Source: Myceligenerans salitolerans
GTDB taxonomy: Bacteria; Actinomycetota; Actinomycetes; Actinomycetales; Cellulomonadaceae
Assembly (NCBI RefSeq): GCF_017349295.1
Contig: NZ_JAFMPK010000041.1
Span: forward strand, 1 to 50,796
Direction of reading: 5' to 3'
DNA: 50,796 bases
The notes beneath the pieces were generated by a model. It saw nothing but the letters and a program-made list of their open reading frames with translations, was not told the DNA's origin and did no database searches. A program made the translations under genes and the position numbers. Positions 1 through 50,796 of this stretch are shown in pieces. The first letter of the stretch is position 1. Each line of letters starts with the position of its first letter.

Positions 1-2
1 TC

Positions 3-170
3 GGGGCGTGGAAGACGCTCGAGGACGTCGAGTACGCCACCGCCGAATGGGTCGACTGGTACAACCAGCGCCGCGTCCACTCCGCACTCGACTACGCCGC
101 ACCGGCCACCGTCGAGCACGCCTACTACACTCAAGCCCCGGCTGGAGAGCCAGCCGTCGTCAACAACTGA
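3..170 (+). CDS. IS3-family transposase, C-terminal fragment (cut by window edge)
   Basis: The frame is open from the window edge to TGA at 168-170 and gives 55 residues. They match the C-terminal end of an IS3-family OrfB integrase-core (DDE) transposase: a TLEDVE segment, then WVDWYNQRR and HSALDY, and a final A-Y-Y region. Two bases after the stop, a terminal inverted repeat closes the IS. The catalytic DDE residues lie mostly outside the window, so activity cannot be judged. The family is seen directly in the sequence; the IS subgroup is not resolved. Confidence 0.85.
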   Translation, partial: GAWKTLEDVEYATAEWVDWYNQRRVHSALDYAAPATVEHAYYTQAPAGEPAVVNN

Positions 171-172
171 AC

Positions 173-197
173 TCTCCACAGAACCCGGGGCGGTTCA
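173..197 (+). repeat. Right terminal inverted repeat of the IS3-family element
   Basis: Read on the minus strand this starts TGAACCGCCCCGGGTTC, typical of terminal repeats of actinobacterial IS3 elements. It sits directly after the transposase stop, and a different frame resumes after its last base. The left repeat lies outside the window. Confidence 0.75.
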
Positions 198-198
198 C

Positions 199-468
199 CC
201 GCACATTGCCCCGTACATCGCGATGAGCCATGCCCGCGCCGCAGGCCTGGCATGGCGGCACGTCGTGTGGTTCACCGCGCTTCTGCCCGAGACACGATTC
301 CCAGCGCTCATCGACGAACTGACGGCCATGGTCGACGACATCTCGCCACGACTCACCGTTGCGCTGGCCGACCTCGCCGCAGCCTGCGCCGGAACCACGC
401 CGGACACGCCCCTGCTCGGTTGGTCGAATGGCCCGAATCCGCTGCTCGCATCAGGGGGCAGCCGATAG
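199..468 (+). pseudogene. Gene fragment truncated at its 5' end by the IS
   Basis: An open frame runs without a start from the IS end to TAG at 466-468. An internal ATG at 223 gives 81 residues, but the preceding codons read naturally (HIAPYIA), so this is more likely the C-terminal part of a longer protein split by the IS. It is rich in Ala and Leu with an amphipathic look (LIDELTAMVDDI, LADLAAACAG). I do not recognise the family and assign no function. Confidence 0.45.
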
Positions 469-882
469 ATCCAAGGGTCATTTGGGTCGCCGTCCGATGC
501 TTGGCTGCGAGCGAGGCGCTACGTCCCCGGGATGTCAGTCGAAGACCTTCACCAGTACTCGCCCGCCGGAACGCAGGCCGCCACACCGGTCCAGCAGGAC
601 GAACACTGCAGGTCGTTGACGCTGTATCGAGGACCGCGCACGATGAACGGGATGACAAGAGGGACGCCATCTGGATAGATCAGCGCACAGAATCCCGGGA
701 TGATTTGGACGGATCTGGTTCTGTTGAATCAACAGCACCGGAGGAACCGGGCGAAGTTACGGCGCTTCGGATAGCGAGCCGCGAAGTCCGGCTGAACCGT
801 GAGTCCTTCCCGCCCTGGGAGAGTGTCGCGCCCCCGAGGGGGACACCATGGGGGACGTCCCGGGGGACATGGATGCCTAACC
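469..882. other. Non-coding stretch with no recognisable gene
   Basis: Open frames here have no ribosome site, no family resemblance and poor codon structure. Near 830-880 there are short reiterations of GGGGGACA/CATGG. It lies between the IS-truncated fragment and the broken integrase and is probably decayed mobile-element DNA. Confidence 0.5.
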
Positions 883-1941
883 TCATGTCACGTCCCGCTC
901 ACGAGCTGAGCGGCCCAGTTCGATCGAAGGAACAACCCGGACGCTGACGGTGGTCCCAAATTGGCACCACCGTGCGAGCAGGGATGACGCTCTGGCTACC
1001 AACCGGACTCGTCCGGATCGGCGACCGCCACCGCGACGCTCACGCGCCCGGCCACAGGCACACGCTCCACCTTCCCGGACACAGCACTCCTGGCCTCCTC
1101 CTCGCCGATCTCGATCATCGCCTGCCCCCTTGATGTCCACCATCGTCGCCTCGACGGCGACCGTCGGCAGCCCGTCCGGCGACAGGTTCACCGCGCCCCA
1201 TTGCAGGGCCATCACCTCGCCGATCCGCATACCGGTCCCGAGCATCAGGTCGACCGCCGCGGGCAGGTGCCCGCGCGGCTTCGGCCCGGGCTTGCCCCGA
1301 CGGTCCTCCTCCCACGCCCGCACGGCGGCCCGCAGCCGGTACACGTCCGTGACGGTCAACGCCTTCGGATCGGGCTTCTGCGGCGCCGGGGCCTTCGTCT
1401 TGCGCATCGGGTTGTCCCGCAACGCGTCGTGGATCACCGCACGGTCCAGGACCTGGTTCACCGCGCTACGCACCTGCGACGCGGTCGTCACCAAGTCGAA
1501 CTTCCCGTCCTTGCCACGCTCGACGATCGAGTCCAACAGCCCCTGGCACACCGCCGGAGTCAGCTCGTTCAGGCGCCGCTTGCCGAGCTTCGGCACCGCA
1601 TGGTTCCCCAGCAGCCGCTCGTACTCGTCGATCGTCTGCGGCCGGATCGGCGGACGCGGCCACGTCGCCCGCACCCGCATCTCGTTCACCCACTCACGGC
1701 ACGCCAGCCCGAACTTCGAGGTCGGCGTCAGCGACTCCGAACCCTTCGGCGCGTTGAGACGTTCGGTGATGCCCTCCTGCACCCGCAGGCGCGCGACATC
1801 CCGGTTCGACGCGCTCCGCGACACGGAGGTGTAGTCACCGTCCAGCAGGCGCAGGCGCGCCCGCCCGCGCCAGGAGCCTGTGCTCGTCTCCTTCAGGAAG
1901 ATCTCGCCGTGCTCACCCGGCTTCAGCGTCTGCTTCCCCAC
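883..1941 (-). pseudogene. Tyrosine recombinase (integrase), C-terminally broken
   Basis: Residues 1 to about 270 read as a phage/AICE-type integrase: an N-terminal arm-binding region, a SAM-like core-binding domain (LLGNHAVPKLGKRRL then a TTASQVRSAVNQVLDRA helix), and the start of the catalytic domain with its first arginine (GTGMRIGEVMALQW). After VDIKG at about 1128 the homology stops. The second catalytic half (HxxR, H/W, Tyr) is absent, and the tail is Arg/Gly-rich read-through. A run of five C at 1125-1129 allows a one-base shift into a frame ending at 996-998, but that frame does not restore the motifs either. It ends 6 bp after a xis-like gene. I read it as the relic of an older integrative element at this locus. 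Confidence 0.75.
948..972. other. Inverted repeat at the end of the integrase relic
   Basis: CGGTGGT (948-954) and ACCACCG (966-972) form a perfect 7-bp stem around an 11-nt loop that itself holds CCAA/TTGG. It may be a recombination or insertion scar or a weak terminator; there is no T-tract. Confidence 0.35.
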
Positions 1942-1947
1942 GGCGGA

Positions 1948-2172
1948 TCACCACCCTGACCCGTCGGCGTCACCGTGACCGGCGTCGTCCATCCGGTCGG
2001 CGTGCTCGGCCAGCCACGCGCGCACGTCGGGCTCGGCGAACAGCAGATGCCGCCCCACCCGGTACGCGCGCGGACCACGCCCGCTCTTGCGCCAGGTGTG
2101 CACCGTGGCCGGCGTGGTGCGCAGGAACGCGCACAACTCGTCCAGGGTCCACAGGGGCGCGCTGCGGTCCAT
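1948..2172 (-). CDS. Excisionase / MerR-type helix-turn-helix protein of the relic element
   Basis: This 74-residue protein starts MDRSAPLWTL and has a single helix-turn-helix of the HTH_17/excisionase type: TLDELCAFLRTTPATVHTWR, then a short wing ending in a VRAWL helix. The start at 2172 is preferred because GAGGGG lies just upstream; an upstream ATG at 2202 has no such site. The stop is 6 bp from the broken integrase, the usual xis-int order. Such proteins bend DNA at attachment sites to direct excision. With its integrase broken it is probably non-functional for excision here, although the protein itself looks intact. Confidence 0.75.
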   Translation of the reverse strand: MDRSAPLWTLDELCAFLRTTPATVHTWRKSGRGPRAYRVGRHLLFAEPDVRAWLAEHADRMDDAGHGDADGSGW

Positions 2173-2275
2173 CGGCCCCTCGGGTGAGTGCGTCGTGCTC
2201 ATGCCATCCAGGTGCGCCTGGCACCCCTGGCCGCGAGCGCCACCGTGGGCAGTCATCGCCAACGGTCGGCACCCC

Positions 2276-2297
2276 AACCGTGTCACGAACCGTGTCA
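2276..2297 (+). repeat. Direct repeat AACCGTGTCA upstream of the relic xis
   Basis: Two copies of AACCGTGTCA at 2276-2285 and 2288-2297, spaced 12 bp start to start, lie about 100 bp upstream of the relic xis start. Short phased repeats like this could be binding sites for an element-encoded regulator or for Xis. Confidence 0.4.
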
Positions 2298-2355
2298 TCG
2301 TCATCGCATCGTCCCTAAATGTCCGATGCCTCGCGAGCTCCCGTGACGGAACGAA

Positions 2356-2387
2356 AAAGGCCGCTGATCTGCGGATCAGCGGCCTTT
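2356..2387. terminator. Bidirectional intrinsic terminator beside the left attachment repeat
   Basis: A perfect 14-bp stem (AAAGGCCGCTGATC / GATCAGCGGCCTTT) encloses a 4-nt loop, with an A-run on the left and T at the right end. It lies 3 bp outside the 47-bp repeat. Before insertion it would have directly followed the tRNA-Ala gene, so it is probably the original tRNA terminator. Confidence 0.85.
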
Positions 2388-2390
2388 CAC

Positions 2391-2437
2391 CGGGTGGAGC
2401 TAGGGGGATTCGAACCCCCGACCTTCTCATTGCGAAC
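2391..2437. repeat. Attachment-site repeat, tRNA-Ala 3' fragment (distal att)
   Basis: These 47 bp are identical to 16586-16632. They contain the 3' part of tRNA-Ala from the anticodon loop through the T arm to the acceptor end, but not the 5' half of the gene. The identity breaks at both edges (C versus T before, A versus G after). This is the att copy left at the far end of an element that integrated into the tRNA 3' end by tyrosine recombination. Confidence 0.9.
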
Positions 2438-2519
2438 AAGCGTTCGCGTCAGCAGATCCTTCGTCCATCAGCCAAGCACGCGTGCATCGAGTGCACCGAG
2501 ACCCTGAGCTTGCGCCCTC

Positions 2520-2539
2520 GGGGGGCACCAGGGGGGCAC
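2520..2539 (+). repeat. Left copy of paired G6CAC repeat (candidate integrase arm site)
   Basis: Two GGGGGGCAC units lie in tandem, 82 bp inside the left attachment repeat. The same 20-bp arrangement, with one substitution (A versus G), lies 80 bp inside the right attachment repeat at 16486-16505. Tyrosine integrases of this group bind arm-type sites on both sides of the att core; the assignment is inferred from position and identity. Confidence 0.55.
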
Positions 2540-2585
2540 GAATCACCCGCCCGATCTGCCCGCTCCGGTAGCAGTTAGTGCCATC

Positions 2586-3746
2586 ATGGCAGGCATGGCC
2601 AAGCCGATGCCGATCACCGGAACTGTCCTCCAGTGGGCGCTCCGCGATCGCGGTCTGGATGTACGCTCCGCCGCGGAAGCAACAGGGGTCACCCCAGCGA
2701 CCATCCGCGCGTGGATCGCCGAGACCAAGGCTCCGAACAAGGGGCAGTTCAACTCCCTGGTCAAGCTGCTCGGCTGCAAGCCATCGTTCCTGTTCTTGCC
2801 AGAGCCGCCAAGACGACCTCGCGACCATGCAGTTGAGTTTCGGAAGTACAGCGGTGCTCCGAGCGAAGTTCCGGCTGAGACCAGCGAGGCCGTCCGGAGA
2901 GCTGCCTCCGTGCTGAAGGTGTCACTCTGGCTTGCAGGGCGGCGCGAGGAGGATTCCCAGCGACCTCCACCCGTTCCGCGAGCACAGAGCGACGAAGATC
3001 CAGAGGCGATCGCTTCTCAGCTCAGGAGCTGGTTGAACTGGAGCCTTGAAGAGCAAACGAACAGCGGCACCACCGACACAAGCGCTGCTAAAGCGCTAAG
3101 GAATGCTATTCAACGGCGCGGGGTACTCGTACTCCACATGACCATGGATGAAGGCGTCACTCGGGGCTTTAGCTTGCACGAGAACGACGAAGCTCTGATT
3201 GCCGTGAATACCAGAGATCATGTACGAGCCCGCATGTTCTCGTACGCCCATGAGCTGGCACACCTGACCTTGCGTGACGACTCCGTGTGCCTCACTCGGT
3301 CAAACGACGGCATCGAAGGTTTCTGCAACCGTGTGGCTGCCGCACTACTAATGCCTCAAGCAGCGTTCCGCAACGCCGTGACGGAGAAGGTGCGGGGCAG
3401 AGTCTCCACCGTCGAAGATGCCAAGAAGATTCGGAACTACTTCCGGGTAAGCATTCAGGCCGCGGCCATTAGGGCTGAGACGCTCGGCCTCGCCCCAGCG
3501 ACTCTGTATCAGCAAGTGCTAGCCGAGGCCGACAAGAAGATACCCGGCGGTCGATACACCCCCGGAACAGAGCGAACCAAGCCTCGAATTCGCGTCGATC
3601 AGTACGGATGGAGCTTCGTCAGTTCGGTGCTCGACGCCGAAGAATCGGGAACCCTGAAGCGGTCCCAGGTTCTTGATCTCTTAAAGCTCTCCGACAAGGA
3701 ACTGGAGACAGCCCGCGGCCTCGCGATGGAAGGTGCGGTCGGGTGA
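2586..3746 (+). CDS. XRE-family HTH / ImmA-IrrE zinc peptidase (antitoxin- or regulator-type)
   Basis: A 386-residue protein. Residues about 10-60 form an XRE-like helix-turn-helix (VRSAAEATGVTPATIRAWI). After a linker comes an ImmA/IrrE (COG2856) metallopeptidase domain with HELAHL at residues 222-227 and the downstream EGFCNRVAAALLMP helix carrying the third metal ligand. In this family the peptidase cleaves or senses a repressor, and XRE-ImmA fusions are often paired with a toxin or control mobile elements. The next gene starts on its stop (GTGA overlap), so the two are translationally coupled. The G+C is well below that of the rest of the element, which suggests separate acquisition. Its actual target is unknown. 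Confidence 0.8.
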   Translation: MAGMAKPMPITGTVLQWALRDRGLDVRSAAEATGVTPATIRAWIAETKAPNKGQFNSLVKLLGCKPSFLFLPEPPRRPRDHAVEFRKYSGAPSEVPAETSEAVRRAASVLKVSLWLAGRREEDSQRPPPVPRAQSDEDPEAIASQLRSWLNWSLEEQTNSGTTDTSAAKALRNAIQRRGVLVLHMTMDEGVTRGFSLHENDEALIAVNTRDHVRARMFSYAHELAHLTLRDDSVCLTRSNDGIEGFCNRVAAALLMPQAAFRNAVTEKVRGRVSTVEDAKKIRNYFRVSIQAAAIRAETLGLAPATLYQQVLAEADKKIPGGRYTPGTERTKPRIRVDQYGWSFVSSVLDAEESGTLKRSQVLDLLKLSDKELETARGLAMEGAVG

Positions 3747-4252
3747 GCAAGTCGATTTGCATCGCGGACGCCAGCGTCCTCCATGAGATCTCGCGCTCAA
3801 TCGATAGCGCAAGACATGCCGATATGATCCACGGGCTGACGAGTTGTGTCGACCAAGGCATTCTCGGCTTCCCGCGTGATGTCGCCACCGAACTGACCGT
3901 TATCGCACGTGGTGAACCGATCTGGTCCTGGGCAAACGGACTTACTAGCAAGATTGATAACTACAATCCGAGCATAAGCTGGATGCGACCATTCATGGGC
4001 TACGTCCAAGAAGCGGGCTTTGAGTACGGCATCGACGGCATCGAGAGTGGTGAGAACGCCATGGCCACGGTGGGTTGCCTATGCCTGCAACTCCAGTCCG
4101 AGTCGCGGGAATTTGTGCTCGCAACGGAGGACAACGGCGAGACGCCTCTCCGTCCGACCATGGAACAGATCGCCAATCTCGCTGGCTGGAGCATGATTGA
4201 CGCTCGTGGCGCCCTCAACCATCTTGGCCTCGGCCATCTGTCGATGCCCTAA
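3743..4252 (+). CDS. PIN-domain-like protein (possible toxin partner)
   Basis: A 169-residue protein starting at a GTG that overlaps the stop of the XRE/ImmA gene by 4 bp. Spaced acidic residues fit a PIN nuclease fold of the DUF4411 kind: IADAS at the N-terminus, VATEL near residue 52, GENAM near 108, and a final VLATED with the following NGETP. PIN proteins cleave RNA, and DUF4411 proteins are known neighbours of XRE/COG2856 proteins in toxin-antitoxin-like pairs. The match is by motif spacing only. Its 3' end overlaps the convergent next gene by 38 bp. The G+C is low, about 53 % in a sampled line. Confidence 0.6.
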   Translation: MSKSICIADASVLHEISRSIDSARHADMIHGLTSCVDQGILGFPRDVATELTVIARGEPIWSWANGLTSKIDNYNPSISWMRPFMGYVQEAGFEYGIDGIESGENAMATVGCLCLQLQSESREFVLATEDNGETPLRPTMEQIANLAGWSMIDARGALNHLGLGHLSMP

Positions 4253-5108
4253 TCGGGATGAGATCGCGAAGCTCTTGCGTCACGTAGTGGTGAAAACTCG
4301 GAACAGGACGACTATCCCTCAAAGCGAGTCCGGTAAGCAGACCCTCAGCGAACAGCAACAAGGCACGAGCTGATTCAGCAAGGTATGCCTCGCGATCAGG
4401 GAGCGAAAAGATCGTGTGAAGGCTCCCTTCGTGGATGGCTTGCCTGCTCACTTTGTCCGGAGGTGGTACATATGCCCCGGCAAGCACCGCGCCATCCTTT
4501 CGTTGTTGGACTGGCGCCACACCGATGAAATGGTCTTGTCCTGCTGGGACCGTCCAGCCCAGATCGCTCGCCAGTGTGCTGGATACGCACAAGAGTGCGG
4601 GGTCGAGCACAAGAAGCAGGTCGGGCAACTGTTCCGAAGACAGATCCGAAATGTGCGCCGCGATTGTCTGCATTTCTTGCGTGGCATAATAACCGACCGC
4701 ACAGCAGAGCGGATCCGAGCCCTGTTCGGAGTTCAACTCTCGAACGCTCTTGACCTTTCTCCCAATGTCTTGGATCTCTGCACCATTGATTGACGTTTTT
4801 ATCTCAATTGCACCCCTGACGTTTTCGACAGGGAACAGGACTTGGTTTGTCTGAGCAAGGATAGCCGGTTCGTTGACAGCGTCGTAGAGAATGATGTCAG
4901 TCTGAGCCGACCGATTCCCTTTCGAATCAAATATCAGTCCGGAACCGACGCCATACCGGAGCGGCATCAGGCTTGCGAGCACCCGGGACAGCGATAGCTC
5001 GTTCTCTCGCCCCATCTCACCCTTGTGACCAATGATGCTGTTGAAACCGTCCACCTCTGCCTGAAGTCGCCTGAGTACACCAGACCAGTACTTTTCAACG
5101 AGGTTCAT
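4215..5108 (-). CDS. DUF6602-like protein with PD-(D/E)XK nuclease-type core
   Basis: A 297-residue protein. The N-terminal third has the order GRENEL, then GSGLIFDSKGN, then QTDIILYD, then a GAIEIKTS strand. This E...D...ExK layout is the signature of a restriction-endonuclease-like fold as in DUF6602 proteins; candidate catalytic residues are the Asp of TDIILYD and the Glu/Lys of EIK. The rest is alpha/beta and uncharacterised. The ATG lies 5 bp after the stop of the Nudix gene upstream, so it is the last gene of a leftward operon: GntR, HTH-Nudix, Nudix, this gene. It may act in nucleic-acid cleavage or defence, but no activity can be shown from sequence. Confidence 0.6.
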   Translation of the reverse strand: MNLVEKYWSGVLRRLQAEVDGFNSIIGHKGEMGRENELSLSRVLASLMPLRYGVGSGLIFDSKGNRSAQTDIILYDAVNEPAILAQTNQVLFPVENVRGAIEIKTSINGAEIQDIGRKVKSVRELNSEQGSDPLCCAVGYYATQEMQTIAAHISDLSSEQLPDLLLVLDPALLCVSSTLASDLGWTVPAGQDHFIGVAPVQQRKDGAVLAGAYVPPPDKVSRQAIHEGSLHTIFSLPDREAYLAESARALLLFAEGLLTGLALRDSRPVPSFHHYVTQELRDLIPIRASTDGRGQDG

Positions 5109-5113
5109 GATGA

Positions 5114-5524
5114 TCAGCCCATACGCTCAGCCAGGTACGCCTGGACCATCGGCGCGAAGCCGTATGGCACGTAGTCGCTGAACTGGTCCGGTGTTGCCCA
5201 CGCGAAGTCTGCGAGTTCATCCTCGTCGGCCACGTACGCGGTACCGCTCTTAACGTCGCAAGCGACGTAGCCCATGAGTCGGCCGGTCTTTGGGTGCACC
5301 CGCTCGCCGAGGAGCTTGACCGCCTCGACCGTGAGACCGGCCTCCTCGGAGGTCTCGCGCACGGCGGCGTCCTCGAACGTCTCACCCTGCTCAACAGCTC
5401 CCGCCGGGAACTGCCACGAGAGTTCGCCCTCGGATACGCGCCGCTGGACCAGGAGGAGCTTGCCGTCCTGGACGATGATGGCCGCCGCGATAGCGGGCTT
5501 CTCTTCGGTCACTGCTTCAGACAT
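5114..5524 (-). CDS. Nudix hydrolase with intact Nudix box
   Basis: A 136-residue single-domain Nudix protein. Residues 42-64 match the full box: Gly42, Glu48, Arg56-Glu57, Glu60-Glu61 and Gly63 are all in register, preceded by WQFPAG. Nudix enzymes hydrolyse nucleoside diphosphates linked to another group; the substrate is not predictable here. GGGAGG lies 6 nt upstream of the ATG, and the start overlaps the end of the HTH-Nudix gene by 8 bp. In pSAM2 the transfer-immunity factor Pif carries a Nudix motif, so an exclusion role is plausible by analogy. Confidence 0.85.
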   Translation of the reverse strand: MSEAVTEEKPAIAAAIIVQDGKLLLVQRRVSEGELSWQFPAGAVEQGETFEDAAVRETSEEAGLTVEAVKLLGERVHPKTGRLMGYVACDVKSGTAYVADEDELADFAWATPDQFSDYVPYGFAPMVQAYLAERMG

Positions 5525-6167
5525 GGGTGCCTCCCAGCACTTCGAGGATCGGGTCGTAGATGGTGCTCTCGGGGATGAACTTGGTCAGGTTCGCGATCGG
5601 TGCCCATGTGACGCTGGCATTCTCGGCCACGTCGCGATTCTGCGCCTCGCCTGCCAGGTAGTCACAGTGGAAATACTCGCAGTAGACACCCGTATGCGGG
5701 TGTACCCGTGCGCCAATCTGCTTGGTGACGGAACAGTGGACATCTGTCTCGGCGTACGTCTCCCGGACGGCGGCATTCGCTGGGTCCCCGCCTGGCTTGA
5801 CGATGCCCGCCGGAAACTGCCACCTGAGTTCGCCGTCGTCTCGACGCTGGACGAGGAGCACACAGTCCGCGCGCTGGACTATTGCGATAGCCACGGTGAG
5901 CTGTTGAGCGGCGCCGTTGCCCGCGTCCGCCTCGTCTGCCCGCATCGCGACGCGGAACCGCTCGCGGGCGCCGTCGTCGGCCTTCTCATGGGCCGTATCG
6001 AGTATCCGCTGGATATCGGGCCGTGGCCTGGTCGCTGGGTTCTGGTGCCATCCCGCGACAGTCCGCGGTGCGATCCCGAGATGGTTCGCGAACTCGTCGT
6101 TTGACATGCGCAGCGCGGACTGAAGGCGAGTCGCCCTTTCGCCCGTCCACGCGTCGATCACGGTCAC
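5517..6167 (-). CDS. HTH-Nudix fusion with degenerate Nudix box (Pif-like)
   Basis: A 216-residue protein. The GTG at 6167 is chosen because AGGGGG lies 8 nt upstream; an upstream ATG at 6206 lacks this. Residues 8-60 form an XRE-like helix-turn-helix (MSNDEFANHLGIAPRTVAGW). Residues 90-215 form a Nudix fold with WQFPAG, but the box is damaged: the first Glu is Gly127, the first Glu of the EE pair is Ala139, and the last Gly is Asp142, while Arg135-Glu136 and Glu140 remain. This fold may bind a nucleotide without hydrolysing it. The DNA-binding/Nudix combination next to an intact Nudix enzyme resembles pSAM2-type immunity genes. It is the second gene of the leftward operon. Confidence 0.75.
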   Translation of the reverse strand: MTVIDAWTGERATRLQSALRMSNDEFANHLGIAPRTVAGWHQNPATRPRPDIQRILDTAHEKADDGARERFRVAMRADEADAGNGAAQQLTVAIAIVQRADCVLLVQRRDDGELRWQFPAGIVKPGGDPANAAVRETYAETDVHCSVTKQIGARVHPHTGVYCEYFHCDYLAGEAQNRDVAENASVTWAPIANLTKFIPESTIYDPILEVLGGTHV

Positions 6168-6220
6168 TGCAATCACCCCCTGCGTTGGCTTGCACTGGCG
6201 CTGCATCGGAGTTGCACCGA

Positions 6221-6235
6221 GGGCTCATCGAGCCC
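6221..6235. other. Small hairpin between the GntR gene and the HTH-Nudix gene
   Basis: GGGCTC-ATC-GAGCCC forms a 6-bp stem with a 3-nt loop in the 106-bp gap downstream of the GntR gene. With no T-tract it would at most attenuate read-through into the Nudix genes. Confidence 0.35.
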
Positions 6236-6273
6236 CCATGCGATCCGAAGTTTGCTGGTCACATGCGAACGAC

Positions 6274-6591
6274 CTACGACTTCGACCCGGCCTCTTCGAG
6301 CGCCGCGACCCGTGCTTCGAGCCGGGATACGCGCTCGTCGAGGTCGCTCGTCGTCGTCCTCGGGCGTCGCTGGCTAGCCGGGACGACGAACCGCCCCTTG
6401 CCCTGGTGGCCGATCACAAGCCCTTCTGCCATGAGCGCCGCAAAGGCATCGCGGACGACGGTTGCGGAGATGCCGTACTCGTTCATGAGTTCAGCGTTCG
6501 AGGGCAGCTTCGCGTCGTCTGGGAGCTCGCCGCTGTCGATCTGCCGGCGGAACTTCTCGGCCAGTTCCTTGCCGCTCAGGTGGGTTGTCAT
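6274..6591 (-). CDS. Short GntR-family regulator (KorSA-like)
   Basis: A 105-residue protein. Residues about 5-72 form a GntR winged helix (LPSNAELMNEYGISATVVRD, then the wing GHQGKGRFVV). There is no effector domain; instead a heptad-like C-terminal tail (LDERVSRLEARVAALEE, about 84-100) could dimerise the protein. AAGGAGG stands 10 nt upstream of the ATG. In pSAM2-type elements the equivalent regulator (KorSA) represses activation and transfer genes. Two near-palindromic sites in the divergent intergenic region are probable operators, one right upstream of this gene, which implies autoregulation. Confidence 0.8.
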   Translation of the reverse strand: MTTHLSGKELAEKFRRQIDSGELPDDAKLPSNAELMNEYGISATVVRDAFAALMAEGLVIGHQGKGRFVVPASQRRPRTTTSDLDERVSRLEARVAALEEAGSKS

Positions 6592-6609
6592 CCGGGCACC
6601 GCCTCCTTA

Positions 6610-6624
6610 GTGCACTCAGTACAT
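6610..6624. promoter_or_regulatory. Candidate GntR operator 1
   Basis: GTGCACTCAGTACAT is an imperfect palindrome around a central base, just upstream of the GntR gene. It shares 13 of 15 positions with operator 2. The site overlaps the probable promoter region of the GntR gene. Confidence 0.6.
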
Positions 6625-6657
6625 CACACGCCCTGCCTGCGAGTTTCCTCGCATCAC

Positions 6658-6686
6658 TTGACGCACTAGGTGCACTAAGTACACCA
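6658..6686 (+). promoter_or_regulatory. Promoter with GntR operator 2, for the transfer genes
   Basis: A TTGACG -35 box at 6658-6663 is followed by operator GTGCACTAAGTACAC at 6670-6684, which covers the spacer and the likely -10 (TACACC or nearby). It starts 60 bp after operator 1. Repressor binding here would block the rightward DUF6284-to-tra operon. Confidence 0.6.
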
Positions 6687-6735
6687 TGTCTCTAACGGGT
6701 CGACCCGCGGCCCCAAACCCTCGGAGGAGTCCGGG

Positions 6736-7029
6736 ATGTCAAGCAAGTCGAGTGTCGAAGAGCCGTCGTTGTCGGCTCTGGCCGCGATCGAGGCCGAGTG
6801 GCCGGTGATCGAGGCCGAGTGCGCGGTGGTGGACGCCGAGTGCGTCCTGGCCGCGCGTCCCAGTGAGGTCGCGGTGCGTCGTCACCGCCAGGCCGTGGCC
6901 GTCCTGGCTGCGGTGTCGCGCAAGTCGCAGGCCGCCCGCGTGGCGGTCGTGAAGGTCCGCCGGTCCGGCGACCGCAGTCCCGCCCGTTCCCGTTCCCTGG
7001 CCGCCGCGCCCGCGTCGGCTGCTGCCTGA
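6736..7029 (+). CDS. DUF6284-like small protein
   Basis: A 97-residue protein whose start has GGAGGAG upstream. An alpha-helical N-terminal half (LAAIEAEWPVIEAECAVVDA, then PSEVAVRRHRQA) resembles DUF6284 proteins, which recur at the start of transfer operons in actinobacterial mobile elements and have no known function. The C-terminal tail is basic and Ala-rich. It is the first gene of the rightward operon behind the operator-controlled promoter. Confidence 0.6.
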   Translation: MSSKSSVEEPSLSALAAIEAEWPVIEAECAVVDAECVLAARPSEVAVRRHRQAVAVLAAVSRKSQAARVAVVKVRRSGDRSPARSRSLAAAPASAAA

Positions 7030-7043
7030 GAGGAAGAAACGCC

Positions 7044-7250
7044 ATGGTCACGATGTCTCTGTTCTTCGTCCTGCTGGTCGCCGTCGTCGCGGGCTTCTAC
7101 TTCAAGCGCGTCGCGGTGGGCTCCTGGGTGCTGGGTGTCCTGTTCGGCCTGTCCCTGGCCGCCACCGCGTGGGGGCCGACGATCCTGGGCGGCTTCCAGG
7201 ACGGCCTCAACTCGCTGGTGCAGGCCGTCTCCGGCGTGGCGGGTGCCTGA
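7044..7250 (+). CDS. Small membrane protein of the transfer operon
   Basis: 68 residues with two hydrophobic segments: about 5-20 (LFFVLLVAVVAGFYF) and about 27-46 (GSWVLGVLFGLSLAATAW), separated by a short FKRVAV loop, followed by a short amphipathic tail. GAGGAAG precedes the ATG. Its stop shares a base with the next start (TGATG). Proteins of this size and topology are usual beside tra genes of AICEs and may assist plasmid spread; the role is not proven. Confidence 0.65.
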   Translation: MVTMSLFFVLLVAVVAGFYFKRVAVGSWVLGVLFGLSLAATAWGPTILGGFQDGLNSLVQAVSGVAGA

Positions 7251-7633
7251 TGGGGTCGCCGATCTTCGAGCACGCGGCGGCCGAGTGGTCGCGCATGCGC
7301 GCTGAGTTCGAGCTGGTCGTCCAGGCCGCCTACGAGGCGGCCGAGGTCGCTACGAACGCCCGGTTCCTGAACCGGCGCGGCATGGCGGCCGGGATCGACT
7401 CCTACTCGCTCATGACCGGTCCGTTCGCCCGCGTGGAGGCGTTCGCGTCGGCCGAGCTGGTCGAGCACTTCGAGCACGTCGGCCGCCCGTCGCTGGAGCG
7501 GTTCGAGCGGGAGTGGCTGGCCGCCCGCACCGAGTGGACCGACGAGTCCGGCTCGCTCACGCCCGCTCAGTGGGACACGTGGCTGTCCCAGTGGGAGAAC
7601 ACCACCACGAACGCCCCGGGGAGGGCTGCCTGA
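7250..7633 (+). CDS. Hypothetical element protein before the translocase
   Basis: A 127-residue soluble protein. Its ATG overlaps the preceding stop, and its own stop overlaps the tra ATG by one base, so it is tightly coupled to both. It is helical, with Trp-rich ends (EWSRMRAEFELVVQAAYEAA near the start, WDTWLSQWENTT near the end). I do not recognise a named family. Its place directly before the translocase suggests an accessory role in transfer. Confidence 0.7.
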   Translation: MGSPIFEHAAAEWSRMRAEFELVVQAAYEAAEVATNARFLNRRGMAAGIDSYSLMTGPFARVEAFASAELVEHFEHVGRPSLERFEREWLAARTEWTDESGSLTPAQWDTWLSQWENTTTNAPGRAA

Positions 7634-9801
7634 TGACCCGTGAGAACGAGGACCGTACGCCCAGTGACGCCGAGCTGGCGGAGCTGGTCTACGGCAACAA
7701 CCCCCACGTTGGGGGTGGCGAGCTGGACCAGGGCATGGTTCAGCCGGAGGACAACCCCGCCCCCGACGCCGAGGTGATCGACGCCCCGGCGCCCTCGGCC
7801 GATGTCGCGGCGCGGCCCGCGCGGGTGATCGAGCACCGTGGGGATCGTGAGGTTCCGGTGCTGCCGGAGTGGCTGACCTCGTGGGACGTGTTCGTTCCCG
7901 CGTTCCGCCGGCACGCGAAGTTCCTGGCCACCTGGTCCGCGCACCACGGCGTGCGGTCCCCGCTGTACACCACTCGGTTCCTGGGCCGGGCCGCCCTCGG
8001 CCTGGGCATCTGCACCAAGGCCCTGGCCCGCTGGGTCCTGGACTCGGAGAACAAGGCCAAGCGCGCCGCCCTGATCGCCGGGGCCAAGGGCACGACCGAG
8101 TACAAGACCCTGCGTAAGGAACACGCGGACGGCGTGCGCGCCCGCCTGGGCGGCCTCGCCGCCGGTGGCGTCCTGCTTGGGGTCGCTGGGGCCACGATCA
8201 ACGCGCAGGCCGGGCCGGACGGTCTCACCGTCGCCACCATGGCGGCCGGTGCCGCTGCGGTGACGGGGCTCGGGATCGTCGGCACCCGCCGCGTGGCCGC
8301 ACCGATCGCGGAGACGCGGCGGGAAGAGGTCCCGCCGTTGACGGTGGACACGGTCACGGACGCGCTGATGACGCTTGGCCTGTCCGGGCAGCGTTCGGAG
8401 GTGCGTAAGGGCAACGCCGAGATCAAGATTCTGCGGATCTTCTCCACCACCGGCGGCGTGGAGATCCATGTGGACCTGCCGCCCGGCGCGACGGTCGCGG
8501 ACGTGATCAAGAACAAGGAGAAGCTGGCCGGTGCGTTGCGCCGCCCGCAGGACTGCGTGTGGCCCGAGGGGAACGCGAAGGCTCACCCCTCACGGCTGAA
8601 CCTGTACATCGCCGACAAGGCGCTCTCGGAGCGTGACCTGGTCCGGTTCGCCTACCGGAACAAGGGCGCGGTGAACGTGTTCGAGGACTTCGTCATCGGT
8701 GAGGACCAGCGCGGTCGGCCGGTCTCCACGTGCCTGATGTACAACAACGGCGTCGTGGGCGGCCTGCCCGGGGCGGGCAAGACGTTCCTGCTGCGGGTGC
8801 TGATGCTGGGCGCCGCCCTGGACCCGCGCACCGAGCTGCACATTCACGAGTTCAAGGGCACCGGTGACCTGATGCCCCTGGAACCCATCTCGCACGTGTG
8901 CCGCTCCGGCTCGGACGAGGACGACTACGCCGCGCTCCTGGCCGACCTGAACGCGATCACCGCCGAGATGAACCGCCGGTCCAAGATCATCCGGGACCTG
9001 CCCATCTCCGTGTCGGCCGAGAAGAAGCTCACCGACGACCTGGCCGCCGTGGGCAACCCGCACGGGCTGCGCCCGCTGCTGCTGGTGATCGACGAGTCCC
9101 AGCTCCCGTTCGGTCACAAGGTGATCGGCAAGGAGATCGTGGAGAAGGTCGAGAACATCCTGCGCCTGGGCCGGGCACTGGGAATCATGGTGTGGCTGGC
9201 CACCCAGCGCCCCTCGGCCGAGGCGATCCCGGCACGCATCTCCGCGCTGCTGTCCCTGCGCATCTGCCTGCGCGTGGGCGACCAGGTCACCAACGACATG
9301 GTGCTGGGTACCTCGGCCTACCAGGCAGGCCGCCGCGCCACCGTCTTCTCCCAGGAAGACAAGGGCACCGCGCTCATGCTCGGAGAGAAGGCCGACACCC
9401 AGCTCCTGCGGTCCGCCTACGTGGACGGCATCCTCACCGAGCAGGTCGTAGCCCGCGCCCGCGCCGAACGGGAGGCCAAGGGCCTGCTGTCCGGCGTCGC
9501 CGCAGGCGAAGAGCCCGGCGATGACGACTACGCCACCGTTCTCGACCACCTGATCGCCGTGTGGCCCGAGAACGACCCCGAATGGCCCAACGGCAAGGTC
9601 TGGGCCGACGACCTCGCCGAACGCCTCGCCGGGCACATCCCCGCCCTGTACGAGGGCTGGGACGGCTCCCAAGTCCTGGCCGCCGCCAAGCGCCACGGCG
9701 TCACCTACGTCCAGGTCAAGCACCACGGACAGAACAAGCGCGGCCTGGCCCGCACCGACATCACCCGCGAACTCACCCCCACCACCGACGAGGAGGACTG
9801 A
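7633..9801 (+). CDS. tra: FtsK/SpoIIIE-type conjugative DNA translocase (TraSA/TraB-like)
   Basis: A 722-residue protein. The N-terminal about 170 residues are variable. Two hydrophobic segments near 173-220 would anchor it in the membrane. The motor domain has Walker A GLPGAGKT at 377-384 and Walker B LLLVIDES at about 482-489, followed by WLATQRPSAEAIPARI, typical of FtsK ATPases. A short winged-helix-like tail ends the protein (GVTYVQVKHHGQNKRG). This family pumps double-stranded DNA between mycelial or cell partners without a relaxase and recognises short repeats in a clt locus. The start at 7633 is fixed by the TGATG overlap with the previous gene. It should be the only motor the element needs for transfer. 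Confidence 0.92.
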   Translation: MTRENEDRTPSDAELAELVYGNNPHVGGGELDQGMVQPEDNPAPDAEVIDAPAPSADVAARPARVIEHRGDREVPVLPEWLTSWDVFVPAFRRHAKFLATWSAHHGVRSPLYTTRFLGRAALGLGICTKALARWVLDSENKAKRAALIAGAKGTTEYKTLRKEHADGVRARLGGLAAGGVLLGVAGATINAQAGPDGLTVATMAAGAAAVTGLGIVGTRRVAAPIAETRREEVPPLTVDTVTDALMTLGLSGQRSEVRKGNAEIKILRIFSTTGGVEIHVDLPPGATVADVIKNKEKLAGALRRPQDCVWPEGNAKAHPSRLNLYIADKALSERDLVRFAYRNKGAVNVFEDFVIGEDQRGRPVSTCLMYNNGVVGGLPGAGKTFLLRVLMLGAALDPRTELHIHEFKGTGDLMPLEPISHVCRSGSDEDDYAALLADLNAITAEMNRRSKIIRDLPISVSAEKKLTDDLAAVGNPHGLRPLLLVIDESQLPFGHKVIGKEIVEKVENILRLGRALGIMVWLATQRPSAEAIPARISALLSLRICLRVGDQVTNDMVLGTSAYQAGRRATVFSQEDKGTALMLGEKADTQLLRSAYVDGILTEQVVARARAEREAKGLLSGVAAGEEPGDDDYATVLDHLIAVWPENDPEWPNGKVWADDLAERLAGHIPALYEGWDGSQVLAAAKRHGVTYVQVKHHGQNKRGLARTDITRELTPTTDEED

Positions 9802-9802
9802 C

Positions 9803-9910
9803 ATGACCACCGACGAGTGCGAGACCTGCGGCTGTGAGTGCGGCTACCACTACGAGCTGCGCTGCAACTGCGGCTGCCTGGACTGCGGCTGCGACCTGGA
9901 GGAGGACTGA
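9803..9910 (+). CDS. 35-residue cysteine-rich microprotein
   Basis: This short ORF has GAGGAG upstream, starts two bases after the tra stop and ends two bases before the next start, so it sits inside a tight operon. The 35-residue product has nine cysteines in the pattern CxxCxCxC then CxCxCxxCxC, with acidic ends. The spacing suggests metal (zinc or iron-sulfur) binding. I know no named family for it. Operon position and an uninterrupted frame support real expression. Confidence 0.65.
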   Translation: MTTDECETCGCECGYHYELRCNCGCLDCGCDLEED

Positions 9911-9912
9911 CC

Positions 9913-11082
9913 ATGACCACCCTTACCCGCACCACCAGCTCACGCGGCCTCGTGCTGGCCGCCGCCGTCTCGGTCGCCCTCATCTCGACCGTGGGCGCCT
10001 ACCTCGCCATGGTCCAGTTCGGTATCGACGTGCTCGCCATGGACGCGGCCACCGCCTACGCCACCGCAGGCGTGTTCGAGCTGTCCCTGGTCACCGTGGC
10101 CCTGCTGGCCCGGGAGGCAGCCAAGGACAACCGGCCCGGCGGCACCCTCCTCACCCTCACGTGGTTCCTGTCGTCCGCGTCGGGTGCGTTCGCGGCCTGG
10201 CACGAGCTGTTCATCGGCCACACCCTGGGCGCGGCCGTGTTCCGGTTCCTCGTGCCGCTCCTGGCCGCCCTGATGTGGCACCTGGCCCTCATCGGCGACC
10301 GCCACCTCGCCACCGGCCAGTCCTGGACCGGCGCCCGCCAGGCCCGCCGCATGCACGCCCTGTTCCTCGCCACCGAAGACCTCTTCCGCGCCCAGCACCA
10401 CGGCGGCCGACGCCTGGCCGCCGCCGAGGCCCGCCGCCGCCGGGCACGCGCCGTCGCGCTGCGCACGGTGCCGCCGGAGGCAATGCGTAGCCAGGTCGCC
10501 ACCTGGTGCGAAGCCCTCGGCGCGGTCGGTGAGGGCACCGCCGACGTAGCCCGCCTGCACACCGAGGACCGCGCCCGCCTGGCCGCGATCCTCACCCCCG
10601 GACAGGACACCGCGCCTGTGCACCTGTCCGGCCCGGACAGCACCCTGGACACCCACCCGGACAGGTACGCCCTTGAGGCGGCCGGACACGTGGCCGCCGA
10701 GGTGGCGGACATCCGGGCGGACACCCCCGTGTCCGCCGCAGTGTCCGGGCGGACAGCGGCGCGCATGTCCGCCCGTGTCCGGGCGGACAAGTCCGGGCGG
10801 ACGAACCGTCGTGCGGCGCGTCCTGCCGGGCCTGCCGGGGCGGACAAGGCCGCACGCCTCGCGATCGTGTCCGGCCTGCTGACCGACCGCCCCGAGGCCA
10901 CCGCATCGGATGCGATGTCCGCCCTGTCCGGGGCCGGACACGACGTGACCGACCGCACCGCCCGCCGCCTGCTGTCCGAGGCCCGTACGGCGGACACCAC
11001 CCCGGACACCGCCGGGGCAGACAACGGCGCGGACACGACCGGCACCACGCCCGTGGCGCCGGTGCTCGCGGAGGTGAACTGA
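9913..11082 (+). CDS. DUF2637 membrane protein with C-terminal HTH-like region (Spd-type)
   Basis: A 389-residue protein. Residues about 10-135 form a DUF2637 membrane domain with four hydrophobic segments, for example LVLAAAVSVALISTVGAYLA and VFRFLVPLLAALMWHLALIG. Residues 135-230 are basic and helical. After a low-complexity Asp/Ala/Thr-rich stretch, the end (about 325-365) looks like a replication or HTH-type helix pair (DAMSALSGAGHDVTDRTARR). DUF2637 proteins are Spd factors that help spread transferred DNA. A chromosomal homologue at 34040-35527 is about 91 % identical over the membrane domain by eye. The 3' third of the gene is packed with CGGACA/TGTCCG hexamers. Confidence 0.8.
   Translation: MTTLTRTTSSRGLVLAAAVSVALISTVGAYLAMVQFGIDVLAMDAATAYATAGVFELSLVTVALLAREAAKDNRPGGTLLTLTWFLSSASGAFAAWHELFIGHTLGAAVFRFLVPLLAALMWHLALIGDRHLATGQSWTGARQARRMHALFLATEDLFRAQHHGGRRLAAAEARRRRARAVALRTVPPEAMRSQVATWCEALGAVGEGTADVARLHTEDRARLAAILTPGQDTAPVHLSGPDSTLDTHPDRYALEAAGHVAAEVADIRADTPVSAAVSGRTAARMSARVRADKSGRTNRRAARPAGPAGADKAARLAIVSGLLTDRPEATASDAMSALSGAGHDVTDRTARRLLSEARTADTTPDTAGADNGADTTGTTPVAPVLAEVN
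10599..11035. repeat. Cluster of 22 CGGACA/TGTCCG hexamers (candidate clt)
   Basis: I count 13 CGGACA and 9 TGTCCG in 437 bp of the 3' part of the DUF2637 gene, and none in the preceding 686 bp of the same gene. The homologous chromosomal gene has about one. Streptomyces TraB-type translocases bind clusters of short repeats (clt), so this may be the transfer recognition locus. Confidence 0.6.
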
Positions 11083-11084
11083 CC

Positions 11085-11432
11085 ATGACCACCACCACGA
11101 ACCGGCTGGACCAGTCCGGGACCGAGGCCGCCGAGCTGGCACGGGACGCGCGCGCCCTGGTCGCCGGGGTCGAGACCGGCATCCGCGCTGCCGGTGTCGC
11201 GTTCGCCCTGGCCGCTGCCGCCACCCTCGCCGCGATGAAGGCCGACCTGCACGGCCTCGCGACCATCGCCGCCCTACTCGCCTTGACCTCGTTCGCCGCC
11301 GTGCTGACCGGTGTCCTGTTCCGGATCGCCCTCGGCGACCCGCCCGAGGCCCCCGACGACGACCACGACCACGCCCCCACCGGGCACCCGGGCAACCCCC
11401 GATCCGGTAGCCCAACCCCCCGCTACCGGTAG
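11085..11432 (+). CDS. Small membrane protein (Spd-like)
   Basis: 115 residues, starting 2 bp after the DUF2637 stop. Two adjacent hydrophobic segments (about 35-52, AAGVAFALAAAATLAAM, and about 57-80, LATIAALLALTSFAAVLTGV) are followed by an acidic, His/Pro-rich tail that would be cytoplasmic. It probably belongs to the spread functions of the transfer operon. The family is not recognised by name. Confidence 0.65.
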   Translation: MTTTTNRLDQSGTEAAELARDARALVAGVETGIRAAGVAFALAAAATLAAMKADLHGLATIAALLALTSFAAVLTGVLFRIALGDPPEAPDDDHDHAPTGHPGNPRSGSPTPRYR

Positions 11433-11574
11433 CGGCGCCACTACCGGCGAAAACCGCGTGATTCTGCGGAAGTAGCCGGGTAGCCACCCCACCGGCAACC
11501 CCGCTCCACCCCGCGAAACCCCACCCCCGCCAGGGCACGGCGGGCACTACCACTACCCGCCGTGCCCCTACCGG
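11404..11574. repeat. CTACCGG/CCGGTAG repeats before the replication gene
   Basis: The gap between the small membrane protein and the Prim-Pol gene holds CCGGTAG at 11404, the palindrome CTACCGGTAG at 11423-11432, and CTACCGG at 11441 and 11568, with a less GC-rich patch around 11448-11475. The arrangement may be a binding region for the replication initiator or a regulator. Confidence 0.45.
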
Positions 11575-11607
11575 ACCCATGCCAAAAACAGGACGGAGAC
11601 ACCCGCC

Positions 11608-12606
11608 ATGAACGCCACCCATGCGGGAAGCTCGCTCGCCGACAAGCACCACGCCACCCTCCTGGCCGCCGCCCTGGAATACGCCGCCAGCGGCTGGCAC
11701 GTCTTCCCCCTCACCCCGGGCACCAAGCGCCCGGCGACCCCGCGCCACGCCGCCGCCGAGTGCGACCGGACCGACCCGTGGTGCCGCAGCGGGCACACCG
11801 GCTGGGAGCAGCGCGCCACCAACGACCTCGACCGGATCACCCGCGCATGGTCCACGCGGCCGTTCGGGATCGGGATCGCGACCGGCCCCTCGGGGCTCCT
11901 GGTCGTGGACACCGACCTCGCCAAGCCCGACACGAAGACACCCGAGCACTGGTCCAGTCGTGGCGTGAGCACCGGTGAGGCAGTGCTCGCCGACCTCGCC
12001 GACCAGGCCGGGACGGTTTTGCCGGCCACCTGGACCGTGACCACCCCGTCCGGTGGCGTGCACCGCTACTACCGGCGTCCCGAGGCCGGTCCCGGCGCCG
12101 AGCTGGGCAACTCCGCCGGGCGGTTGGGCTGGCTGATCGACACCCGCGGCCTCGGCGGGTACGTCGTGGCCCCGCCTTCCCTCGCGGGTGGCCGAGCGTA
12201 CGAGGTCGCCGACTCGGCCGAGGTCGCCGACCTGCCCGCCTGGATCACCGAACGCCTGGCGCCGTCGTCCCCCACGTCGCCGACGCCGGGCACGGTCCGG
12301 CACATCACCCCCCGCCTGGGCGCGAACGTGCCCCGCTATGTGGCCGCCGCCGTCCACGGCGAGGCCCGCAAGGTGCGGGAGCTGGGCCAGGGCGGCCGGA
12401 ACCACGGCCTGTTCTGCTCCGCCGTGGCGCTGGGCCAGCTCGTGGCAGGCGGCGCCCTACCCGCACCCGACGCCTACGACGCGCTCCTGTCCGCCGCGTC
12501 GGTCCACTTCGGCATCGGCGCACCGCCGTTCACCCAGGCCGAGGCCGCACAGACCATCCGCTCCGGCTTCCGCCGAGGCGCCAACAACCCCCGCACCGCC
12601 GCCTGA
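11608..12606 (+). CDS. Prim-Pol replication protein (bifunctional primase/polymerase domain)
   Basis: A 332-residue protein. Residues about 17-215 form a Prim-Pol (AEP) domain: GWHVFPLTPGTKRP, then FGIGIATGPSGLLVVDTD with catalytic acidic residues, TPSGGVHRYYR with the conserved His, and DTRGLGGYVVAPPS. A helical C-terminal part follows (GGRNHGLFCSAVALGQLV). AICEs of the RepPP type use such a protein with a helicase-like partner to replicate after excision. The two DUF3631-type genes just downstream would be that partner. Confidence 0.85.
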   Translation: MNATHAGSSLADKHHATLLAAALEYAASGWHVFPLTPGTKRPATPRHAAAECDRTDPWCRSGHTGWEQRATNDLDRITRAWSTRPFGIGIATGPSGLLVVDTDLAKPDTKTPEHWSSRGVSTGEAVLADLADQAGTVLPATWTVTTPSGGVHRYYRRPEAGPGAELGNSAGRLGWLIDTRGLGGYVVAPPSLAGGRAYEVADSAEVADLPAWITERLAPSSPTSPTPGTVRHITPRLGANVPRYVAAAVHGEARKVRELGQGGRNHGLFCSAVALGQLVAGGALPAPDAYDALLSAASVHFGIGAPPFTQAEAAQTIRSGFRRGANNPRTAA

Positions 12607-12621
12607 GAGGGAACAGCACTC

Positions 12622-13401
12622 ATGACGATCAAGCACACCACCCCCGCCGAGACCGGCGCCGGACTGCTGGACGACGTGCGCGACACCGTGGCCCGGTGGG
12701 CACGGCTGGACCAGGACGACGCGGGCGCGGTCGCGCTGTGGGTCGCGGCCACCCACGCCCCCGAGTGCTGGGCGCACGCCCCGCGCCTGCTGGTCAACGC
12801 CGAGCGCGGCGGCTGGCGATCCAAGCTCATGGGCGCCCTGGCCGGTCTCGTGCACAAGCCCATGACCACCGCCACCGCCGCCCCCCTGGCCGTGCTGCGC
12901 GCGGTTGACGCCCGAGGCGGTCTGGACGACCCGCCCACGCTGCTCGTGCACGACTGGCCGCCCCAGTGGCGGCGCATGGAGCTGTGGGCGCTGCTGGGCG
13001 GAGGGTTCCACCGCGAAGCCCACACCCTCACCTACGACGCGGCCGAGGGCACGGTGCGGCGGCTGTCCAACTACGCCATGGCCGCCATCTTCGGCCCCGT
13101 CCCGGACTACGTCACCGACCAGGGCGTGACCGTGACCCTGCGCGCCACCGCCCCGGCCGGATACCGGCCCCGCAACCGCCCCGGGTGGCACGTCCTGACC
13201 GACCTGCACCACCGCCTGAACGCCTGGACCGACGACCAGCACCTCCGCCTCATGACCGCAATCCCCGTCTCGCCCGTGACCGACCGCGACGCCGACGTCT
13301 GGGCGCCCCTGCTCACGGTCGCCGACACCGCGGGCGGGCACTGGCCCACCACCGCCCGCGCCCTCGCGACCGCCCACGCCGCCAAGGAGGACCGCCGATG
13401 A
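12622..13401 (+). CDS. Catalytically dead DUF3631 paralogue
   Basis: 259 residues, clearly homologous to the DUF3631 ATPase at 13877-15070: WVAATHAPECWAHAPRLLV versus WIAATHAVPAWTHATRLVI, the LLGGGFHREA segment, and LLTVADTAGGHWP near the end. The nucleotide-binding motifs are gone. The P-loop region reads NAERGGWRSKLM (about 59-70) with no GK(S/T), and the Walker B position reads TLLVHDWP where the paralogue has TLLLDEAD. Length and frame are intact and codon use is normal, so it appears to be kept under selection. A structural or regulatory partner of the live ATPase is the simplest reading. It overlaps the next gene by 4 bp (ATGA). Confidence 0.8.
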   Translation: MTIKHTTPAETGAGLLDDVRDTVARWARLDQDDAGAVALWVAATHAPECWAHAPRLLVNAERGGWRSKLMGALAGLVHKPMTTATAAPLAVLRAVDARGGLDDPPTLLVHDWPPQWRRMELWALLGGGFHREAHTLTYDAAEGTVRRLSNYAMAAIFGPVPDYVTDQGVTVTLRATAPAGYRPRNRPGWHVLTDLHHRLNAWTDDQHLRLMTAIPVSPVTDRDADVWAPLLTVADTAGGHWPTTARALATAHAAKEDRR

Positions 13402-13880
13402 ACACCCCCAGCCCGCTGGAGCGCGCCGCCCGCGCCGCCTACACCCGCCCCGACTCCACCATCCCGTGGGAGCGACGCAGCCCGCGCCGTCGCGCCTACT
13501 GGCGCACCGTGACCCGCCGCGCCCTGGACACCGCCCTGGACCCTGCCGAGCTGGCCGACCTCCTCGGCCGCCGTCACCGCGACATCGGACCCGACGCCCA
13601 CGCGGGCGGCTTCCGGGAGCACCTGTGCTCCTGCCGCCGCTGGCCCGCCCCGGCCGACCCGGACACCCCGGCCGCGTTCGCCGCACACCAGGCCGCCGAG
13701 CTGCGCGCCCACGTCCTGGCCCCCGTCGTCTGCGTGGTCCCCGAGGACGACCCTGGCCGCGTCTACGGGCAGGGGTACGGCGGCGGCTGGGACGACGAGG
13801 GCACCGCCGCCGAGGCCGCACGCACCGCACGCGACCACGGCAACACCGGGAACGACGACGAGACGGAGGACCGCTCATGA
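13398..13880 (+). CDS. Hypothetical element protein between the DUF3631 paralogues
   Basis: A 160-residue protein with AAGGAGG upstream and ATGA overlaps at both ends, so it is translationally coupled to the dead paralogue before it and the live one after it. It is Arg/Ala-rich with a HLCSCRRWP segment near residue 75 and an acidic C-terminus. No family is recognised. Its position suggests it works with the replication helicase. Confidence 0.7.
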   Translation: MNTPSPLERAARAAYTRPDSTIPWERRSPRRRAYWRTVTRRALDTALDPAELADLLGRRHRDIGPDAHAGGFREHLCSCRRWPAPADPDTPAAFAAHQAAELRAHVLAPVVCVVPEDDPGRVYGQGYGGGWDDEGTAAEAARTARDHGNTGNDDETEDRS

Positions 13881-15070
13881 GCGCCACGACCCCCACCCCC
13901 GCCCCTTTGGTTCAGCCGGAGCCGGACATGGACGGTGCCGCGCTGCTGGACGAGGTGCGCGAGGCGATGTCGCGATACATCATCCTGCCCTCAGACGAGG
14001 CCATGATCGGAGTAGTCCTGTGGATCGCGGCCACGCACGCGGTCCCGGCCTGGACCCACGCCACGCGGCTGGTGATCTGGGCGCCGGAGAAGGCGTGCGG
14101 CAAGTCCCGCCTCATGCAGCTCATCCGCGCTCTGTGCCACCGCGAACTCATGGCCGTCAACGTGTCCTCGTCGGCCGTCTACCGGGCGATCTCCGGGGCG
14201 AAGTCGGACCCGCCCACGCTGCTGCTGGACGAGGCAGACACCGTGTTCGGTGCCAAGGCGTCCGGGGATGAGGACCTGCGCGGCCTGCTGAACGGTGGGT
14301 TCGAGCGCGACGCCTACGCGCTGCGGTACAACGCCGCCAAGGACGACCTGGACAAGCTGTCCACGTTCTCCATGGCCGCCCTCGCGGGCATCGGGCGCAT
14401 GCCCGCCACGATCGAGGACCGGGCCGTGGTCATCAGCATGCGGCGCCGCAAGCCCGGCGAGACCGTCGCCCCCTACCGCAAGCGTCGCGATGGCGAACCC
14501 CTGGACCGCCTGCGCGTGCGCCTGAACCGGTGGGCGCGCGCCAACATGCGCGCCCTGGAACTGGCCACGCCTGACATGCCGATCGAGGACCGGCCGGCCG
14601 ATCTGTGGGAGCCGCTGATCGCGGTCGCCGACCAGGCAGGCGGGCACTGGCCCGACGCCGCACGCAAGGCCGCCGTGAAGCTCACCAACGCCCGCGACGA
14701 GACCGCCAAGGCATCCGAGACCACCCAACTGCTGCGCGACATCCGCGCAGCGTTCGACGACGCGCACGCCGAGGCGATGCCCTCGGCCGTGCTCCTGGCC
14801 CGGCTCAACACCGACGAGGAAGCCCCCTGGGCCGACTACGGCCCCAAGGGGCTCACCGGCCACCGCCTGGCCGCGATGCTGCGCGAGTACGACATCCGCG
14901 CCCGCGTGCTGAACCAGTCCGGCGGGCAGAAGCGCGGCTACCACCGGGCCGACTTCGCCGACACCTGGGAGCGGTACTGCCCCACGAACCCCGAGACCGG
15001 GACCGGCACCCAAGTGTCAGAAGTGTCAGAGCGTCAGCCCGACACCGAAACCCCAAGTCAGACCCACTAA
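13877..15070 (+). CDS. DUF3631 ATPase, replication helicase-like
   Basis: A 397-residue protein. It has Walker A APEKACGKS at about 69-77, Walker B TLLLDEAD at about 114-121, then LLNGGFERDA and an arginine-containing segment (EDRAVVISMRRRKPGE). DUF3631 domains occur in the helicase part of mobile-element replication proteins and usually work with a Prim-Pol. The C-terminal 110 residues look like a winged helix (GLTGHRLAAMLREYDIRAR, then GYHRADFADTWERY). The start at 13877 is set by the ATGA overlap. The last codons lie inside the iteron array at 15012-15170. Confidence 0.85.
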   Translation: MSATTPTPAPLVQPEPDMDGAALLDEVREAMSRYIILPSDEAMIGVVLWIAATHAVPAWTHATRLVIWAPEKACGKSRLMQLIRALCHRELMAVNVSSSAVYRAISGAKSDPPTLLLDEADTVFGAKASGDEDLRGLLNGGFERDAYALRYNAAKDDLDKLSTFSMAALAGIGRMPATIEDRAVVISMRRRKPGETVAPYRKRRDGEPLDRLRVRLNRWARANMRALELATPDMPIEDRPADLWEPLIAVADQAGGHWPDAARKAAVKLTNARDETAKASETTQLLRDIRAAFDDAHAEAMPSAVLLARLNTDEEAPWADYGPKGLTGHRLAAMLREYDIRARVLNQSGGQKRGYHRADFADTWERYCPTNPETGTGTQVSEVSERQPDTETPSQTH

Positions 15071-15170
15071 ACCGGGCTGACACTTCGCTCCGCACCAAGT
15101 GTCAGCCCAAAAAACACGCGCTGACCTGCGGTGACGTATGCCCGCTGACACTTTGACACTTCTGACACTT
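15012..15170. repeat. Iterons AAGTGTCAG/CTGACACTT between the replication gene and xis
   Basis: Copies of the 9-mer: AAGTGTCAG at 15012, 15021 and 15097; CTGACACTT at 15077, 15145 and 15162; and a one-mismatch copy TTGACACTT at 15153. Orientation is mixed and some copies are tandem at 9-bp steps. The array spans the end of the DUF3631 gene and the xis leader. It may be the replication origin or the binding region for a regulator of xis-int. Confidence 0.75.
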
Positions 15171-15203
15171 ACCCCGCCCGACCGCGCAAGGAGACACCCC
15201 GCG

Positions 15204-15449
15204 ATGAGCACGCCGACCGACATCCGCACTGCGCGGAACCGCCGGACCGACGACACGACGAACGGAGCCGCCATGCCCGACGAGTACCTGACCACCGAGG
15301 AAGTCGCCACGTGGCTCAAGGTCGCCGCCTCCACCGTCTGCCGCTGGCGCCTGGCCAAGAAGGGACCCCGCGTGACCTGGCTGTCCCCCACCCTCCCGCG
15401 CTACCGCCGCTCCGACCTGCTCGCCTGGCTGGACGAGGTGGCCGCCTGA
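15204..15449 (+). CDS. xis: Excisionase (Xis), HTH_17 type
   Basis: 81 residues from the ATG at 15204, which has AAGGAG 11-12 nt upstream; an internal ATG at 15273 with GGAG would give 58 residues. The HTH core reads YLTTEEVATWLKVAASTVCR, then a wing and a SDLLAWL helix. In AICEs Xis directs the integrase to excise the element. The stop overlaps the int start (TGATG), so the two are made together. Activation is probably through the iteron-rich leader. Confidence 0.85.
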   Translation: MSTPTDIRTARNRRTDDTTNGAAMPDEYLTTEEVATWLKVAASTVCRWRLAKKGPRVTWLSPTLPRYRRSDLLAWLDEVAA

Positions 15450-16528
15450 TGAGCGTCATCAAGCACGGCAAGCGCTGGCGCGCCAAGCTCAAGGACGGGC
15501 GGATCGACGTCGCGTCCAAGGTCTTCGACACCAAGACCGAGGCCAAGGACTGGCTTCGCCGGGAACAGGCCGCCCTCGCGGGCGGCCTGGACCCCCGGGC
15601 GGGCAAGGAGCGCGTCCGCGTCGCCCTCGACCGCTGGCTGACGATCCGCAAGACCACCGTCGCGGACAAGACCTACACCGCTGACGCCGACCTCGCTCGC
15701 CTGATGCCTCCCAGCATGCAGAACGTCCACCTGTCGTCAATCTCGGATCGCGAGGTCGCGCGCTCGTTCGAGACGCTGCTACGCAAGGGGCTGGCCGAGT
15801 CCTCCGTGGTGCGCTACCGGGCAAGCCTGTCGGTGTTCTTCTCGTGGTGCGTGCGCGAGAAACTGATCGCGTCCAACCCAGTCACGGGCGTCAAAGTGCC
15901 CAAGGGCTCCGACGAGGTAGACGAGATGGACCCGTTCACTGAGACCGCCCTGGAGGCCGCTTATCTCATGTGGAAGATGAAAGATGAGCACCTGGCGAAC
16001 ATCCTGCTCGTCATGGGCTGGACGGGGCTCCGCTGGGGCGAGGTCCGCGCGATGCAGGTCGCGAACTTCATGGAGGTACCCACCCCGGGCCTGATGGTCC
16101 GCCGCAACCAGCCCGAGGGCGTCAAGGTGAAGGCGACCAAGGGCCGATCCATGCGGCGCGTCCCACTGGCCGATCGAGTCCTGCCGATCGTGCGTGAGTT
16201 CACGCACGGCAAGGCCGCGAGTGACCTGCTGTTCACCACGGCGGGCGGCTCACAGGTCTGGCGCTCCACCTCGCTCCGGTGGCTCGACTGGGCCAAGACC
16301 GGCCAGGGCCGACGCCTGCACGACCTCCGCCACACCGCCGCATGCCTCTGGCTAGCTCGCGGCGTGGACCCGGGAACCGTCCAGGCATGGTGCGGCCACG
16401 AGTCCATCGCGACCACGAACCGGTACCTACATTTCCTCGGCACCGGCGCCCACCGCGCCGGGCTCGACCGCCTCAACAGCGACCCGGGGGGCACCGGGGG
16501 GGCACAAACCACGGGCACCGACTCCTGA
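15449..16528 (+). CDS. int: Tyrosine-recombinase integrase of the AICE
   Basis: A 359-residue protein. It has an N-terminal arm-binding domain (SVIKHGKRWRAKLKDGR), a SAM-like core-binding domain (about 55-150), and a catalytic domain with Arg195 (GLRWGE), His291-x-x-Arg294 (HDLRHTA), His317 (CGHESIATTNRY) and nucleophile Tyr326. All catalytic residues are present. It would catalyse recombination between the 47-bp repeats. The end of the gene encodes a Gly/Thr-rich tail whose DNA contains the right-hand G6CAC repeat. It ends 61 bp before the tRNA-Ala gene, the usual place for an AICE integrase. Confidence 0.95.
   Translation: MSVIKHGKRWRAKLKDGRIDVASKVFDTKTEAKDWLRREQAALAGGLDPRAGKERVRVALDRWLTIRKTTVADKTYTADADLARLMPPSMQNVHLSSISDREVARSFETLLRKGLAESSVVRYRASLSVFFSWCVREKLIASNPVTGVKVPKGSDEVDEMDPFTETALEAAYLMWKMKDEHLANILLVMGWTGLRWGEVRAMQVANFMEVPTPGLMVRRNQPEGVKVKATKGRSMRRVPLADRVLPIVREFTHGKAASDLLFTTAGGSQVWRSTSLRWLDWAKTGQGRRLHDLRHTAACLWLARGVDPGTVQAWCGHESIATTNRYLHFLGTGAHRAGLDRLNSDPGGTGGAQTTGTDS
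16486..16505 (+). repeat. Right copy of paired G6CAC repeat (candidate integrase arm site)
   Basis: Two GGGGGGCAC units in tandem, inside the 3' end of int and 80 bp from the right attachment repeat. They are in the same orientation and match 2520-2539 with one substitution. Confidence 0.55.
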
Positions 16529-16535
16529 ACAAGCG

Positions 16536-16582
16536 AAAACCCCCTCTGACGCGAGCCATTCGGCCTGGTCAGAGGGGGTTTT
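16536..16582. terminator. Intrinsic terminator shared by int and tRNA-Ala
   Basis: AAAACCCCCTCTGAC (16536-16550) pairs with GTCAGAGGGGGTTTT (16568-16582), a 15-bp stem with a 17-nt loop and T-tracts readable on both strands. It ends int from the left and the minus-strand tRNA-Ala from the right. The insertion thus supplies a replacement for the tRNA's displaced terminator at 2356-2387. Confidence 0.88.
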
Positions 16583-16585
16583 TCT

Positions 16586-16632
16586 CGGGTGGAGCTAGGG
16601 GGATTCGAACCCCCGACCTTCTCATTGCGAAC
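16586..16632. repeat. Attachment-site repeat within tRNA-Ala (proximal att)
   Basis: Identical to 2391-2437 over 47 bp. It covers the 3' half of the intact tRNA gene from the anticodon loop to a few bases past its end, so the tRNA is restored on integration. Confidence 0.9.
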
Positions 16633-16662
16633 GAGACGCGCTACCAACTGCGCCATAGCCCC
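16590..16662 (-). tRNA. tRNA-Ala, anticodon CGC
   Basis: A 73-nt cloverleaf. The acceptor stem GGGGCTA/TAGCTCC has the G3-U70 pair that identifies tRNA-Ala; the D arm is GCGC...GCGC; the anticodon loop TTCGCAA gives CGC (reads GCG); the T arm is GGGGG TTCGAAT CCCCC; the discriminator is A. No CCA is encoded. It is the integration target of the element. Confidence 0.95.
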
Positions 16663-16834
16663 GAGTGCTGGAACAGATTAGCACTGCACCGTGCCCCGTC
16701 CGCAAATCAAAGCGGGTGGTACGCGCCACACAAGGCCAGGCCACGGGCCGTTCGGCCGTCTGTCCCGCGGCCGAACGGCCCGCCGCGCGGCGGCCCGGGG
16801 ATCCGTCACACGGCGGGCCCGAACAGCCCGGCGA

Positions 16835-18100
16835 TCATCCCGCCGCGCGGCGGCGCGCCAGGATCTGATCGAGCGGCTGCGCGAGCGTCTCGTCCCGCAC
16901 CCGCGGGGTGGGCCGCATCAGCTCTTCCTCGTCGGGGTGCATCGCCGCGCCGGACGACGGTGCGGGCGCACGCTCCGTTCCCGACTCGTCGGCCGTGTCA
17001 CCGTCGGCGCGAACCCGCTCGGCAGGCCACTCACCTGCCGGTTTGCCGCCTCCGGCCGTCTCGCCGGCGGGCCGTTCCTCGGGAGCCGCAGGCTTCCCGG
17101 CCGACGCCCGCATCGCGGCCGCCAGCCGGGCCGAGGAGTCGTCGGCCCTCCCCTGACGGGAGTCGCCGGCCCGGTTCGCACCGGCCCGCGCAACGCCGTC
17201 CTGGGACGCGTCGTCGGTGCCGGTGCCCTCCGCCGCTCGCGGTGCAGCAAGCCGGGCCGTCGGTCGCGGCGCTGCCGGCTTGGTCACGTAGGTGGGCAGC
17301 GGTACCGGGACGGGATCCCAGGCACCGCCGCCAACACCCTCGCTCTCCTCGCCCTCGGCATCGCCGTCCGGGGCCTCCGCGGCAGGCGCCCCGCTCTCGT
17401 CCACGATCCTCGCGCGTTCCGGTTCGGGCACGGTGAGCAGTTCGTCGAGTACGCCGCCCTTCTTCGTGGTGCGCACCACCTCGTCGGTGGCCTCGACCCG
17501 AAGGCGGTTGCGCGGCGCGTACGGCCCGCCGTTCGCCAGCGCCCGCGCCTGGGTGGCCCGCTGCCGGGCGGCCCGCCGCGCAGCGTCGATCGCGTCCTCC
17601 GTGCGACGCGCGCGCACGGCCGCCCGCCGGCCGAGTGCCAGCGCGCCGAGCAGCAGGGCGGTCGGGGCCGCACCGACGCCCCAGTGGAGCGGCACCGCCA
17701 CGACACAGGCCCAGGCGGCGAGAGACGCCAGGAGCAGGGACAAGGTCAGCACGAAGCGTCGTCGGGCACGAACGGCCCGGCGGGCACGCTGCTCGGCCAG
17801 GGCTCGGCGCTGCGCCGGGGTCTCGACCTCGTCCGGGTTGCGCACGAGCGGAGCCGGGCGCGCACCGGTCAGGCGCGAACCACCAGTCCCGGTCGTCATG
17901 GCTCCTCCTCGACTTGGTCCGGTCTGCCCGGTGCGGAAAACGGTGCTGCCGCTCACGGCGACGACACGCAGTCCGCCGGAGAACCGGTCGCCGACCCGTG
18001 CCTCCGCGAGCTGTGCACGGTGCCGGATCAGGTGCGGCGCCCAGTACCCCAGCCACAGGACGAACAGTGCCACGACTGTCACCCCTGCGGCCGATTCCAC
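16835..18100 (-). CDS. Conserved actinobacterial membrane protein of unknown function
   Basis: A 421-residue protein. The GTG start at 18100 is supported by TAACGT 6 nt upstream, the pattern of a leaderless transcript. It has one N-terminal hydrophobic segment (GVTVVALFVLWLGYWAPHLI, about 6-25) and two adjacent ones near 117-158 (FVLTLSLLLASLAAWACVV and a second Leu-rich one), separated by a basic Arg-rich stretch (RRALAEQRARRAVRARRR). The C-terminal 230 residues are low-complexity, Ala/Pro/Glu-rich and likely disordered. Similar proteins are common in actinobacteria without known function. Confidence 0.75.
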   Translation of the reverse strand: MESAAGVTVVALFVLWLGYWAPHLIRHRAQLAEARVGDRFSGGLRVVAVSGSTVFRTGQTGPSRGGAMTTGTGGSRLTGARPAPLVRNPDEVETPAQRRALAEQRARRAVRARRRFVLTLSLLLASLAAWACVVAVPLHWGVGAAPTALLLGALALGRRAAVRARRTEDAIDAARRAARQRATQARALANGGPYAPRNRLRVEATDEVVRTTKKGGVLDELLTVPEPERARIVDESGAPAAEAPDGDAEGEESEGVGGGAWDPVPVPLPTYVTKPAAPRPTARLAAPRAAEGTGTDDASQDGVARAGANRAGDSRQGRADDSSARLAAAMRASAGKPAAPEERPAGETAGGGKPAGEWPAERVRADGDTADESGTERAPAPSSGAAMHPDEEELMRPTPRVRDETLAQPLDQILARRRAAG

Positions 18101-18313
18101 GACACGACGTTAGGGGGTTGTCAAGGCACGTCGCCCGGCGACACGCCCGGGCAACGGGTAGTGCCCGATATGCCCTACGGATCGGTCATGATGCGTGCGG
18201 CTCTCCACCATGTCCGACGACGACGCCGCGGGGCGAGCCAATTTCGCACTCCGTCCGGCCGCCGCACCGCCGGGCCACCCCGCGGCGACACGCCTTCTCA
18301 CAGCCTCCGGCGA

Positions 18314-20605
18314 TCACGCCGCCAGGAGTTCGGCCGGCGGGATGGGGAAGTTCGACCGGAACATGTTCGTCGGGTCGTGGTCGGCCTTGATCTCGCGCAG
18401 GCGGGAGAGCGTCGGCTCCGGGAACGCCTCGAGCAGACGCTCCGGCCGGGTGTCGGTGTCGAACGACAGGTACGAGCCGTCCTGGACCGGGGCGATCTCG
18501 GCGTCCCAGACCTCGTTGATCCGCTGCTGGGTGGACGACATGCCCGCGACCACGAAGTTCTGGTGCCGGTGGGCGTAGGCCGTGGCACCGGGATCGACGT
18601 CGTGCGCCGCGCCGCCGGTCGCGCGCAGCTGCGTGAAGTAGGAGGCTCCCGACGCGACGAGACGCTCGACCGCGCGGCCGGCATCCTGGTCGAGGTGCGT
18701 GAGCAGGCCAGACCGGGACGCCGGGCTGCCGCCACCGGAGTGGTGCCGCGACTGCCGCGAGACGACGGCCGAGTAGGGCAGGAGCTGGGCCTGGTGGCCG
18801 AGCAGCGGGCCGGCGTCGGCGAGCGTCTCCAGAGCGGCGATCGCGGCGTCCGGGTCGGCATCCGCCCCCTCGGCCGCGTACATGGTCATGAGCTGCGCGA
18901 CCGGTCCCTGGTCGCGCCGAGCGGGGGCCAGGATCATGAACGACGTCAGCCCGCGCGGCGCCTCCTCCACGGCCGCACCCCACTTCTCGAGCAGCCCGGC
19001 CGTGTCCGTCGCGTCGAGCATCATCTGGGAGAACACGACGTCACCCACCTCCCCGGCCTCGATCTCCAACCAGGTCACCACCCCCATGTTGCCGCCCGCA
19101 CCGCGCAACGCCCAGAAAAGGTCCGGGTTCTCCTCGGCGGAGGTGCGCAGCACCAGGCCCGACGCCGTCACCACCTCTGCGGCCACGACACGGTCGATGG
19201 TGAGCCCTTGCAGCCGGCCCAGGAACCCGATGCCGCCGGTGGTGCCGAGGCCGCCGACACCGACCCCACCGTAGTCGCCGGACGTGATCGCCCAGCGGCG
19301 CGGCGCCAGGGTCTCGGCGACCTCGCCCCAGGTCGCTCCCGCGCCGATCCGGACGCGGCGCGTCGCCTCGTCGACCACCTCGACGGTGCGCAGGGCTCCC
19401 AGGTCCAGGACGATGCCCCCGTCGTTCGTCGACCGGCCGGAGATGCCGTGGCCGGCGGACCGTACGGCGAAGGGCACCTGCTGGCCACGCGACCAGTCGA
19501 GGGCGGAGACGATCTCGCCGGCGTCCCGCGGGCGCAGCACGATTCCGGGCGCACCGGCGCGCAGGTAGTTGTGCCGGACCGACTCGTACTCACGGTCGCC
19601 GGGCTCGACCGCCCGTTCGGCCAGTTCGGTGGGCAGGGAGCCGTAGTCGATCCCGTCGCGGCGTGCTGCCAGCGCCTTCGCGCCGCGGCGTGCCGACGCC
19701 GGCGTCGTGCCGCCGGCTCGCCGGGCGCCGGCGACGGCCTCGCGGACGGCAGGCGCGATCTCACCGCCGAAGGTCTCGATCAGCCGGGGGTCGTCGCCGC
19801 TGAGGATGAACGTCCCGATACCGTCCTCCAGTGCCAACCGGGTGAGTTCCTCCACCCACTGCTCCACCGGGCCCTGGAGGAACCCGGAGCTCGTGGCCTG
19901 GACCGTGCCGCCGAGGTTGAGCAGGCGGCGGATCTCCGCCGGGTCCCGTCCCGCCCCGGTGGCCGCCTCGTCGATGACGGCGTTGCCGCGCGGCAGGTCA
20001 CCGTCCTTGAGGTAGGGCAGCGACGGCAGCCAGCCGTCCGCCTCGCGGCCGATCAGGCGCAGCATGCGCGGCTTGTAGGCGCCGAGCCACACGGGGATGT
20101 CGTGCGCGGGCGCGGGGCCGCGCTTGGCACCCGCGACACGGTAGTGATCGCCCGGCACCCGCAGCGGAGCGCGCTCGTCGGCGTCCCAGATGCCGCGCAT
20201 GATCCGCAGCGCCTCTTCGAGGGCTTCCACCGACTCGCCCGGTGAACGGCGCGGTCCGCCCATCGCCACGATCGGGTCCCAGAACCCGCCGGCCCCCAGC
20301 CCCATCGCGAAGCGGCCGCCGGACAACAGGTCGAGGCTCGCCGCGGAACGGGCCAGCACGGCGGGCGGGCGCAACGGCAGGTTGAGCACGTTGCCCGACA
20401 CCGTGATCCGCTCGGTGGCGGCGGCCACCCAGGTGAGCAGTGTCCAGGTGTCGAGGAAGGCCGGCTGGTACGGGTGGTCCTGGAACGTGGCCAGGTCCAG
20501 CCCGGCCCGTTCGGTGAGCCGCGCGAGCTGGACCGGCACCTGGGGGTCCGCGTTGCTCGGGGTGAGGAAGGTTCCGAACTGCAGCTCGTGTCCGTAGTCC
20601 GTCAT
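18314..20605 (-). CDS. Fused luciferase-like monooxygenase / FAD-linked (berberine-bridge type) oxidoreductase
   Basis: A 763-residue two-domain protein. Residues 1 to about 285 form a luciferase-like (LLM) flavin-dependent oxidoreductase: QLARLTERAGLDLATFQDHP, LDLLSGGRFAMGLGAGGFWD, and DIPVWLGAYKPRMLRLIGRE. Residues about 320-763 form an FAD-binding PCMH/BBE-type oxidase: VPFAVRSAGHGISGRS with the conserved His, GGLGTTGGIGFLGR, and a final DHDPTNMFRSNFPIPP, the BBE C-terminal motif. The usual single proteins are about 300 and 450 residues, so both halves are full length. A divergent MarR gene 129 bp away probably controls it. The substrate is unknown; a detoxifying or aromatic/redox role is only a guess. 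Confidence 0.85.
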   Translation of the reverse strand: MTDYGHELQFGTFLTPSNADPQVPVQLARLTERAGLDLATFQDHPYQPAFLDTWTLLTWVAAATERITVSGNVLNLPLRPPAVLARSAASLDLLSGGRFAMGLGAGGFWDPIVAMGGPRRSPGESVEALEEALRIMRGIWDADERAPLRVPGDHYRVAGAKRGPAPAHDIPVWLGAYKPRMLRLIGREADGWLPSLPYLKDGDLPRGNAVIDEAATGAGRDPAEIRRLLNLGGTVQATSSGFLQGPVEQWVEELTRLALEDGIGTFILSGDDPRLIETFGGEIAPAVREAVAGARRAGGTTPASARRGAKALAARRDGIDYGSLPTELAERAVEPGDREYESVRHNYLRAGAPGIVLRPRDAGEIVSALDWSRGQQVPFAVRSAGHGISGRSTNDGGIVLDLGALRTVEVVDEATRRVRIGAGATWGEVAETLAPRRWAITSGDYGGVGVGGLGTTGGIGFLGRLQGLTIDRVVAAEVVTASGLVLRTSAEENPDLFWALRGAGGNMGVVTWLEIEAGEVGDVVFSQMMLDATDTAGLLEKWGAAVEEAPRGLTSFMILAPARRDQGPVAQLMTMYAAEGADADPDAAIAALETLADAGPLLGHQAQLLPYSAVVSRQSRHHSGGGSPASRSGLLTHLDQDAGRAVERLVASGASYFTQLRATGGAAHDVDPGATAYAHRHQNFVVAGMSSTQQRINEVWDAEIAPVQDGSYLSFDTDTRPERLLEAFPEPTLSRLREIKADHDPTNMFRSNFPIPPAELLAA

Positions 20606-20722
20606 GGTGGTGTGCCCTGCGATTCTCTCGGTGGGTCGTCCGGCCCGGATGCGATCGGACGAAGATCATCTGTGTGACAGACGATATCAGTGACAACTCG
20701 TCTTGGGCGCAACCGATTCCGG

Positions 20723-20728
20723 TAGGAT
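20723..20728 (+). promoter_or_regulatory. -10 box of the MarR gene (leaderless)
   Basis: TAGGAT ends 6 nt before the ATG at 20735, so transcription likely starts at or near the start codon. Upstream, GTGACA occurs at 20677 and again about 15 bp later in the shared divergent promoter region and may belong to the regulator's operator. Confidence 0.55.
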
Positions 20729-20734
20729 GGCCAC

Positions 20735-21286
20735 ATGTCCATGTCCACCCGTGCGGACGCCGTCCGCAAGTCGGCCGCCGACGCTCCCCGGCCCTCCGAG
20801 CCGAGGGTGGCCGTTCCTGGGCTGGGCCTGAGCTGGTCCCTGGTCGCCCTGCTGCGCGAGTGGAGCACCCTCGTCGAGGCCGCGACCGCCGATCTTCCTC
20901 ACGGCATGCGGGGTTACCAGGTGCTTCGCGTCGTCGTGCACGACGCGCCGCCCACCCAGGCGTCGCTCGCCGCGCGCCTGGGGATCGACCGGACGGTCAT
21001 GACCTACCTCATCGACAAGTACGTCGAGTGCGGCTTCGTCGAACGGCAACAGGACCCCGCGGACCGCCGGGCCCGCCGGATCGTGGCCACCACGCGCGGC
21101 CGCGAGATGCTGGCCGACGTCGACGTCCGTGTCGCCGGCGCCGAGGAGGACCTTCTGGCCGGCCTGCCGCCCGAGGACCGGATGCGGTTCCGCGACCTCC
21201 TGGAACGTGCCGCCCAAGGGGCCACCGAGGACGAGGACCCCTGTGGGGTGGTCGCCCGCGCGGTCACGTCCGTCGAAGGGCGCTGA
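20735..21286 (+). CDS. MarR-family transcriptional regulator
   Basis: A 183-residue protein with a Pro/Ala-rich N-terminal extension of about 30 residues. The MarR winged helix has QASLAARLGIDRTVMTYLID as recognition region and VERQQDPADRRARRIVATTR as wing. It is divergent from the LLM-FAD fusion gene, the usual layout for a MarR repressor that senses a small aromatic or oxidising compound and derepresses its neighbour. The start is at an ATG with a leaderless-type -10 box; MSMST offers a second ATG two codons later. Confidence 0.88.
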   Translation: MSMSTRADAVRKSAADAPRPSEPRVAVPGLGLSWSLVALLREWSTLVEAATADLPHGMRGYQVLRVVVHDAPPTQASLAARLGIDRTVMTYLIDKYVECGFVERQQDPADRRARRIVATTRGREMLADVDVRVAGAEEDLLAGLPPEDRMRFRDLLERAAQGATEDEDPCGVVARAVTSVEGR

Positions 21287-21333
21287 CGCCGCCCTGCGGC
21301 GCCGTCTCCCGCCCTGCGCCGCCGTCTCCCGCC

Positions 21334-21990
21334 CTACCTCTGGCGGGTCTGCTGCCAGCGGGCGAGCAGCCCGCCCGGCATCTCCTCCGCGGTCAGGGCG
21401 AACGTGCGGTGGTCACGCCAGTCGCCCTGGATGTGCAGGAAGCGCTCGCGTACCCCCTCGTCACGGAATCCGAGCTTCTCCACCACCCGAAGGCTCGGCT
21501 TGTTCTCGGGCCGGATGTTGATCTCGATGCGGTGCAGCCCCAGCACGAACCAGCAGTAGTCCGTCGCCATCGCGACGCCCGTCGGCGTCACGCCGCGCCC
21601 GGCGACGTGCTCGGACACCCAGTAGCCGATGCTCGCGGAACACAACGACCCGTAGGTGATCGACGCCACGGTGAGCTGACCGACCAGCTCACCGTCCAGT
21701 TCCACGCCGAACGGGAGCAGGCTGCCCGACCGCGCCTGGTTGGACAGCGTGCGCACGTACTCGTGGAACGACGCCACCGCCATCCGGTTCTCGCCGGTCA
21801 CAGGCGACGTCGCCTCCCACCGCTCGAGCCACGCGGCGTTGTCGGCACGCAGCTGCGACCACGCCTTGCCGTCACGTCGCCGCAGGGGGCGCAGCACGAC
21901 CACACCGCCCGGGGTGTCCTCCCGCAGTGTCACCGGCCATGGCTTGGACACGGTCCATCCCTTCACGACGAGCCCCGTCGACTCCGACAT
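21334..21990 (-). CDS. GNAT acetyltransferase, RimJ/RimL type
   Basis: A 218-residue protein starting at the ATG at 21990 with AAGGA just upstream. The GNAT core has IGYWVSEHVAGRGVTPTGVA (acetyl-CoA binding loop), LGLHRIEINIRPENKPSLRV, and EKLGFRDEGVRERFLHI. These are features of the RimJ/RimL class that acetylates protein N-termini. An N-terminal LRPLRRRDG segment is also typical. It lies between the MarR gene and the divergent cyclo-ligase gene, a neighbourhood often seen in actinobacteria. Confidence 0.85.
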   Translation of the reverse strand: MSESTGLVVKGWTVSKPWPVTLREDTPGGVVVLRPLRRRDGKAWSQLRADNAAWLERWEATSPVTGENRMAVASFHEYVRTLSNQARSGSLLPFGVELDGELVGQLTVASITYGSLCSASIGYWVSEHVAGRGVTPTGVAMATDYCWFVLGLHRIEINIRPENKPSLRVVEKLGFRDEGVRERFLHIQGDWRDHRTFALTAEEMPGGLLARWQQTRQR

Positions 21991-22128
21991 TCGTTCCTTG
22001 CACCCCCAGATACGCCCGCCAACCGGGCGCCGCCGTGCCTGCCTGCAGAGGTCTATCACGACCGGCGGCCGCTGACCTGCCGAAGCCCACTTCACGGGGG
22101 CATCCGCGAATCCTGGAACAATAGCGCC

Positions 22129-22776
22129 ATGAAGGGCGCCCAGATTCCGACATCACAGCCTTACCCGGTCCAGGCCGGGATGGAACCAGAGGACGCCAAG
22201 GAGGTGCTGCGGCGCGCGATCCGCAAGCAGCGCAACGAGCGAAGCCCGAAACAGCGCGCGCTGGCCGAGTCGGCGATCGCCGATGTCGTCTCGTCGATCC
22301 CGGAGGTCCGCGACGCCGCCGTCGTCGGCATGTACGCCGCGCGTGCCGCGGAGCCTGCCACGGGCACGCTGATGGAACTCCTGGCGAGCCGCGGGGCGCG
22401 TGTCCTGCTTCCCGTGCTCGGGACCGGGCTGGCGCGTGACTGGGCGGACTACGCCGGGCCCGACGACCTTCTCGAACGCGCGCCCGGCCGGCCGCCGGAG
22501 CCCGGCGGTCAGACCCTGGGTCAGGACGCCCTCAAGCTCGCCGACGTCGTGGTCGCGCCCGCCCTCGCCGTCGACACCCGCGGTGTCCGGCTCGGGCAGG
22601 GCGGTGGCTGGTACGACCGCGTGCTCACGCACGCCCGCCCGGACGCGAAGGTGGTGGCGATCGTGTTCCCGGAAGAGGTGTACGACGCCGCGGAGCGCCC
22701 GCTGCCCTTCGAGAAGCACGACCGCCCGGTCCACGCCGTGGCGACCACCGCGGACTGGCGCTGGCTCACGGCCTGA
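22129..22776 (+). CDS. 5-formyltetrahydrofolate cyclo-ligase
   Basis: A 215-residue protein. It converts 5-formyl-THF to 5,10-methenyl-THF using ATP, in the cytoplasm. The ATP/folate signature VRLGQGGGWYDRVL lies near 160-173, and the N-terminal KEVLRRAIRKQRNERSP fits the family's basic helix. The length is normal. The start at 22129 is chosen over the ATG at 22180 because AACAAT stands 6 nt before it; the later ATG remains possible. The 3' end overlaps the convergent acylase gene by 11 bp. Confidence 0.9.
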   Translation: MKGAQIPTSQPYPVQAGMEPEDAKEVLRRAIRKQRNERSPKQRALAESAIADVVSSIPEVRDAAVVGMYAARAAEPATGTLMELLASRGARVLLPVLGTGLARDWADYAGPDDLLERAPGRPPEPGGQTLGQDALKLADVVVAPALAVDTRGVRLGQGGGWYDRVLTHARPDAKVVAIVFPEEVYDAAERPLPFEKHDRPVHAVATTADWRWLTA

Positions 22777-25597
22777 GCGTCAGCTCCTCCTCCGTGACGG
22801 CCTCGACCGCCTCGCGGCTGAACGGCCACGCGAACGTCTCGCCGCCAGCCCACTCCTCCAGCTGGTCGTCGTAGTGGTTCGACGCGGGGTGGCCGGACAC
22901 ACCCGTCACGGTCACCCAGGTCGACGCGTCGAGGTCGGCCAGGTCCACCACCATCCGCATCGACGGTCCGGCCGTCACGTTGAAGCTGCCCGACGACGCG
23001 TCCCACGAGGTCGCGTTGACGATCGAGGTGCCGCCGGACACGGGCTGCGGCGCCGGGTTCATGTAGGCACGCACCAGTGACGGGACGCCCTCCCCGCCGA
23101 GGGCCGCGTGCTCCAGCTCCAGCTGGTGCAGCATGCCCCAGGACCAGTCCCCCGGGTCCTTGCTGAGCTCGACGGTCATGTCCTGCCGCGCGCTCTTCAG
23201 CGCCTGGGTGAGGATCTCGTCACGGCTCTCACGTACCGAGACCGTCGTCTTGTCGTCCCAGAAGGCGTTGTTCTCGTCGTCGAGCATGCCCTGCACGACG
23301 GCGAGCCAGCGGTCCCCGCCCTCGGGCCACATGCTCTCCGGCAGTTCGTCCTGGAAGGTCGCCCGCAGCAGGTTCTGCCAGACGGCCGCGAAGTAGGCGG
23401 CCGCGGCGGAGTCCTTGTCCATGGTGTGGTCCCAGTCGCGCAGCAGCCGCTGGCCGTCCGAGTCGTAGTCGTCCTCGAGCTCGATCTCCAGCAGCACGGG
23501 CACCAGCAGGTCCGCGAACGGGCTCCAGTCGTCGTTCTGGATGGCGGACATGTCCTCGGCGCTGAACAGGCGACCGGAGTCGATCTGCTCCGTCAGGAGG
23601 GTCCGGATCCGCTGGGAGCGGAAGCCGTAGTCCCAGTCCCGGGCGAGGTACGGACCGGAGCCGCCGGGCAGTACCGCCTGGTTGGCCGCCACGATGAATC
23701 CCTCGCCCGGGTCCTGCGCACGGGGCATGTTCTCCGGCTTCACGTAGCCGGTCCAGTCGTACCGCGCGTCCCAGCCGGGGCGAGGCCACGAGCCGTCGGA
23801 ACTGACGGGGCCCGGCACCTGCGCGCGCACGGGGATGCGACCCGGCGCCTGGTAGCCGATGTGCCCGTCCGTGGTGGCGTACACGATGTTCTGCGCCGGC
23901 ACGTCGAACAGGGCCGCCGCCTGACGGATGTCCTCGGCGTTCCGCGCGGTGTCGAAGGCGAAGACGGCGTCCGCGGTACGACCGGGCTCGAGGGCCGTCC
24001 ACTGCAGCGAGATGGCGTAGTCGCCGAGTTCGGTGCCCTCCGCGGTGGGCGAGTGGACCAGGGCGTCCATGCTCGCCGCGCCCGCCTTGTCGTCGTCGAG
24101 CACGTCGGAGATCAAGGGGCCGTGCACGGTGCTGCGGATCGTGAGGTCGACGGGCGAGCCGCCGTTGACCCGGATGGTCTCCTCGCGCTGCTCCAGGTCG
24201 ACCCACTGGTCGCCGCGCTTGTAGGTGTCACCGCGGACGCGCTCGATGAAGAAGTCCGTGACGTCCGCGCCCATGTTCGTGAGGCCCCAGGCGATGTCCG
24301 CGTTGTGCCCGATCACCACCCCCGGGAAGCCCGAGAAGCCGAACCCTGCCGTGTCGAAGGGGCAGCTGTCCGAGACGGTGTTGCAGTGCAGGCCGACCTG
24401 GTGCCAGATTCCCGGGGCCTGCAGGCTGAGGTGCGGGTCGTTGGCGAGCATCGGCTGTCCGGTCTCGGTGTACTGGCCGGAGACCACCCACGAGTTCGAA
24501 CCGGTCCCCTCGTCGCCGCTCGCGATCTGCTCCGGGACGGCGGCGAGGGCGTCCCGCGTCGCCGTCAGGGCCTCGCGCAGGCCCTTGTCGGCCAGCGCCC
24601 CGTCGAAGGTGGCCGACGGCGCGCCCTGCGAACCGGAGCCCTCCGCGCCGTCGGTGCCGGTGCCTTCGGTGCCCGTGCCTTCAGTGCCGGTTCCTTCCGT
24701 TCCGGTCCCCTCGGCAGCCGTGCCCTCCGTGCCGGTTTCCCCGGTACCCGTGCCTTCGGTGCCGGTTTCCCCGGTTCCTTCGGTGCCGGCGGACTCACCG
24801 GATCCCGCACCGGACCCCGCGGCCGACTCCGTGAGGATCGGCCGGTTGCCCGCGGTGCCGTAGTCGGGGAACAGCTGCGCCACCTGGCTCGGATCTTCCA
24901 GGGTGCTGTACGCCAGAGCGCGGTCGAGCTCGTCGTTGTAGTTCGATCGCAGGTCCCATGCCATCGCCTTGAGCCAGGCGAGCGAGTCCACGGGATCCCA
25001 CGGCTCGGGGTTCTCCAGCTCGACCGTCGCACCGAGCACGGTGTACTCCACGCCCAGCTCCGAGGGGGACCGATCCGCGATGTACGCGTTGACTCCGTCC
25101 GCGTAGGCGCGCAGGTACTCCTGCGTCCTTGGGCTGGCCAGGTCCAGCTCCTGTTCGGCGACCTGGCGCCAGCCGAAGGTACGGATCAGCTTGTCCGCCG
25201 AGATCGCCGACTCGTTCTCACCGACCAGTTCGGCGAGCCGGCCGGCCGTGACGTGCCGCCGGAAGTCCATCTCGAAGAAGCGGTCCTGCGCGTGCACGTA
25301 GCCCTGCGCGCGGAAGAGGTCCGTGGCCTCGTCGGCGTAGATGTGCGGGACGCCCTGCTCGTCCCGGAGCACGCGGACGTCCGCCGCCAGCCCTTCGACC
25401 TGCACCTCGCCGGAGGTGGCGGGCAGCGCACGGCGCCCGACCGCCCAGCCGAACGTGGTCACCGCTGCCAGCACGAGCACGACGACGACGGCGATCCCGA
25501 TCGCCAGCTTGCGGAGGCGGCTCATCGCGCGACGCGTAGGCTCGGCGGCCTCGGTCGCGTCAGGTGTGACGGTCTCGTTGGACGTTGGCGCTGACAC
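22766..25597 (-). CDS. Penicillin acylase family (S45) N-terminal nucleophile hydrolase
   Basis: About 943 residues from the GTG at 25597, where TAGTCT 7 nt upstream suggests a leaderless start. After a Thr/Ala-rich N-terminus there is one transmembrane or signal segment (LAIGIAVVVVLVLAAVTTFG). The alpha-chain part carries VLRDEQGVPHIYADEATDLF. The nucleophile serine is in GSNSWVV (codons near 24500), the expected autocleavage site. Between them lies a spacer with about fifteen GTEG/GTG-type repeats (24650-24790). Beta-chain motifs ANDPHLSLQAPGIWHQVGLH and GHNADIAWGLTN are intact. Family members hydrolyse amides such as beta-lactam side chains or acyl-homoserine lactones; the substrate here is unknown. 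It is probably surface-anchored. Confidence 0.9.
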   Translation of the reverse strand: MSAPTSNETVTPDATEAAEPTRRAMSRLRKLAIGIAVVVVLVLAAVTTFGWAVGRRALPATSGEVQVEGLAADVRVLRDEQGVPHIYADEATDLFRAQGYVHAQDRFFEMDFRRHVTAGRLAELVGENESAISADKLIRTFGWRQVAEQELDLASPRTQEYLRAYADGVNAYIADRSPSELGVEYTVLGATVELENPEPWDPVDSLAWLKAMAWDLRSNYNDELDRALAYSTLEDPSQVAQLFPDYGTAGNRPILTESAAGSGAGSGESAGTEGTGETGTEGTGTGETGTEGTAAEGTGTEGTGTEGTGTEGTGTDGAEGSGSQGAPSATFDGALADKGLREALTATRDALAAVPEQIASGDEGTGSNSWVVSGQYTETGQPMLANDPHLSLQAPGIWHQVGLHCNTVSDSCPFDTAGFGFSGFPGVVIGHNADIAWGLTNMGADVTDFFIERVRGDTYKRGDQWVDLEQREETIRVNGGSPVDLTIRSTVHGPLISDVLDDDKAGAASMDALVHSPTAEGTELGDYAISLQWTALEPGRTADAVFAFDTARNAEDIRQAAALFDVPAQNIVYATTDGHIGYQAPGRIPVRAQVPGPVSSDGSWPRPGWDARYDWTGYVKPENMPRAQDPGEGFIVAANQAVLPGGSGPYLARDWDYGFRSQRIRTLLTEQIDSGRLFSAEDMSAIQNDDWSPFADLLVPVLLEIELEDDYDSDGQRLLRDWDHTMDKDSAAAAYFAAVWQNLLRATFQDELPESMWPEGGDRWLAVVQGMLDDENNAFWDDKTTVSVRESRDEILTQALKSARQDMTVELSKDPGDWSWGMLHQLELEHAALGGEGVPSLVRAYMNPAPQPVSGGTSIVNATSWDASSGSFNVTAGPSMRMVVDLADLDASTWVTVTGVSGHPASNHYDDQLEEWAGGETFAWPFSREAVEAVTEEELTLRP

Positions 25598-25704
25598 GCA
25601 GGTGAGACTACCGGTACTCGCTGACGCTCCCGAACCGGTACGGGTGGCGCCGCGGCAACGGTCCACCTACCGCGCGGGCGGAAGGTTATCGGGGCCGACG
25701 GCGT

Positions 25705-25735
25705 TATGATTGGCACTCTCAACCCCTGAGTGCCA
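25705..25735 (+). promoter_or_regulatory. Promoter -10 plus CIRCE element (HrcA operator)
   Basis: A strong -10 box TATGAT (25705-25710) is followed at once by TGGCACTC (25711-25718), nine bases, and GAGTGCCA (25728-25735). This is the CIRCE inverted repeat with the exact N9 spacing, placed over the expected start of transcription and 11 bp before the FmdB-like gene. HrcA binding would repress it until heat or protein stress. Confidence 0.85.
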
Positions 25736-25746
25736 GAGGAGATCCC

Positions 25747-26091
25747 GTGCCCACGTACGCGTACCGGTGCACCGAGTGCGACCACGCCTTCGACATCCAC
25801 CAGGCGTTCACCGACGATGCGCTCACGGCCTGCCCCGAGTGCTCCGGCCGCCTGCGCAAGGTGTTCGGCTCCATCGGCGTCACCTTCAAGGGATCCGGCT
25901 TCTACCGCAACGACTCGCGCGGTTCGTCGAAGGCCGGCACGTCGTCGTCCAACGGTTCGTCGAGCGGCTCCGGTTCCAGCGGCTCCTCGTCGAGCGGCTC
26001 GACGTCCGCGGGCTCGTCGGGCTCCGCCGGCTCGTCGTCGAGCGGTTCCTCGTCGAGCAGTTCGGCCGGCACGAAGGCCGCCTCGGCCTGA
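25747..26091 (+). CDS. FmdB/CxxC zinc-ribbon family small protein with Ser/Gly tail
   Basis: 114 residues from a GTG with AGAGGAG upstream. The N-terminal 45 residues are a zinc ribbon with Cys8, Cys11, Cys29 and Cys32 (PTYAYRCTECDHAF, TACPECSGRL) and VFGSIGVTFKGSGFY, the FmdB/putative regulatory protein family. The rest is an almost pure Ser/Gly repeat, which is likely disordered. A CIRCE operator upstream suggests membership of the HrcA heat-shock regulon. Neighbouring SAF and MscL genes follow in the same direction, a common actinobacterial arrangement. Confidence 0.85.
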   Translation: MPTYAYRCTECDHAFDIHQAFTDDALTACPECSGRLRKVFGSIGVTFKGSGFYRNDSRGSSKAGTSSSNGSSSGSGSSGSSSSGSTSAGSSGSAGSSSSGSSSSSSAGTKAASA

Positions 26092-26210
26092 GGGCCTTCC
26101 GTTCCGAGGCCGGGCGCCGACACGGACCACAGGGAGCGCCTTCCGCCTGTTGTGCACAGCTCCGCTCGCGGCGTCCGGCGCCCTGGGGAACGCCTGCCTA
26201 GCGTCGGGGC

Positions 26211-27059
26211 ATGATCTTTCCCGACGGACTCCTGCGGCGGGACGTCGCCGGTCCCCGTGCCGCCTTCCCGGGCGGCACCCCCGGCGCCCGCGCCACGCCC
26301 CGTGGCGGCGCCCCCGGCGCTCGCGCCACGTCCCCTGGCGGCGCTCCTGACGGGCCCGTCACGTCCCGGCGCGGTGCCCCCGAGGCCCGCGCCGCGCTCC
26401 GGCTCGCCCGGCGCGCCCGGCGCCTCGTGTGGCGTCACCGCGTCCTGCTGGCGGCCCTCTGCTGCGGGCTCGCCGCCATGAGTGCGGTGCAGGCGCTACG
26501 GCCGGCACCGCCGCCGTCGACGCCCGTCCTCGTCACCGCACGCGCCGTGGCCGCCGGAACCCGGCTCACCGGTGACGACCTGGCCGTGCGCGAGATCGCG
26601 GAAGACATCGCCCCTCCCGCCGCGCTACGCGGCCCGCAGGAAGCCGCCGGGCTCACGGCGGTCGTCCCGCTCCCCGCCGGCCTGGCCTTGTATCCCGGCG
26701 TCGTGTCCGACGGCGGCGTCCTCGCCTCCGCGCCCCATGGCACGGTGGTGGTTCCGGTGACACTCGCCGACGACGGCGTGGCTGCGCTTCTCCGCCCCGG
26801 CGACCGGGTAGATCTGCTCGCCCCCGGACCAGGCCATCCCTCGGCGAGCCGGCCCGGGACCACGACGTCCTCGCTCGCCCGGCGAGCACTGGTGCTCCCG
26901 ACGCCCACCCACCGCGCACCGGAGGCCGACGCGGCCGGTCTGCTCGGCGGTGGGGCCGACCCGGCGCCCGTCACCCTCGTCGCCGTGGCGCCCGACGAGG
27001 CACCAGATCTGTCCGCCGTAGCCGGAATGGGGGCCGTATCGGCCGTTCTCGTACCTTGA
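26211..27059 (+). CDS. SAF-domain protein (CpaB/FlgA-like)
   Basis: A 282-residue protein. The N-terminal 60 residues are Gly/Ala/Pro/Arg-rich with a GGAPGARAT-type repeat, then comes one transmembrane helix (VLLAALCCGLAAMSAVQAL). The SAF domain follows (VLVTARAVAAGTRLTGDDLA, then LRPGDRVDLLA), as in CpaB pilus-assembly and flagellar FlgA proteins. No pilus genes are nearby, and its place between FmdB-like and mscL genes is common in actinobacteria, so the function is unknown. It is probably membrane-anchored with the SAF domain outside. Confidence 0.8.
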   Translation: MIFPDGLLRRDVAGPRAAFPGGTPGARATPRGGAPGARATSPGGAPDGPVTSRRGAPEARAALRLARRARRLVWRHRVLLAALCCGLAAMSAVQALRPAPPPSTPVLVTARAVAAGTRLTGDDLAVREIAEDIAPPAALRGPQEAAGLTAVVPLPAGLALYPGVVSDGGVLASAPHGTVVVPVTLADDGVAALLRPGDRVDLLAPGPGHPSASRPGTTTSSLARRALVLPTPTHRAPEADAAGLLGGGADPAPVTLVAVAPDEAPDLSAVAGMGAVSAVLVP

Positions 27060-27214
27060 TCGACCTGAGCGAAGCGTCGCGTTCGCCGGTTCCGAGATGC
27101 GCCGCGAGGGATTCGCCCCCAGAATTTCCTGCGGGCCCGCAACGCCGGAGCCCCGAGCCGCCGGTGCCCGCCGGAGTCGGCAGACATCCGGAACGACCCC
27201 AAGGACCTCCTCGC

Positions 27215-27628
27215 ATGCGCACGCTCAACGGTTTCAAGGACTTCATCACCCGGGGCAACGTCGTCGATCTCGCCGTCGCGGTGATCATCGGCGCGGCGTT
27301 CACCGGTGTCGTCACGGGCCTCATGGACGGCGTGCTGAACCCGCTGATCGCGTGGCTCTTCGGCTCGCCCGACGTCTCGAGCGCGGGCTTCTCCGTCACG
27401 AACTGGCAGGGCGAGGAGACCCTCTTCCCGATCGGCCTGTTCCTGCAGTCCCTGATCAACTTCGTCATCGTCGCGGCCGCGCTCTACTTCTTCGTGGTGA
27501 CCCCGGTCAAGAAGCTGATGGAGCTGCGCAGGACGACGGAGGAGGAACTCGAGGAGACCCTGGAGAAGGACGTCGAGCTCCTCACCGAGATCCGCGACCT
27601 TCTCCGCGCCCAGGCCACCACGCGCTGA
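27215..27628 (+). CDS. mscL: Large-conductance mechanosensitive channel MscL
   Basis: A 137-residue protein. It forms a pentameric channel that opens on membrane tension to release solutes in hypo-osmotic shock. The N-terminal amphipathic helix GFKDFITRGNVVDLAVAVII runs into TM1, there is a periplasmic loop (SVTNWQGEETLFPIGLF), TM2 is FVIVAAALYFFVV, and a charged cytoplasmic coil follows (RRTTEEELEETLEKDVELL). The start at 27215 has AAGGA 10 nt upstream. The length is typical. Confidence 0.95.
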   Translation: MRTLNGFKDFITRGNVVDLAVAVIIGAAFTGVVTGLMDGVLNPLIAWLFGSPDVSSAGFSVTNWQGEETLFPIGLFLQSLINFVIVAAALYFFVVTPVKKLMELRRTTEEELEETLEKDVELLTEIRDLLRAQATTR

Positions 27629-27640
27629 GGCGGCTCGCCG

Positions 27641-27877
27641 TCACCAGTGGGGCGGCACGTCCCGCAACAGCCGTTCGTCGTTGCTGCCGTGCGCGCCGCG
27701 CTCGGCCGGCTCGCCGTCGCCCTCACTCCAGCCGTCCGCGCGCTCGTCCGCGCTGACCCCGGCCACCGCCTCCCGCTCGGTCCCTCGCCGCACGGCCCGC
27801 CGCGGCCCCTTCCGCCGCGGCGAAGGCGGCGCCGAACCGTTGTCCCTGTCGCGCCCGGAAGTCTGGTCCTCACCCAC
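27641..27877 (-). CDS. Small conserved hypothetical protein ending RDVPPHW
   Basis: 78 residues from a GTG with GGGAGG about 8 nt upstream. It is highly charged and disordered in composition, ending in NDERLLRDVPPHW; a C-terminal R-x-x-PPHW motif recurs in small actinobacterial proteins of unknown function. It lies 36 bp downstream of the very large helicase-like gene on the same strand, so the two may be co-transcribed. Confidence 0.6.
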   Translation of the reverse strand: MGEDQTSGRDRDNGSAPPSPRRKGPRRAVRRGTEREAVAGVSADERADGWSEGDGEPAERGAHGSNDERLLRDVPPHW

Positions 27878-27913
27878 ACCCCCATCCTCCCACCCGGGCC
27901 CGGCGCGCGGGGT

Positions 27914-30900
27914 TCACCCCTCGACCACGTGCGGCACCGTGACCACGCCACCCGCTCCGACTCGTGCGTCCCGAACCCTCAGCACGACCCGCCGGACGCG
28001 TTCCGCCTCCGCGTCCGGATCCAGGAAGGCGGCGGCCGACCACACCTGCGCGACGACCCACCCGAGCTTCTCCAGCCGGTTGGCCAGTTGCCGGTCCCGC
28101 ACGCGGATCGAGGGCTCGGCCACGTAGGCGGCGTCGTCGGTGAGCACGGCGACCAGCAGCTCGCCCGGGAGGTCGGGATGCCCCACGGCCAGCGGGATCC
28201 GCTCCCCGTCCCCGATCCCGTAGTCGGTCTCCACGACGAGCCCGGCCTTCCACAGCCGCTCGCCGAGATCCCCCACCAGCCGGTCGGGTTCACGGGCGAC
28301 GTCCACCCCGTTGCCGAGCTCGACGTCGTCGGCCTGGCCGTCCCGCGAGGCCGCGAAGGCGAGCACCTCGCGCAAGAGCTTCGGACCGGGTCCGCGCAGC
28401 CGCTCCGGGTCGATGTCGTCCGCCCCGAAGCAGGAGACCACGTGCAGCCGCTTGCGTGTCGCACCGAGCGCGCCCAGCAGCATCCCGTCGCCGCCGGCCT
28501 CACCGAGCGCGCCGAACCGGTGCAGCACGCGGCCGTGCGGGGTGCGCCCGAACCCGAGGGTCAGCACGATCGTGTCGCGCTGCAGGCCCGCGACGCCGGA
28601 CACATCCGCCACCACCACGGGCTCCGGCCGCTTTCCGGAGAAGAACGGGGCGAGGGCGGGGTTGGACCGCACCTCGGCCAGGAGTGCCTCGCGGATGCGG
28701 TCGGCGTGCGCCGCCGTCACCGTGACGATCCCGAACGTCTCCTCCGGGCGTGTCATGGCGTGGTCGATCGCGAGCTCCACCACGCGGTCCACCTCGGCAC
28801 GGGTCGACTCGACGGCGCCCGACACCGGGTCCGGCATCCCCGTGCCGTCCACGAGCCAGTGCCGAACCAGCGCCTCGGTGCGCGGCACGGGCGCCGGGCG
28901 GAGCACGCCGTCGTACCCGTGCTCCGCGAGCAGCGTGGTCAGCGCGGGGTCGCGCCTGCTGGGCTCCGACGTGAGCGAGACGGCGGGCAGCAGGTCCGAC
29001 AGCTCCCGGACCGCCGTTCCCGACGCCGATCGAGGATCCCCCACGACCATCACCTGACGCCCGCGCGCGATCGCGGGGACCACCACCTCGAGCGGCACGT
29101 GCTGCACGGCGTCGAGCACGACGAGGTCGGCGCAGCGCTCCGGCGGCAGGAGGTGCGGCACGAGCGTGGGCGTGGAGATCATCGTGGGGCGCAGCCGGCG
29201 AGCCACGGCACCGTGGTTCGCGACCATGTCGCGAACGGACGTGAGCTTTCCCTCGACGAGTTCGGTGTAGAGCGCCTCGGCGTCGTCACGTTCCTCGCGC
29301 ATGGCGCTGCCGAGGTGCGCCCGCACGGCCACGCGTACCGGCCCGGGCAGTGCGTCCACATGCCGCAGATCCAGCTCGCGGAACCGTCCGGCGAGTGCGT
29401 CGAGACCGGCGCCGTCCTGTTCGGCGAGCGCCGGCTCGGAGGCGAGGATCTCCTCGAACACGGAGCTCCACCATGCCAGGTCGAGCTCCGCACCCACCTG
29501 GGCCGGCTCGACGCGTCGCACGGCGAGGTCGTCGACGAGGTCACCCAGACCGGCGCCCCGCGCGTGCAGCAGGATCGCGGTGCGTTCGGGAAGGGTGGTC
29601 AGGGCGTCCGCGTCACCGGCGAGTGCGTCGAGCCGTTGCAGCAGGGCGTCGAGGTCGAGGCCGGCGAGACCGCCTCCGGCGTAGGACGTGGCGAGGGCCG
29701 GTTCGAGCGCCTCGACGTCGATCCGGACGGCCTCGTACGTCTCCTCGATGGACGCGAGTCCCTCGGGGAGGGTGGGCCAGCCGCCGCGCGGGCACTGTTC
29801 CTGCCAGATCTCGCGCTGTTCGGCCACCTCGAGGAGAGCTTCGTGCATGTCCGACAGGCGGACCCCGGGACGTACCATGCCGCGGGCGCGCTTCCTCAGA
29901 CGCCGGCGCTCCAGCCAGCCCAGTTCGATCCCGTGCTCGGCCCGCCAGCGGCCGGAGGCGGTCGCGTGGACGAGGTCCTCGACCGTCCGTTCGAACACCA
30001 TCGGCTGGAAGACGTCGAGCGTGCCACGCATCCCGGCGAGCATCGCGAGCTGTTCCGCCCACTGCGCGAGGCAGGTGGCCGGCACGAGTCCGGTGACCTG
30101 GACGACGTAGTCGATCTGCTCGCGCAGGCGCGGCAGGGTCTCGTCGTGCAGCCGCCGGACGCGGGTGAGCGCGTCCCGCGCCGCCCGGTCGGTGGTGATC
30201 TGCGCGCCGAACCACGGCGAGGTGGACGACTTCAGGGAGAAGGCGCCCAGCTCGGCGGCCCGGGCCAGGTCGCGGGCGTGCTCGGCGCGCTTGTCCTCGG
30301 TCAGGCCGAGGACGGTGTCCGGCGGGAGCCGCACCGTCGTGGAAGGCGCCGGCTTCTGGGACGTGAGCCGCGCGAGGGCCTGGAGCGCGTCGTAGGCGCT
30401 GATCCGCTGCGGGCCGCGCGGCTCGTGCAGGGCGTCGATGTATCCGGCGAGCTGGGAGCGAGCGCCGATGAGCGCGTCGCGCACGCGGGCGATGGCGTCG
30501 GTGTCGACGGCACCGGTCCCTGCGGTCATCGCGCTCAGGAGCCGGTGGGAGACGATCTGCCGCCAGGAGGGGGTCGGCGCGACGTCGAGCAGCAGCCCGT
30601 CGAGCCCGAGCGACTCCAGGCGCGCGATGAGTGCGTCGGCGGCGCGGCGGTGCCCGGGGACGTAGAGGACGGACCTGCCCGAGGCGTTGGCCTCCGCGAC
30701 CACGGCGGCCAGCGTCCCGGCGACGTCGGAGCCCACGGGCGCGTCCACGAACAGGTGGTTGCCGGTGGCCAGGGCGTCCACGACGTGCCGCTGCCGGGGG
30801 TCGAGGTCCCCGACGCCGCGTTCTCGTGCCGGGTTGGCGTCGCCCACGCGCGGCTCGGGAAGGTCGAGGGCCCGCAACGTGCCGATCGCCTCGTCGACGC

Positions 30901-31927
30901 CACCGGCGGCCGCCACCACCTCGTGACGTCCGAGCGACGGCGTGAGCTCGTCGAGGTCGTCGACGAGCACCTGGCCGGGGTGCACGAACGTGCCGACCAG
31001 GACGCGCTGGTCGAGTTCGAAGTCGCCCAGCACCGCGGCACCGAGTGACGCGACGCGGTGCAGGACGTCGGTGGGGTCGAAGCCCGCGATGGTGAACGCC
31101 GCCTTGGCGAGCGCCGCCGGGTCGAGCAGGGCCCCGTGGGCGCGCAGGGTCCGGGCGACCACGGGGTTGATCTCGGCCGAGGCCTCGAGCGTGATGTCGT
31201 AGTCGGCCTCGCTGTCACCGCGAGGTGTCAGGGTGACCGGCCGGAGCAGCACGGGTGCGCGTACCGCGCGGGGTGCCGGGGCGTCGGTGCCCGACGGCGT
31301 GTCCGGGGTGGGCGCTGCCGGTGACGCCTCGTCCGGCTCGGCGTCCGCCACGTGTTCCCAGGGATTCTCGGCGCGGCCGGTGACCCGCGCGAGTGCTTCC
31401 ATGTCGTCGTCGGTGCGGCCGGGAGCCGATCGTTCGGTCCAGGTCGCGACGCCGATGGCGAGGTAGGTGGGGGCGACTCCGTAGCGTTGCGCGTGCTCGG
31501 CGGACCTCGCCGCCACGGCCTGTGCCCGACGGCGTGCCGCGGGCAGGGCGCCGACCTCGCGGACCAGGTTGGACAAGCGGGTGGGACGGCCTGCGAAGAG
31601 CTGCGCGACGCCCGACGGGTGTGCGGCGGACAGGTCGATGACCGCCTCGCCGAGGAGGCCGATGTCGGCGAGGGAGGAACCGCCGGCCAGTTCCACGAGT
31701 CCGGCACGCCAGCCCGCGATCGCCTCGGCGAGTTCGGGCGAAACGTTCTCCGCGTCGTGGGCGCCTGCCCCGGTGGCCGCGCCGCCGGGCGGAGGCAGCT
31801 CGGCCGCGGCGAGTTCATCGGCCGGTTCCGTGACGTCCTCGGCCAGTGCCGCCGTGATCTGGCCGGACAGCTCGTGGTCCGCCCCCGGGTCCGGGGCGGC
31901 TGCGGTCTGGCGTCGTGCGGCTCTCAC
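27914..31927 (-). CDS. Very large degenerate superfamily-1 helicase / restriction-nuclease-like protein
   Basis: A 1337-residue protein with the plan of DUF4011-type SF1 helicases that end in an MTES_1575 nuclease-like domain. Key residues are missing. The Q-motif region DLDPRQRHVV is followed by LFVDAPVGSDVAGTL (about 386-400), where a P-loop GxGK(T/S) is expected. The Walker B position reads VVLDAVQH (about 936) instead of DEASQ, and motif III reads GDPRSA without Gln. Motifs V-VI are recognisable (GVAGLQRDTIVLTLGFGRTP, GMLLGALGATRKRL) but lack the usual R-L-N-V-A-x-T-R. The C-terminal domain (about 1225-1310) has lost its acidic active site: IPLAVGHPDLPGE where an IDLAV-like strand is expected, and VAVLTDD where an E-x-D is expected. 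Frame and length are intact, so it is probably a conserved non-catalytic protein. Confidence 0.75.
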   Translation of the reverse strand: MRAARRQTAAAPDPGADHELSGQITAALAEDVTEPADELAAAELPPPGGAATGAGAHDAENVSPELAEAIAGWRAGLVELAGGSSLADIGLLGEAVIDLSAAHPSGVAQLFAGRPTRLSNLVREVGALPAARRRAQAVAARSAEHAQRYGVAPTYLAIGVATWTERSAPGRTDDDMEALARVTGRAENPWEHVADAEPDEASPAAPTPDTPSGTDAPAPRAVRAPVLLRPVTLTPRGDSEADYDITLEASAEINPVVARTLRAHGALLDPAALAKAAFTIAGFDPTDVLHRVASLGAAVLGDFELDQRVLVGTFVHPGQVLVDDLDELTPSLGRHEVVAAAGGVDEAIGTLRALDLPEPRVGDANPARERGVGDLDPRQRHVVDALATGNHLFVDAPVGSDVAGTLAAVVAEANASGRSVLYVPGHRRAADALIARLESLGLDGLLLDVAPTPSWRQIVSHRLLSAMTAGTGAVDTDAIARVRDALIGARSQLAGYIDALHEPRGPQRISAYDALQALARLTSQKPAPSTTVRLPPDTVLGLTEDKRAEHARDLARAAELGAFSLKSSTSPWFGAQITTDRAARDALTRVRRLHDETLPRLREQIDYVVQVTGLVPATCLAQWAEQLAMLAGMRGTLDVFQPMVFERTVEDLVHATASGRWRAEHGIELGWLERRRLRKRARGMVRPGVRLSDMHEALLEVAEQREIWQEQCPRGGWPTLPEGLASIEETYEAVRIDVEALEPALATSYAGGGLAGLDLDALLQRLDALAGDADALTTLPERTAILLHARGAGLGDLVDDLAVRRVEPAQVGAELDLAWWSSVFEEILASEPALAEQDGAGLDALAGRFRELDLRHVDALPGPVRVAVRAHLGSAMREERDDAEALYTELVEGKLTSVRDMVANHGAVARRLRPTMISTPTLVPHLLPPERCADLVVLDAVQHVPLEVVVPAIARGRQVMVVGDPRSASGTAVRELSDLLPAVSLTSEPSRRDPALTTLLAEHGYDGVLRPAPVPRTEALVRHWLVDGTGMPDPVSGAVESTRAEVDRVVELAIDHAMTRPEETFGIVTVTAAHADRIREALLAEVRSNPALAPFFSGKRPEPVVVADVSGVAGLQRDTIVLTLGFGRTPHGRVLHRFGALGEAGGDGMLLGALGATRKRLHVVSCFGADDIDPERLRGPGPKLLREVLAFAASRDGQADDVELGNGVDVAREPDRLVGDLGERLWKAGLVVETDYGIGDGERIPLAVGHPDLPGELLVAVLTDDAAYVAEPSIRVRDRQLANRLEKLGWVVAQVWSAAAFLDPDAEAERVRRVVLRVRDARVGAGGVVTVPHVVEG

Positions 31928-32165
31928 CCCAGCAAACTAACCGTCTCGGGGCCCCGGGTCCGGGGCGACACACCGACCGGCACGCCGACCGTCGCACCGG
32001 GGCGGGCATGGTCCGGACTCGGCGACACCACGGCACTTCCCCGCCGACCATGTCCGCTTTGCGGCTCTCAGGGGGTTCTGGCACATCACATGCGCTCACG
32101 GCTCCCGCGACCGACACTGGCGAATGTGCGGACAGTTCCGCGCCACAGAAAAGGGGACCGTGATC

Positions 32166-32756
32166 ATGGATCGGAAGATCCTTCGCATTCGCATTTCTGT
32201 AGCCGTGTCGGTGAGTGCGCTGGTGCTCTCCGCCGCCGCGTGGGGGCCCGGGCTCGACGGCCCGGCCAGGCACGGGAACGACGGGCTCCGTGTGCTCGTC
32301 GGGCCGGGCGACGGCGGCGAGACGAGGTCGGTGCGCGCGGCCGTGCGGGCCTGGTCCGCGGAGTCGGGACAAAGGGCGACCGTGCGCGTCGCGGCCGACA
32401 TGCCCCGGCAGCTGTCCCAGCAGTTCGCGGGCGGCAATCCGCCGGACGTGTTCGCGCTCGACGCCGAGGAGCTCACGGCGTACGCCACCCGAGGATTCCT
32501 GCGCCCGTACGGCGGCGACCTGCCCGGTGCCGAGCACGTCGACCCGGCGCTCGTCGAGACGTTCACCGTCGGCGGCGAGCTGGTCTGCGCGCCGAAGGCC
32601 CCGGCGCACGGCGCCACGGGGCCGTCGGCGGGAGGAACCGACGGCGCCGCTTCGTTCGGGGAGTGCTGGGGGGTCGCCGCCGAGTCGACCGATCCGGAGG
32701 CAGCGGTGGACCTGGTGCGACACCTCACCCGGCACTTGGTCGACACCGCGGGATGA
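32166..32756 (+). pseudogene. Remnant or miniature of an extracellular solute-binding protein
   Basis: 196 residues against about 420 for the family. The N-terminal part is recognisable: a signal-like segment, LRVLVGPGDGGETRSVRAAV, then QLSQQFAGGNPPDVFALDAE and RGFLRPYGGDLP, as in sugar ABC-transporter binding proteins. After ELVCAPKA the central and C-terminal lobes are gone, and a short piece resembling the end of the protein (TDPEAAVDLVRHL) follows. The signal region has no lipobox cysteine (LSAAAWG). No permease genes are adjacent. I read it as a gene with a large internal deletion that stayed in frame. Confidence 0.6.
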
Positions 32757-32838
32757 GCGGCTCCGCGGGATGAGCAGCTTCACGAGGGAGCGGCTCCGCC
32801 GGACAGGGGCCGCGCCGCGGCCCACCGCGTCCTGGGGA

Positions 32839-32914
32839 TGGTGCGCCTGATTGGATTCGAACCAACGACACCCGCTTTAGGAGAGCGGTGCTCTATCCAC
32901 TGAGCTACAGGCGC
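32839..32914 (-). tRNA. tRNA-Arg, anticodon CCT
   Basis: Minus-strand cloverleaf including an encoded CCA. The acceptor is GCGCCTG/CAGGCGC, the D arm starts TAGCTCAGTGGATAGAGC, the anticodon stem CCGCT/AGCGG encloses CTCCTAA (anticodon CCT, reads AGG), and the T arm holds GGTTCGAATCC. There is no direct repeat nearby, so no element is inserted here. Confidence 0.95.
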
Positions 32915-32948
32915 TCGGGCACACAGCCTAGCGTGAATGCGCTCGCGT

Positions 32949-33905
32949 TCACGCCCGGACGACGACCGGCACGCCTGCGGGGAGGTCCTTGACCGCGTCG
33001 AACCCGGCGGGCGTGAGCCGGACGCACCCGTTGCTGATCTCCTGCCCCTGGCCGACACCGACGTGCAGCGCGGTCGCGGCGTAGTCGACCCCGGCGAAGG
33101 TGTCCAGCGTCTCGGACTGCGCCGACAGGAACAGGCTCAGCCCCGTGTTGGACGCCATGGTGACGGTCATGACCTGCGCCACGCCCTGCGGCGTCGGCGT
33201 GCTCGGGGCGCCGACGCCGGCGGGAACGGTGACGCGGTTCGCGCCGTCGTCGACCACGACGGTGCGGTCGGAGAGGTCCACGACGATCGAGCGGTCCTCC
33301 CGTTCGAGCAGCACGGACTTCTTCTGCACCCAGCCGGCCGCTCCGTTCACGGCCCCCGGGTCCGAGGACGGGAGCGCACCGCGGCCGTAGGGCAGGAGCA
33401 CCTTGATCCAGTCCCCGCGGTCCTTCAGGACGAGCCAGCGGGCGTCGTAGTCGTACTGCCTGTCGGCCAGTGCGAGGCGCGGCATGGCCGAGACATCGGG
33501 CTCGGCCCACACGGGCGTGCGTTCCTGTCTCGGGACGGCGACCGCGCCGGGCAGGTCGTCGAGCGTGGCCGCCTTCGAGCGGGGCATCCGCGGCATGACG
33601 GACTCGATGGTCGGGACCTCGAGCGACGACAGGTCGAACTCGGCAGGGGTCGGGCTCGGCGTGGGAGAGGGGGGCGGTGACGAACTCGGCACGGGGCTCT
33701 CGGTGGCCGGCGGTGCCGCCTCGGCCGCCCATCGTGCGGTCGGGTCGTCACGAAGCACGGTCGCCGCTCCGACCACGGCGATGAGGAGCAGTGCGACGAC
33801 CCCGCCGACGAGCGCCACGATCCAGCCCCGGCTCAGCGTGGTCCCGGAACGTGCGTCCGACCCGGCGAGCAGACCGGTGCCCGGCGGTCTCTCGGAAGCG
33901 TTCAC
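32949..33905 (-). CDS. L,D-transpeptidase (YkuD domain), membrane-anchored
   Basis: A 318-residue protein that would cross-link peptidoglycan (3-3 links) outside the membrane. The GTG at 33905 is favoured by GGAGGTGA just upstream; an ATG five codons earlier is possible. A short cytoplasmic N-terminus is followed by one transmembrane helix (WIVALVGGVVALLLIAVVGA), a Pro/Ser-rich linker (PSSSPPPSPTPSPTP), and the catalytic YkuD domain with HVGVGQGQEISNGCVRL, containing the His, Ser and nucleophile Cys. Family and active site are clear. It is divergent from the DUF2637 gene. Confidence 0.92.
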   Translation of the reverse strand: MNASERPPGTGLLAGSDARSGTTLSRGWIVALVGGVVALLLIAVVGAATVLRDDPTARWAAEAAPPATESPVPSSSPPPSPTPSPTPAEFDLSSLEVPTIESVMPRMPRSKAATLDDLPGAVAVPRQERTPVWAEPDVSAMPRLALADRQYDYDARWLVLKDRGDWIKVLLPYGRGALPSSDPGAVNGAAGWVQKKSVLLEREDRSIVVDLSDRTVVVDDGANRVTVPAGVGAPSTPTPQGVAQVMTVTMASNTGLSLFLSAQSETLDTFAGVDYAATALHVGVGQGQEISNGCVRLTPAGFDAVKDLPAGVPVVVRA

Positions 33906-34039
33906 CCCCGTCACCTCCATCCGCGACTCATTGTGCCGGAGGATCGGCCGCTCGGCCTCGAGCGAAAACGGAATGTCATACAAGTCCGATATCTTGCTGC
34001 CGCACGCGCCCCGCACCCCCAGCTTCCGAGGAGAGTCCA

Positions 34040-35527
34040 GTGCCCCCCACCCCGCAGCAGCTCCGCTCACGCAAACTGGTGCTGACTGCCGCCGTTTCCG
34101 TCGCACTGGTCTCCACGGGTTCCGCCTATCTGGCGATGGTGCAGTTCGGCATCGACGTGCTGGCGATGGACCCCGCCACGGCGTACGCCACCGCCGGTGT
34201 CTTCGAGCTCTCCCTGGTGACGGTGGCCCTCCTGGCCCGAGAGGCGGCCAAGGACAACCGTCCGGGCGGCACGCTGCTCACCCTGACGTGGGCGCTGTCG
34301 TCCGCGTCGGGGGCGTTCGCCGCCTGGCACGAGGTCTTCATCGGGCACCCCCTGGGCGCGGCCATCTTCCGGTTTCTCGTCCCGCTGCTGGCCGCCCTGA
34401 TGTGGCACCTGGCTCTCATCGGGGACCGCCACCTCGCCACCGGGATGTCCTGGTCCGGCATGCGTCAGGCACGGCGGATGCACGCGCTCTTCCTGACCAC
34501 GGAGGACCTGTTCCGGGCGCAGAGCCTGCTCGACGGATCGCGGTCGTCCCGCCGGCGGTTGATGCGCGCCGAGGGAGCGCGGCGTCGTGCCCGGTCGATC
34601 GCGTTGCGCACCGTCCCTCCCACCGAGATGCGCGCGCAGGTGGCGGCCTGGGCCGAGGCCCTCTCCGCCGTCGGCGACGGCACGGCCGACGTCGCCCGCC
34701 TGCACGCCGACGACCGGCGGCGGCTCGCCGGCGTGCTCGGGGGCGAGGGCGAGCCGAGCGCGCCGGAGTACGAGCGCCGAGCGACCGACGCCGTCGTCGC
34801 CGAGCTCGGGGCCACCAGGTCCGCCCTGCCGGGCCGCACGGCCGGGAACGCGACGAGGATCGCCCCTGCCGGCGACGTCCCGAGGATCGCGCCCGCGGAA
34901 CCCGGTGGAACGCGGATCACGGCCGTCGAGACGACGGAGAGCCAGGCCATCGAGGGTGAGTGGACGCCTGCCCAGCGTCCTGAGTTCGCCGACCGCCCGG
35001 GCACCGGCCCGGACCCGCTGACCGCGGCGGCCGTGTCCGGTGAGGCGGGCGAACGACGGCGGCTTCCCGGCGCACGTGCCGCCGCGTCCGTGGCCGCGCT
35101 GACCGGAGCGGCTCCGCACGCGGCCGGGGTGCGCCCGATCGGCGCGCCGGCGCCGCACGCTCCCGTGCCCGTGCGGCCTCCGACCGGCGCGATCCCCGTC
35201 GCCACCGTCGCGGCCCAGACCGAGCCCGTCGAACGGCGTCGTCCGGCAGCACGCGACGACCGCCGCACGGAGGTGCGGTCCTCCGCGCCGGCTCCACGGG
35301 CGGACGAGGCCGGCCGCCGCGCGGGGTCCGGCCGGAGCGCCACACCCACCGAGCGGCAGCCCGGCTCGCGACTCGACGAGGCCACGGTGAACCGCATCAT
35401 CGACCTCTTCGCCCAGGGTGTGACGGTCAGGTCCATCGCGAAGCAGCTGAAGGTGGCCGAGAGCACCGTCCGCAAGCACCTCAAGAACTTCGAGGCCACC
35501 GGTTCGATCCCGGTCGTCCGGACCTGA
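34040..35527 (+). CDS. Chromosomal DUF2637 membrane protein fused to a helix-turn-helix
   Basis: A 495-residue protein from a GTG with GAGGAG about 7 nt upstream. Residues about 10-135 form a DUF2637 membrane domain that differs from the element's protein at only about 13 of 148 aligned positions by eye. The shared similarity runs on into the basic helical part (ARRRARSIALRTVPP). A long Pro/Ala-rich linker of about 190 residues leads to a recombinase/sigma-type HTH (VNRIIDLFAQGVTVRSIAKQ, then LKVAESTVRKHLKNFE). The gene is outside the element and has no flanking transfer genes. It may be a resident cell-division or DNA-linked membrane factor, or a domesticated spd gene. Confidence 0.8.
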   Translation: MPPTPQQLRSRKLVLTAAVSVALVSTGSAYLAMVQFGIDVLAMDPATAYATAGVFELSLVTVALLAREAAKDNRPGGTLLTLTWALSSASGAFAAWHEVFIGHPLGAAIFRFLVPLLAALMWHLALIGDRHLATGMSWSGMRQARRMHALFLTTEDLFRAQSLLDGSRSSRRRLMRAEGARRRARSIALRTVPPTEMRAQVAAWAEALSAVGDGTADVARLHADDRRRLAGVLGGEGEPSAPEYERRATDAVVAELGATRSALPGRTAGNATRIAPAGDVPRIAPAEPGGTRITAVETTESQAIEGEWTPAQRPEFADRPGTGPDPLTAAAVSGEAGERRRLPGARAAASVAALTGAAPHAAGVRPIGAPAPHAPVPVRPPTGAIPVATVAAQTEPVERRRPAARDDRRTEVRSSAPAPRADEAGRRAGSGRSATPTERQPGSRLDEATVNRIIDLFAQGVTVRSIAKQLKVAESTVRKHLKNFEATGSIPVVRT

Positions 35528-35546
35528 GGTCTCCTCCGGGCCGCGG

Positions 35547-35615
35547 GAGCCGCGAACCCCTTGTTCCCGGGCGGTCGGCACCGGCCGACGCCCGCATACG
35601 GGCGGTTCGCGGCTC
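35547..35615. terminator. Branched bidirectional terminator between DUF2637 and xylB genes
   Basis: GAGCCGCGAACC (35547-35558) pairs perfectly with GGTTCGCGGCTC (35604-35615). Inside are further stems, for example GCCCG-CATA-CGGGC at 35590-35603 and a CGGTCGG/CCGGCCG pair. It lies between convergent genes and could stop transcription from both sides. Confidence 0.7.
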
Positions 35616-35622
35616 TCGTCGC

Positions 35623-37149
35623 TCAGACCAGGTCGCGGACCCTGGCGTACTGCTCGCGGATGACGGGGCGGGGATCCGCCGCCAGCGTGGTCGCGATCGT
35701 CGCCGACCAGGCGGGCGGCTCGGGAACGGCGGTCGCACCCGCGTCCGTCGTCGGCTCCGAGCCCGCCTTCTCCGCCGTCGCGAGCACCCATGCCGCCTGG
35801 CGGGCGGCGCCGTCGGCGACGTACTCGCCGGGCTCCGGCACGGCGATTGGCAGGCCGAAGACCTGCGGGGCGATCTCCTGGACGGCCGGCGACTGGGCCG
35901 CGCCACCGATGAGCATGACCCGCTCGACGGGCACGCCCTGCGCCCGCAGGGCGTCGAGGCCGTCCGCCAGCCCGCACAGCATGCCCTCGACGTAGGCGCG
36001 CGCGAGGTGCGGACGGGTCGAGGTCGCCAGGCGGATGCCGTGCAGTGTTCCGGTGGCGTCGGGCCGGTTCGGTGTGCGCTCCCCCTCCAGGTACGGGACG
36101 AGAACCAGACCGTCGGAGCCTGCCGGTGCCCGCAGCGCGAGCGACGCGAGCTCGTCGAAGTCGGCGCCGAGCACCTCGCGGGCGGCGTCCAGCACGCGCG
36201 CCGCGTTGAGGGTGACCGCGAGCATCAGGGCGTTGCCCGTCGCGTCGGCGAAGCCGTTGATCGCTCCCGATCCGTCGGCGGTACGCCGCGGCGCCACCGC
36301 GGACACGACACCCGACGTGCCGATCGAGATCGCGACGTCACCGGGCGTCATGCCCGCGCCCAGCGCCGCACCGGCGTTGTCACCGGCCCCCGGGCCGATG
36401 AGGGCACCGCCGTCGACGTCGGCGCCTGCCACCGAAGGGTGCGCGACGCCGCCGGACTCGGCAGGGCCCAGCACACGGGGCAGGACGACGTCGTCCCGCC
36501 CGAGGGCCATGCGGAGCAGGTCCGGCCGGTACTCCCCGGCGCCGTCCGCGCCCTGGGCGTCGTAGTAGCCCGTGCCGGACGCGTCGGACCGGTCTGTGAA
36601 CAGCGCGTTCAGGTCCGGGCCGAGCGGAGCGCTCGGGTCGCCCGCCGGACCGTAGCCGGCGATGCGCCACGACAGCCAGTCGTGCGGGAGCGCGACGGCG
36701 GCGACCTTCGCGGCGTTCTCGGGCTCGCTGTCGTGCAGCCAGCGGAGCTTCGTCACGGTGAGGGACGCGACCAGCACCGACCCGACGGCGTCGGCCCACC
36801 GCTGCGCCCCTGCGGCGCGATCACCGTCACCCAGCTCGGTGATCAGCGACTCCGCGGCACCGGCGGAACGGGTGTCGTTCCACAGGAGCGCGTCGCGGAT
36901 CACGCGGCCCTCGGTGTCGAGCACGACCATGCCGTGCTGCTGGCCGCCGACGGCGATCGCGGCCACGTCGGCGAGGCCCCCTGCGGCCTCGGCGGCCCGG
37001 GTGAACGCGGTCCACCAGTGGTCGGGGTGGACCTCGGTGCCGTCGGGGTGCTTGGCGGAGCCGGACCGGACCAGTTCCCCGGTGGCGGCGTCACGGACGA
37101 CGATCTTGCAGGACTGCGTGGACGTGTCCACGCCGGCGACGAGGGGCAT
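35623..37149 (-). CDS. xylB: Xylulokinase
   Basis: A 508-residue FGGY-family kinase that phosphorylates D-xylulose with ATP, feeding the pentose phosphate pathway. The N-terminal phosphate loop is [23 protein letters not shown] follows, then [18 protein letters not shown], the catalytic Asp in [25 protein letters not shown], and the C-terminal [19 protein letters not shown] precedes the ATG. It is downstream of xylA on the same strand, with a 192-bp gap holding a strong hairpin. Confidence 0.95.
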
Positions 37150-37263
37150 CGGTGCTCCAGGGTTTCGCGGTGGGTGCGCTGTGCGGGGCAGAGGGACGGG
37201 CGCGAGGCCGCCCTCGTGGTCCGAGGGTATGCGGCTGCCCGGGGAGCCCCGCCGTGCGTCGCC

Positions 37264-37295
37264 GTGCGGCCGGGCAGGTGCTTGCCCGGCCGCAC
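37264..37295. terminator. Hairpin between xylA and xylB
   Basis: GTGCGGCCGGGCA and TGCCCGGCCGCAC form a perfect 13-bp stem with a 6-nt loop, in the gap between xylA (upstream) and xylB (downstream). With no T-tract it may act as an attenuator or 3' stabiliser that sets different xylA and xylB levels. Confidence 0.6.
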
Positions 37296-37341
37296 GTGAA
37301 GCCCGGCGACGGGACCGGCCCGCCGCGTGGCCTCGCCGGCG

Positions 37342-38499
37342 TCAGCCGATGAGGTGCTTCAGGGCGAGCTGGTGGAGGCGGACCAGTCCGTAGTCGCGCT
37401 CCGCCAGCGCGTCGACGTCGTACGTCTCGTCCGAGGCGAGGAACTGCTCGATGGTCTCGCCCGCGGCCAGCGTGGACTCGCCGAGCTCGAGGATGCCGGC
37501 GTGCTCGAAGGCGGCCTGCACCTCGGAATCGGCCCGGTACGCCGCGGCCTTGGCCGCGAGCATGTCGTAGGTGGCCATGTTCGCCTTGGCCGACTCCCAC
37601 ACACCGTCGAGGTGCTCGGTACGCGACGGCTTGTAGTCGAAGTGGCGCGGTCCCTCGTAGCGCGGGCCGCCGTTCGGCGCACCGTTCTCCAGCAGGTCGA
37701 CCGTGAAGAACGCCGAGAGCAGGTCACCGTGGCCGAACACCAGGTCCTGGTCGTACTTCGGCCCGTGCTGGCCGTTCAGGTCGATGTGGAACAGCTTGCC
37801 GCAGTACAGCGCGAGCGCGAGGCCGTGCGTGTAGTTCAGGCCCGCCATCTGCTCGTGCCCGGTCTCCGGGTTGAGGCCCACGATGTCACCGTTGTCGAGC
37901 GTGTCGATCAGCGCGATGGCGTGACCGATGGTGGGCGCGAAGATGTCGCCGCGCGGCTCGTTCGGCTTGGGCTCCAGCGCGATCCTCAGGTCGTAACCCT
38001 GGGACTTGATGTAGGCGGCGACCGTGTCGATGCCCTCCGCGTAGCGTGCGTGGGCCGAGACCAGGTCCTTCGAGTTGTCGTACTCGGTGCCCTCGCGGCC
38101 ACCCCACATGACGAAGGTCGAGGCGCCCATCTCGGCGGCCAGATCGACGTTGCGCAGTACCTTGCGCAGGCCGAAACGGCGGACCTGCCGGTTGTTCGAG
38201 GTGAACGCGCCGTCCTTGAAGACGGGGTGCGTGAAGGTGTTGGTGGTGACCATCTCGCAGACCAGGCCGCTCTCCTCGGCGGCCTTCTTCACCGAGTCGA
38301 TGTGCGCCTGCCGGGCCGACTCGTCGGCGTCGAACGGGAACACGTCGTTGTCGTGGAACGTGAAGCCCCACGCGCCGAGGTCGGCGAGCTTGCGGATGGA
38401 CTCCGCCGGGTCGAGGTCCGGGCGGGTGGCGGAACCGAACGGGTCCTGAGCGTTCCAGCCGATGGTCCAGAGGCCGAAGGAGTACTTGATGTCGCTCAC
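37342..38499 (-). CDS. xylA: Xylose isomerase
   Basis: A 385-residue protein, the usual length for the actinobacterial class. It converts D-xylose to D-xylulose (and glucose to fructose) with two divalent metals. The GTG at 38499 is set by GAGGAGAT upstream. Catalytic His is in [12 protein letters not shown]; metal and catalytic residues are in [30 protein letters not shown] and [11 protein letters not shown]. All are present. It is divergent from a ROK regulator, so it is probably induced by xylose. It forms the xyl operon with xylB; no xylose transporter is in the window. Confidence 0.96.
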
Positions 38500-38607
38500 G
38501 GGGATCTCCTCGTCGAGGTCGGCCCACGCGCAGGACGGTGCGCCCCTGCGACATCGCGGGCCCATTTGTTGTACGGATGAACTATCTACCGAACACTCCG
38601 CTACAGT
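38500..38607. promoter_or_regulatory. Divergent control region of xylA and the ROK regulator
   Basis: This gap has an AT-richer patch (38563-38607) holding TTTGTTGTACGG and TACCGAACA, an imperfect inverted repeat that could be the regulator's operator. TACAGT at 38602-38607 ends 6 nt before the ROK gene's GTG, a leaderless-type -10. Confidence 0.5.
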
Positions 38608-38613
38608 CAAGGC

Positions 38614-40029
38614 GTGACCACGACGACGGCGGCCTCCAGGCAACACACCTTGCGCGAGCGCAACCTCGAACTCGTGGCACGAGCCGTCTTCGAGGCGCCG
38701 GAGCCACCGTCCCGCGCGGCCGTCGCCGCGGCGACCGGCCTCACGCGCGCCACCGTCTCGACCCTGATCGACCAGCTCGTCGGTGCACGCCTGCTGCGCG
38801 AGCTTCCCGCCGTCGCCGACGGCCGCGCCGGCCGGCCCGCCGTACCGCTCGTGCCCGCCGGTCGATCCGTCCTCGGCCTCGGACTCGAGGTGAACGTCGA
38901 CTACCTCGGCGCCCGAGCGATCGACCTCACGGGCACCGTGGTGGCCGAACGCGTGCTGCCGGGCGCCTTCCACGACAGCGACCCCGGCGAGGTCCTCGGC
39001 GAGCTGGGCCGGATCGCACGCGGCATCGCCCAGGACGTCCGGCACGGGGACATGCGCCTGGCCGGCGCCCGCCTGGCGCTGCCCGGTCTGGTCGACGCCC
39101 GCGCCGGCGTCCTCGACGTCGCCCCCAACCTCGGCTGGTCGTCCGTGGAGCCCGCGCCCCTGCTCGACGTCCCCGGCCTGCCCGTGGAGATCGCCAACGA
39201 GGCGAAGCTCGCGGCGCTCGCCGAGCTGGCGGGCCCCGGCCTCACCGGCGGCGGCCCCCAGAACGGTCCGCCGGGAGCTCTCGTACCCGACTCGTTCCTG
39301 TACGTCTCCGGCGACGTCGGCATCGGGGCGGCGGTCGTCGTCGGCCGCGAGCTGTTCCTCGGCGAACGCGGCTGGAACGGCGAGGTGGGACACGTCGTCG
39401 TCGACCCGGCCGGGCCGCGCTGTTCCTGCGGGGCGCGCGGCTGCCTCGAGCAGTTCGCCGGCAAGGAGGCACTGGCCCGTGCCGCGGGACTGCCTGCCGA
39501 CGCACCGCTCGGCGACCTCCTCGTCCTGCTCGGCACGCCGGACCCGGGAACCGCGGAGGGCGGCATACCGGGCCCGGGGACCGCCGAGGGCGGCACGCCG
39601 GGCCAGGGTGCCGCGGAGGGCGGCCCGACCGGCCCGAGCGCGGAGAGCGGCTCGCGAGCGGCTCGCGGACCCGGAGCGGAGGCCGGGCCGGACACAGCGG
39701 CCGACGGAGCCACGGGCCCCTCCCCCGACCCGTCGGCCCGGCACGCTGCCAGGGCTGCCGTACGGCGGGCCGGGAGCGCCCTGGGGTCCGCGCTCGCCGA
39801 CTTCGTGAACCTGGTCGACGTGCACACCGTCGTGCTCGGCGGCATCTACACCGAGCTCCTGCCGTGGCTGCGGCCGGAGGTCGAGACGGTCCTGGCCGAA
39901 AGAGTGCTCGCGGCGCCGTTCGTGGAGCTGGAGGTGCGTGCGGCCCAGGCGGGCCCGCAGGCGGCACTCACCGGAGGCGCCCGCGAGGTGCTGCGCGGAG
40001 TCCTCGCCGATCCGGCGGCCTGGACCTGA
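38614..40029 (+). CDS. ROK-family transcriptional regulator (XylR-like)
   Basis: A 471-residue protein. The N-terminal winged helix ([20 protein letters not shown]) binds DNA. The ROK sugar-kinase-like domain follows, with [22 protein letters not shown] and the zinc site [10 protein letters not shown]. It is divergent from xylA, the classic position of the xylose repressor. It carries an unusual insert of about 65 Gly/Pro/Ala-rich residues after LLVLLGTPD, partly encoded by three 30-bp tandem repeats (39541-39630). The insert is in a loop position and may not harm function. Confidence 0.9.
39541..39630 (+). repeat. Three 30-bp tandem repeats in the ROK gene
   Basis: Units at 39541, 39571 and 39601 encode a degenerate PGTAEGG(I/T)PG decapeptide. 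A further, more diverged piece follows. Such an array can change copy number by slippage without breaking the frame. Confidence 0.75.
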
Positions 40030-40077
40030 CGAGCGCCCTCGGGGGCGCGAGGGCTCCGCGGCCGGGGTCCGGATACG

Positions 40078-40117
40078 CGTGACGCCCCTCCGGCAGGGGG
40101 TCCGAAGGGGCGTCACG
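40078..40117. terminator. Terminator after the ROK gene
   Basis: CGTGACGCCCCT (40078-40089) and AGGGGCGTCACG (40106-40117) form a perfect 12-bp stem with a 16-nt loop, 49 bp after the ROK stop. There is no U-tract, as is common for actinobacterial terminators. Confidence 0.75.
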
Positions 40118-40383
40118 ATCGGGCCGGAGCCCGATGGGGTATGACGGTGCGCACCGCGCAGGGGGCGGGCGATGCGCACCGTCTGCCCAGAAGTCTGCAC
40201 CCGATCGGGGCGTGCGTCAACACAACTTTGGACGCTCGTCCATGTTCGTTCGCCACCTGCGCAAACACTCGAGCGGTGGCCGCGCCGCAGCCGGTATCCC
40301 CGGCGGTTGCGCTGCTCAGAGCCATCCCTCCGCGGGGAAAAAAGCTGCTTGTCTTCGCAGTTTCCCCATAGAATCCCGACCTC
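40118..40383. other. Promoter-containing gap before the MFS gene
   Basis: I see no convincing gene. A 76-residue frame at 40141 has no ribosome site or family resemblance. TAGAAT at 40369-40374, 9 nt before the GTG, is a likely -10 box, with TTGTCT at 40349 as a closely spaced -35. AT-rich bases near 40337-40345 (an A7 run) may aid promoter activity. Confidence 0.5.
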
Positions 40384-41613
40384 GTGACCAAGTTCGTCGA
40401 GGCCGTCTTCCCAGAACGTATGGGACGGTCGTTCAGGTGGCTCGTCGGTTCTTCCTGGGTGAGCAACATCGGCGACGGGATCGCGATGGCCGCCGGGCCG
40501 CTCCTCGTGGCATCGCAGACGAGTTCCCCCTTCCTCGTGGCCCTCGCGGCGCTGCTCAACAAGCTGCCGTGGCTGCTGTTCGGGCTCTGGGCCGGAGCGA
40601 TCGCCGACCGGGTGGACCGCCGCCGACTGGTGATCGTGGCGGACGCGCTGCGGGTCCTCGTGATCGCCGCGCTCGGTGCCTTCATCGTCACCGATACCGT
40701 GAACATCACCATCGTGCTGGCTGTGATGCTCGCCCTCGGCGTCGCCGAGGTGTTCGCCGACACCACGAGCCAGACCCTCATGCCGATGCTCGTGCCCAAG
40801 AAGGACCTGGCGATCGGCCACGCCCGGCTGCAGGCGGGCTTCCTCACGGCGAACCAGCTCGCGGGTCCGCCGCTGGGTGCGTTCCTGTTCGCCGCCGGAA
40901 TGGTGTGGCCCTTCCTCGTCCAGGCGGTGGCGGTCTCTCTGGCCATCGTGCTCATCGCCCAGGTGGTCACGCCCCGCGGCCCCGTGCGGGGCGACATCAG
41001 CACGCACATCCGCCAGGACATCGCCGACGGCCTCCGCTGGGTGTGGCGCACCCCGGCCGTGCGCACCCTGATGCTCACGATCCTCACGTTCAACATCACC
41101 TACGCCGCGCCGATCGGTGTCCTCGTGCTCTACGCGACGGAGCACCTGGGCATGAGCCAGCTCGAGTTCGGCCTGCTGACGACGGCGATGGCCCTCGGCG
41201 GCCTGCTCAGCACCGCCGTGTTCGACAAGCTCCAGCGGCGGTTTCCCTTCGCCACGATCATGCGGGTGGTGCTGAGCTGCGAGGTGCTCTGGCACCTGGT
41301 TCTCGCCGTCAACACCACCGAGTGGGGCGCCTTCGCCGCGATGTTCGCGTTCGGCGCCTACTCGTTCCTCTGGGGCGCCATCTCGAACGCCGTACGGCAA
41401 CGGGCCACGCCGATGGAACTGCAGGGGCGCGTGGGCTCGCTCAACATGGTGTCGGTCTTCGGCGGCATCCTGCTCGGCAACGCCCTGGGCGGAGTGATCG
41501 CCGAGCACTGGGGACTGACGGCACCGTTCTGGTTCGGGTTCGTGGGCGCCGGGATCACGCTCGCGCTGATCTGGCGCGCCCTGGGCCACATCGCCCACGC
41601 GGAGTCGGACTGA
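40384..41613 (+). CDS. MFS transporter (EntS/MFS_3 type)
   Basis: A 409-residue membrane protein with about 12 predicted helices. The MFS loop 2-3 signature is [41 protein letters not shown] at the N-terminus and [20 protein letters not shown] in the second half are typical of the MFS_3 group that includes enterobactin and macrolide exporters. The substrate is unknown. It stands alone, with its own promoter. Confidence 0.88.
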
Positions 41614-41781
41614 CCGGAGCAGTCGTCGTCCCCCCCGTCGCCGCGGGCCGGGGAACATCGCCGCGGGCGGCCGAGCGTCGCCACGGGCGGGCCGGATCCG
41701 CGTGCGGACGTGACGGTTCGACGTCGTTCCAGCCTGCGGGCCGAGACCGCCCGGCACGGGCGACCGGTAGGATCGCGGCCG

Positions 41782-43320
41782 ATGGAGCTCCACACCGGCC
41801 GACCGCTGCCGGCCGGCACCGCCGCCGAGGCCGTCGTCCGGCTCGCGCGACGGGCGGCCCGCCTCGACATCGCCCTGCACACGGTCGAGGTGAGCGTCGG
41901 CGGCGAACTCGTCGTGAGCGCCGCGAGCGCGCCGCTCGGTCCGCACGTGCCGCAGCGCATGTACTCGGTGTCGAAGACGGTGACGGGCCTGGCCGTCGGG
42001 CTTCTGGCCGCCGAGGGGGTGCTGGACCTCGACGACCCGGTCATCAGGCACTTCCCCGAGATGGCGCCCGTGCATCCCTGGCTCGAGGCCACGACGATCC
42101 GGCACCTGCTGGCCATGCGGGGACCGCACCGGGCCACGACGTACGAGCCGGCCTCGGCCGGCTGGCTGACGTCGTACTTCCGGGTGCCGCCCACGCATCC
42201 GCCCGGCACGCTGTTCACCTACGACACCTCCGCCACGTACACCCTGTCGGCTCTCGTGGAGCGCCTCGCTGGCGCCTCGCTCGCGGACTACCTGCGGCCG
42301 CGCCTCCTCGACCCGATCGGCGCCGACGCCGGCCTGCGCTTCCTCACCGGTCCGGAGGGGATCGCCCACGGCGGTTCGGGGCTCATCTGCACCCCGCGTG
42401 ACCTGCTGCGCCTCGCTCATCTCCTGCTCGGTACCGGCGTCCCCGTGATCCCGGCCGACTACCTGCGCGACGCCACCCGGCGCCAGGCCGACACGACCCA
42501 GCTGACCTGGGGCCGGACCCTGCGAGGCGGCTACGGCTACCAGTTGTGGCTCCCGCCCGCGGGTGGCTGGCTGATGTTCGGCCTCGGCGGACAGATCGTG
42601 TACGGCGATCCGGTGCGCAGCCTCGCCGTCGTCGTCACCGCCGACGCCCAGGCCTGCGGGAACGGTGACCACCGTCTGCTGGACGACGTCATGGACCTCC
42701 TGGTGGCCCCTCTCGCCGAGGAGACCGACGAGACCGGGGCGCGCACAGGCGACCGCGCGGCTTCACCCCCTGGCGCGCCCGGCGCCGTCGTCGGCCTCGA
42801 GTGGCCGGCGCCGCGTCATGACGCCTCCGCCCTCTCGCCGCCGCTCGACGGGGTCCACCGGAACGTCGCGGACGGTCCGGGACCGGCCGAGCTGTGCGTG
42901 ACGACGGACGACGACGGCGGTCGCGTGCGCGCCTTCGCACGCGGAGCCAGGCACGGGGCTTCCCCGACCCGGGACGGCGACCGTCTGCCACGCGGCACCG
43001 GGGACGGCAGCGCCGGGTCCGAGGGCGACGCACCGGGGTGGGAGATCGAGTTCCGGTTCGGCCGGCCGGTGGCGACCCGGATCGGCGGGAAGCCCGCGGT
43101 CGTCACGGCGGGCCGGCCGGAAGTAGGGATCCTGGACCTCCGCTGCGCGATCCACGGCGACGACCTGGCGACCTGGCGGCTCCGTCTCGCCCGGTCGCCG
43201 GACGGCACGGTGGCCGTCCAGGCCGCGGCCTACGGCGAGTCGGTGGACCCGTCCTGGACGTTTCACGCCGCGTACGTTCCCGTCCGGGTCCCGGCGAGAG
43301 GTCTCACGCCCTGTCCGTGA
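41782..43320 (+). CDS. Serine hydrolase, beta-lactamase/penicillin-binding-like (class C fold)
   Basis: 512 residues from the ATG at 41782, with TAGGAT 8 nt upstream. The serine hydrolase domain (about 1-330) has Ser62-x-x-Lys65 in [28 protein letters not shown] at the tyrosine motif (YDT rather than YxN), and a late [11 protein letters not shown]. There is no signal peptide, so a cytoplasmic esterase-like role is more likely than antibiotic resistance. The C-terminal about 180 residues are beta-rich and unassigned, with an inserted Gly/Asp/Arg-rich linker. It overlaps the small minus-strand gene by 17 bp at its 3' end. Confidence 0.85.
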
Positions 43321-43486
43321 CGGCGCGGGCCACCGCGGCGTCGGTGCGTGCGGCGGCCGCCCGGCACAGCACACCGCCGAGGGCGGCACCGGCCGCATAG
43401 CGCAGGAGGTCCGGAGCCCAGGAGGTGGTCCCGAGCACGGGTCCGTCCGGCTCATGGGTCGTGTGCGGGACCGGGCGCCTATCCAC
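43304..43486 (-). CDS. Possible small hydrophobic protein downstream of folA
   Basis: 60 residues from a GTG overlapping the end of folA by 8 bp, so it could be translated by coupling. The C-terminal half is Ala-rich and weakly hydrophobic (LLRYAAGAALGGVLCRAAAA), possibly one membrane helix. There is no family match I recognise, and its end overlaps the convergent serine hydrolase gene. It may be spurious. Confidence 0.4.
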   Translation of the reverse strand: MDRRPVPHTTHEPDGPVLGTTSWAPDLLRYAAGAALGGVLCRAAAARTDAAVARAVTDRA

Positions 43487-44054
43487 GCCCGTCCCTGTCG
43501 GCCTGACGTGTGTACCGGATGTGGCGGTAGCGGAGCTCGTCCGGGCCCGACGACGTCAGCCACTCGCCGATGCGCTCCGCACGCCAGGTCGCGCCGTCGA
43601 TCGGCGGCGCGAACGTGTCGCCCTCGACCTCCAGGTCCACCTCGGTGATCTCCAGCCGCCGGGCGATCCTCATCGCCTCCGCGTAGACACGCGAGCCGCC
43701 CATGAGCCAGATCTCGTCCCCGCCGGGGGCGTCGGCCGCGAGCGCCAGTGCCTCCTCGAGCGAACCCGCCACCTCGACCGCCGTCCGTGGGGTGGTCGCT
43801 CCCTCGCCCTGTGTGGGTATGGTCCCCATGCCGATCACGGCACCGAGGCTGCTGATCACCACGTTGGTGCGGCGGGGCAGGGGTCGCTTCGGGAGGGACT
43901 CCCAGGTGAGGCGGCCCATCACGACGGGGTGTCCGGAGGTCGTGGCCTTGAAGTGCGTGAAGTCCTCGGGGACGTACCACGGGATGGCGCCGGCGGCGCC
44001 GATGACGGGGCGTCCGGCGGCGTCGCGGGCCTGTGCCCAGATGAGCCCGATCAT
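43479..44054 (-). CDS. folA: Dihydrofolate reductase
   Basis: A 191-residue protein that reduces dihydrofolate to tetrahydrofolate with NADPH. The N-terminal MIGLIWAQA, then AIPWYVPEDFTHFKATT with the substrate-binding acidic residue, VMGRLTWESLP, RTNVVISS (cofactor binding), and EIWLMGGSRVYAEAM are all in order. The ATG is 2 bp after the thyA stop. thyA makes dihydrofolate as it makes dTMP, so the pair forms the thymidylate cycle. Confidence 0.95.
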   Translation of the reverse strand: MIGLIWAQARDAAGRPVIGAAGAIPWYVPEDFTHFKATTSGHPVVMGRLTWESLPKRPLPRRTNVVISSLGAVIGMGTIPTQGEGATTPRTAVEVAGSLEEALALAADAPGGDEIWLMGGSRVYAEAMRIARRLEITEVDLEVEGDTFAPPIDGATWRAERIGEWLTSSGPDELRYRHIRYTRQADRDGRG

Positions 44055-44056
44055 GG

Positions 44057-44860
44057 TCAGACCGCGACCGGGGCCTTGATGCCCGGGTGGGAGACGTAGT
44101 CCACGACCTCGACGTCCTCGTACTCGTAGTCGTCGATCGACTCGCGGGGTGCGAGGCGGAGCGTGGGGTACGGGTAGGGGTCACGGGTGAGCTGGGTGGT
44201 GACCTGCTCGATGTGGTTCTCGTAGATGTGGCAGTCGCCGCCCGTCCAGACGAAGTCCCCCGCGGCGAGGCCCGTCTGCGCCGCGATCATGTGGGTGAGG
44301 AGGGCGTAGGACGCGATGTTGAAGGGGACGCCGAGGAACAGGTCCGCCGAGCGCTGGTACAGCTGGCAGCTGAGTTTTCCGTCGGCGACGTAGAACTGGA
44401 ACATGGTGTGGCACGGTGGCAGCGCCATGTCGTCGACGTCGGCCGGGTTCCAGGCGGTGACGAGGTGGCGGCGTGAGTCGGGGTCGGTGCGAAGCCGGCC
44501 GATCACTCGGGCGATCTGGTCGAGCTGCTCTCCCGAGGGCGTCGGCCACGAGCGCCATTGCACGCCGTAGACGGGACCGAGTTCGCCGAACTCGTCGGCC
44601 CACTCGTCCCAGATCGTGACGCCGTGCTTGCGCAGCCACCCCACGTTCGACTCGCCGCGAAGGAACCACAGGAGCTCGTACACCACGGACTTGAGGTGCA
44701 CCTTCTTGGTGGTGATCAGGGGAAAACCCTGTGCGAGGTCGTACCGGAGCTGTCGCCCGAAGACGCTTCGCGTCCCGGTCCCCGTGCGGTCGCTCTTGCG
44801 TGTGCCGGTGGCGAGCACGTCACGGAGCAGGTCCTCGTAGGGAGTGGGGATCGTGGTCAC
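44057..44860 (-). CDS. thyA: Thymidylate synthase
   Basis: A 267-residue protein that methylates dUMP to dTMP with 5,10-methylene-THF. The GTG at 44860 has TAGGGT (44868-44873) 7 nt upstream, a leaderless start. Motifs: [26 protein letters not shown], the nucleophile Cys150 in [31 protein letters not shown], and [12 protein letters not shown]. The length is the usual one for bacteria. It is the first gene of a thyA-folA operon. Confidence 0.96.
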
Positions 44861-44973
44861 GGCGCCAACCCTACGGCGCTTCCCGGCGCCCGTCACGCGG
44901 GTCACGGGCGGGTCTCCGCCGTCGGGTGCCGTCTCCGGCGGGGCGGTCCTGGACCGGTGCCGCGCCCACGCCG

Positions 44974-45036
44974 TGCCCGGGCGAGGCCGCGGTGTGCCCG
45001 GGCGAGGCCGCGGTGTGCCCGGGCGAGGCCGCGGTG
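44974..45036. repeat. Three 21-bp tandem repeats
   Basis: Three perfect 21-bp units, each starting TGCCCGGGCGAGG, lie between the starts of thyA and the end of the SpoU methyltransferase gene. They are GC-only apart from two or three positions and contain CCCGGG and CCGCGG palindromes. No function is evident. Confidence 0.85.
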
Positions 45037-45039
45037 GTG

Positions 45040-45870
45040 TCACGCGGTACGGCGGGACAGCCGCTGGCGGTGTGCCTCGTACAGCATCACGGAGGCGGCG
45101 TTGGCCGCGTTCAGGGAGCTGGCGGATCCCGCCATCGGGATGCTGACGGTCACGTCGGCGAGCTCGCGCCACGCGTTCGAGAGGCCGGTGGTCTCGTTGC
45201 CGATCAGCAGGAGCACCGGCTGCGTCAGGTCGAACCCGGACGCGACGTCGTCCCCGCGCTCGTCCGTGGCGACCACGGTCACGGGCACGCCGGCCGTGCG
45301 CCGACCCTCGATCCAGGCGCCCACGTCCCGCGGCGAGCCCGCCCGGACGACGGGCGTGGCGAAGAACGAGCCGGTCGACGCCCGCACGGACTTCGGGTCG
45401 TAGGCGTCCGCGGCGTGGCCGGTCGTGATGACGCCGTGCGCCCCGAACGCGTCGGCGGACCGGATGATCGAGCCGACGTTCCCGGGCTGCGTGGGCCGGT
45501 CGAAGACCACTGCGAGGAGGTCCGGCTCCACCGGGATGCGGTCCAGATCGTCCGGCCGCATCGCGACGACGCCGAGCAGTTCCGCGCTGCCGTCGCCCTT
45601 CTCGCTCAGCTCGGCGAGCAGCTCGCCCGACATCGCGATCTGCTGGGCGGACCGGGCCGTCCGGAGGACGTCGTGCGCCCACGACGAGAGGGACCGGTCG
45701 GCGTCGTACACCAGCGCACGGATCTCCCACCCGAACCGGATCGCCATCGAGAGGGGCCGGACGCCCTGCACGAGGAACTCGCCGGTCCGATGTCGCTTGG
45801 TGCGGTTGGTCAACAGTGCCTGCAACATCTGGAACCGGGCGTTGCGTGAGGTGATCCGAATGACTGCCAC
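45040..45870 (-). CDS. SpoU-family RNA 2'-O-methyltransferase (TrmH/RlmB-like)
   Basis: About 276 residues from the GTG at 45870. It has an N-terminal substrate-binding part ([18 protein letters not shown]) and a C-terminal SPOUT knot domain with [20 protein letters not shown] (motif 1), [15 protein letters not shown] (motif 2) and [20 protein letters not shown] (motif 3), the SAM-binding trefoil knot. The enzyme would 2'-O-methylate rRNA or tRNA. The exact nucleotide target is not predictable. Confidence 0.9.
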
Positions 45871-45914
45871 AGACGCATTGTCGCCGCTGAGCTCGCGCCG
45901 GCGGGCGTCGCGGG

Positions 45915-46520
45915 TCACGTCGTGCGGGCGTCACCCCGGGCCTGCAGCTCCCGCAGGCGGCGGCCACGGAGCCTGAACCAGGCGACGAGCCCGGTCAGGA
46001 CGAGTGCCAGCACGCCTCCGATCACCGCGCCCGCCAGGGACCCGCCGCGGAACGCCGGCGCGTCGACGTCCATGATCCGTTCGCCCGCATGAGCGGCGCT
46101 CGACGATCCCAGCACCACGGACACGGTCAGGAGGTTGGGTGCGGCACACAGGACCGCGAGCACGACGAGCGTGACCCGGACCGACGTCGCCCGCCGGCCC
46201 GGCCAGGCGGCGAGGGCCAGGAGGACGACCGGCGCGGCCGTGAAGACGGCGCCCACCAGGAAGCCCCACCACGATCCCGCGGCGAACGAGCCGTCCACGG
46301 CGTTGCCGATCGTCTGCGCCCACCAGCGTGGCAGGAACGCCGCGAGGAACCCGTAGAGCAGCCACACGGCGACGACCAGCACGACCGCCACGATCAGCCG
46401 CTTCACCCAGCCTCGCCCGTCCAGCCAGGCGTTGCCCGACGGCGGCGCCCCGGCGGCGCCGTCGGGCACGGCGTCCTCCTGGCCACCCGTGCCTCCTGCG
46501 GTCCTCTCCGCGTCACCCAT
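45915..46520 (-). CDS. Four-helix membrane protein of unknown function
   Basis: 201 residues from the ATG at 46520 (GATGAT 7 nt upstream). A Gly/Ala-rich cytoplasmic N-terminus is followed by hydrophobic segments at about 41-62 ([21 protein letters not shown]), 82-104, 111-132 ([18 protein letters not shown]) and 160-182 ([20 protein letters not shown]), ending in a basic tail. No family is assigned. It lies 44 bp upstream of the SpoU gene on the same strand and may be co-transcribed. Confidence 0.75.
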
Positions 46521-46646
46521 ACGAGTGATCATCGACCGGGAACGCGACGGCCGCACGTCACGTTGCACGGGAGGCGCGTCGCGCCGGTGCCCGGGTTCGC
46601 CGAACATCTCCGCGCGATGTCCGACACAGATGGAAGGATCAGACCC

Positions 46647-47120
46647 ATGAGCGAGACGATCGATCAGACCACCGACGCCCCCGTCACCCCGTCTCCCACC
46701 GACGCCCTGTGGGTCGAGCGGAACGGCGTGCGCACCTACACCGGCTTCTCGGCGCGCGGCGCCCGGGTCGAGGTGGGGCCGGTGGAGGCAGGCGCCGTCT
46801 TCACACCGGGCGAGCTCCTGAAGATCGCACTCGCCGCGTGCGCCGGGATGAGCAGCGACCGCGCGTTCGCGCGCCGCCTCGGGGACGACTACGCGGTGAC
46901 GATCCGCGTGGAGGACCCGAAGGACATGGCGGAGGACCGCTACCCGACCCTCACGGAAAAGTTCGAGGTGGACCTGAGCTGGCTCGACCAGACGGACCGC
47001 GACAAGCTGGTGACGATCGCCCAGCGCGCGATCGACAAGGCCTGCACCGTGGGCCGCACGCTCAAGGCGGGCGCCGAGGTGCCGCCCGCCCAGTTCGCCC
47101 CGCCCGCCGAGCAGGGCTGA
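46647..47120 (+). CDS. OsmC-family protein
   Basis: A 157-residue protein with GAAGGA upstream of the ATG. The OsmC fold has FTPGELLKIALAACAGMSSD, with the first catalytic cysteine in AACAG, and KACTVGRTLKAGA, with the second cysteine. OsmC-like proteins are thiol peroxidases that reduce organic hydroperoxides. Both cysteines are present, so it is probably active. The following EcsC-like gene begins 49 bp later. Confidence 0.88.
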   Translation: MSETIDQTTDAPVTPSPTDALWVERNGVRTYTGFSARGARVEVGPVEAGAVFTPGELLKIALAACAGMSSDRAFARRLGDDYAVTIRVEDPKDMAEDRYPTLTEKFEVDLSWLDQTDRDKLVTIAQRAIDKACTVGRTLKAGAEVPPAQFAPPAEQG

Positions 47121-47169
47121 GTCCCGAGCCGGGACCCGCACGTTCCCGACCACCTGCCGAGAGGATCGC

Positions 47170-48063
47170 ATGGCCAAGGACGAGCAGCAGACGCACCGCG
47201 ACCGGAGCGCCGGGGACGCCGGCCCTCCCGGCAGCGAGGTGCTCAAGCCGGACAACTCGATCGAGGTCACGCCGGCGGACTGGGTGAACTACAAGCCCAG
47301 CAGTCCGCTCGACCAGTTGATCGACAAGGCCGTGACGATCCCCTCGGCGGCGATCCACCGGCACGTCGACAAGCTCCGTGCCCGCAACCCGCACGCCTCC
47401 CCGGCGGAGATCATCACACTGCTGGAGAAGGAGTACCTGCGGGTCATCGAGACCACGGGCGGTGCCGTGGGCGCCGCGGCCGCCATCCCCGCCGTCGGCA
47501 CCGCGACGAGCGCCGCACTGTCCACGAGCGACGTCGCCACGTTCTTCGCGTCGTCGGCCGCCTTCTCCCTGGCCGTCGCGGACGTGCACGGCATCGCCAC
47601 CGAGGACGTGCCGCGCCGCCGTGCCCTGCTGCTGGCGACGGTCCTGGGAGACAAGGGCGCGCAGGACGTGGAGAACGCGGTCGGCGGATCGGGCGTGGCC
47701 TGGGGCAAGGTGCTGCTCACCAGCATGCCCCGCACCACCCTGACGCGGGTCAACAAGGCTCTCACCCACAAGTTCGTGCAGCGCCAACTCGCCAAGCAGG
47801 GCAGCCTCCTGGTCGGCCGGATCCTGCCCTTCGGGATCGGTGCGGTGGTCGGCTGGTTCGGGGCACGTGCCCTGGGCCACACGGTGATCTCCCAGTCCCG
47901 GATCGCGTTCGGCCCGCCGCCGGACCACTTCCCGCGGTTGATCGAGGATCCGTCCGCGAAGCCGGCCAGGAAACCCGGGTCGAGGCGGATCGGCGGGCCG
48001 GTGCGCTTCGGGCTCAGGGGCAGGAAGCGCGGCGAGCTCGAGCAGGCGCCGACGGAGGAGTGA
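47170..48063 (+). CDS. EcsC-like membrane-associated protein
   Basis: A 297-residue protein. The middle part has an Ala/Gly-rich amphipathic region (TGGAVGAAAAIPAVGTATSA), ASSAAFSLAVADVHGI, RRALLLATVLGDKGA, and near the C-terminus GRILPFGIGAVVGWFGARAL, a pattern of EcsC-type proteins. Its function is unknown; family members are thought to act at membranes. GAGAGGA precedes the ATG. The tail is basic. Confidence 0.65.
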   Translation: MAKDEQQTHRDRSAGDAGPPGSEVLKPDNSIEVTPADWVNYKPSSPLDQLIDKAVTIPSAAIHRHVDKLRARNPHASPAEIITLLEKEYLRVIETTGGAVGAAAAIPAVGTATSAALSTSDVATFFASSAAFSLAVADVHGIATEDVPRRRALLLATVLGDKGAQDVENAVGGSGVAWGKVLLTSMPRTTLTRVNKALTHKFVQRQLAKQGSLLVGRILPFGIGAVVGWFGARALGHTVISQSRIAFGPPPDHFPRLIEDPSAKPARKPGSRRIGGPVRFGLRGRKRGELEQAPTEE

Positions 48064-48106
48064 CGTCCGCAGGCGAAGTCCCGGCCCACGTCATTACCCT
48101 CGTCCC

Positions 48107-49435
48107 ATGGCAGAACCGCGTGACACGGTCGAGGGGTCGGCGCTCGCCCCGAACTACGGCCCGCTCCCCCTCACGGTCGCACGGGCGCAGGGGGTCTACG
48201 TCTGGGACGTGGACGGCGACGCCTACCTCGACTTCCTCGCCGGGTACTCGGCGCTGAACTTCGGCCACCTCCACCAGGCGCTGGTCTCGGCCGCGATCGG
48301 CCAGCTCAAGCATCTGACACTGACCTCGCGCGCGGTGGGGCACGAACTGCTCGAACCGTTCGCCCGCCGCACGGCCGACGTCGTCGGACCGCTCACGACC
48401 GGCGGCCCGGAAAGCCTCGTCGTGCCGATGAACACGGGCGCCGAAGCCGTCGAGACCGCCATCAAGGCCGTCCGCAAACGGGGCTACGACACGAAGGGCA
48501 TCGCCGAGGACGAGGCGAACATCGTCGTCGCCTCCGGCAACTCCCACGGCCGCACCACGACGCTCGCCGGGCTGTCCGACAACCCGGTCGCCCGCGACCG
48601 CTTCGGGCCGTTCACCCCCGGATTCCGCACCGTCCCGTTCGGGGACGCCGACGCCGTGGCCGGCGCGCTCGACGACGCGACGGTCGCGATCCTCATGGAA
48701 CCCGTGCAGGGCGAGGCGGGCGTCGTCGTGCCACCGGAGGACTTCTGGCCCCGCCTGCGCGAGCTCGCCGACGAGCACGACGTCGTCCTCGTCGCCGACG
48801 AGATCCAGTCCGGGCTCGGACGCACCGGGCACGTCCTGGCGTGCGAGCTGTGGGACACCACACCCGACCTCGCCGTCCTCGGCAACTCCCTGGGCGGTGG
48901 CATCGTTCCGGTGTCCGCGGTGGTCGGACGGCGGGACGTGCTGGCGACACTCACGCCGGGTACGCACGGCTCGACGTTCGGCGGCAATCCGCTGGCATGC
49001 GCCGTCGCCATCGCCGTCCTGGACCTCCTGGCACCCGGCCAGTACCAGGCCCGGGCCGTCCAGCTGGGAACCGAGCTCCGCGAACACCTCCAGCGCCTCA
49101 CGGACGACGGGCTGCTGGCAGGGTTCCGCGCGGCGGGGCTCTGGGCGGGACTCGACCTCGATCCGGCCCGGAATCCAGGACTGGATCACCCCGCGCGAGC
49201 ACTGTCGGAGGAACTCCTGGAGCGCGGCGTCCTCACCTACGAGACCCGCGGCAACACGATCCGCCTCTCCCCGCCGCTCTCCATCGCGCGCCCCGAACTC
49301 GACCACGCGATGGAGATCCTCGAGCTGTCCCTCCGCGCGCTGGCGGAACCGGACACCACGCCGGTGGCGGAACCGGACACCGCGGCGGTCACTCCCCGGC
49401 GAGCGCCTCAGCAGCCGCCAGCAGCACGCACGTAG
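48107..49435 (+). CDS. rocD: Class-III aminotransferase, ornithine aminotransferase-like, with PLP lysine replaced
   Basis: A 442-residue protein whose ATG has TACCCT 6 nt upstream (leaderless type). The fold markers of ornithine-oxo-acid aminotransferase are intact: DGDAYLDFLAGYSALNFGH, NTGAEAVETAIKAVRK, VADEIQSGLGRTG with the PLP-pairing Asp231, and GTHGSTFGGNPLACAVA. The Schiff-base lysine position is Asn260 (LAVLGNSLGGG; family LGK-x-LGGG), exactly 29 residues after Asp231 as in human OAT (263 and 292). The codon is AAC (48884-48886); AAG or AAA would restore Lys. A normal transaminase mechanism needs that Lys, so the protein is probably inactive unless this is a base error. The C-terminus holds a duplicated AEPDT segment. 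Confidence 0.85.
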   Translation: MAEPRDTVEGSALAPNYGPLPLTVARAQGVYVWDVDGDAYLDFLAGYSALNFGHLHQALVSAAIGQLKHLTLTSRAVGHELLEPFARRTADVVGPLTTGGPESLVVPMNTGAEAVETAIKAVRKRGYDTKGIAEDEANIVVASGNSHGRTTTLAGLSDNPVARDRFGPFTPGFRTVPFGDADAVAGALDDATVAILMEPVQGEAGVVVPPEDFWPRLRELADEHDVVLVADEIQSGLGRTGHVLACELWDTTPDLAVLGNSLGGGIVPVSAVVGRRDVLATLTPGTHGSTFGGNPLACAVAIAVLDLLAPGQYQARAVQLGTELREHLQRLTDDGLLAGFRAAGLWAGLDLDPARNPGLDHPARALSEELLERGVLTYETRGNTIRLSPPLSIARPELDHAMEILELSLRALAEPDTTPVAEPDTAAVTPRRAPQQPPAART

Positions 49436-50669
49436 CCACGCCGTCCATGGCCGCCGTCACCTCGTCCAGCGGCGGCATGGAGGGTGCCAGCCGGATGTTC
49501 TTGTCCTCCGGGTCCTTCCCGTACGGGAACGTGGCTCCGGCAGGGGTCAGCGCGATCCCGGCCTCCTTCGCCAGCGTCACGACGCGGGAAGCCGTGCCCG
49601 GCAGCACGTCGAGCGACACGAAGTAGCCGCCCCGCGGGTCGGTCCACTCACCCACCCCGTAGGCGCCGAGCCGGTCCGCCAGGATCGCGGTGACGGCCTC
49701 GAACTTGGGCGCGAGGATCTGCCGGTGCCTGCGCATGTGCTCCCGCACGCCGTCCGCGGAACCGAAGAACATCGCGTGCCGCAGGTGGTTCACCTTGTCC
49801 GGCCCGATCGACGCCTTCGCCAGGTGCTTCTTGTACCAGGCGACGTTCGACGGCGACGAGGCGAGGAACGCGACGCCGGCGCCCGCCCACGTGATCTTGG
49901 AGGTCGAGGCGAACATGATGACGCGGTCCGGGTTGCCGGCGGCGGCCGCGAGCCGGACCGCGGGGGCGGTGCGTGTCTCGGTGCCGGTCAGGTGGTGCAG
50001 GGCGTAGGCGTTGTCCCAGAGGATGCGGAAGTCCGGCGCGGCGGCCGGCATCTCGACCAGGGCCCGCGCCACGTCGTCGGACACCACGGAACCGTCGGGG
50101 TTCGCGTAGGTGGGCACCACCCACATGCCCTTGATCGTCGGATCGTCCGCGACGAGTGCCGCCACCGCCGCGGCGTCCGGCCCGTGCTCGGTCATCGGGA
50201 CGGTGATCATCTCGATGCCGAGTTCCTCGCACACGGCGAAGTGACGGTCGTACCCCGGGACCGCGCAGATCCAGCGCACCTTCTCCTCGCGCGACCACGG
50301 TGCGGGTGACTCCGGGAAACCGAACAGCATCGCCCACACGACGGTGTCGTACATCATCGTCAGCGAGGCGTTGCCACCGGCCAGCAGCTGCTCGACCGGG
50401 ACGTCCAGCAGTTCCGCGAACATCTCGCGCAGCTCGGGCAGCCCGTCGAGCCCGCCGTAGTTGCGCACGTCCGTGCCCGCACGGTCACGAGAGCGGTCCC
50501 CCGGCAGCGCCAGCATCCGATCCGACAGGTCGAGCTGCTCGGCGGACGGCTTGCCTCGCGTGAGATCGAGCTTCAGGCCCTTGGCCTGGAGAGCCGCGTA
50601 GGCCTCACGCAGCTCGGGAAGGGCCGCGGTGAGCGCGGCGGCGTTCGGGGACGACGTCGTAGTGGTCAC
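49389..50669 (-). CDS. Class I/II aminotransferase, aspartate aminotransferase subgroup Ic (AspT-like)
   Basis: 426 residues from the GTG at 50669, with TAGGGT (50677-50682) 7 nt upstream. N-terminal LDLTRGKPSAEQLDLSDRML and YGGLDGLPELREMFAELL fit the actinobacterial Ic group. Later come VPTYANPDGSVVSDDVARAL, WDNAYALHHL with the PLP-binding Asp/Tyr, and FASTSKITWAGAGVAFLAS with the Schiff-base Lys258. All catalytic residues are present. It would interconvert aspartate and oxaloacetate with glutamate. It converges on the rocD-like gene with a 47-bp overlap of coding ends. Confidence 0.92.
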   Translation of the reverse strand: MTTTTSSPNAAALTAALPELREAYAALQAKGLKLDLTRGKPSAEQLDLSDRMLALPGDRSRDRAGTDVRNYGGLDGLPELREMFAELLDVPVEQLLAGGNASLTMMYDTVVWAMLFGFPESPAPWSREEKVRWICAVPGYDRHFAVCEELGIEMITVPMTEHGPDAAAVAALVADDPTIKGMWVVPTYANPDGSVVSDDVARALVEMPAAAPDFRILWDNAYALHHLTGTETRTAPAVRLAAAAGNPDRVIMFASTSKITWAGAGVAFLASSPSNVAWYKKHLAKASIGPDKVNHLRHAMFFGSADGVREHMRRHRQILAPKFEAVTAILADRLGAYGVGEWTDPRGGYFVSLDVLPGTASRVVTLAKEAGIALTPAGATFPYGKDPEDKNIRLAPSMPPLDEVTAAMDGVATCVLLAAAEALAGE

Positions 50670-50796
50670 CCCAGGAACCCTACGCGCGCAAGGCCGAAAA
50701 CGACATCACGATCTCGCGCTCCGGGCGAGCGCCTCGTACCTCGGCCCTCACCCTCCGCTTCGCCCTTCACCGTGAAACACCCACACCGCCCCTCCT

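Follow-up and report, generated by a model that had tools for sequence, protein, structure and literature searches.

The window, i.e., the whole 50,796-nt stretch of Myceligenerans salitolerans DNA that was analyzed (contig NZ_JAFMPK010000041.1), carries an AICE whose bounds are probably two 63-nt direct repeats located at a tRNA-Ala gene. The features of this region are as follows.

2378..2440: attL-type repeat, probably where the AICE begins on the left; a direct repeat of 63 nt that shares 89% identity with 16573-16635
2586..3746, plus strand: HTH-ImmA/IrrE protein (Peptidase_M78; PF06114, 5.1e-17), predicted VapB52/RmrA-like antitoxin and ssDNA sensor
3743..4252, plus strand: DUF4411/PIN-like protein, predicted toxin; its first 4 bp lie within the ImmA gene
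4215..5108, minus strand: DUF6602 protein, predicted NucC-family PD-(D/E)XK nuclease (PF20247, 1.7e-22, 79.7 bits, cut-off 27)
5114..5524, minus strand: Nudix hydrolase with a near-intact box (PF00293, 7.5e-23), outside the recurrent trio described below
5517..6206, minus strand: HTH-Nudix protein in which three residues of the box are replaced (PF00293, 3e-14)
6274..6591, minus strand: short GntR-type winged-helix regulator (PF00392, 9.8e-15), with a probable KorSA-like role
15311..16528, plus strand: phage-type integrase of the AICE, adjoining attR and assigned by sequence and location (G+C 69%)
16573..16635: attR-type repeat, overlapping tRNA-Ala (CGC)
16588..16662: tRNA-Ala, overlapped by the right-hand 63-nt repeat

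The DUF6602 gene is convergent with the PIN-like gene and their 3' ends overlap by 38 bp. The first-pass annotation had taken the four minus-strand genes for an operon encoding a candidate exclusion or defence module, and its description of the genes was confirmed. All four ORFs were found, and they are spaced like an operon, with 67 bp between GntR and HTH-Nudix, an 8-bp overlap of HTH-Nudix and Nudix, and only 5 bp between Nudix and DUF6602. The short Nudix box (GAVEQGETFEDAAVRETSEEAGL) is indeed intact save for a T at a U position, while that of the HTH-Nudix protein (GIVKPGGDPANAAVRETYAETDV) carries the changes E>G, E>A and G>D, both boxes being judged by eye against the motif GX5EX7REUXEEXGU. 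The last gene does encode the reported E...D...ExK nuclease-type core (E37, D71 and E102-I-K104 of DUF6602), and this nuclease-like gene does lie within a mobile element, bounded by the repeats at tRNA-Ala. The coordinates of that annotation left out the plus-strand genes (2586-4252) and the repeats.

The Nudix and GntR genes fit the AICE itself. Such genes are described as usual in AICEs (PMC3218068, PMC11706625). Relatives of the GntR protein (32% and 42% identity) are present in two related AICEs, one of them from the same genome, while the examined stretches of these elements gave no match to either the Nudix genes or the DUF6602, PIN and ImmA genes. The HTH-Nudix protein, a paralog of its short neighbor judging from 42% identity over 109 aa, is probably an accessory gene of the present AICE; its HTH part has a weak Pfam match to Phage_CI_repr (0.071, below the cut-off). 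Nudix relatives on Streptomyces plasmids (L092-L094) were found without an AICE-like gene set. The G+C content of the ImmA, PIN and DUF6602 genes is 60.7, 57.6 and 55.0%, respectively, compared to 64.8-74.1% in the remaining AICE, and the value of 55.0% gives way to 65.5% where DUF6602 meets Nudix. The apparent minus-strand operon is a mixture of AICE genes with part of a foreign cassette, the other half of which lies on the plus strand.

These data bear directly on the proposal that one or two Nudix sensors and the nuclease constitute a Pif-like exclusion module with DUF6602 as its effector. Besides the operon-like spacing, this proposal draws on pSAM2 Pif, a Nudix protein that confers conjugal immunity (PMC3218068). 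However, relatives of the two Nudix proteins were found at none of 21 other DUF6602 loci, i.e., the pairing is not conserved in this sample, which is the computable half of what the first-pass annotation had itself named as grounds for refutation. In a weaker check, DUF6602 was present within ~1.5 kb at none of 29 loci (L016-L044), each of which matches the HTH-Nudix protein in one of its halves, HTH or Nudix, but not over its whole length. Given also the G+C break and the two related AICEs without a match, DUF6602 was rejected as a Nudix partner, and we consider a joint exclusion module very improbable. The likeness to pSAM2 Pif/KorSA, a Nudix protein and a GntR regulator in an AICE, is here one of domain identity, and bears on the adjoining AICE genes, not on the cassette with DUF6602. 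What also stands of the earlier proposal is a plausible defence role; the grouping of four genes as a functional unit does not. The recurrent partners of DUF6602 are encoded on the opposite strand.

Distribution of the three-gene arrangement

A trio composed of HTH-ImmA followed by PIN (plus strand), with DUF6602 convergent to them, was found in four places, all in actinobacteria: the window, a Rhodococcus plasmid (L011), a Kocuria plasmid (L012) and Streptomyces (L063). The two plasmid loci were first noticed by annotation and L063 by tblastn. The Rhodococcus proteins are 44, 46 and 44% identical to those of the window (DUF6602, PIN and ImmA, respectively; the L011 DUF6602 start was taken at 7995, upstream of the annotated 8055), and the Kocuria member is distant (25%). 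The PIN and DUF6602 genes overlap at their 3' ends by 38 bp in the window and by 6 and 17 bp in the plasmids, and are separated by 2 bp in L063.

Several data sets were searched for DUF6602. Matches occur in 114 plasmid records, of which 13 were read (L011-L013, L053-L062). The scan of the class yielded 7 further genomes of 394, with eight places (L045-L052, some of them short), none of which gave an ImmA or PIN match. Three distant DUF6602 proteins besides that of the window were found among 213 genomes of the phylum. The viral scan with query A1 revealed no DUF6602, and that with query A4 one distant member (L109), without an ImmA or PIN match. In the scan of genome contigs a single sequence retrieved no relative, while a two-row profile retrieved L063. 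The trio members score best against profiles made from the four trio rows themselves, and these scores are thus not independent. In the 21-locus comparison, L013, read by annotation only, was left out, and L081 and L086 are short.

In the phylogenetic trees the four trio DUF6602 proteins form one clade (support 96/94). The four ImmA proteins also form a single clade, with modest support (84/64), whose sister is an Iamia ImmA-DUF4411 pair lacking DUF6602. The trio clade is based on four loci, including the window, and was delimited after the loci had been seen. Tree rows L045-L052 and L081-L091 are untrimmed stop-to-stop frames, and L083 was kept despite an internal X or stop.

Searches that started from ImmA speak for the specificity of the trio, as DUF6602 was encoded neither at the 16 bacterial loci obtained in this way nor at 53 viral ImmA loci, 35 of which have DUF4411 nearby. 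All five inspected plasmid relatives carry the HTH-ImmA and DUF4411 pair without DUF6602. As this pair is so often found on its own, the nuclease may be a passenger. Its position only 5 bp behind the Nudix gene means that it may even be co-transcribed with the AICE regulators, and no operator shared by the regions upstream of ImmA and DUF6602 was found. The trio could therefore consist of two neighbors in one cargo spot, a VapBC52-type toxin-antitoxin pair that stabilizes the element, and a NucC-like nuclease that is independent of it (a stand-alone enzyme of the restriction-like or abortive kind) and travels along by chance. We regard this as possible, though rather unlikely: a convergent order that recurs unchanged in all four places, together with the clades of DUF6602 and (less well supported) ImmA, exceeds what would be expected of a shared cargo spot.

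The predicted antitoxin and toxin

The HTH-ImmA protein of the window matches the PADLOC model of RmrA (6.4e-28), the antitoxin of RosmerTA (RmrA/RmrT), with no match to the RmrT model, as well as PDB entry 9vzy (1.7e-21), chain A of which is presumably VapB52, judging from the data section of the paper and the chain name. The FR motif (residues 85-86), HELAH (222-226), Cys235 and Glu244 are in register with 9vzy and are the same in all four trio proteins. According to PMC13273310, the antitoxin of Mycobacterium tuberculosis VapBC52 (9vzy, 9vzz) is an HTH-IrrE peptidase that cleaves itself on ssDNA, the release of the toxin is that paper's own inference, and the PIN partner is likened to DUF4411 proteins. 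The window pair has the same composition: an HTH domain and a HEXXH peptidase with the third zinc ligand, the cysteine switch and the FR site all aligned, and a PIN partner encoded beside it with the 4-bp overlap. By analogy with VapBC52, ssDNA-triggered self-cleavage is predicted for HTH-ImmA of the window.

The assignment of the PIN-like protein required profile comparison, as it has no direct Pfam match. A profile of the four trio PINs matched the DUF4411 profile in hhalign (97.6%, 3.8e-12), and one with only the window and L011 rows (45.5% identical to each other) did so at 81% and 1.2e-5; the Kocuria PIN matched PF14367 at 1.7e-4, below the cut-off of that family. Among plasmids, the window PIN directly matched only L011; it did not match L063 or any of the 393 other genomes of the class. 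The Kocuria and Streptomyces PINs are thus tied to it by a chain comprising position, L011 and the profile. The D of the DUF4411 'ADP' motif is not conserved among the trio PINs, a difference from VapBC52 that makes toxicity uncertain. In the PDB, the PIN profile also hit designed armadillo proteins, which were discarded as sums of weak repeats. The AlphaFold model of the PIN protein (pLDDT 37) was set aside as well.

The NucC-family protein and the cyclic-nucleotide gate

The DUF6602 protein is, by its sequence, a NucC homolog with a nuclease core, and any activity in this host is predicted. It matches the PADLOC NucC model (2.4e-21) and the NucC structure 7zgv (2.5e-12), and the residues E37, D71, E102 and K104 are identical in all 15 aligned DUF6602 proteins. 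The AlphaFold model is poor (pLDDT 45, with residues 51-130 in blocks of 56-77) and supports NucC only: all 14 Foldseek matches at E <= 0.001 were to NucC.

NucC proteins of CBASS (7zgv, 6p7o, 6q1h) share this core and overall homology with the trio proteins. We compared the latter with ten DUF6602 relatives associated with nucleotidyltransferases. The column that we take to be the aromatic cA3 gate of NucC (the roles of the gate residues are likewise assumed) is Y or F in all ten relatives, while the trio has N, E, D and S. A segment present in the ten relatives (GG-x-Y in eight of them) is a gap in all four trio proteins, and a C-terminal column with Thr in 10/10 relatives has none in the trio (0/4). 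The trio proteins are also longer (281-297 aa versus 225-254 aa), with ~35-60 extra residues, estimated by eye, in the C-terminal half. An eleventh relative without an adjoining nucleotidyltransferase (L059) has H at the gate column, so that gate loss is not unique to the trio. The presumed Arg53 column reads R, K, R and S in the trio.

No CD-NTase was noticed among the ORFs around DUF6602 in the window, ten of whose products were scanned for families. No SMODS cyclase (PF18144) was found in the genome by a search that was positive in 3 of 14 control genomes, and a single CBASS cyclase used as the query, in a search without a positive control, gave no match. Thus, neither of the features expected of a CBASS effector, a CD-NTase in the operon or genome and intact cA3-gate columns, was found. 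The trio protein could still be an orphan effector, a NucC that responds to cyclic nucleotides made by a cyclase or Cas10 encoded elsewhere in the genome, as suggested by its homology to NucC, by R or K at the Arg53 column in three of the four proteins, and by CBASS-type genes directly adjoining 7 of the 11 other plasmid DUF6602 loci read. We consider this unlikely in view of the alteration of all three column sets in 4/4 proteins and of the cyclase searches. Our best reading of the trio is a cassette triggered by ssDNA and serving defence or addiction, in which the NucC-type nuclease would no longer depend on cyclic nucleotides.

Proposed mode of action and related systems

We give about an even chance to the view that the functional unit is the three-gene cassette (2586-5108), carried as AICE cargo and triggered by ssDNA, with DUF6602 as an uncoupled second effector. 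HTH-ImmA would repress its own operon and hold the PIN-like toxin. Single-stranded DNA, whether produced by replicating phages or DNA damage or brought in by conjugation, would bind the protease and move the cysteine switch, upon which HTH-ImmA would cut itself at the FR site, and the freed toxin would stop growth or translation. The NucC-like protein, having lost the gate columns, would then be switched by the same trigger instead of a cyclic nucleotide, most probably by way of the protease or the fragment freed from it, or because convergent transcription is relieved, and would cut dsDNA. ssDNA is the replication or transfer form of many mobile elements, so the cassette, if it works as proposed, could keep other such elements in check.

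In its strict form, an RNase and DNase abortive system in which an ssDNA-sensing, self-cleaving HTH-ImmA runs a NucC-type effector outside cyclic-nucleotide control, this proposal is tentative. If true, it would mean that an ssDNA-protease switch can take the place of the cyclic-nucleotide switch of NucC, and the cassette would offer a small three-gene system for asking how sensors of the ImmA type set off several effectors. The trio looks like an undescribed defence module. The term DUF6602 did not occur in the literature searched, and searches for an orphan NucC, or for a link between NucC, ImmA and a PIN domain, returned nothing relevant.

Several known systems resemble parts of the cassette. 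VapBC52 is described as a pair, with NucC unmentioned in the portion of PMC13273310 available, whereas all four trio places add a NucC-family nuclease in convergent orientation. The same addition distinguishes the trio from RosmerTA and from the ImmA zone of NetFlax, in which, according to PMC10440598, the ImmA antitoxin node is tied to PIN-like domains. An ImmA-type protease near a NucC gene is also known from CBASS controlled by CapP/CapH, where the protease is a DNA-damage sensor (PMC13273310). The regulator of that system is divergent from a full CBASS operon, while in the trio it is convergent with a lone nuclease. Among the plasmid loci read here, HTH-ImmA and a small gene lie near a CBASS NucC gene in L055 and L062, and L058 has split HTH and ImmA genes in this position.

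Gene arrangement and composition of the element

The first-pass annotation described four leftward genes with operon-like spacing, and this arrangement was confirmed: a 67-bp gap separates GntR from HTH-Nudix, HTH-Nudix and Nudix overlap by 8 bp, and a 5-bp gap lies between Nudix and DUF6602. Its description of the Nudix boxes (one intact, the other with three residues lost) and of the E...D...ExK core of DUF6602 also proved correct.

Genes discussed in the text
6274-6591, minus strand, GntR-type protein
5517-6206, minus strand, HTH-Nudix protein
5114-5524, minus strand, Nudix protein
4215-5108, minus strand, DUF6602 protein
3743-4252, plus strand, PIN-like protein
2586-3746, plus strand, HTH-ImmA protein (386 aa)

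The GntR, Nudix and DUF6602 genes are read as lying within an AICE bounded by 63-nt repeats (2378-2440 and 16573-16635; 89% identical) at tRNA-Ala, between which an FtsK-like protein and a prim-pol protein are encoded. A gene for a second integrase, whose catalytic-domain match is confined to a short segment, and one for an excisionase-like protein are located at 883-2439, just outside or across the left att repeat; they are probably what is left of a tandem element inserted at this tRNA.

The G+C content is 60.7% for ImmA, 57.6% for PIN and 55.0% for DUF6602; 65.5% for Nudix, 64.8% for HTH-Nudix and 66.4% for GntR; and 69-74% in the remaining parts measured. A step in G+C content sits between Nudix and DUF6602, within the apparent operon. 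The window AICE shares its backbone with a second AICE of this genome, whose transfer gene is 77% identical in DNA sequence, and with an AICE from another genome of the family; both of these related AICEs encode GntR relatives (32% and 42%). In tblastn searches (E <= 0.01), ImmA, PIN, DUF6602 and both Nudix proteins found no match in the 19-kb stretches of the two related AICEs. Since the backbone and a GntR relative are shared while the other proteins are unmatched there, we take GntR to belong to the backbone, the Nudix pair to be an accessory of the window AICE, and the ImmA, PIN and DUF6602 trio to form a third layer. In the second AICE of the same genome (L107, G000:C43:200500-219500), the position of the window's GntR, adjoining the transfer gene, is occupied by a single chain (10396-11250) in which a P-loop-like stretch (GYAGSGKS, by eye) comes after the GntR-type part.

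Relationship of DUF6602 to NucC

The DUF6602 protein matched PF20247 (E 1.7e-22), the NucC and effector models of PADLOC (2.4e-21 and 4.9e-27) and five distinct solved NucC sequences (E 2.5e-12 to 1.9e-10). Its AlphaFold model is of low confidence (pLDDT 45); all 14 Foldseek matches of this model at E <= 0.001 are NucC chains.

Of 114 plasmid records with a DUF6602 match, 13 were inspected. Apart from the Rhodococcus rhodochrous (L011) and Kocuria (L012) plasmids, CBASS-type genes lie directly beside DUF6602 in 7 of 11 loci. Six of these seven (L055, L057, L058, L060, L061, L062) have an annotated CBASS cyclase and AAA ATPase, and the seventh, L013, has genes for a nucleotidyltransferase, ThiF and Mov34. 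In L054 the CBASS-type genes are on the opposite strand, with a WYL gene between, in L053 and L056 a nucleotidyltransferase adjoins DUF6602, and in L059 neither CBASS-type genes nor a nucleotidyltransferase lie beside DUF6602.

The four trio proteins were aligned with 11 others, ten of them nucleotidyltransferase-associated and the eleventh from L059. All 15 retain E37, D71, E102 and K104. Among the ten nucleotidyltransferase-associated proteins, the aromatic column two residues before Pro holds Y nine times and F once; L059 has H there, and the trio has N, E, D and S. Each of the four trio rows shows a gap where the ten nucleotidyltransferase-associated proteins have a segment that reads GG-x-Y in eight of them, and a C-terminal column is T in 10/10 compared to 0/4. 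Trio proteins carry extra residues in the C-terminal half (about 35-60 by eye). The aromatic, GG-x-Y, Thr and Arg53 columns presumably form the pocket in which NucC binds cA3, and its gate; a point against clean loss of the gate is that the presumed Arg53 column reads R, K, R and S in the trio. In the M. salitolerans genome SMODS gave no match, nor did one CBASS cyclase used as a query, in a search run without a positive control. As judged from these columns and the two cyclase searches, the trio does not look like a plain CBASS.

The HTH-ImmA, PIN-like and DUF6602 combination

The closest relative is L011, where DUF6602 is convergent with genes for a 167-aa protein and an XRE/ImmA protein, and is not partnered by Nudix. 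Identities to the window are 44% (DUF6602), 46% (PIN-like) and 44% (HTH-ImmA). The three genes recur, ordered and oriented alike, on the Kocuria plasmid and on a Streptomyces contig (L063). The window PIN matches that of Kocuria weakly (E 0.014 over 37 residues) and has zero tblastn matches in L063, and the L011 and L063 PINs match each other at E 6.9e-8. The profile survey placed the trio at four places. The Nudix and DUF6602 genes had been proposed to form one exclusion or defence module; this is not supported, as relatives of the Nudix or HTH-Nudix proteins occur at 0 of the 21 other DUF6602 loci.

The HTH-ImmA protein comprises an HTH followed by a Peptidase_M78 domain and matches PDB 9vzy (E 1.7e-21), listed with 9vzz as VapBC52 structures in the data section of PMC13273310. 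That paper describes self-cleavage of VapB52 with ssDNA, which needs the HEXXH histidines, names an FR motif as the probable cut site, Cys229 as a switch and H216, H220 and E245 as Zn ligands, and compares VapC52 with DUF4411 PIN proteins (PMC13273310). The window protein resembles VapB52, with F85-R86, H222, H226, C235 and E244 in register.

The PIN-like protein has no direct Pfam match. A profile of the four trio rows matched the DUF4411 profile (97.6%, 3.8e-12), as did one of two rows only (81%, 1.2e-5); the Kocuria PIN reached 1.7e-4, slightly under the cut-off, and one DUF4411 acid is not kept across the four. HTH-ImmA/DUF4411 pairs are common, being annotated in 5/5 inspected plasmid relatives, and a DUF4411 match is present at 35 of 53 viral ImmA loci. 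In 28 of these 53 (L114-L166), a DUF4411/PIN gene lies directly downstream of HTH-ImmA on the same strand, so that this layout is frequent among viral contigs. The NetFlax study ties ImmA antitoxins to RosmerTA defence and PIN-like partners (PMC10440598).

The trio is best read as a cassette for defence or addiction that is carried by the element and responds to ssDNA, with a NucC-type nuclease as second effector. By analogy with VapBC52, ssDNA would cause the HTH-ImmA antitoxin to cut itself, which would free the PIN-like toxin; DUF6602, presumably uncoupled from cyclic nucleotides, would act as the second effector. The main rival is that the ImmA-PIN pair and the NucC-like nuclease merely co-travel. 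DUF6602 is present at 0/16 bacterial loci fetched via ImmA (profile survey) and 0/53 viral ones, and ImmA matches also occur at three DUF6602 loci near CBASS operons (L055, L058, L062). In maximum-likelihood trees the four trio DUF6602 proteins form one clade (96/94) separate from CBASS-associated DUF6602, and the four trio ImmA proteins another (84/64); the sister of the latter is an ImmA-DUF4411 pair from Iamia that lacks DUF6602.

The component families are known already; the trio combination was not found in the open-licence literature searched. DUF6602 had no mention there and orphan NucC gave nothing, and titles and abstract openings held nothing relevant on NucC, ImmA and PIN domain together.

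A second layout of an ImmA pair near NucC was observed in L055 (376-1970) and L062 (394-1948), where HTH-ImmA genes that encode a single chain (RmrA model, 8e-51 and 1e-51), each with a small partner gene (weak PIN match, 0.005, in L062 only), are divergent from CBASS-NucC operons.

The Nudix genes

The Nudix genes may on their own give Pif-like exclusion, because AICEs frequently carry Nudix genes and pSAM2 Pif confers conjugal immunity (PMC3218068). A Streptomyces ICE with an HTH-Nudix protein is mentioned in PMC9513070. The two Nudix genes (5114-6206) are paralogues (42% over 109 aa). Gain of an HTH and loss of three box residues in one copy suggest an enzyme turned ligand-binding regulator, beside an active copy.
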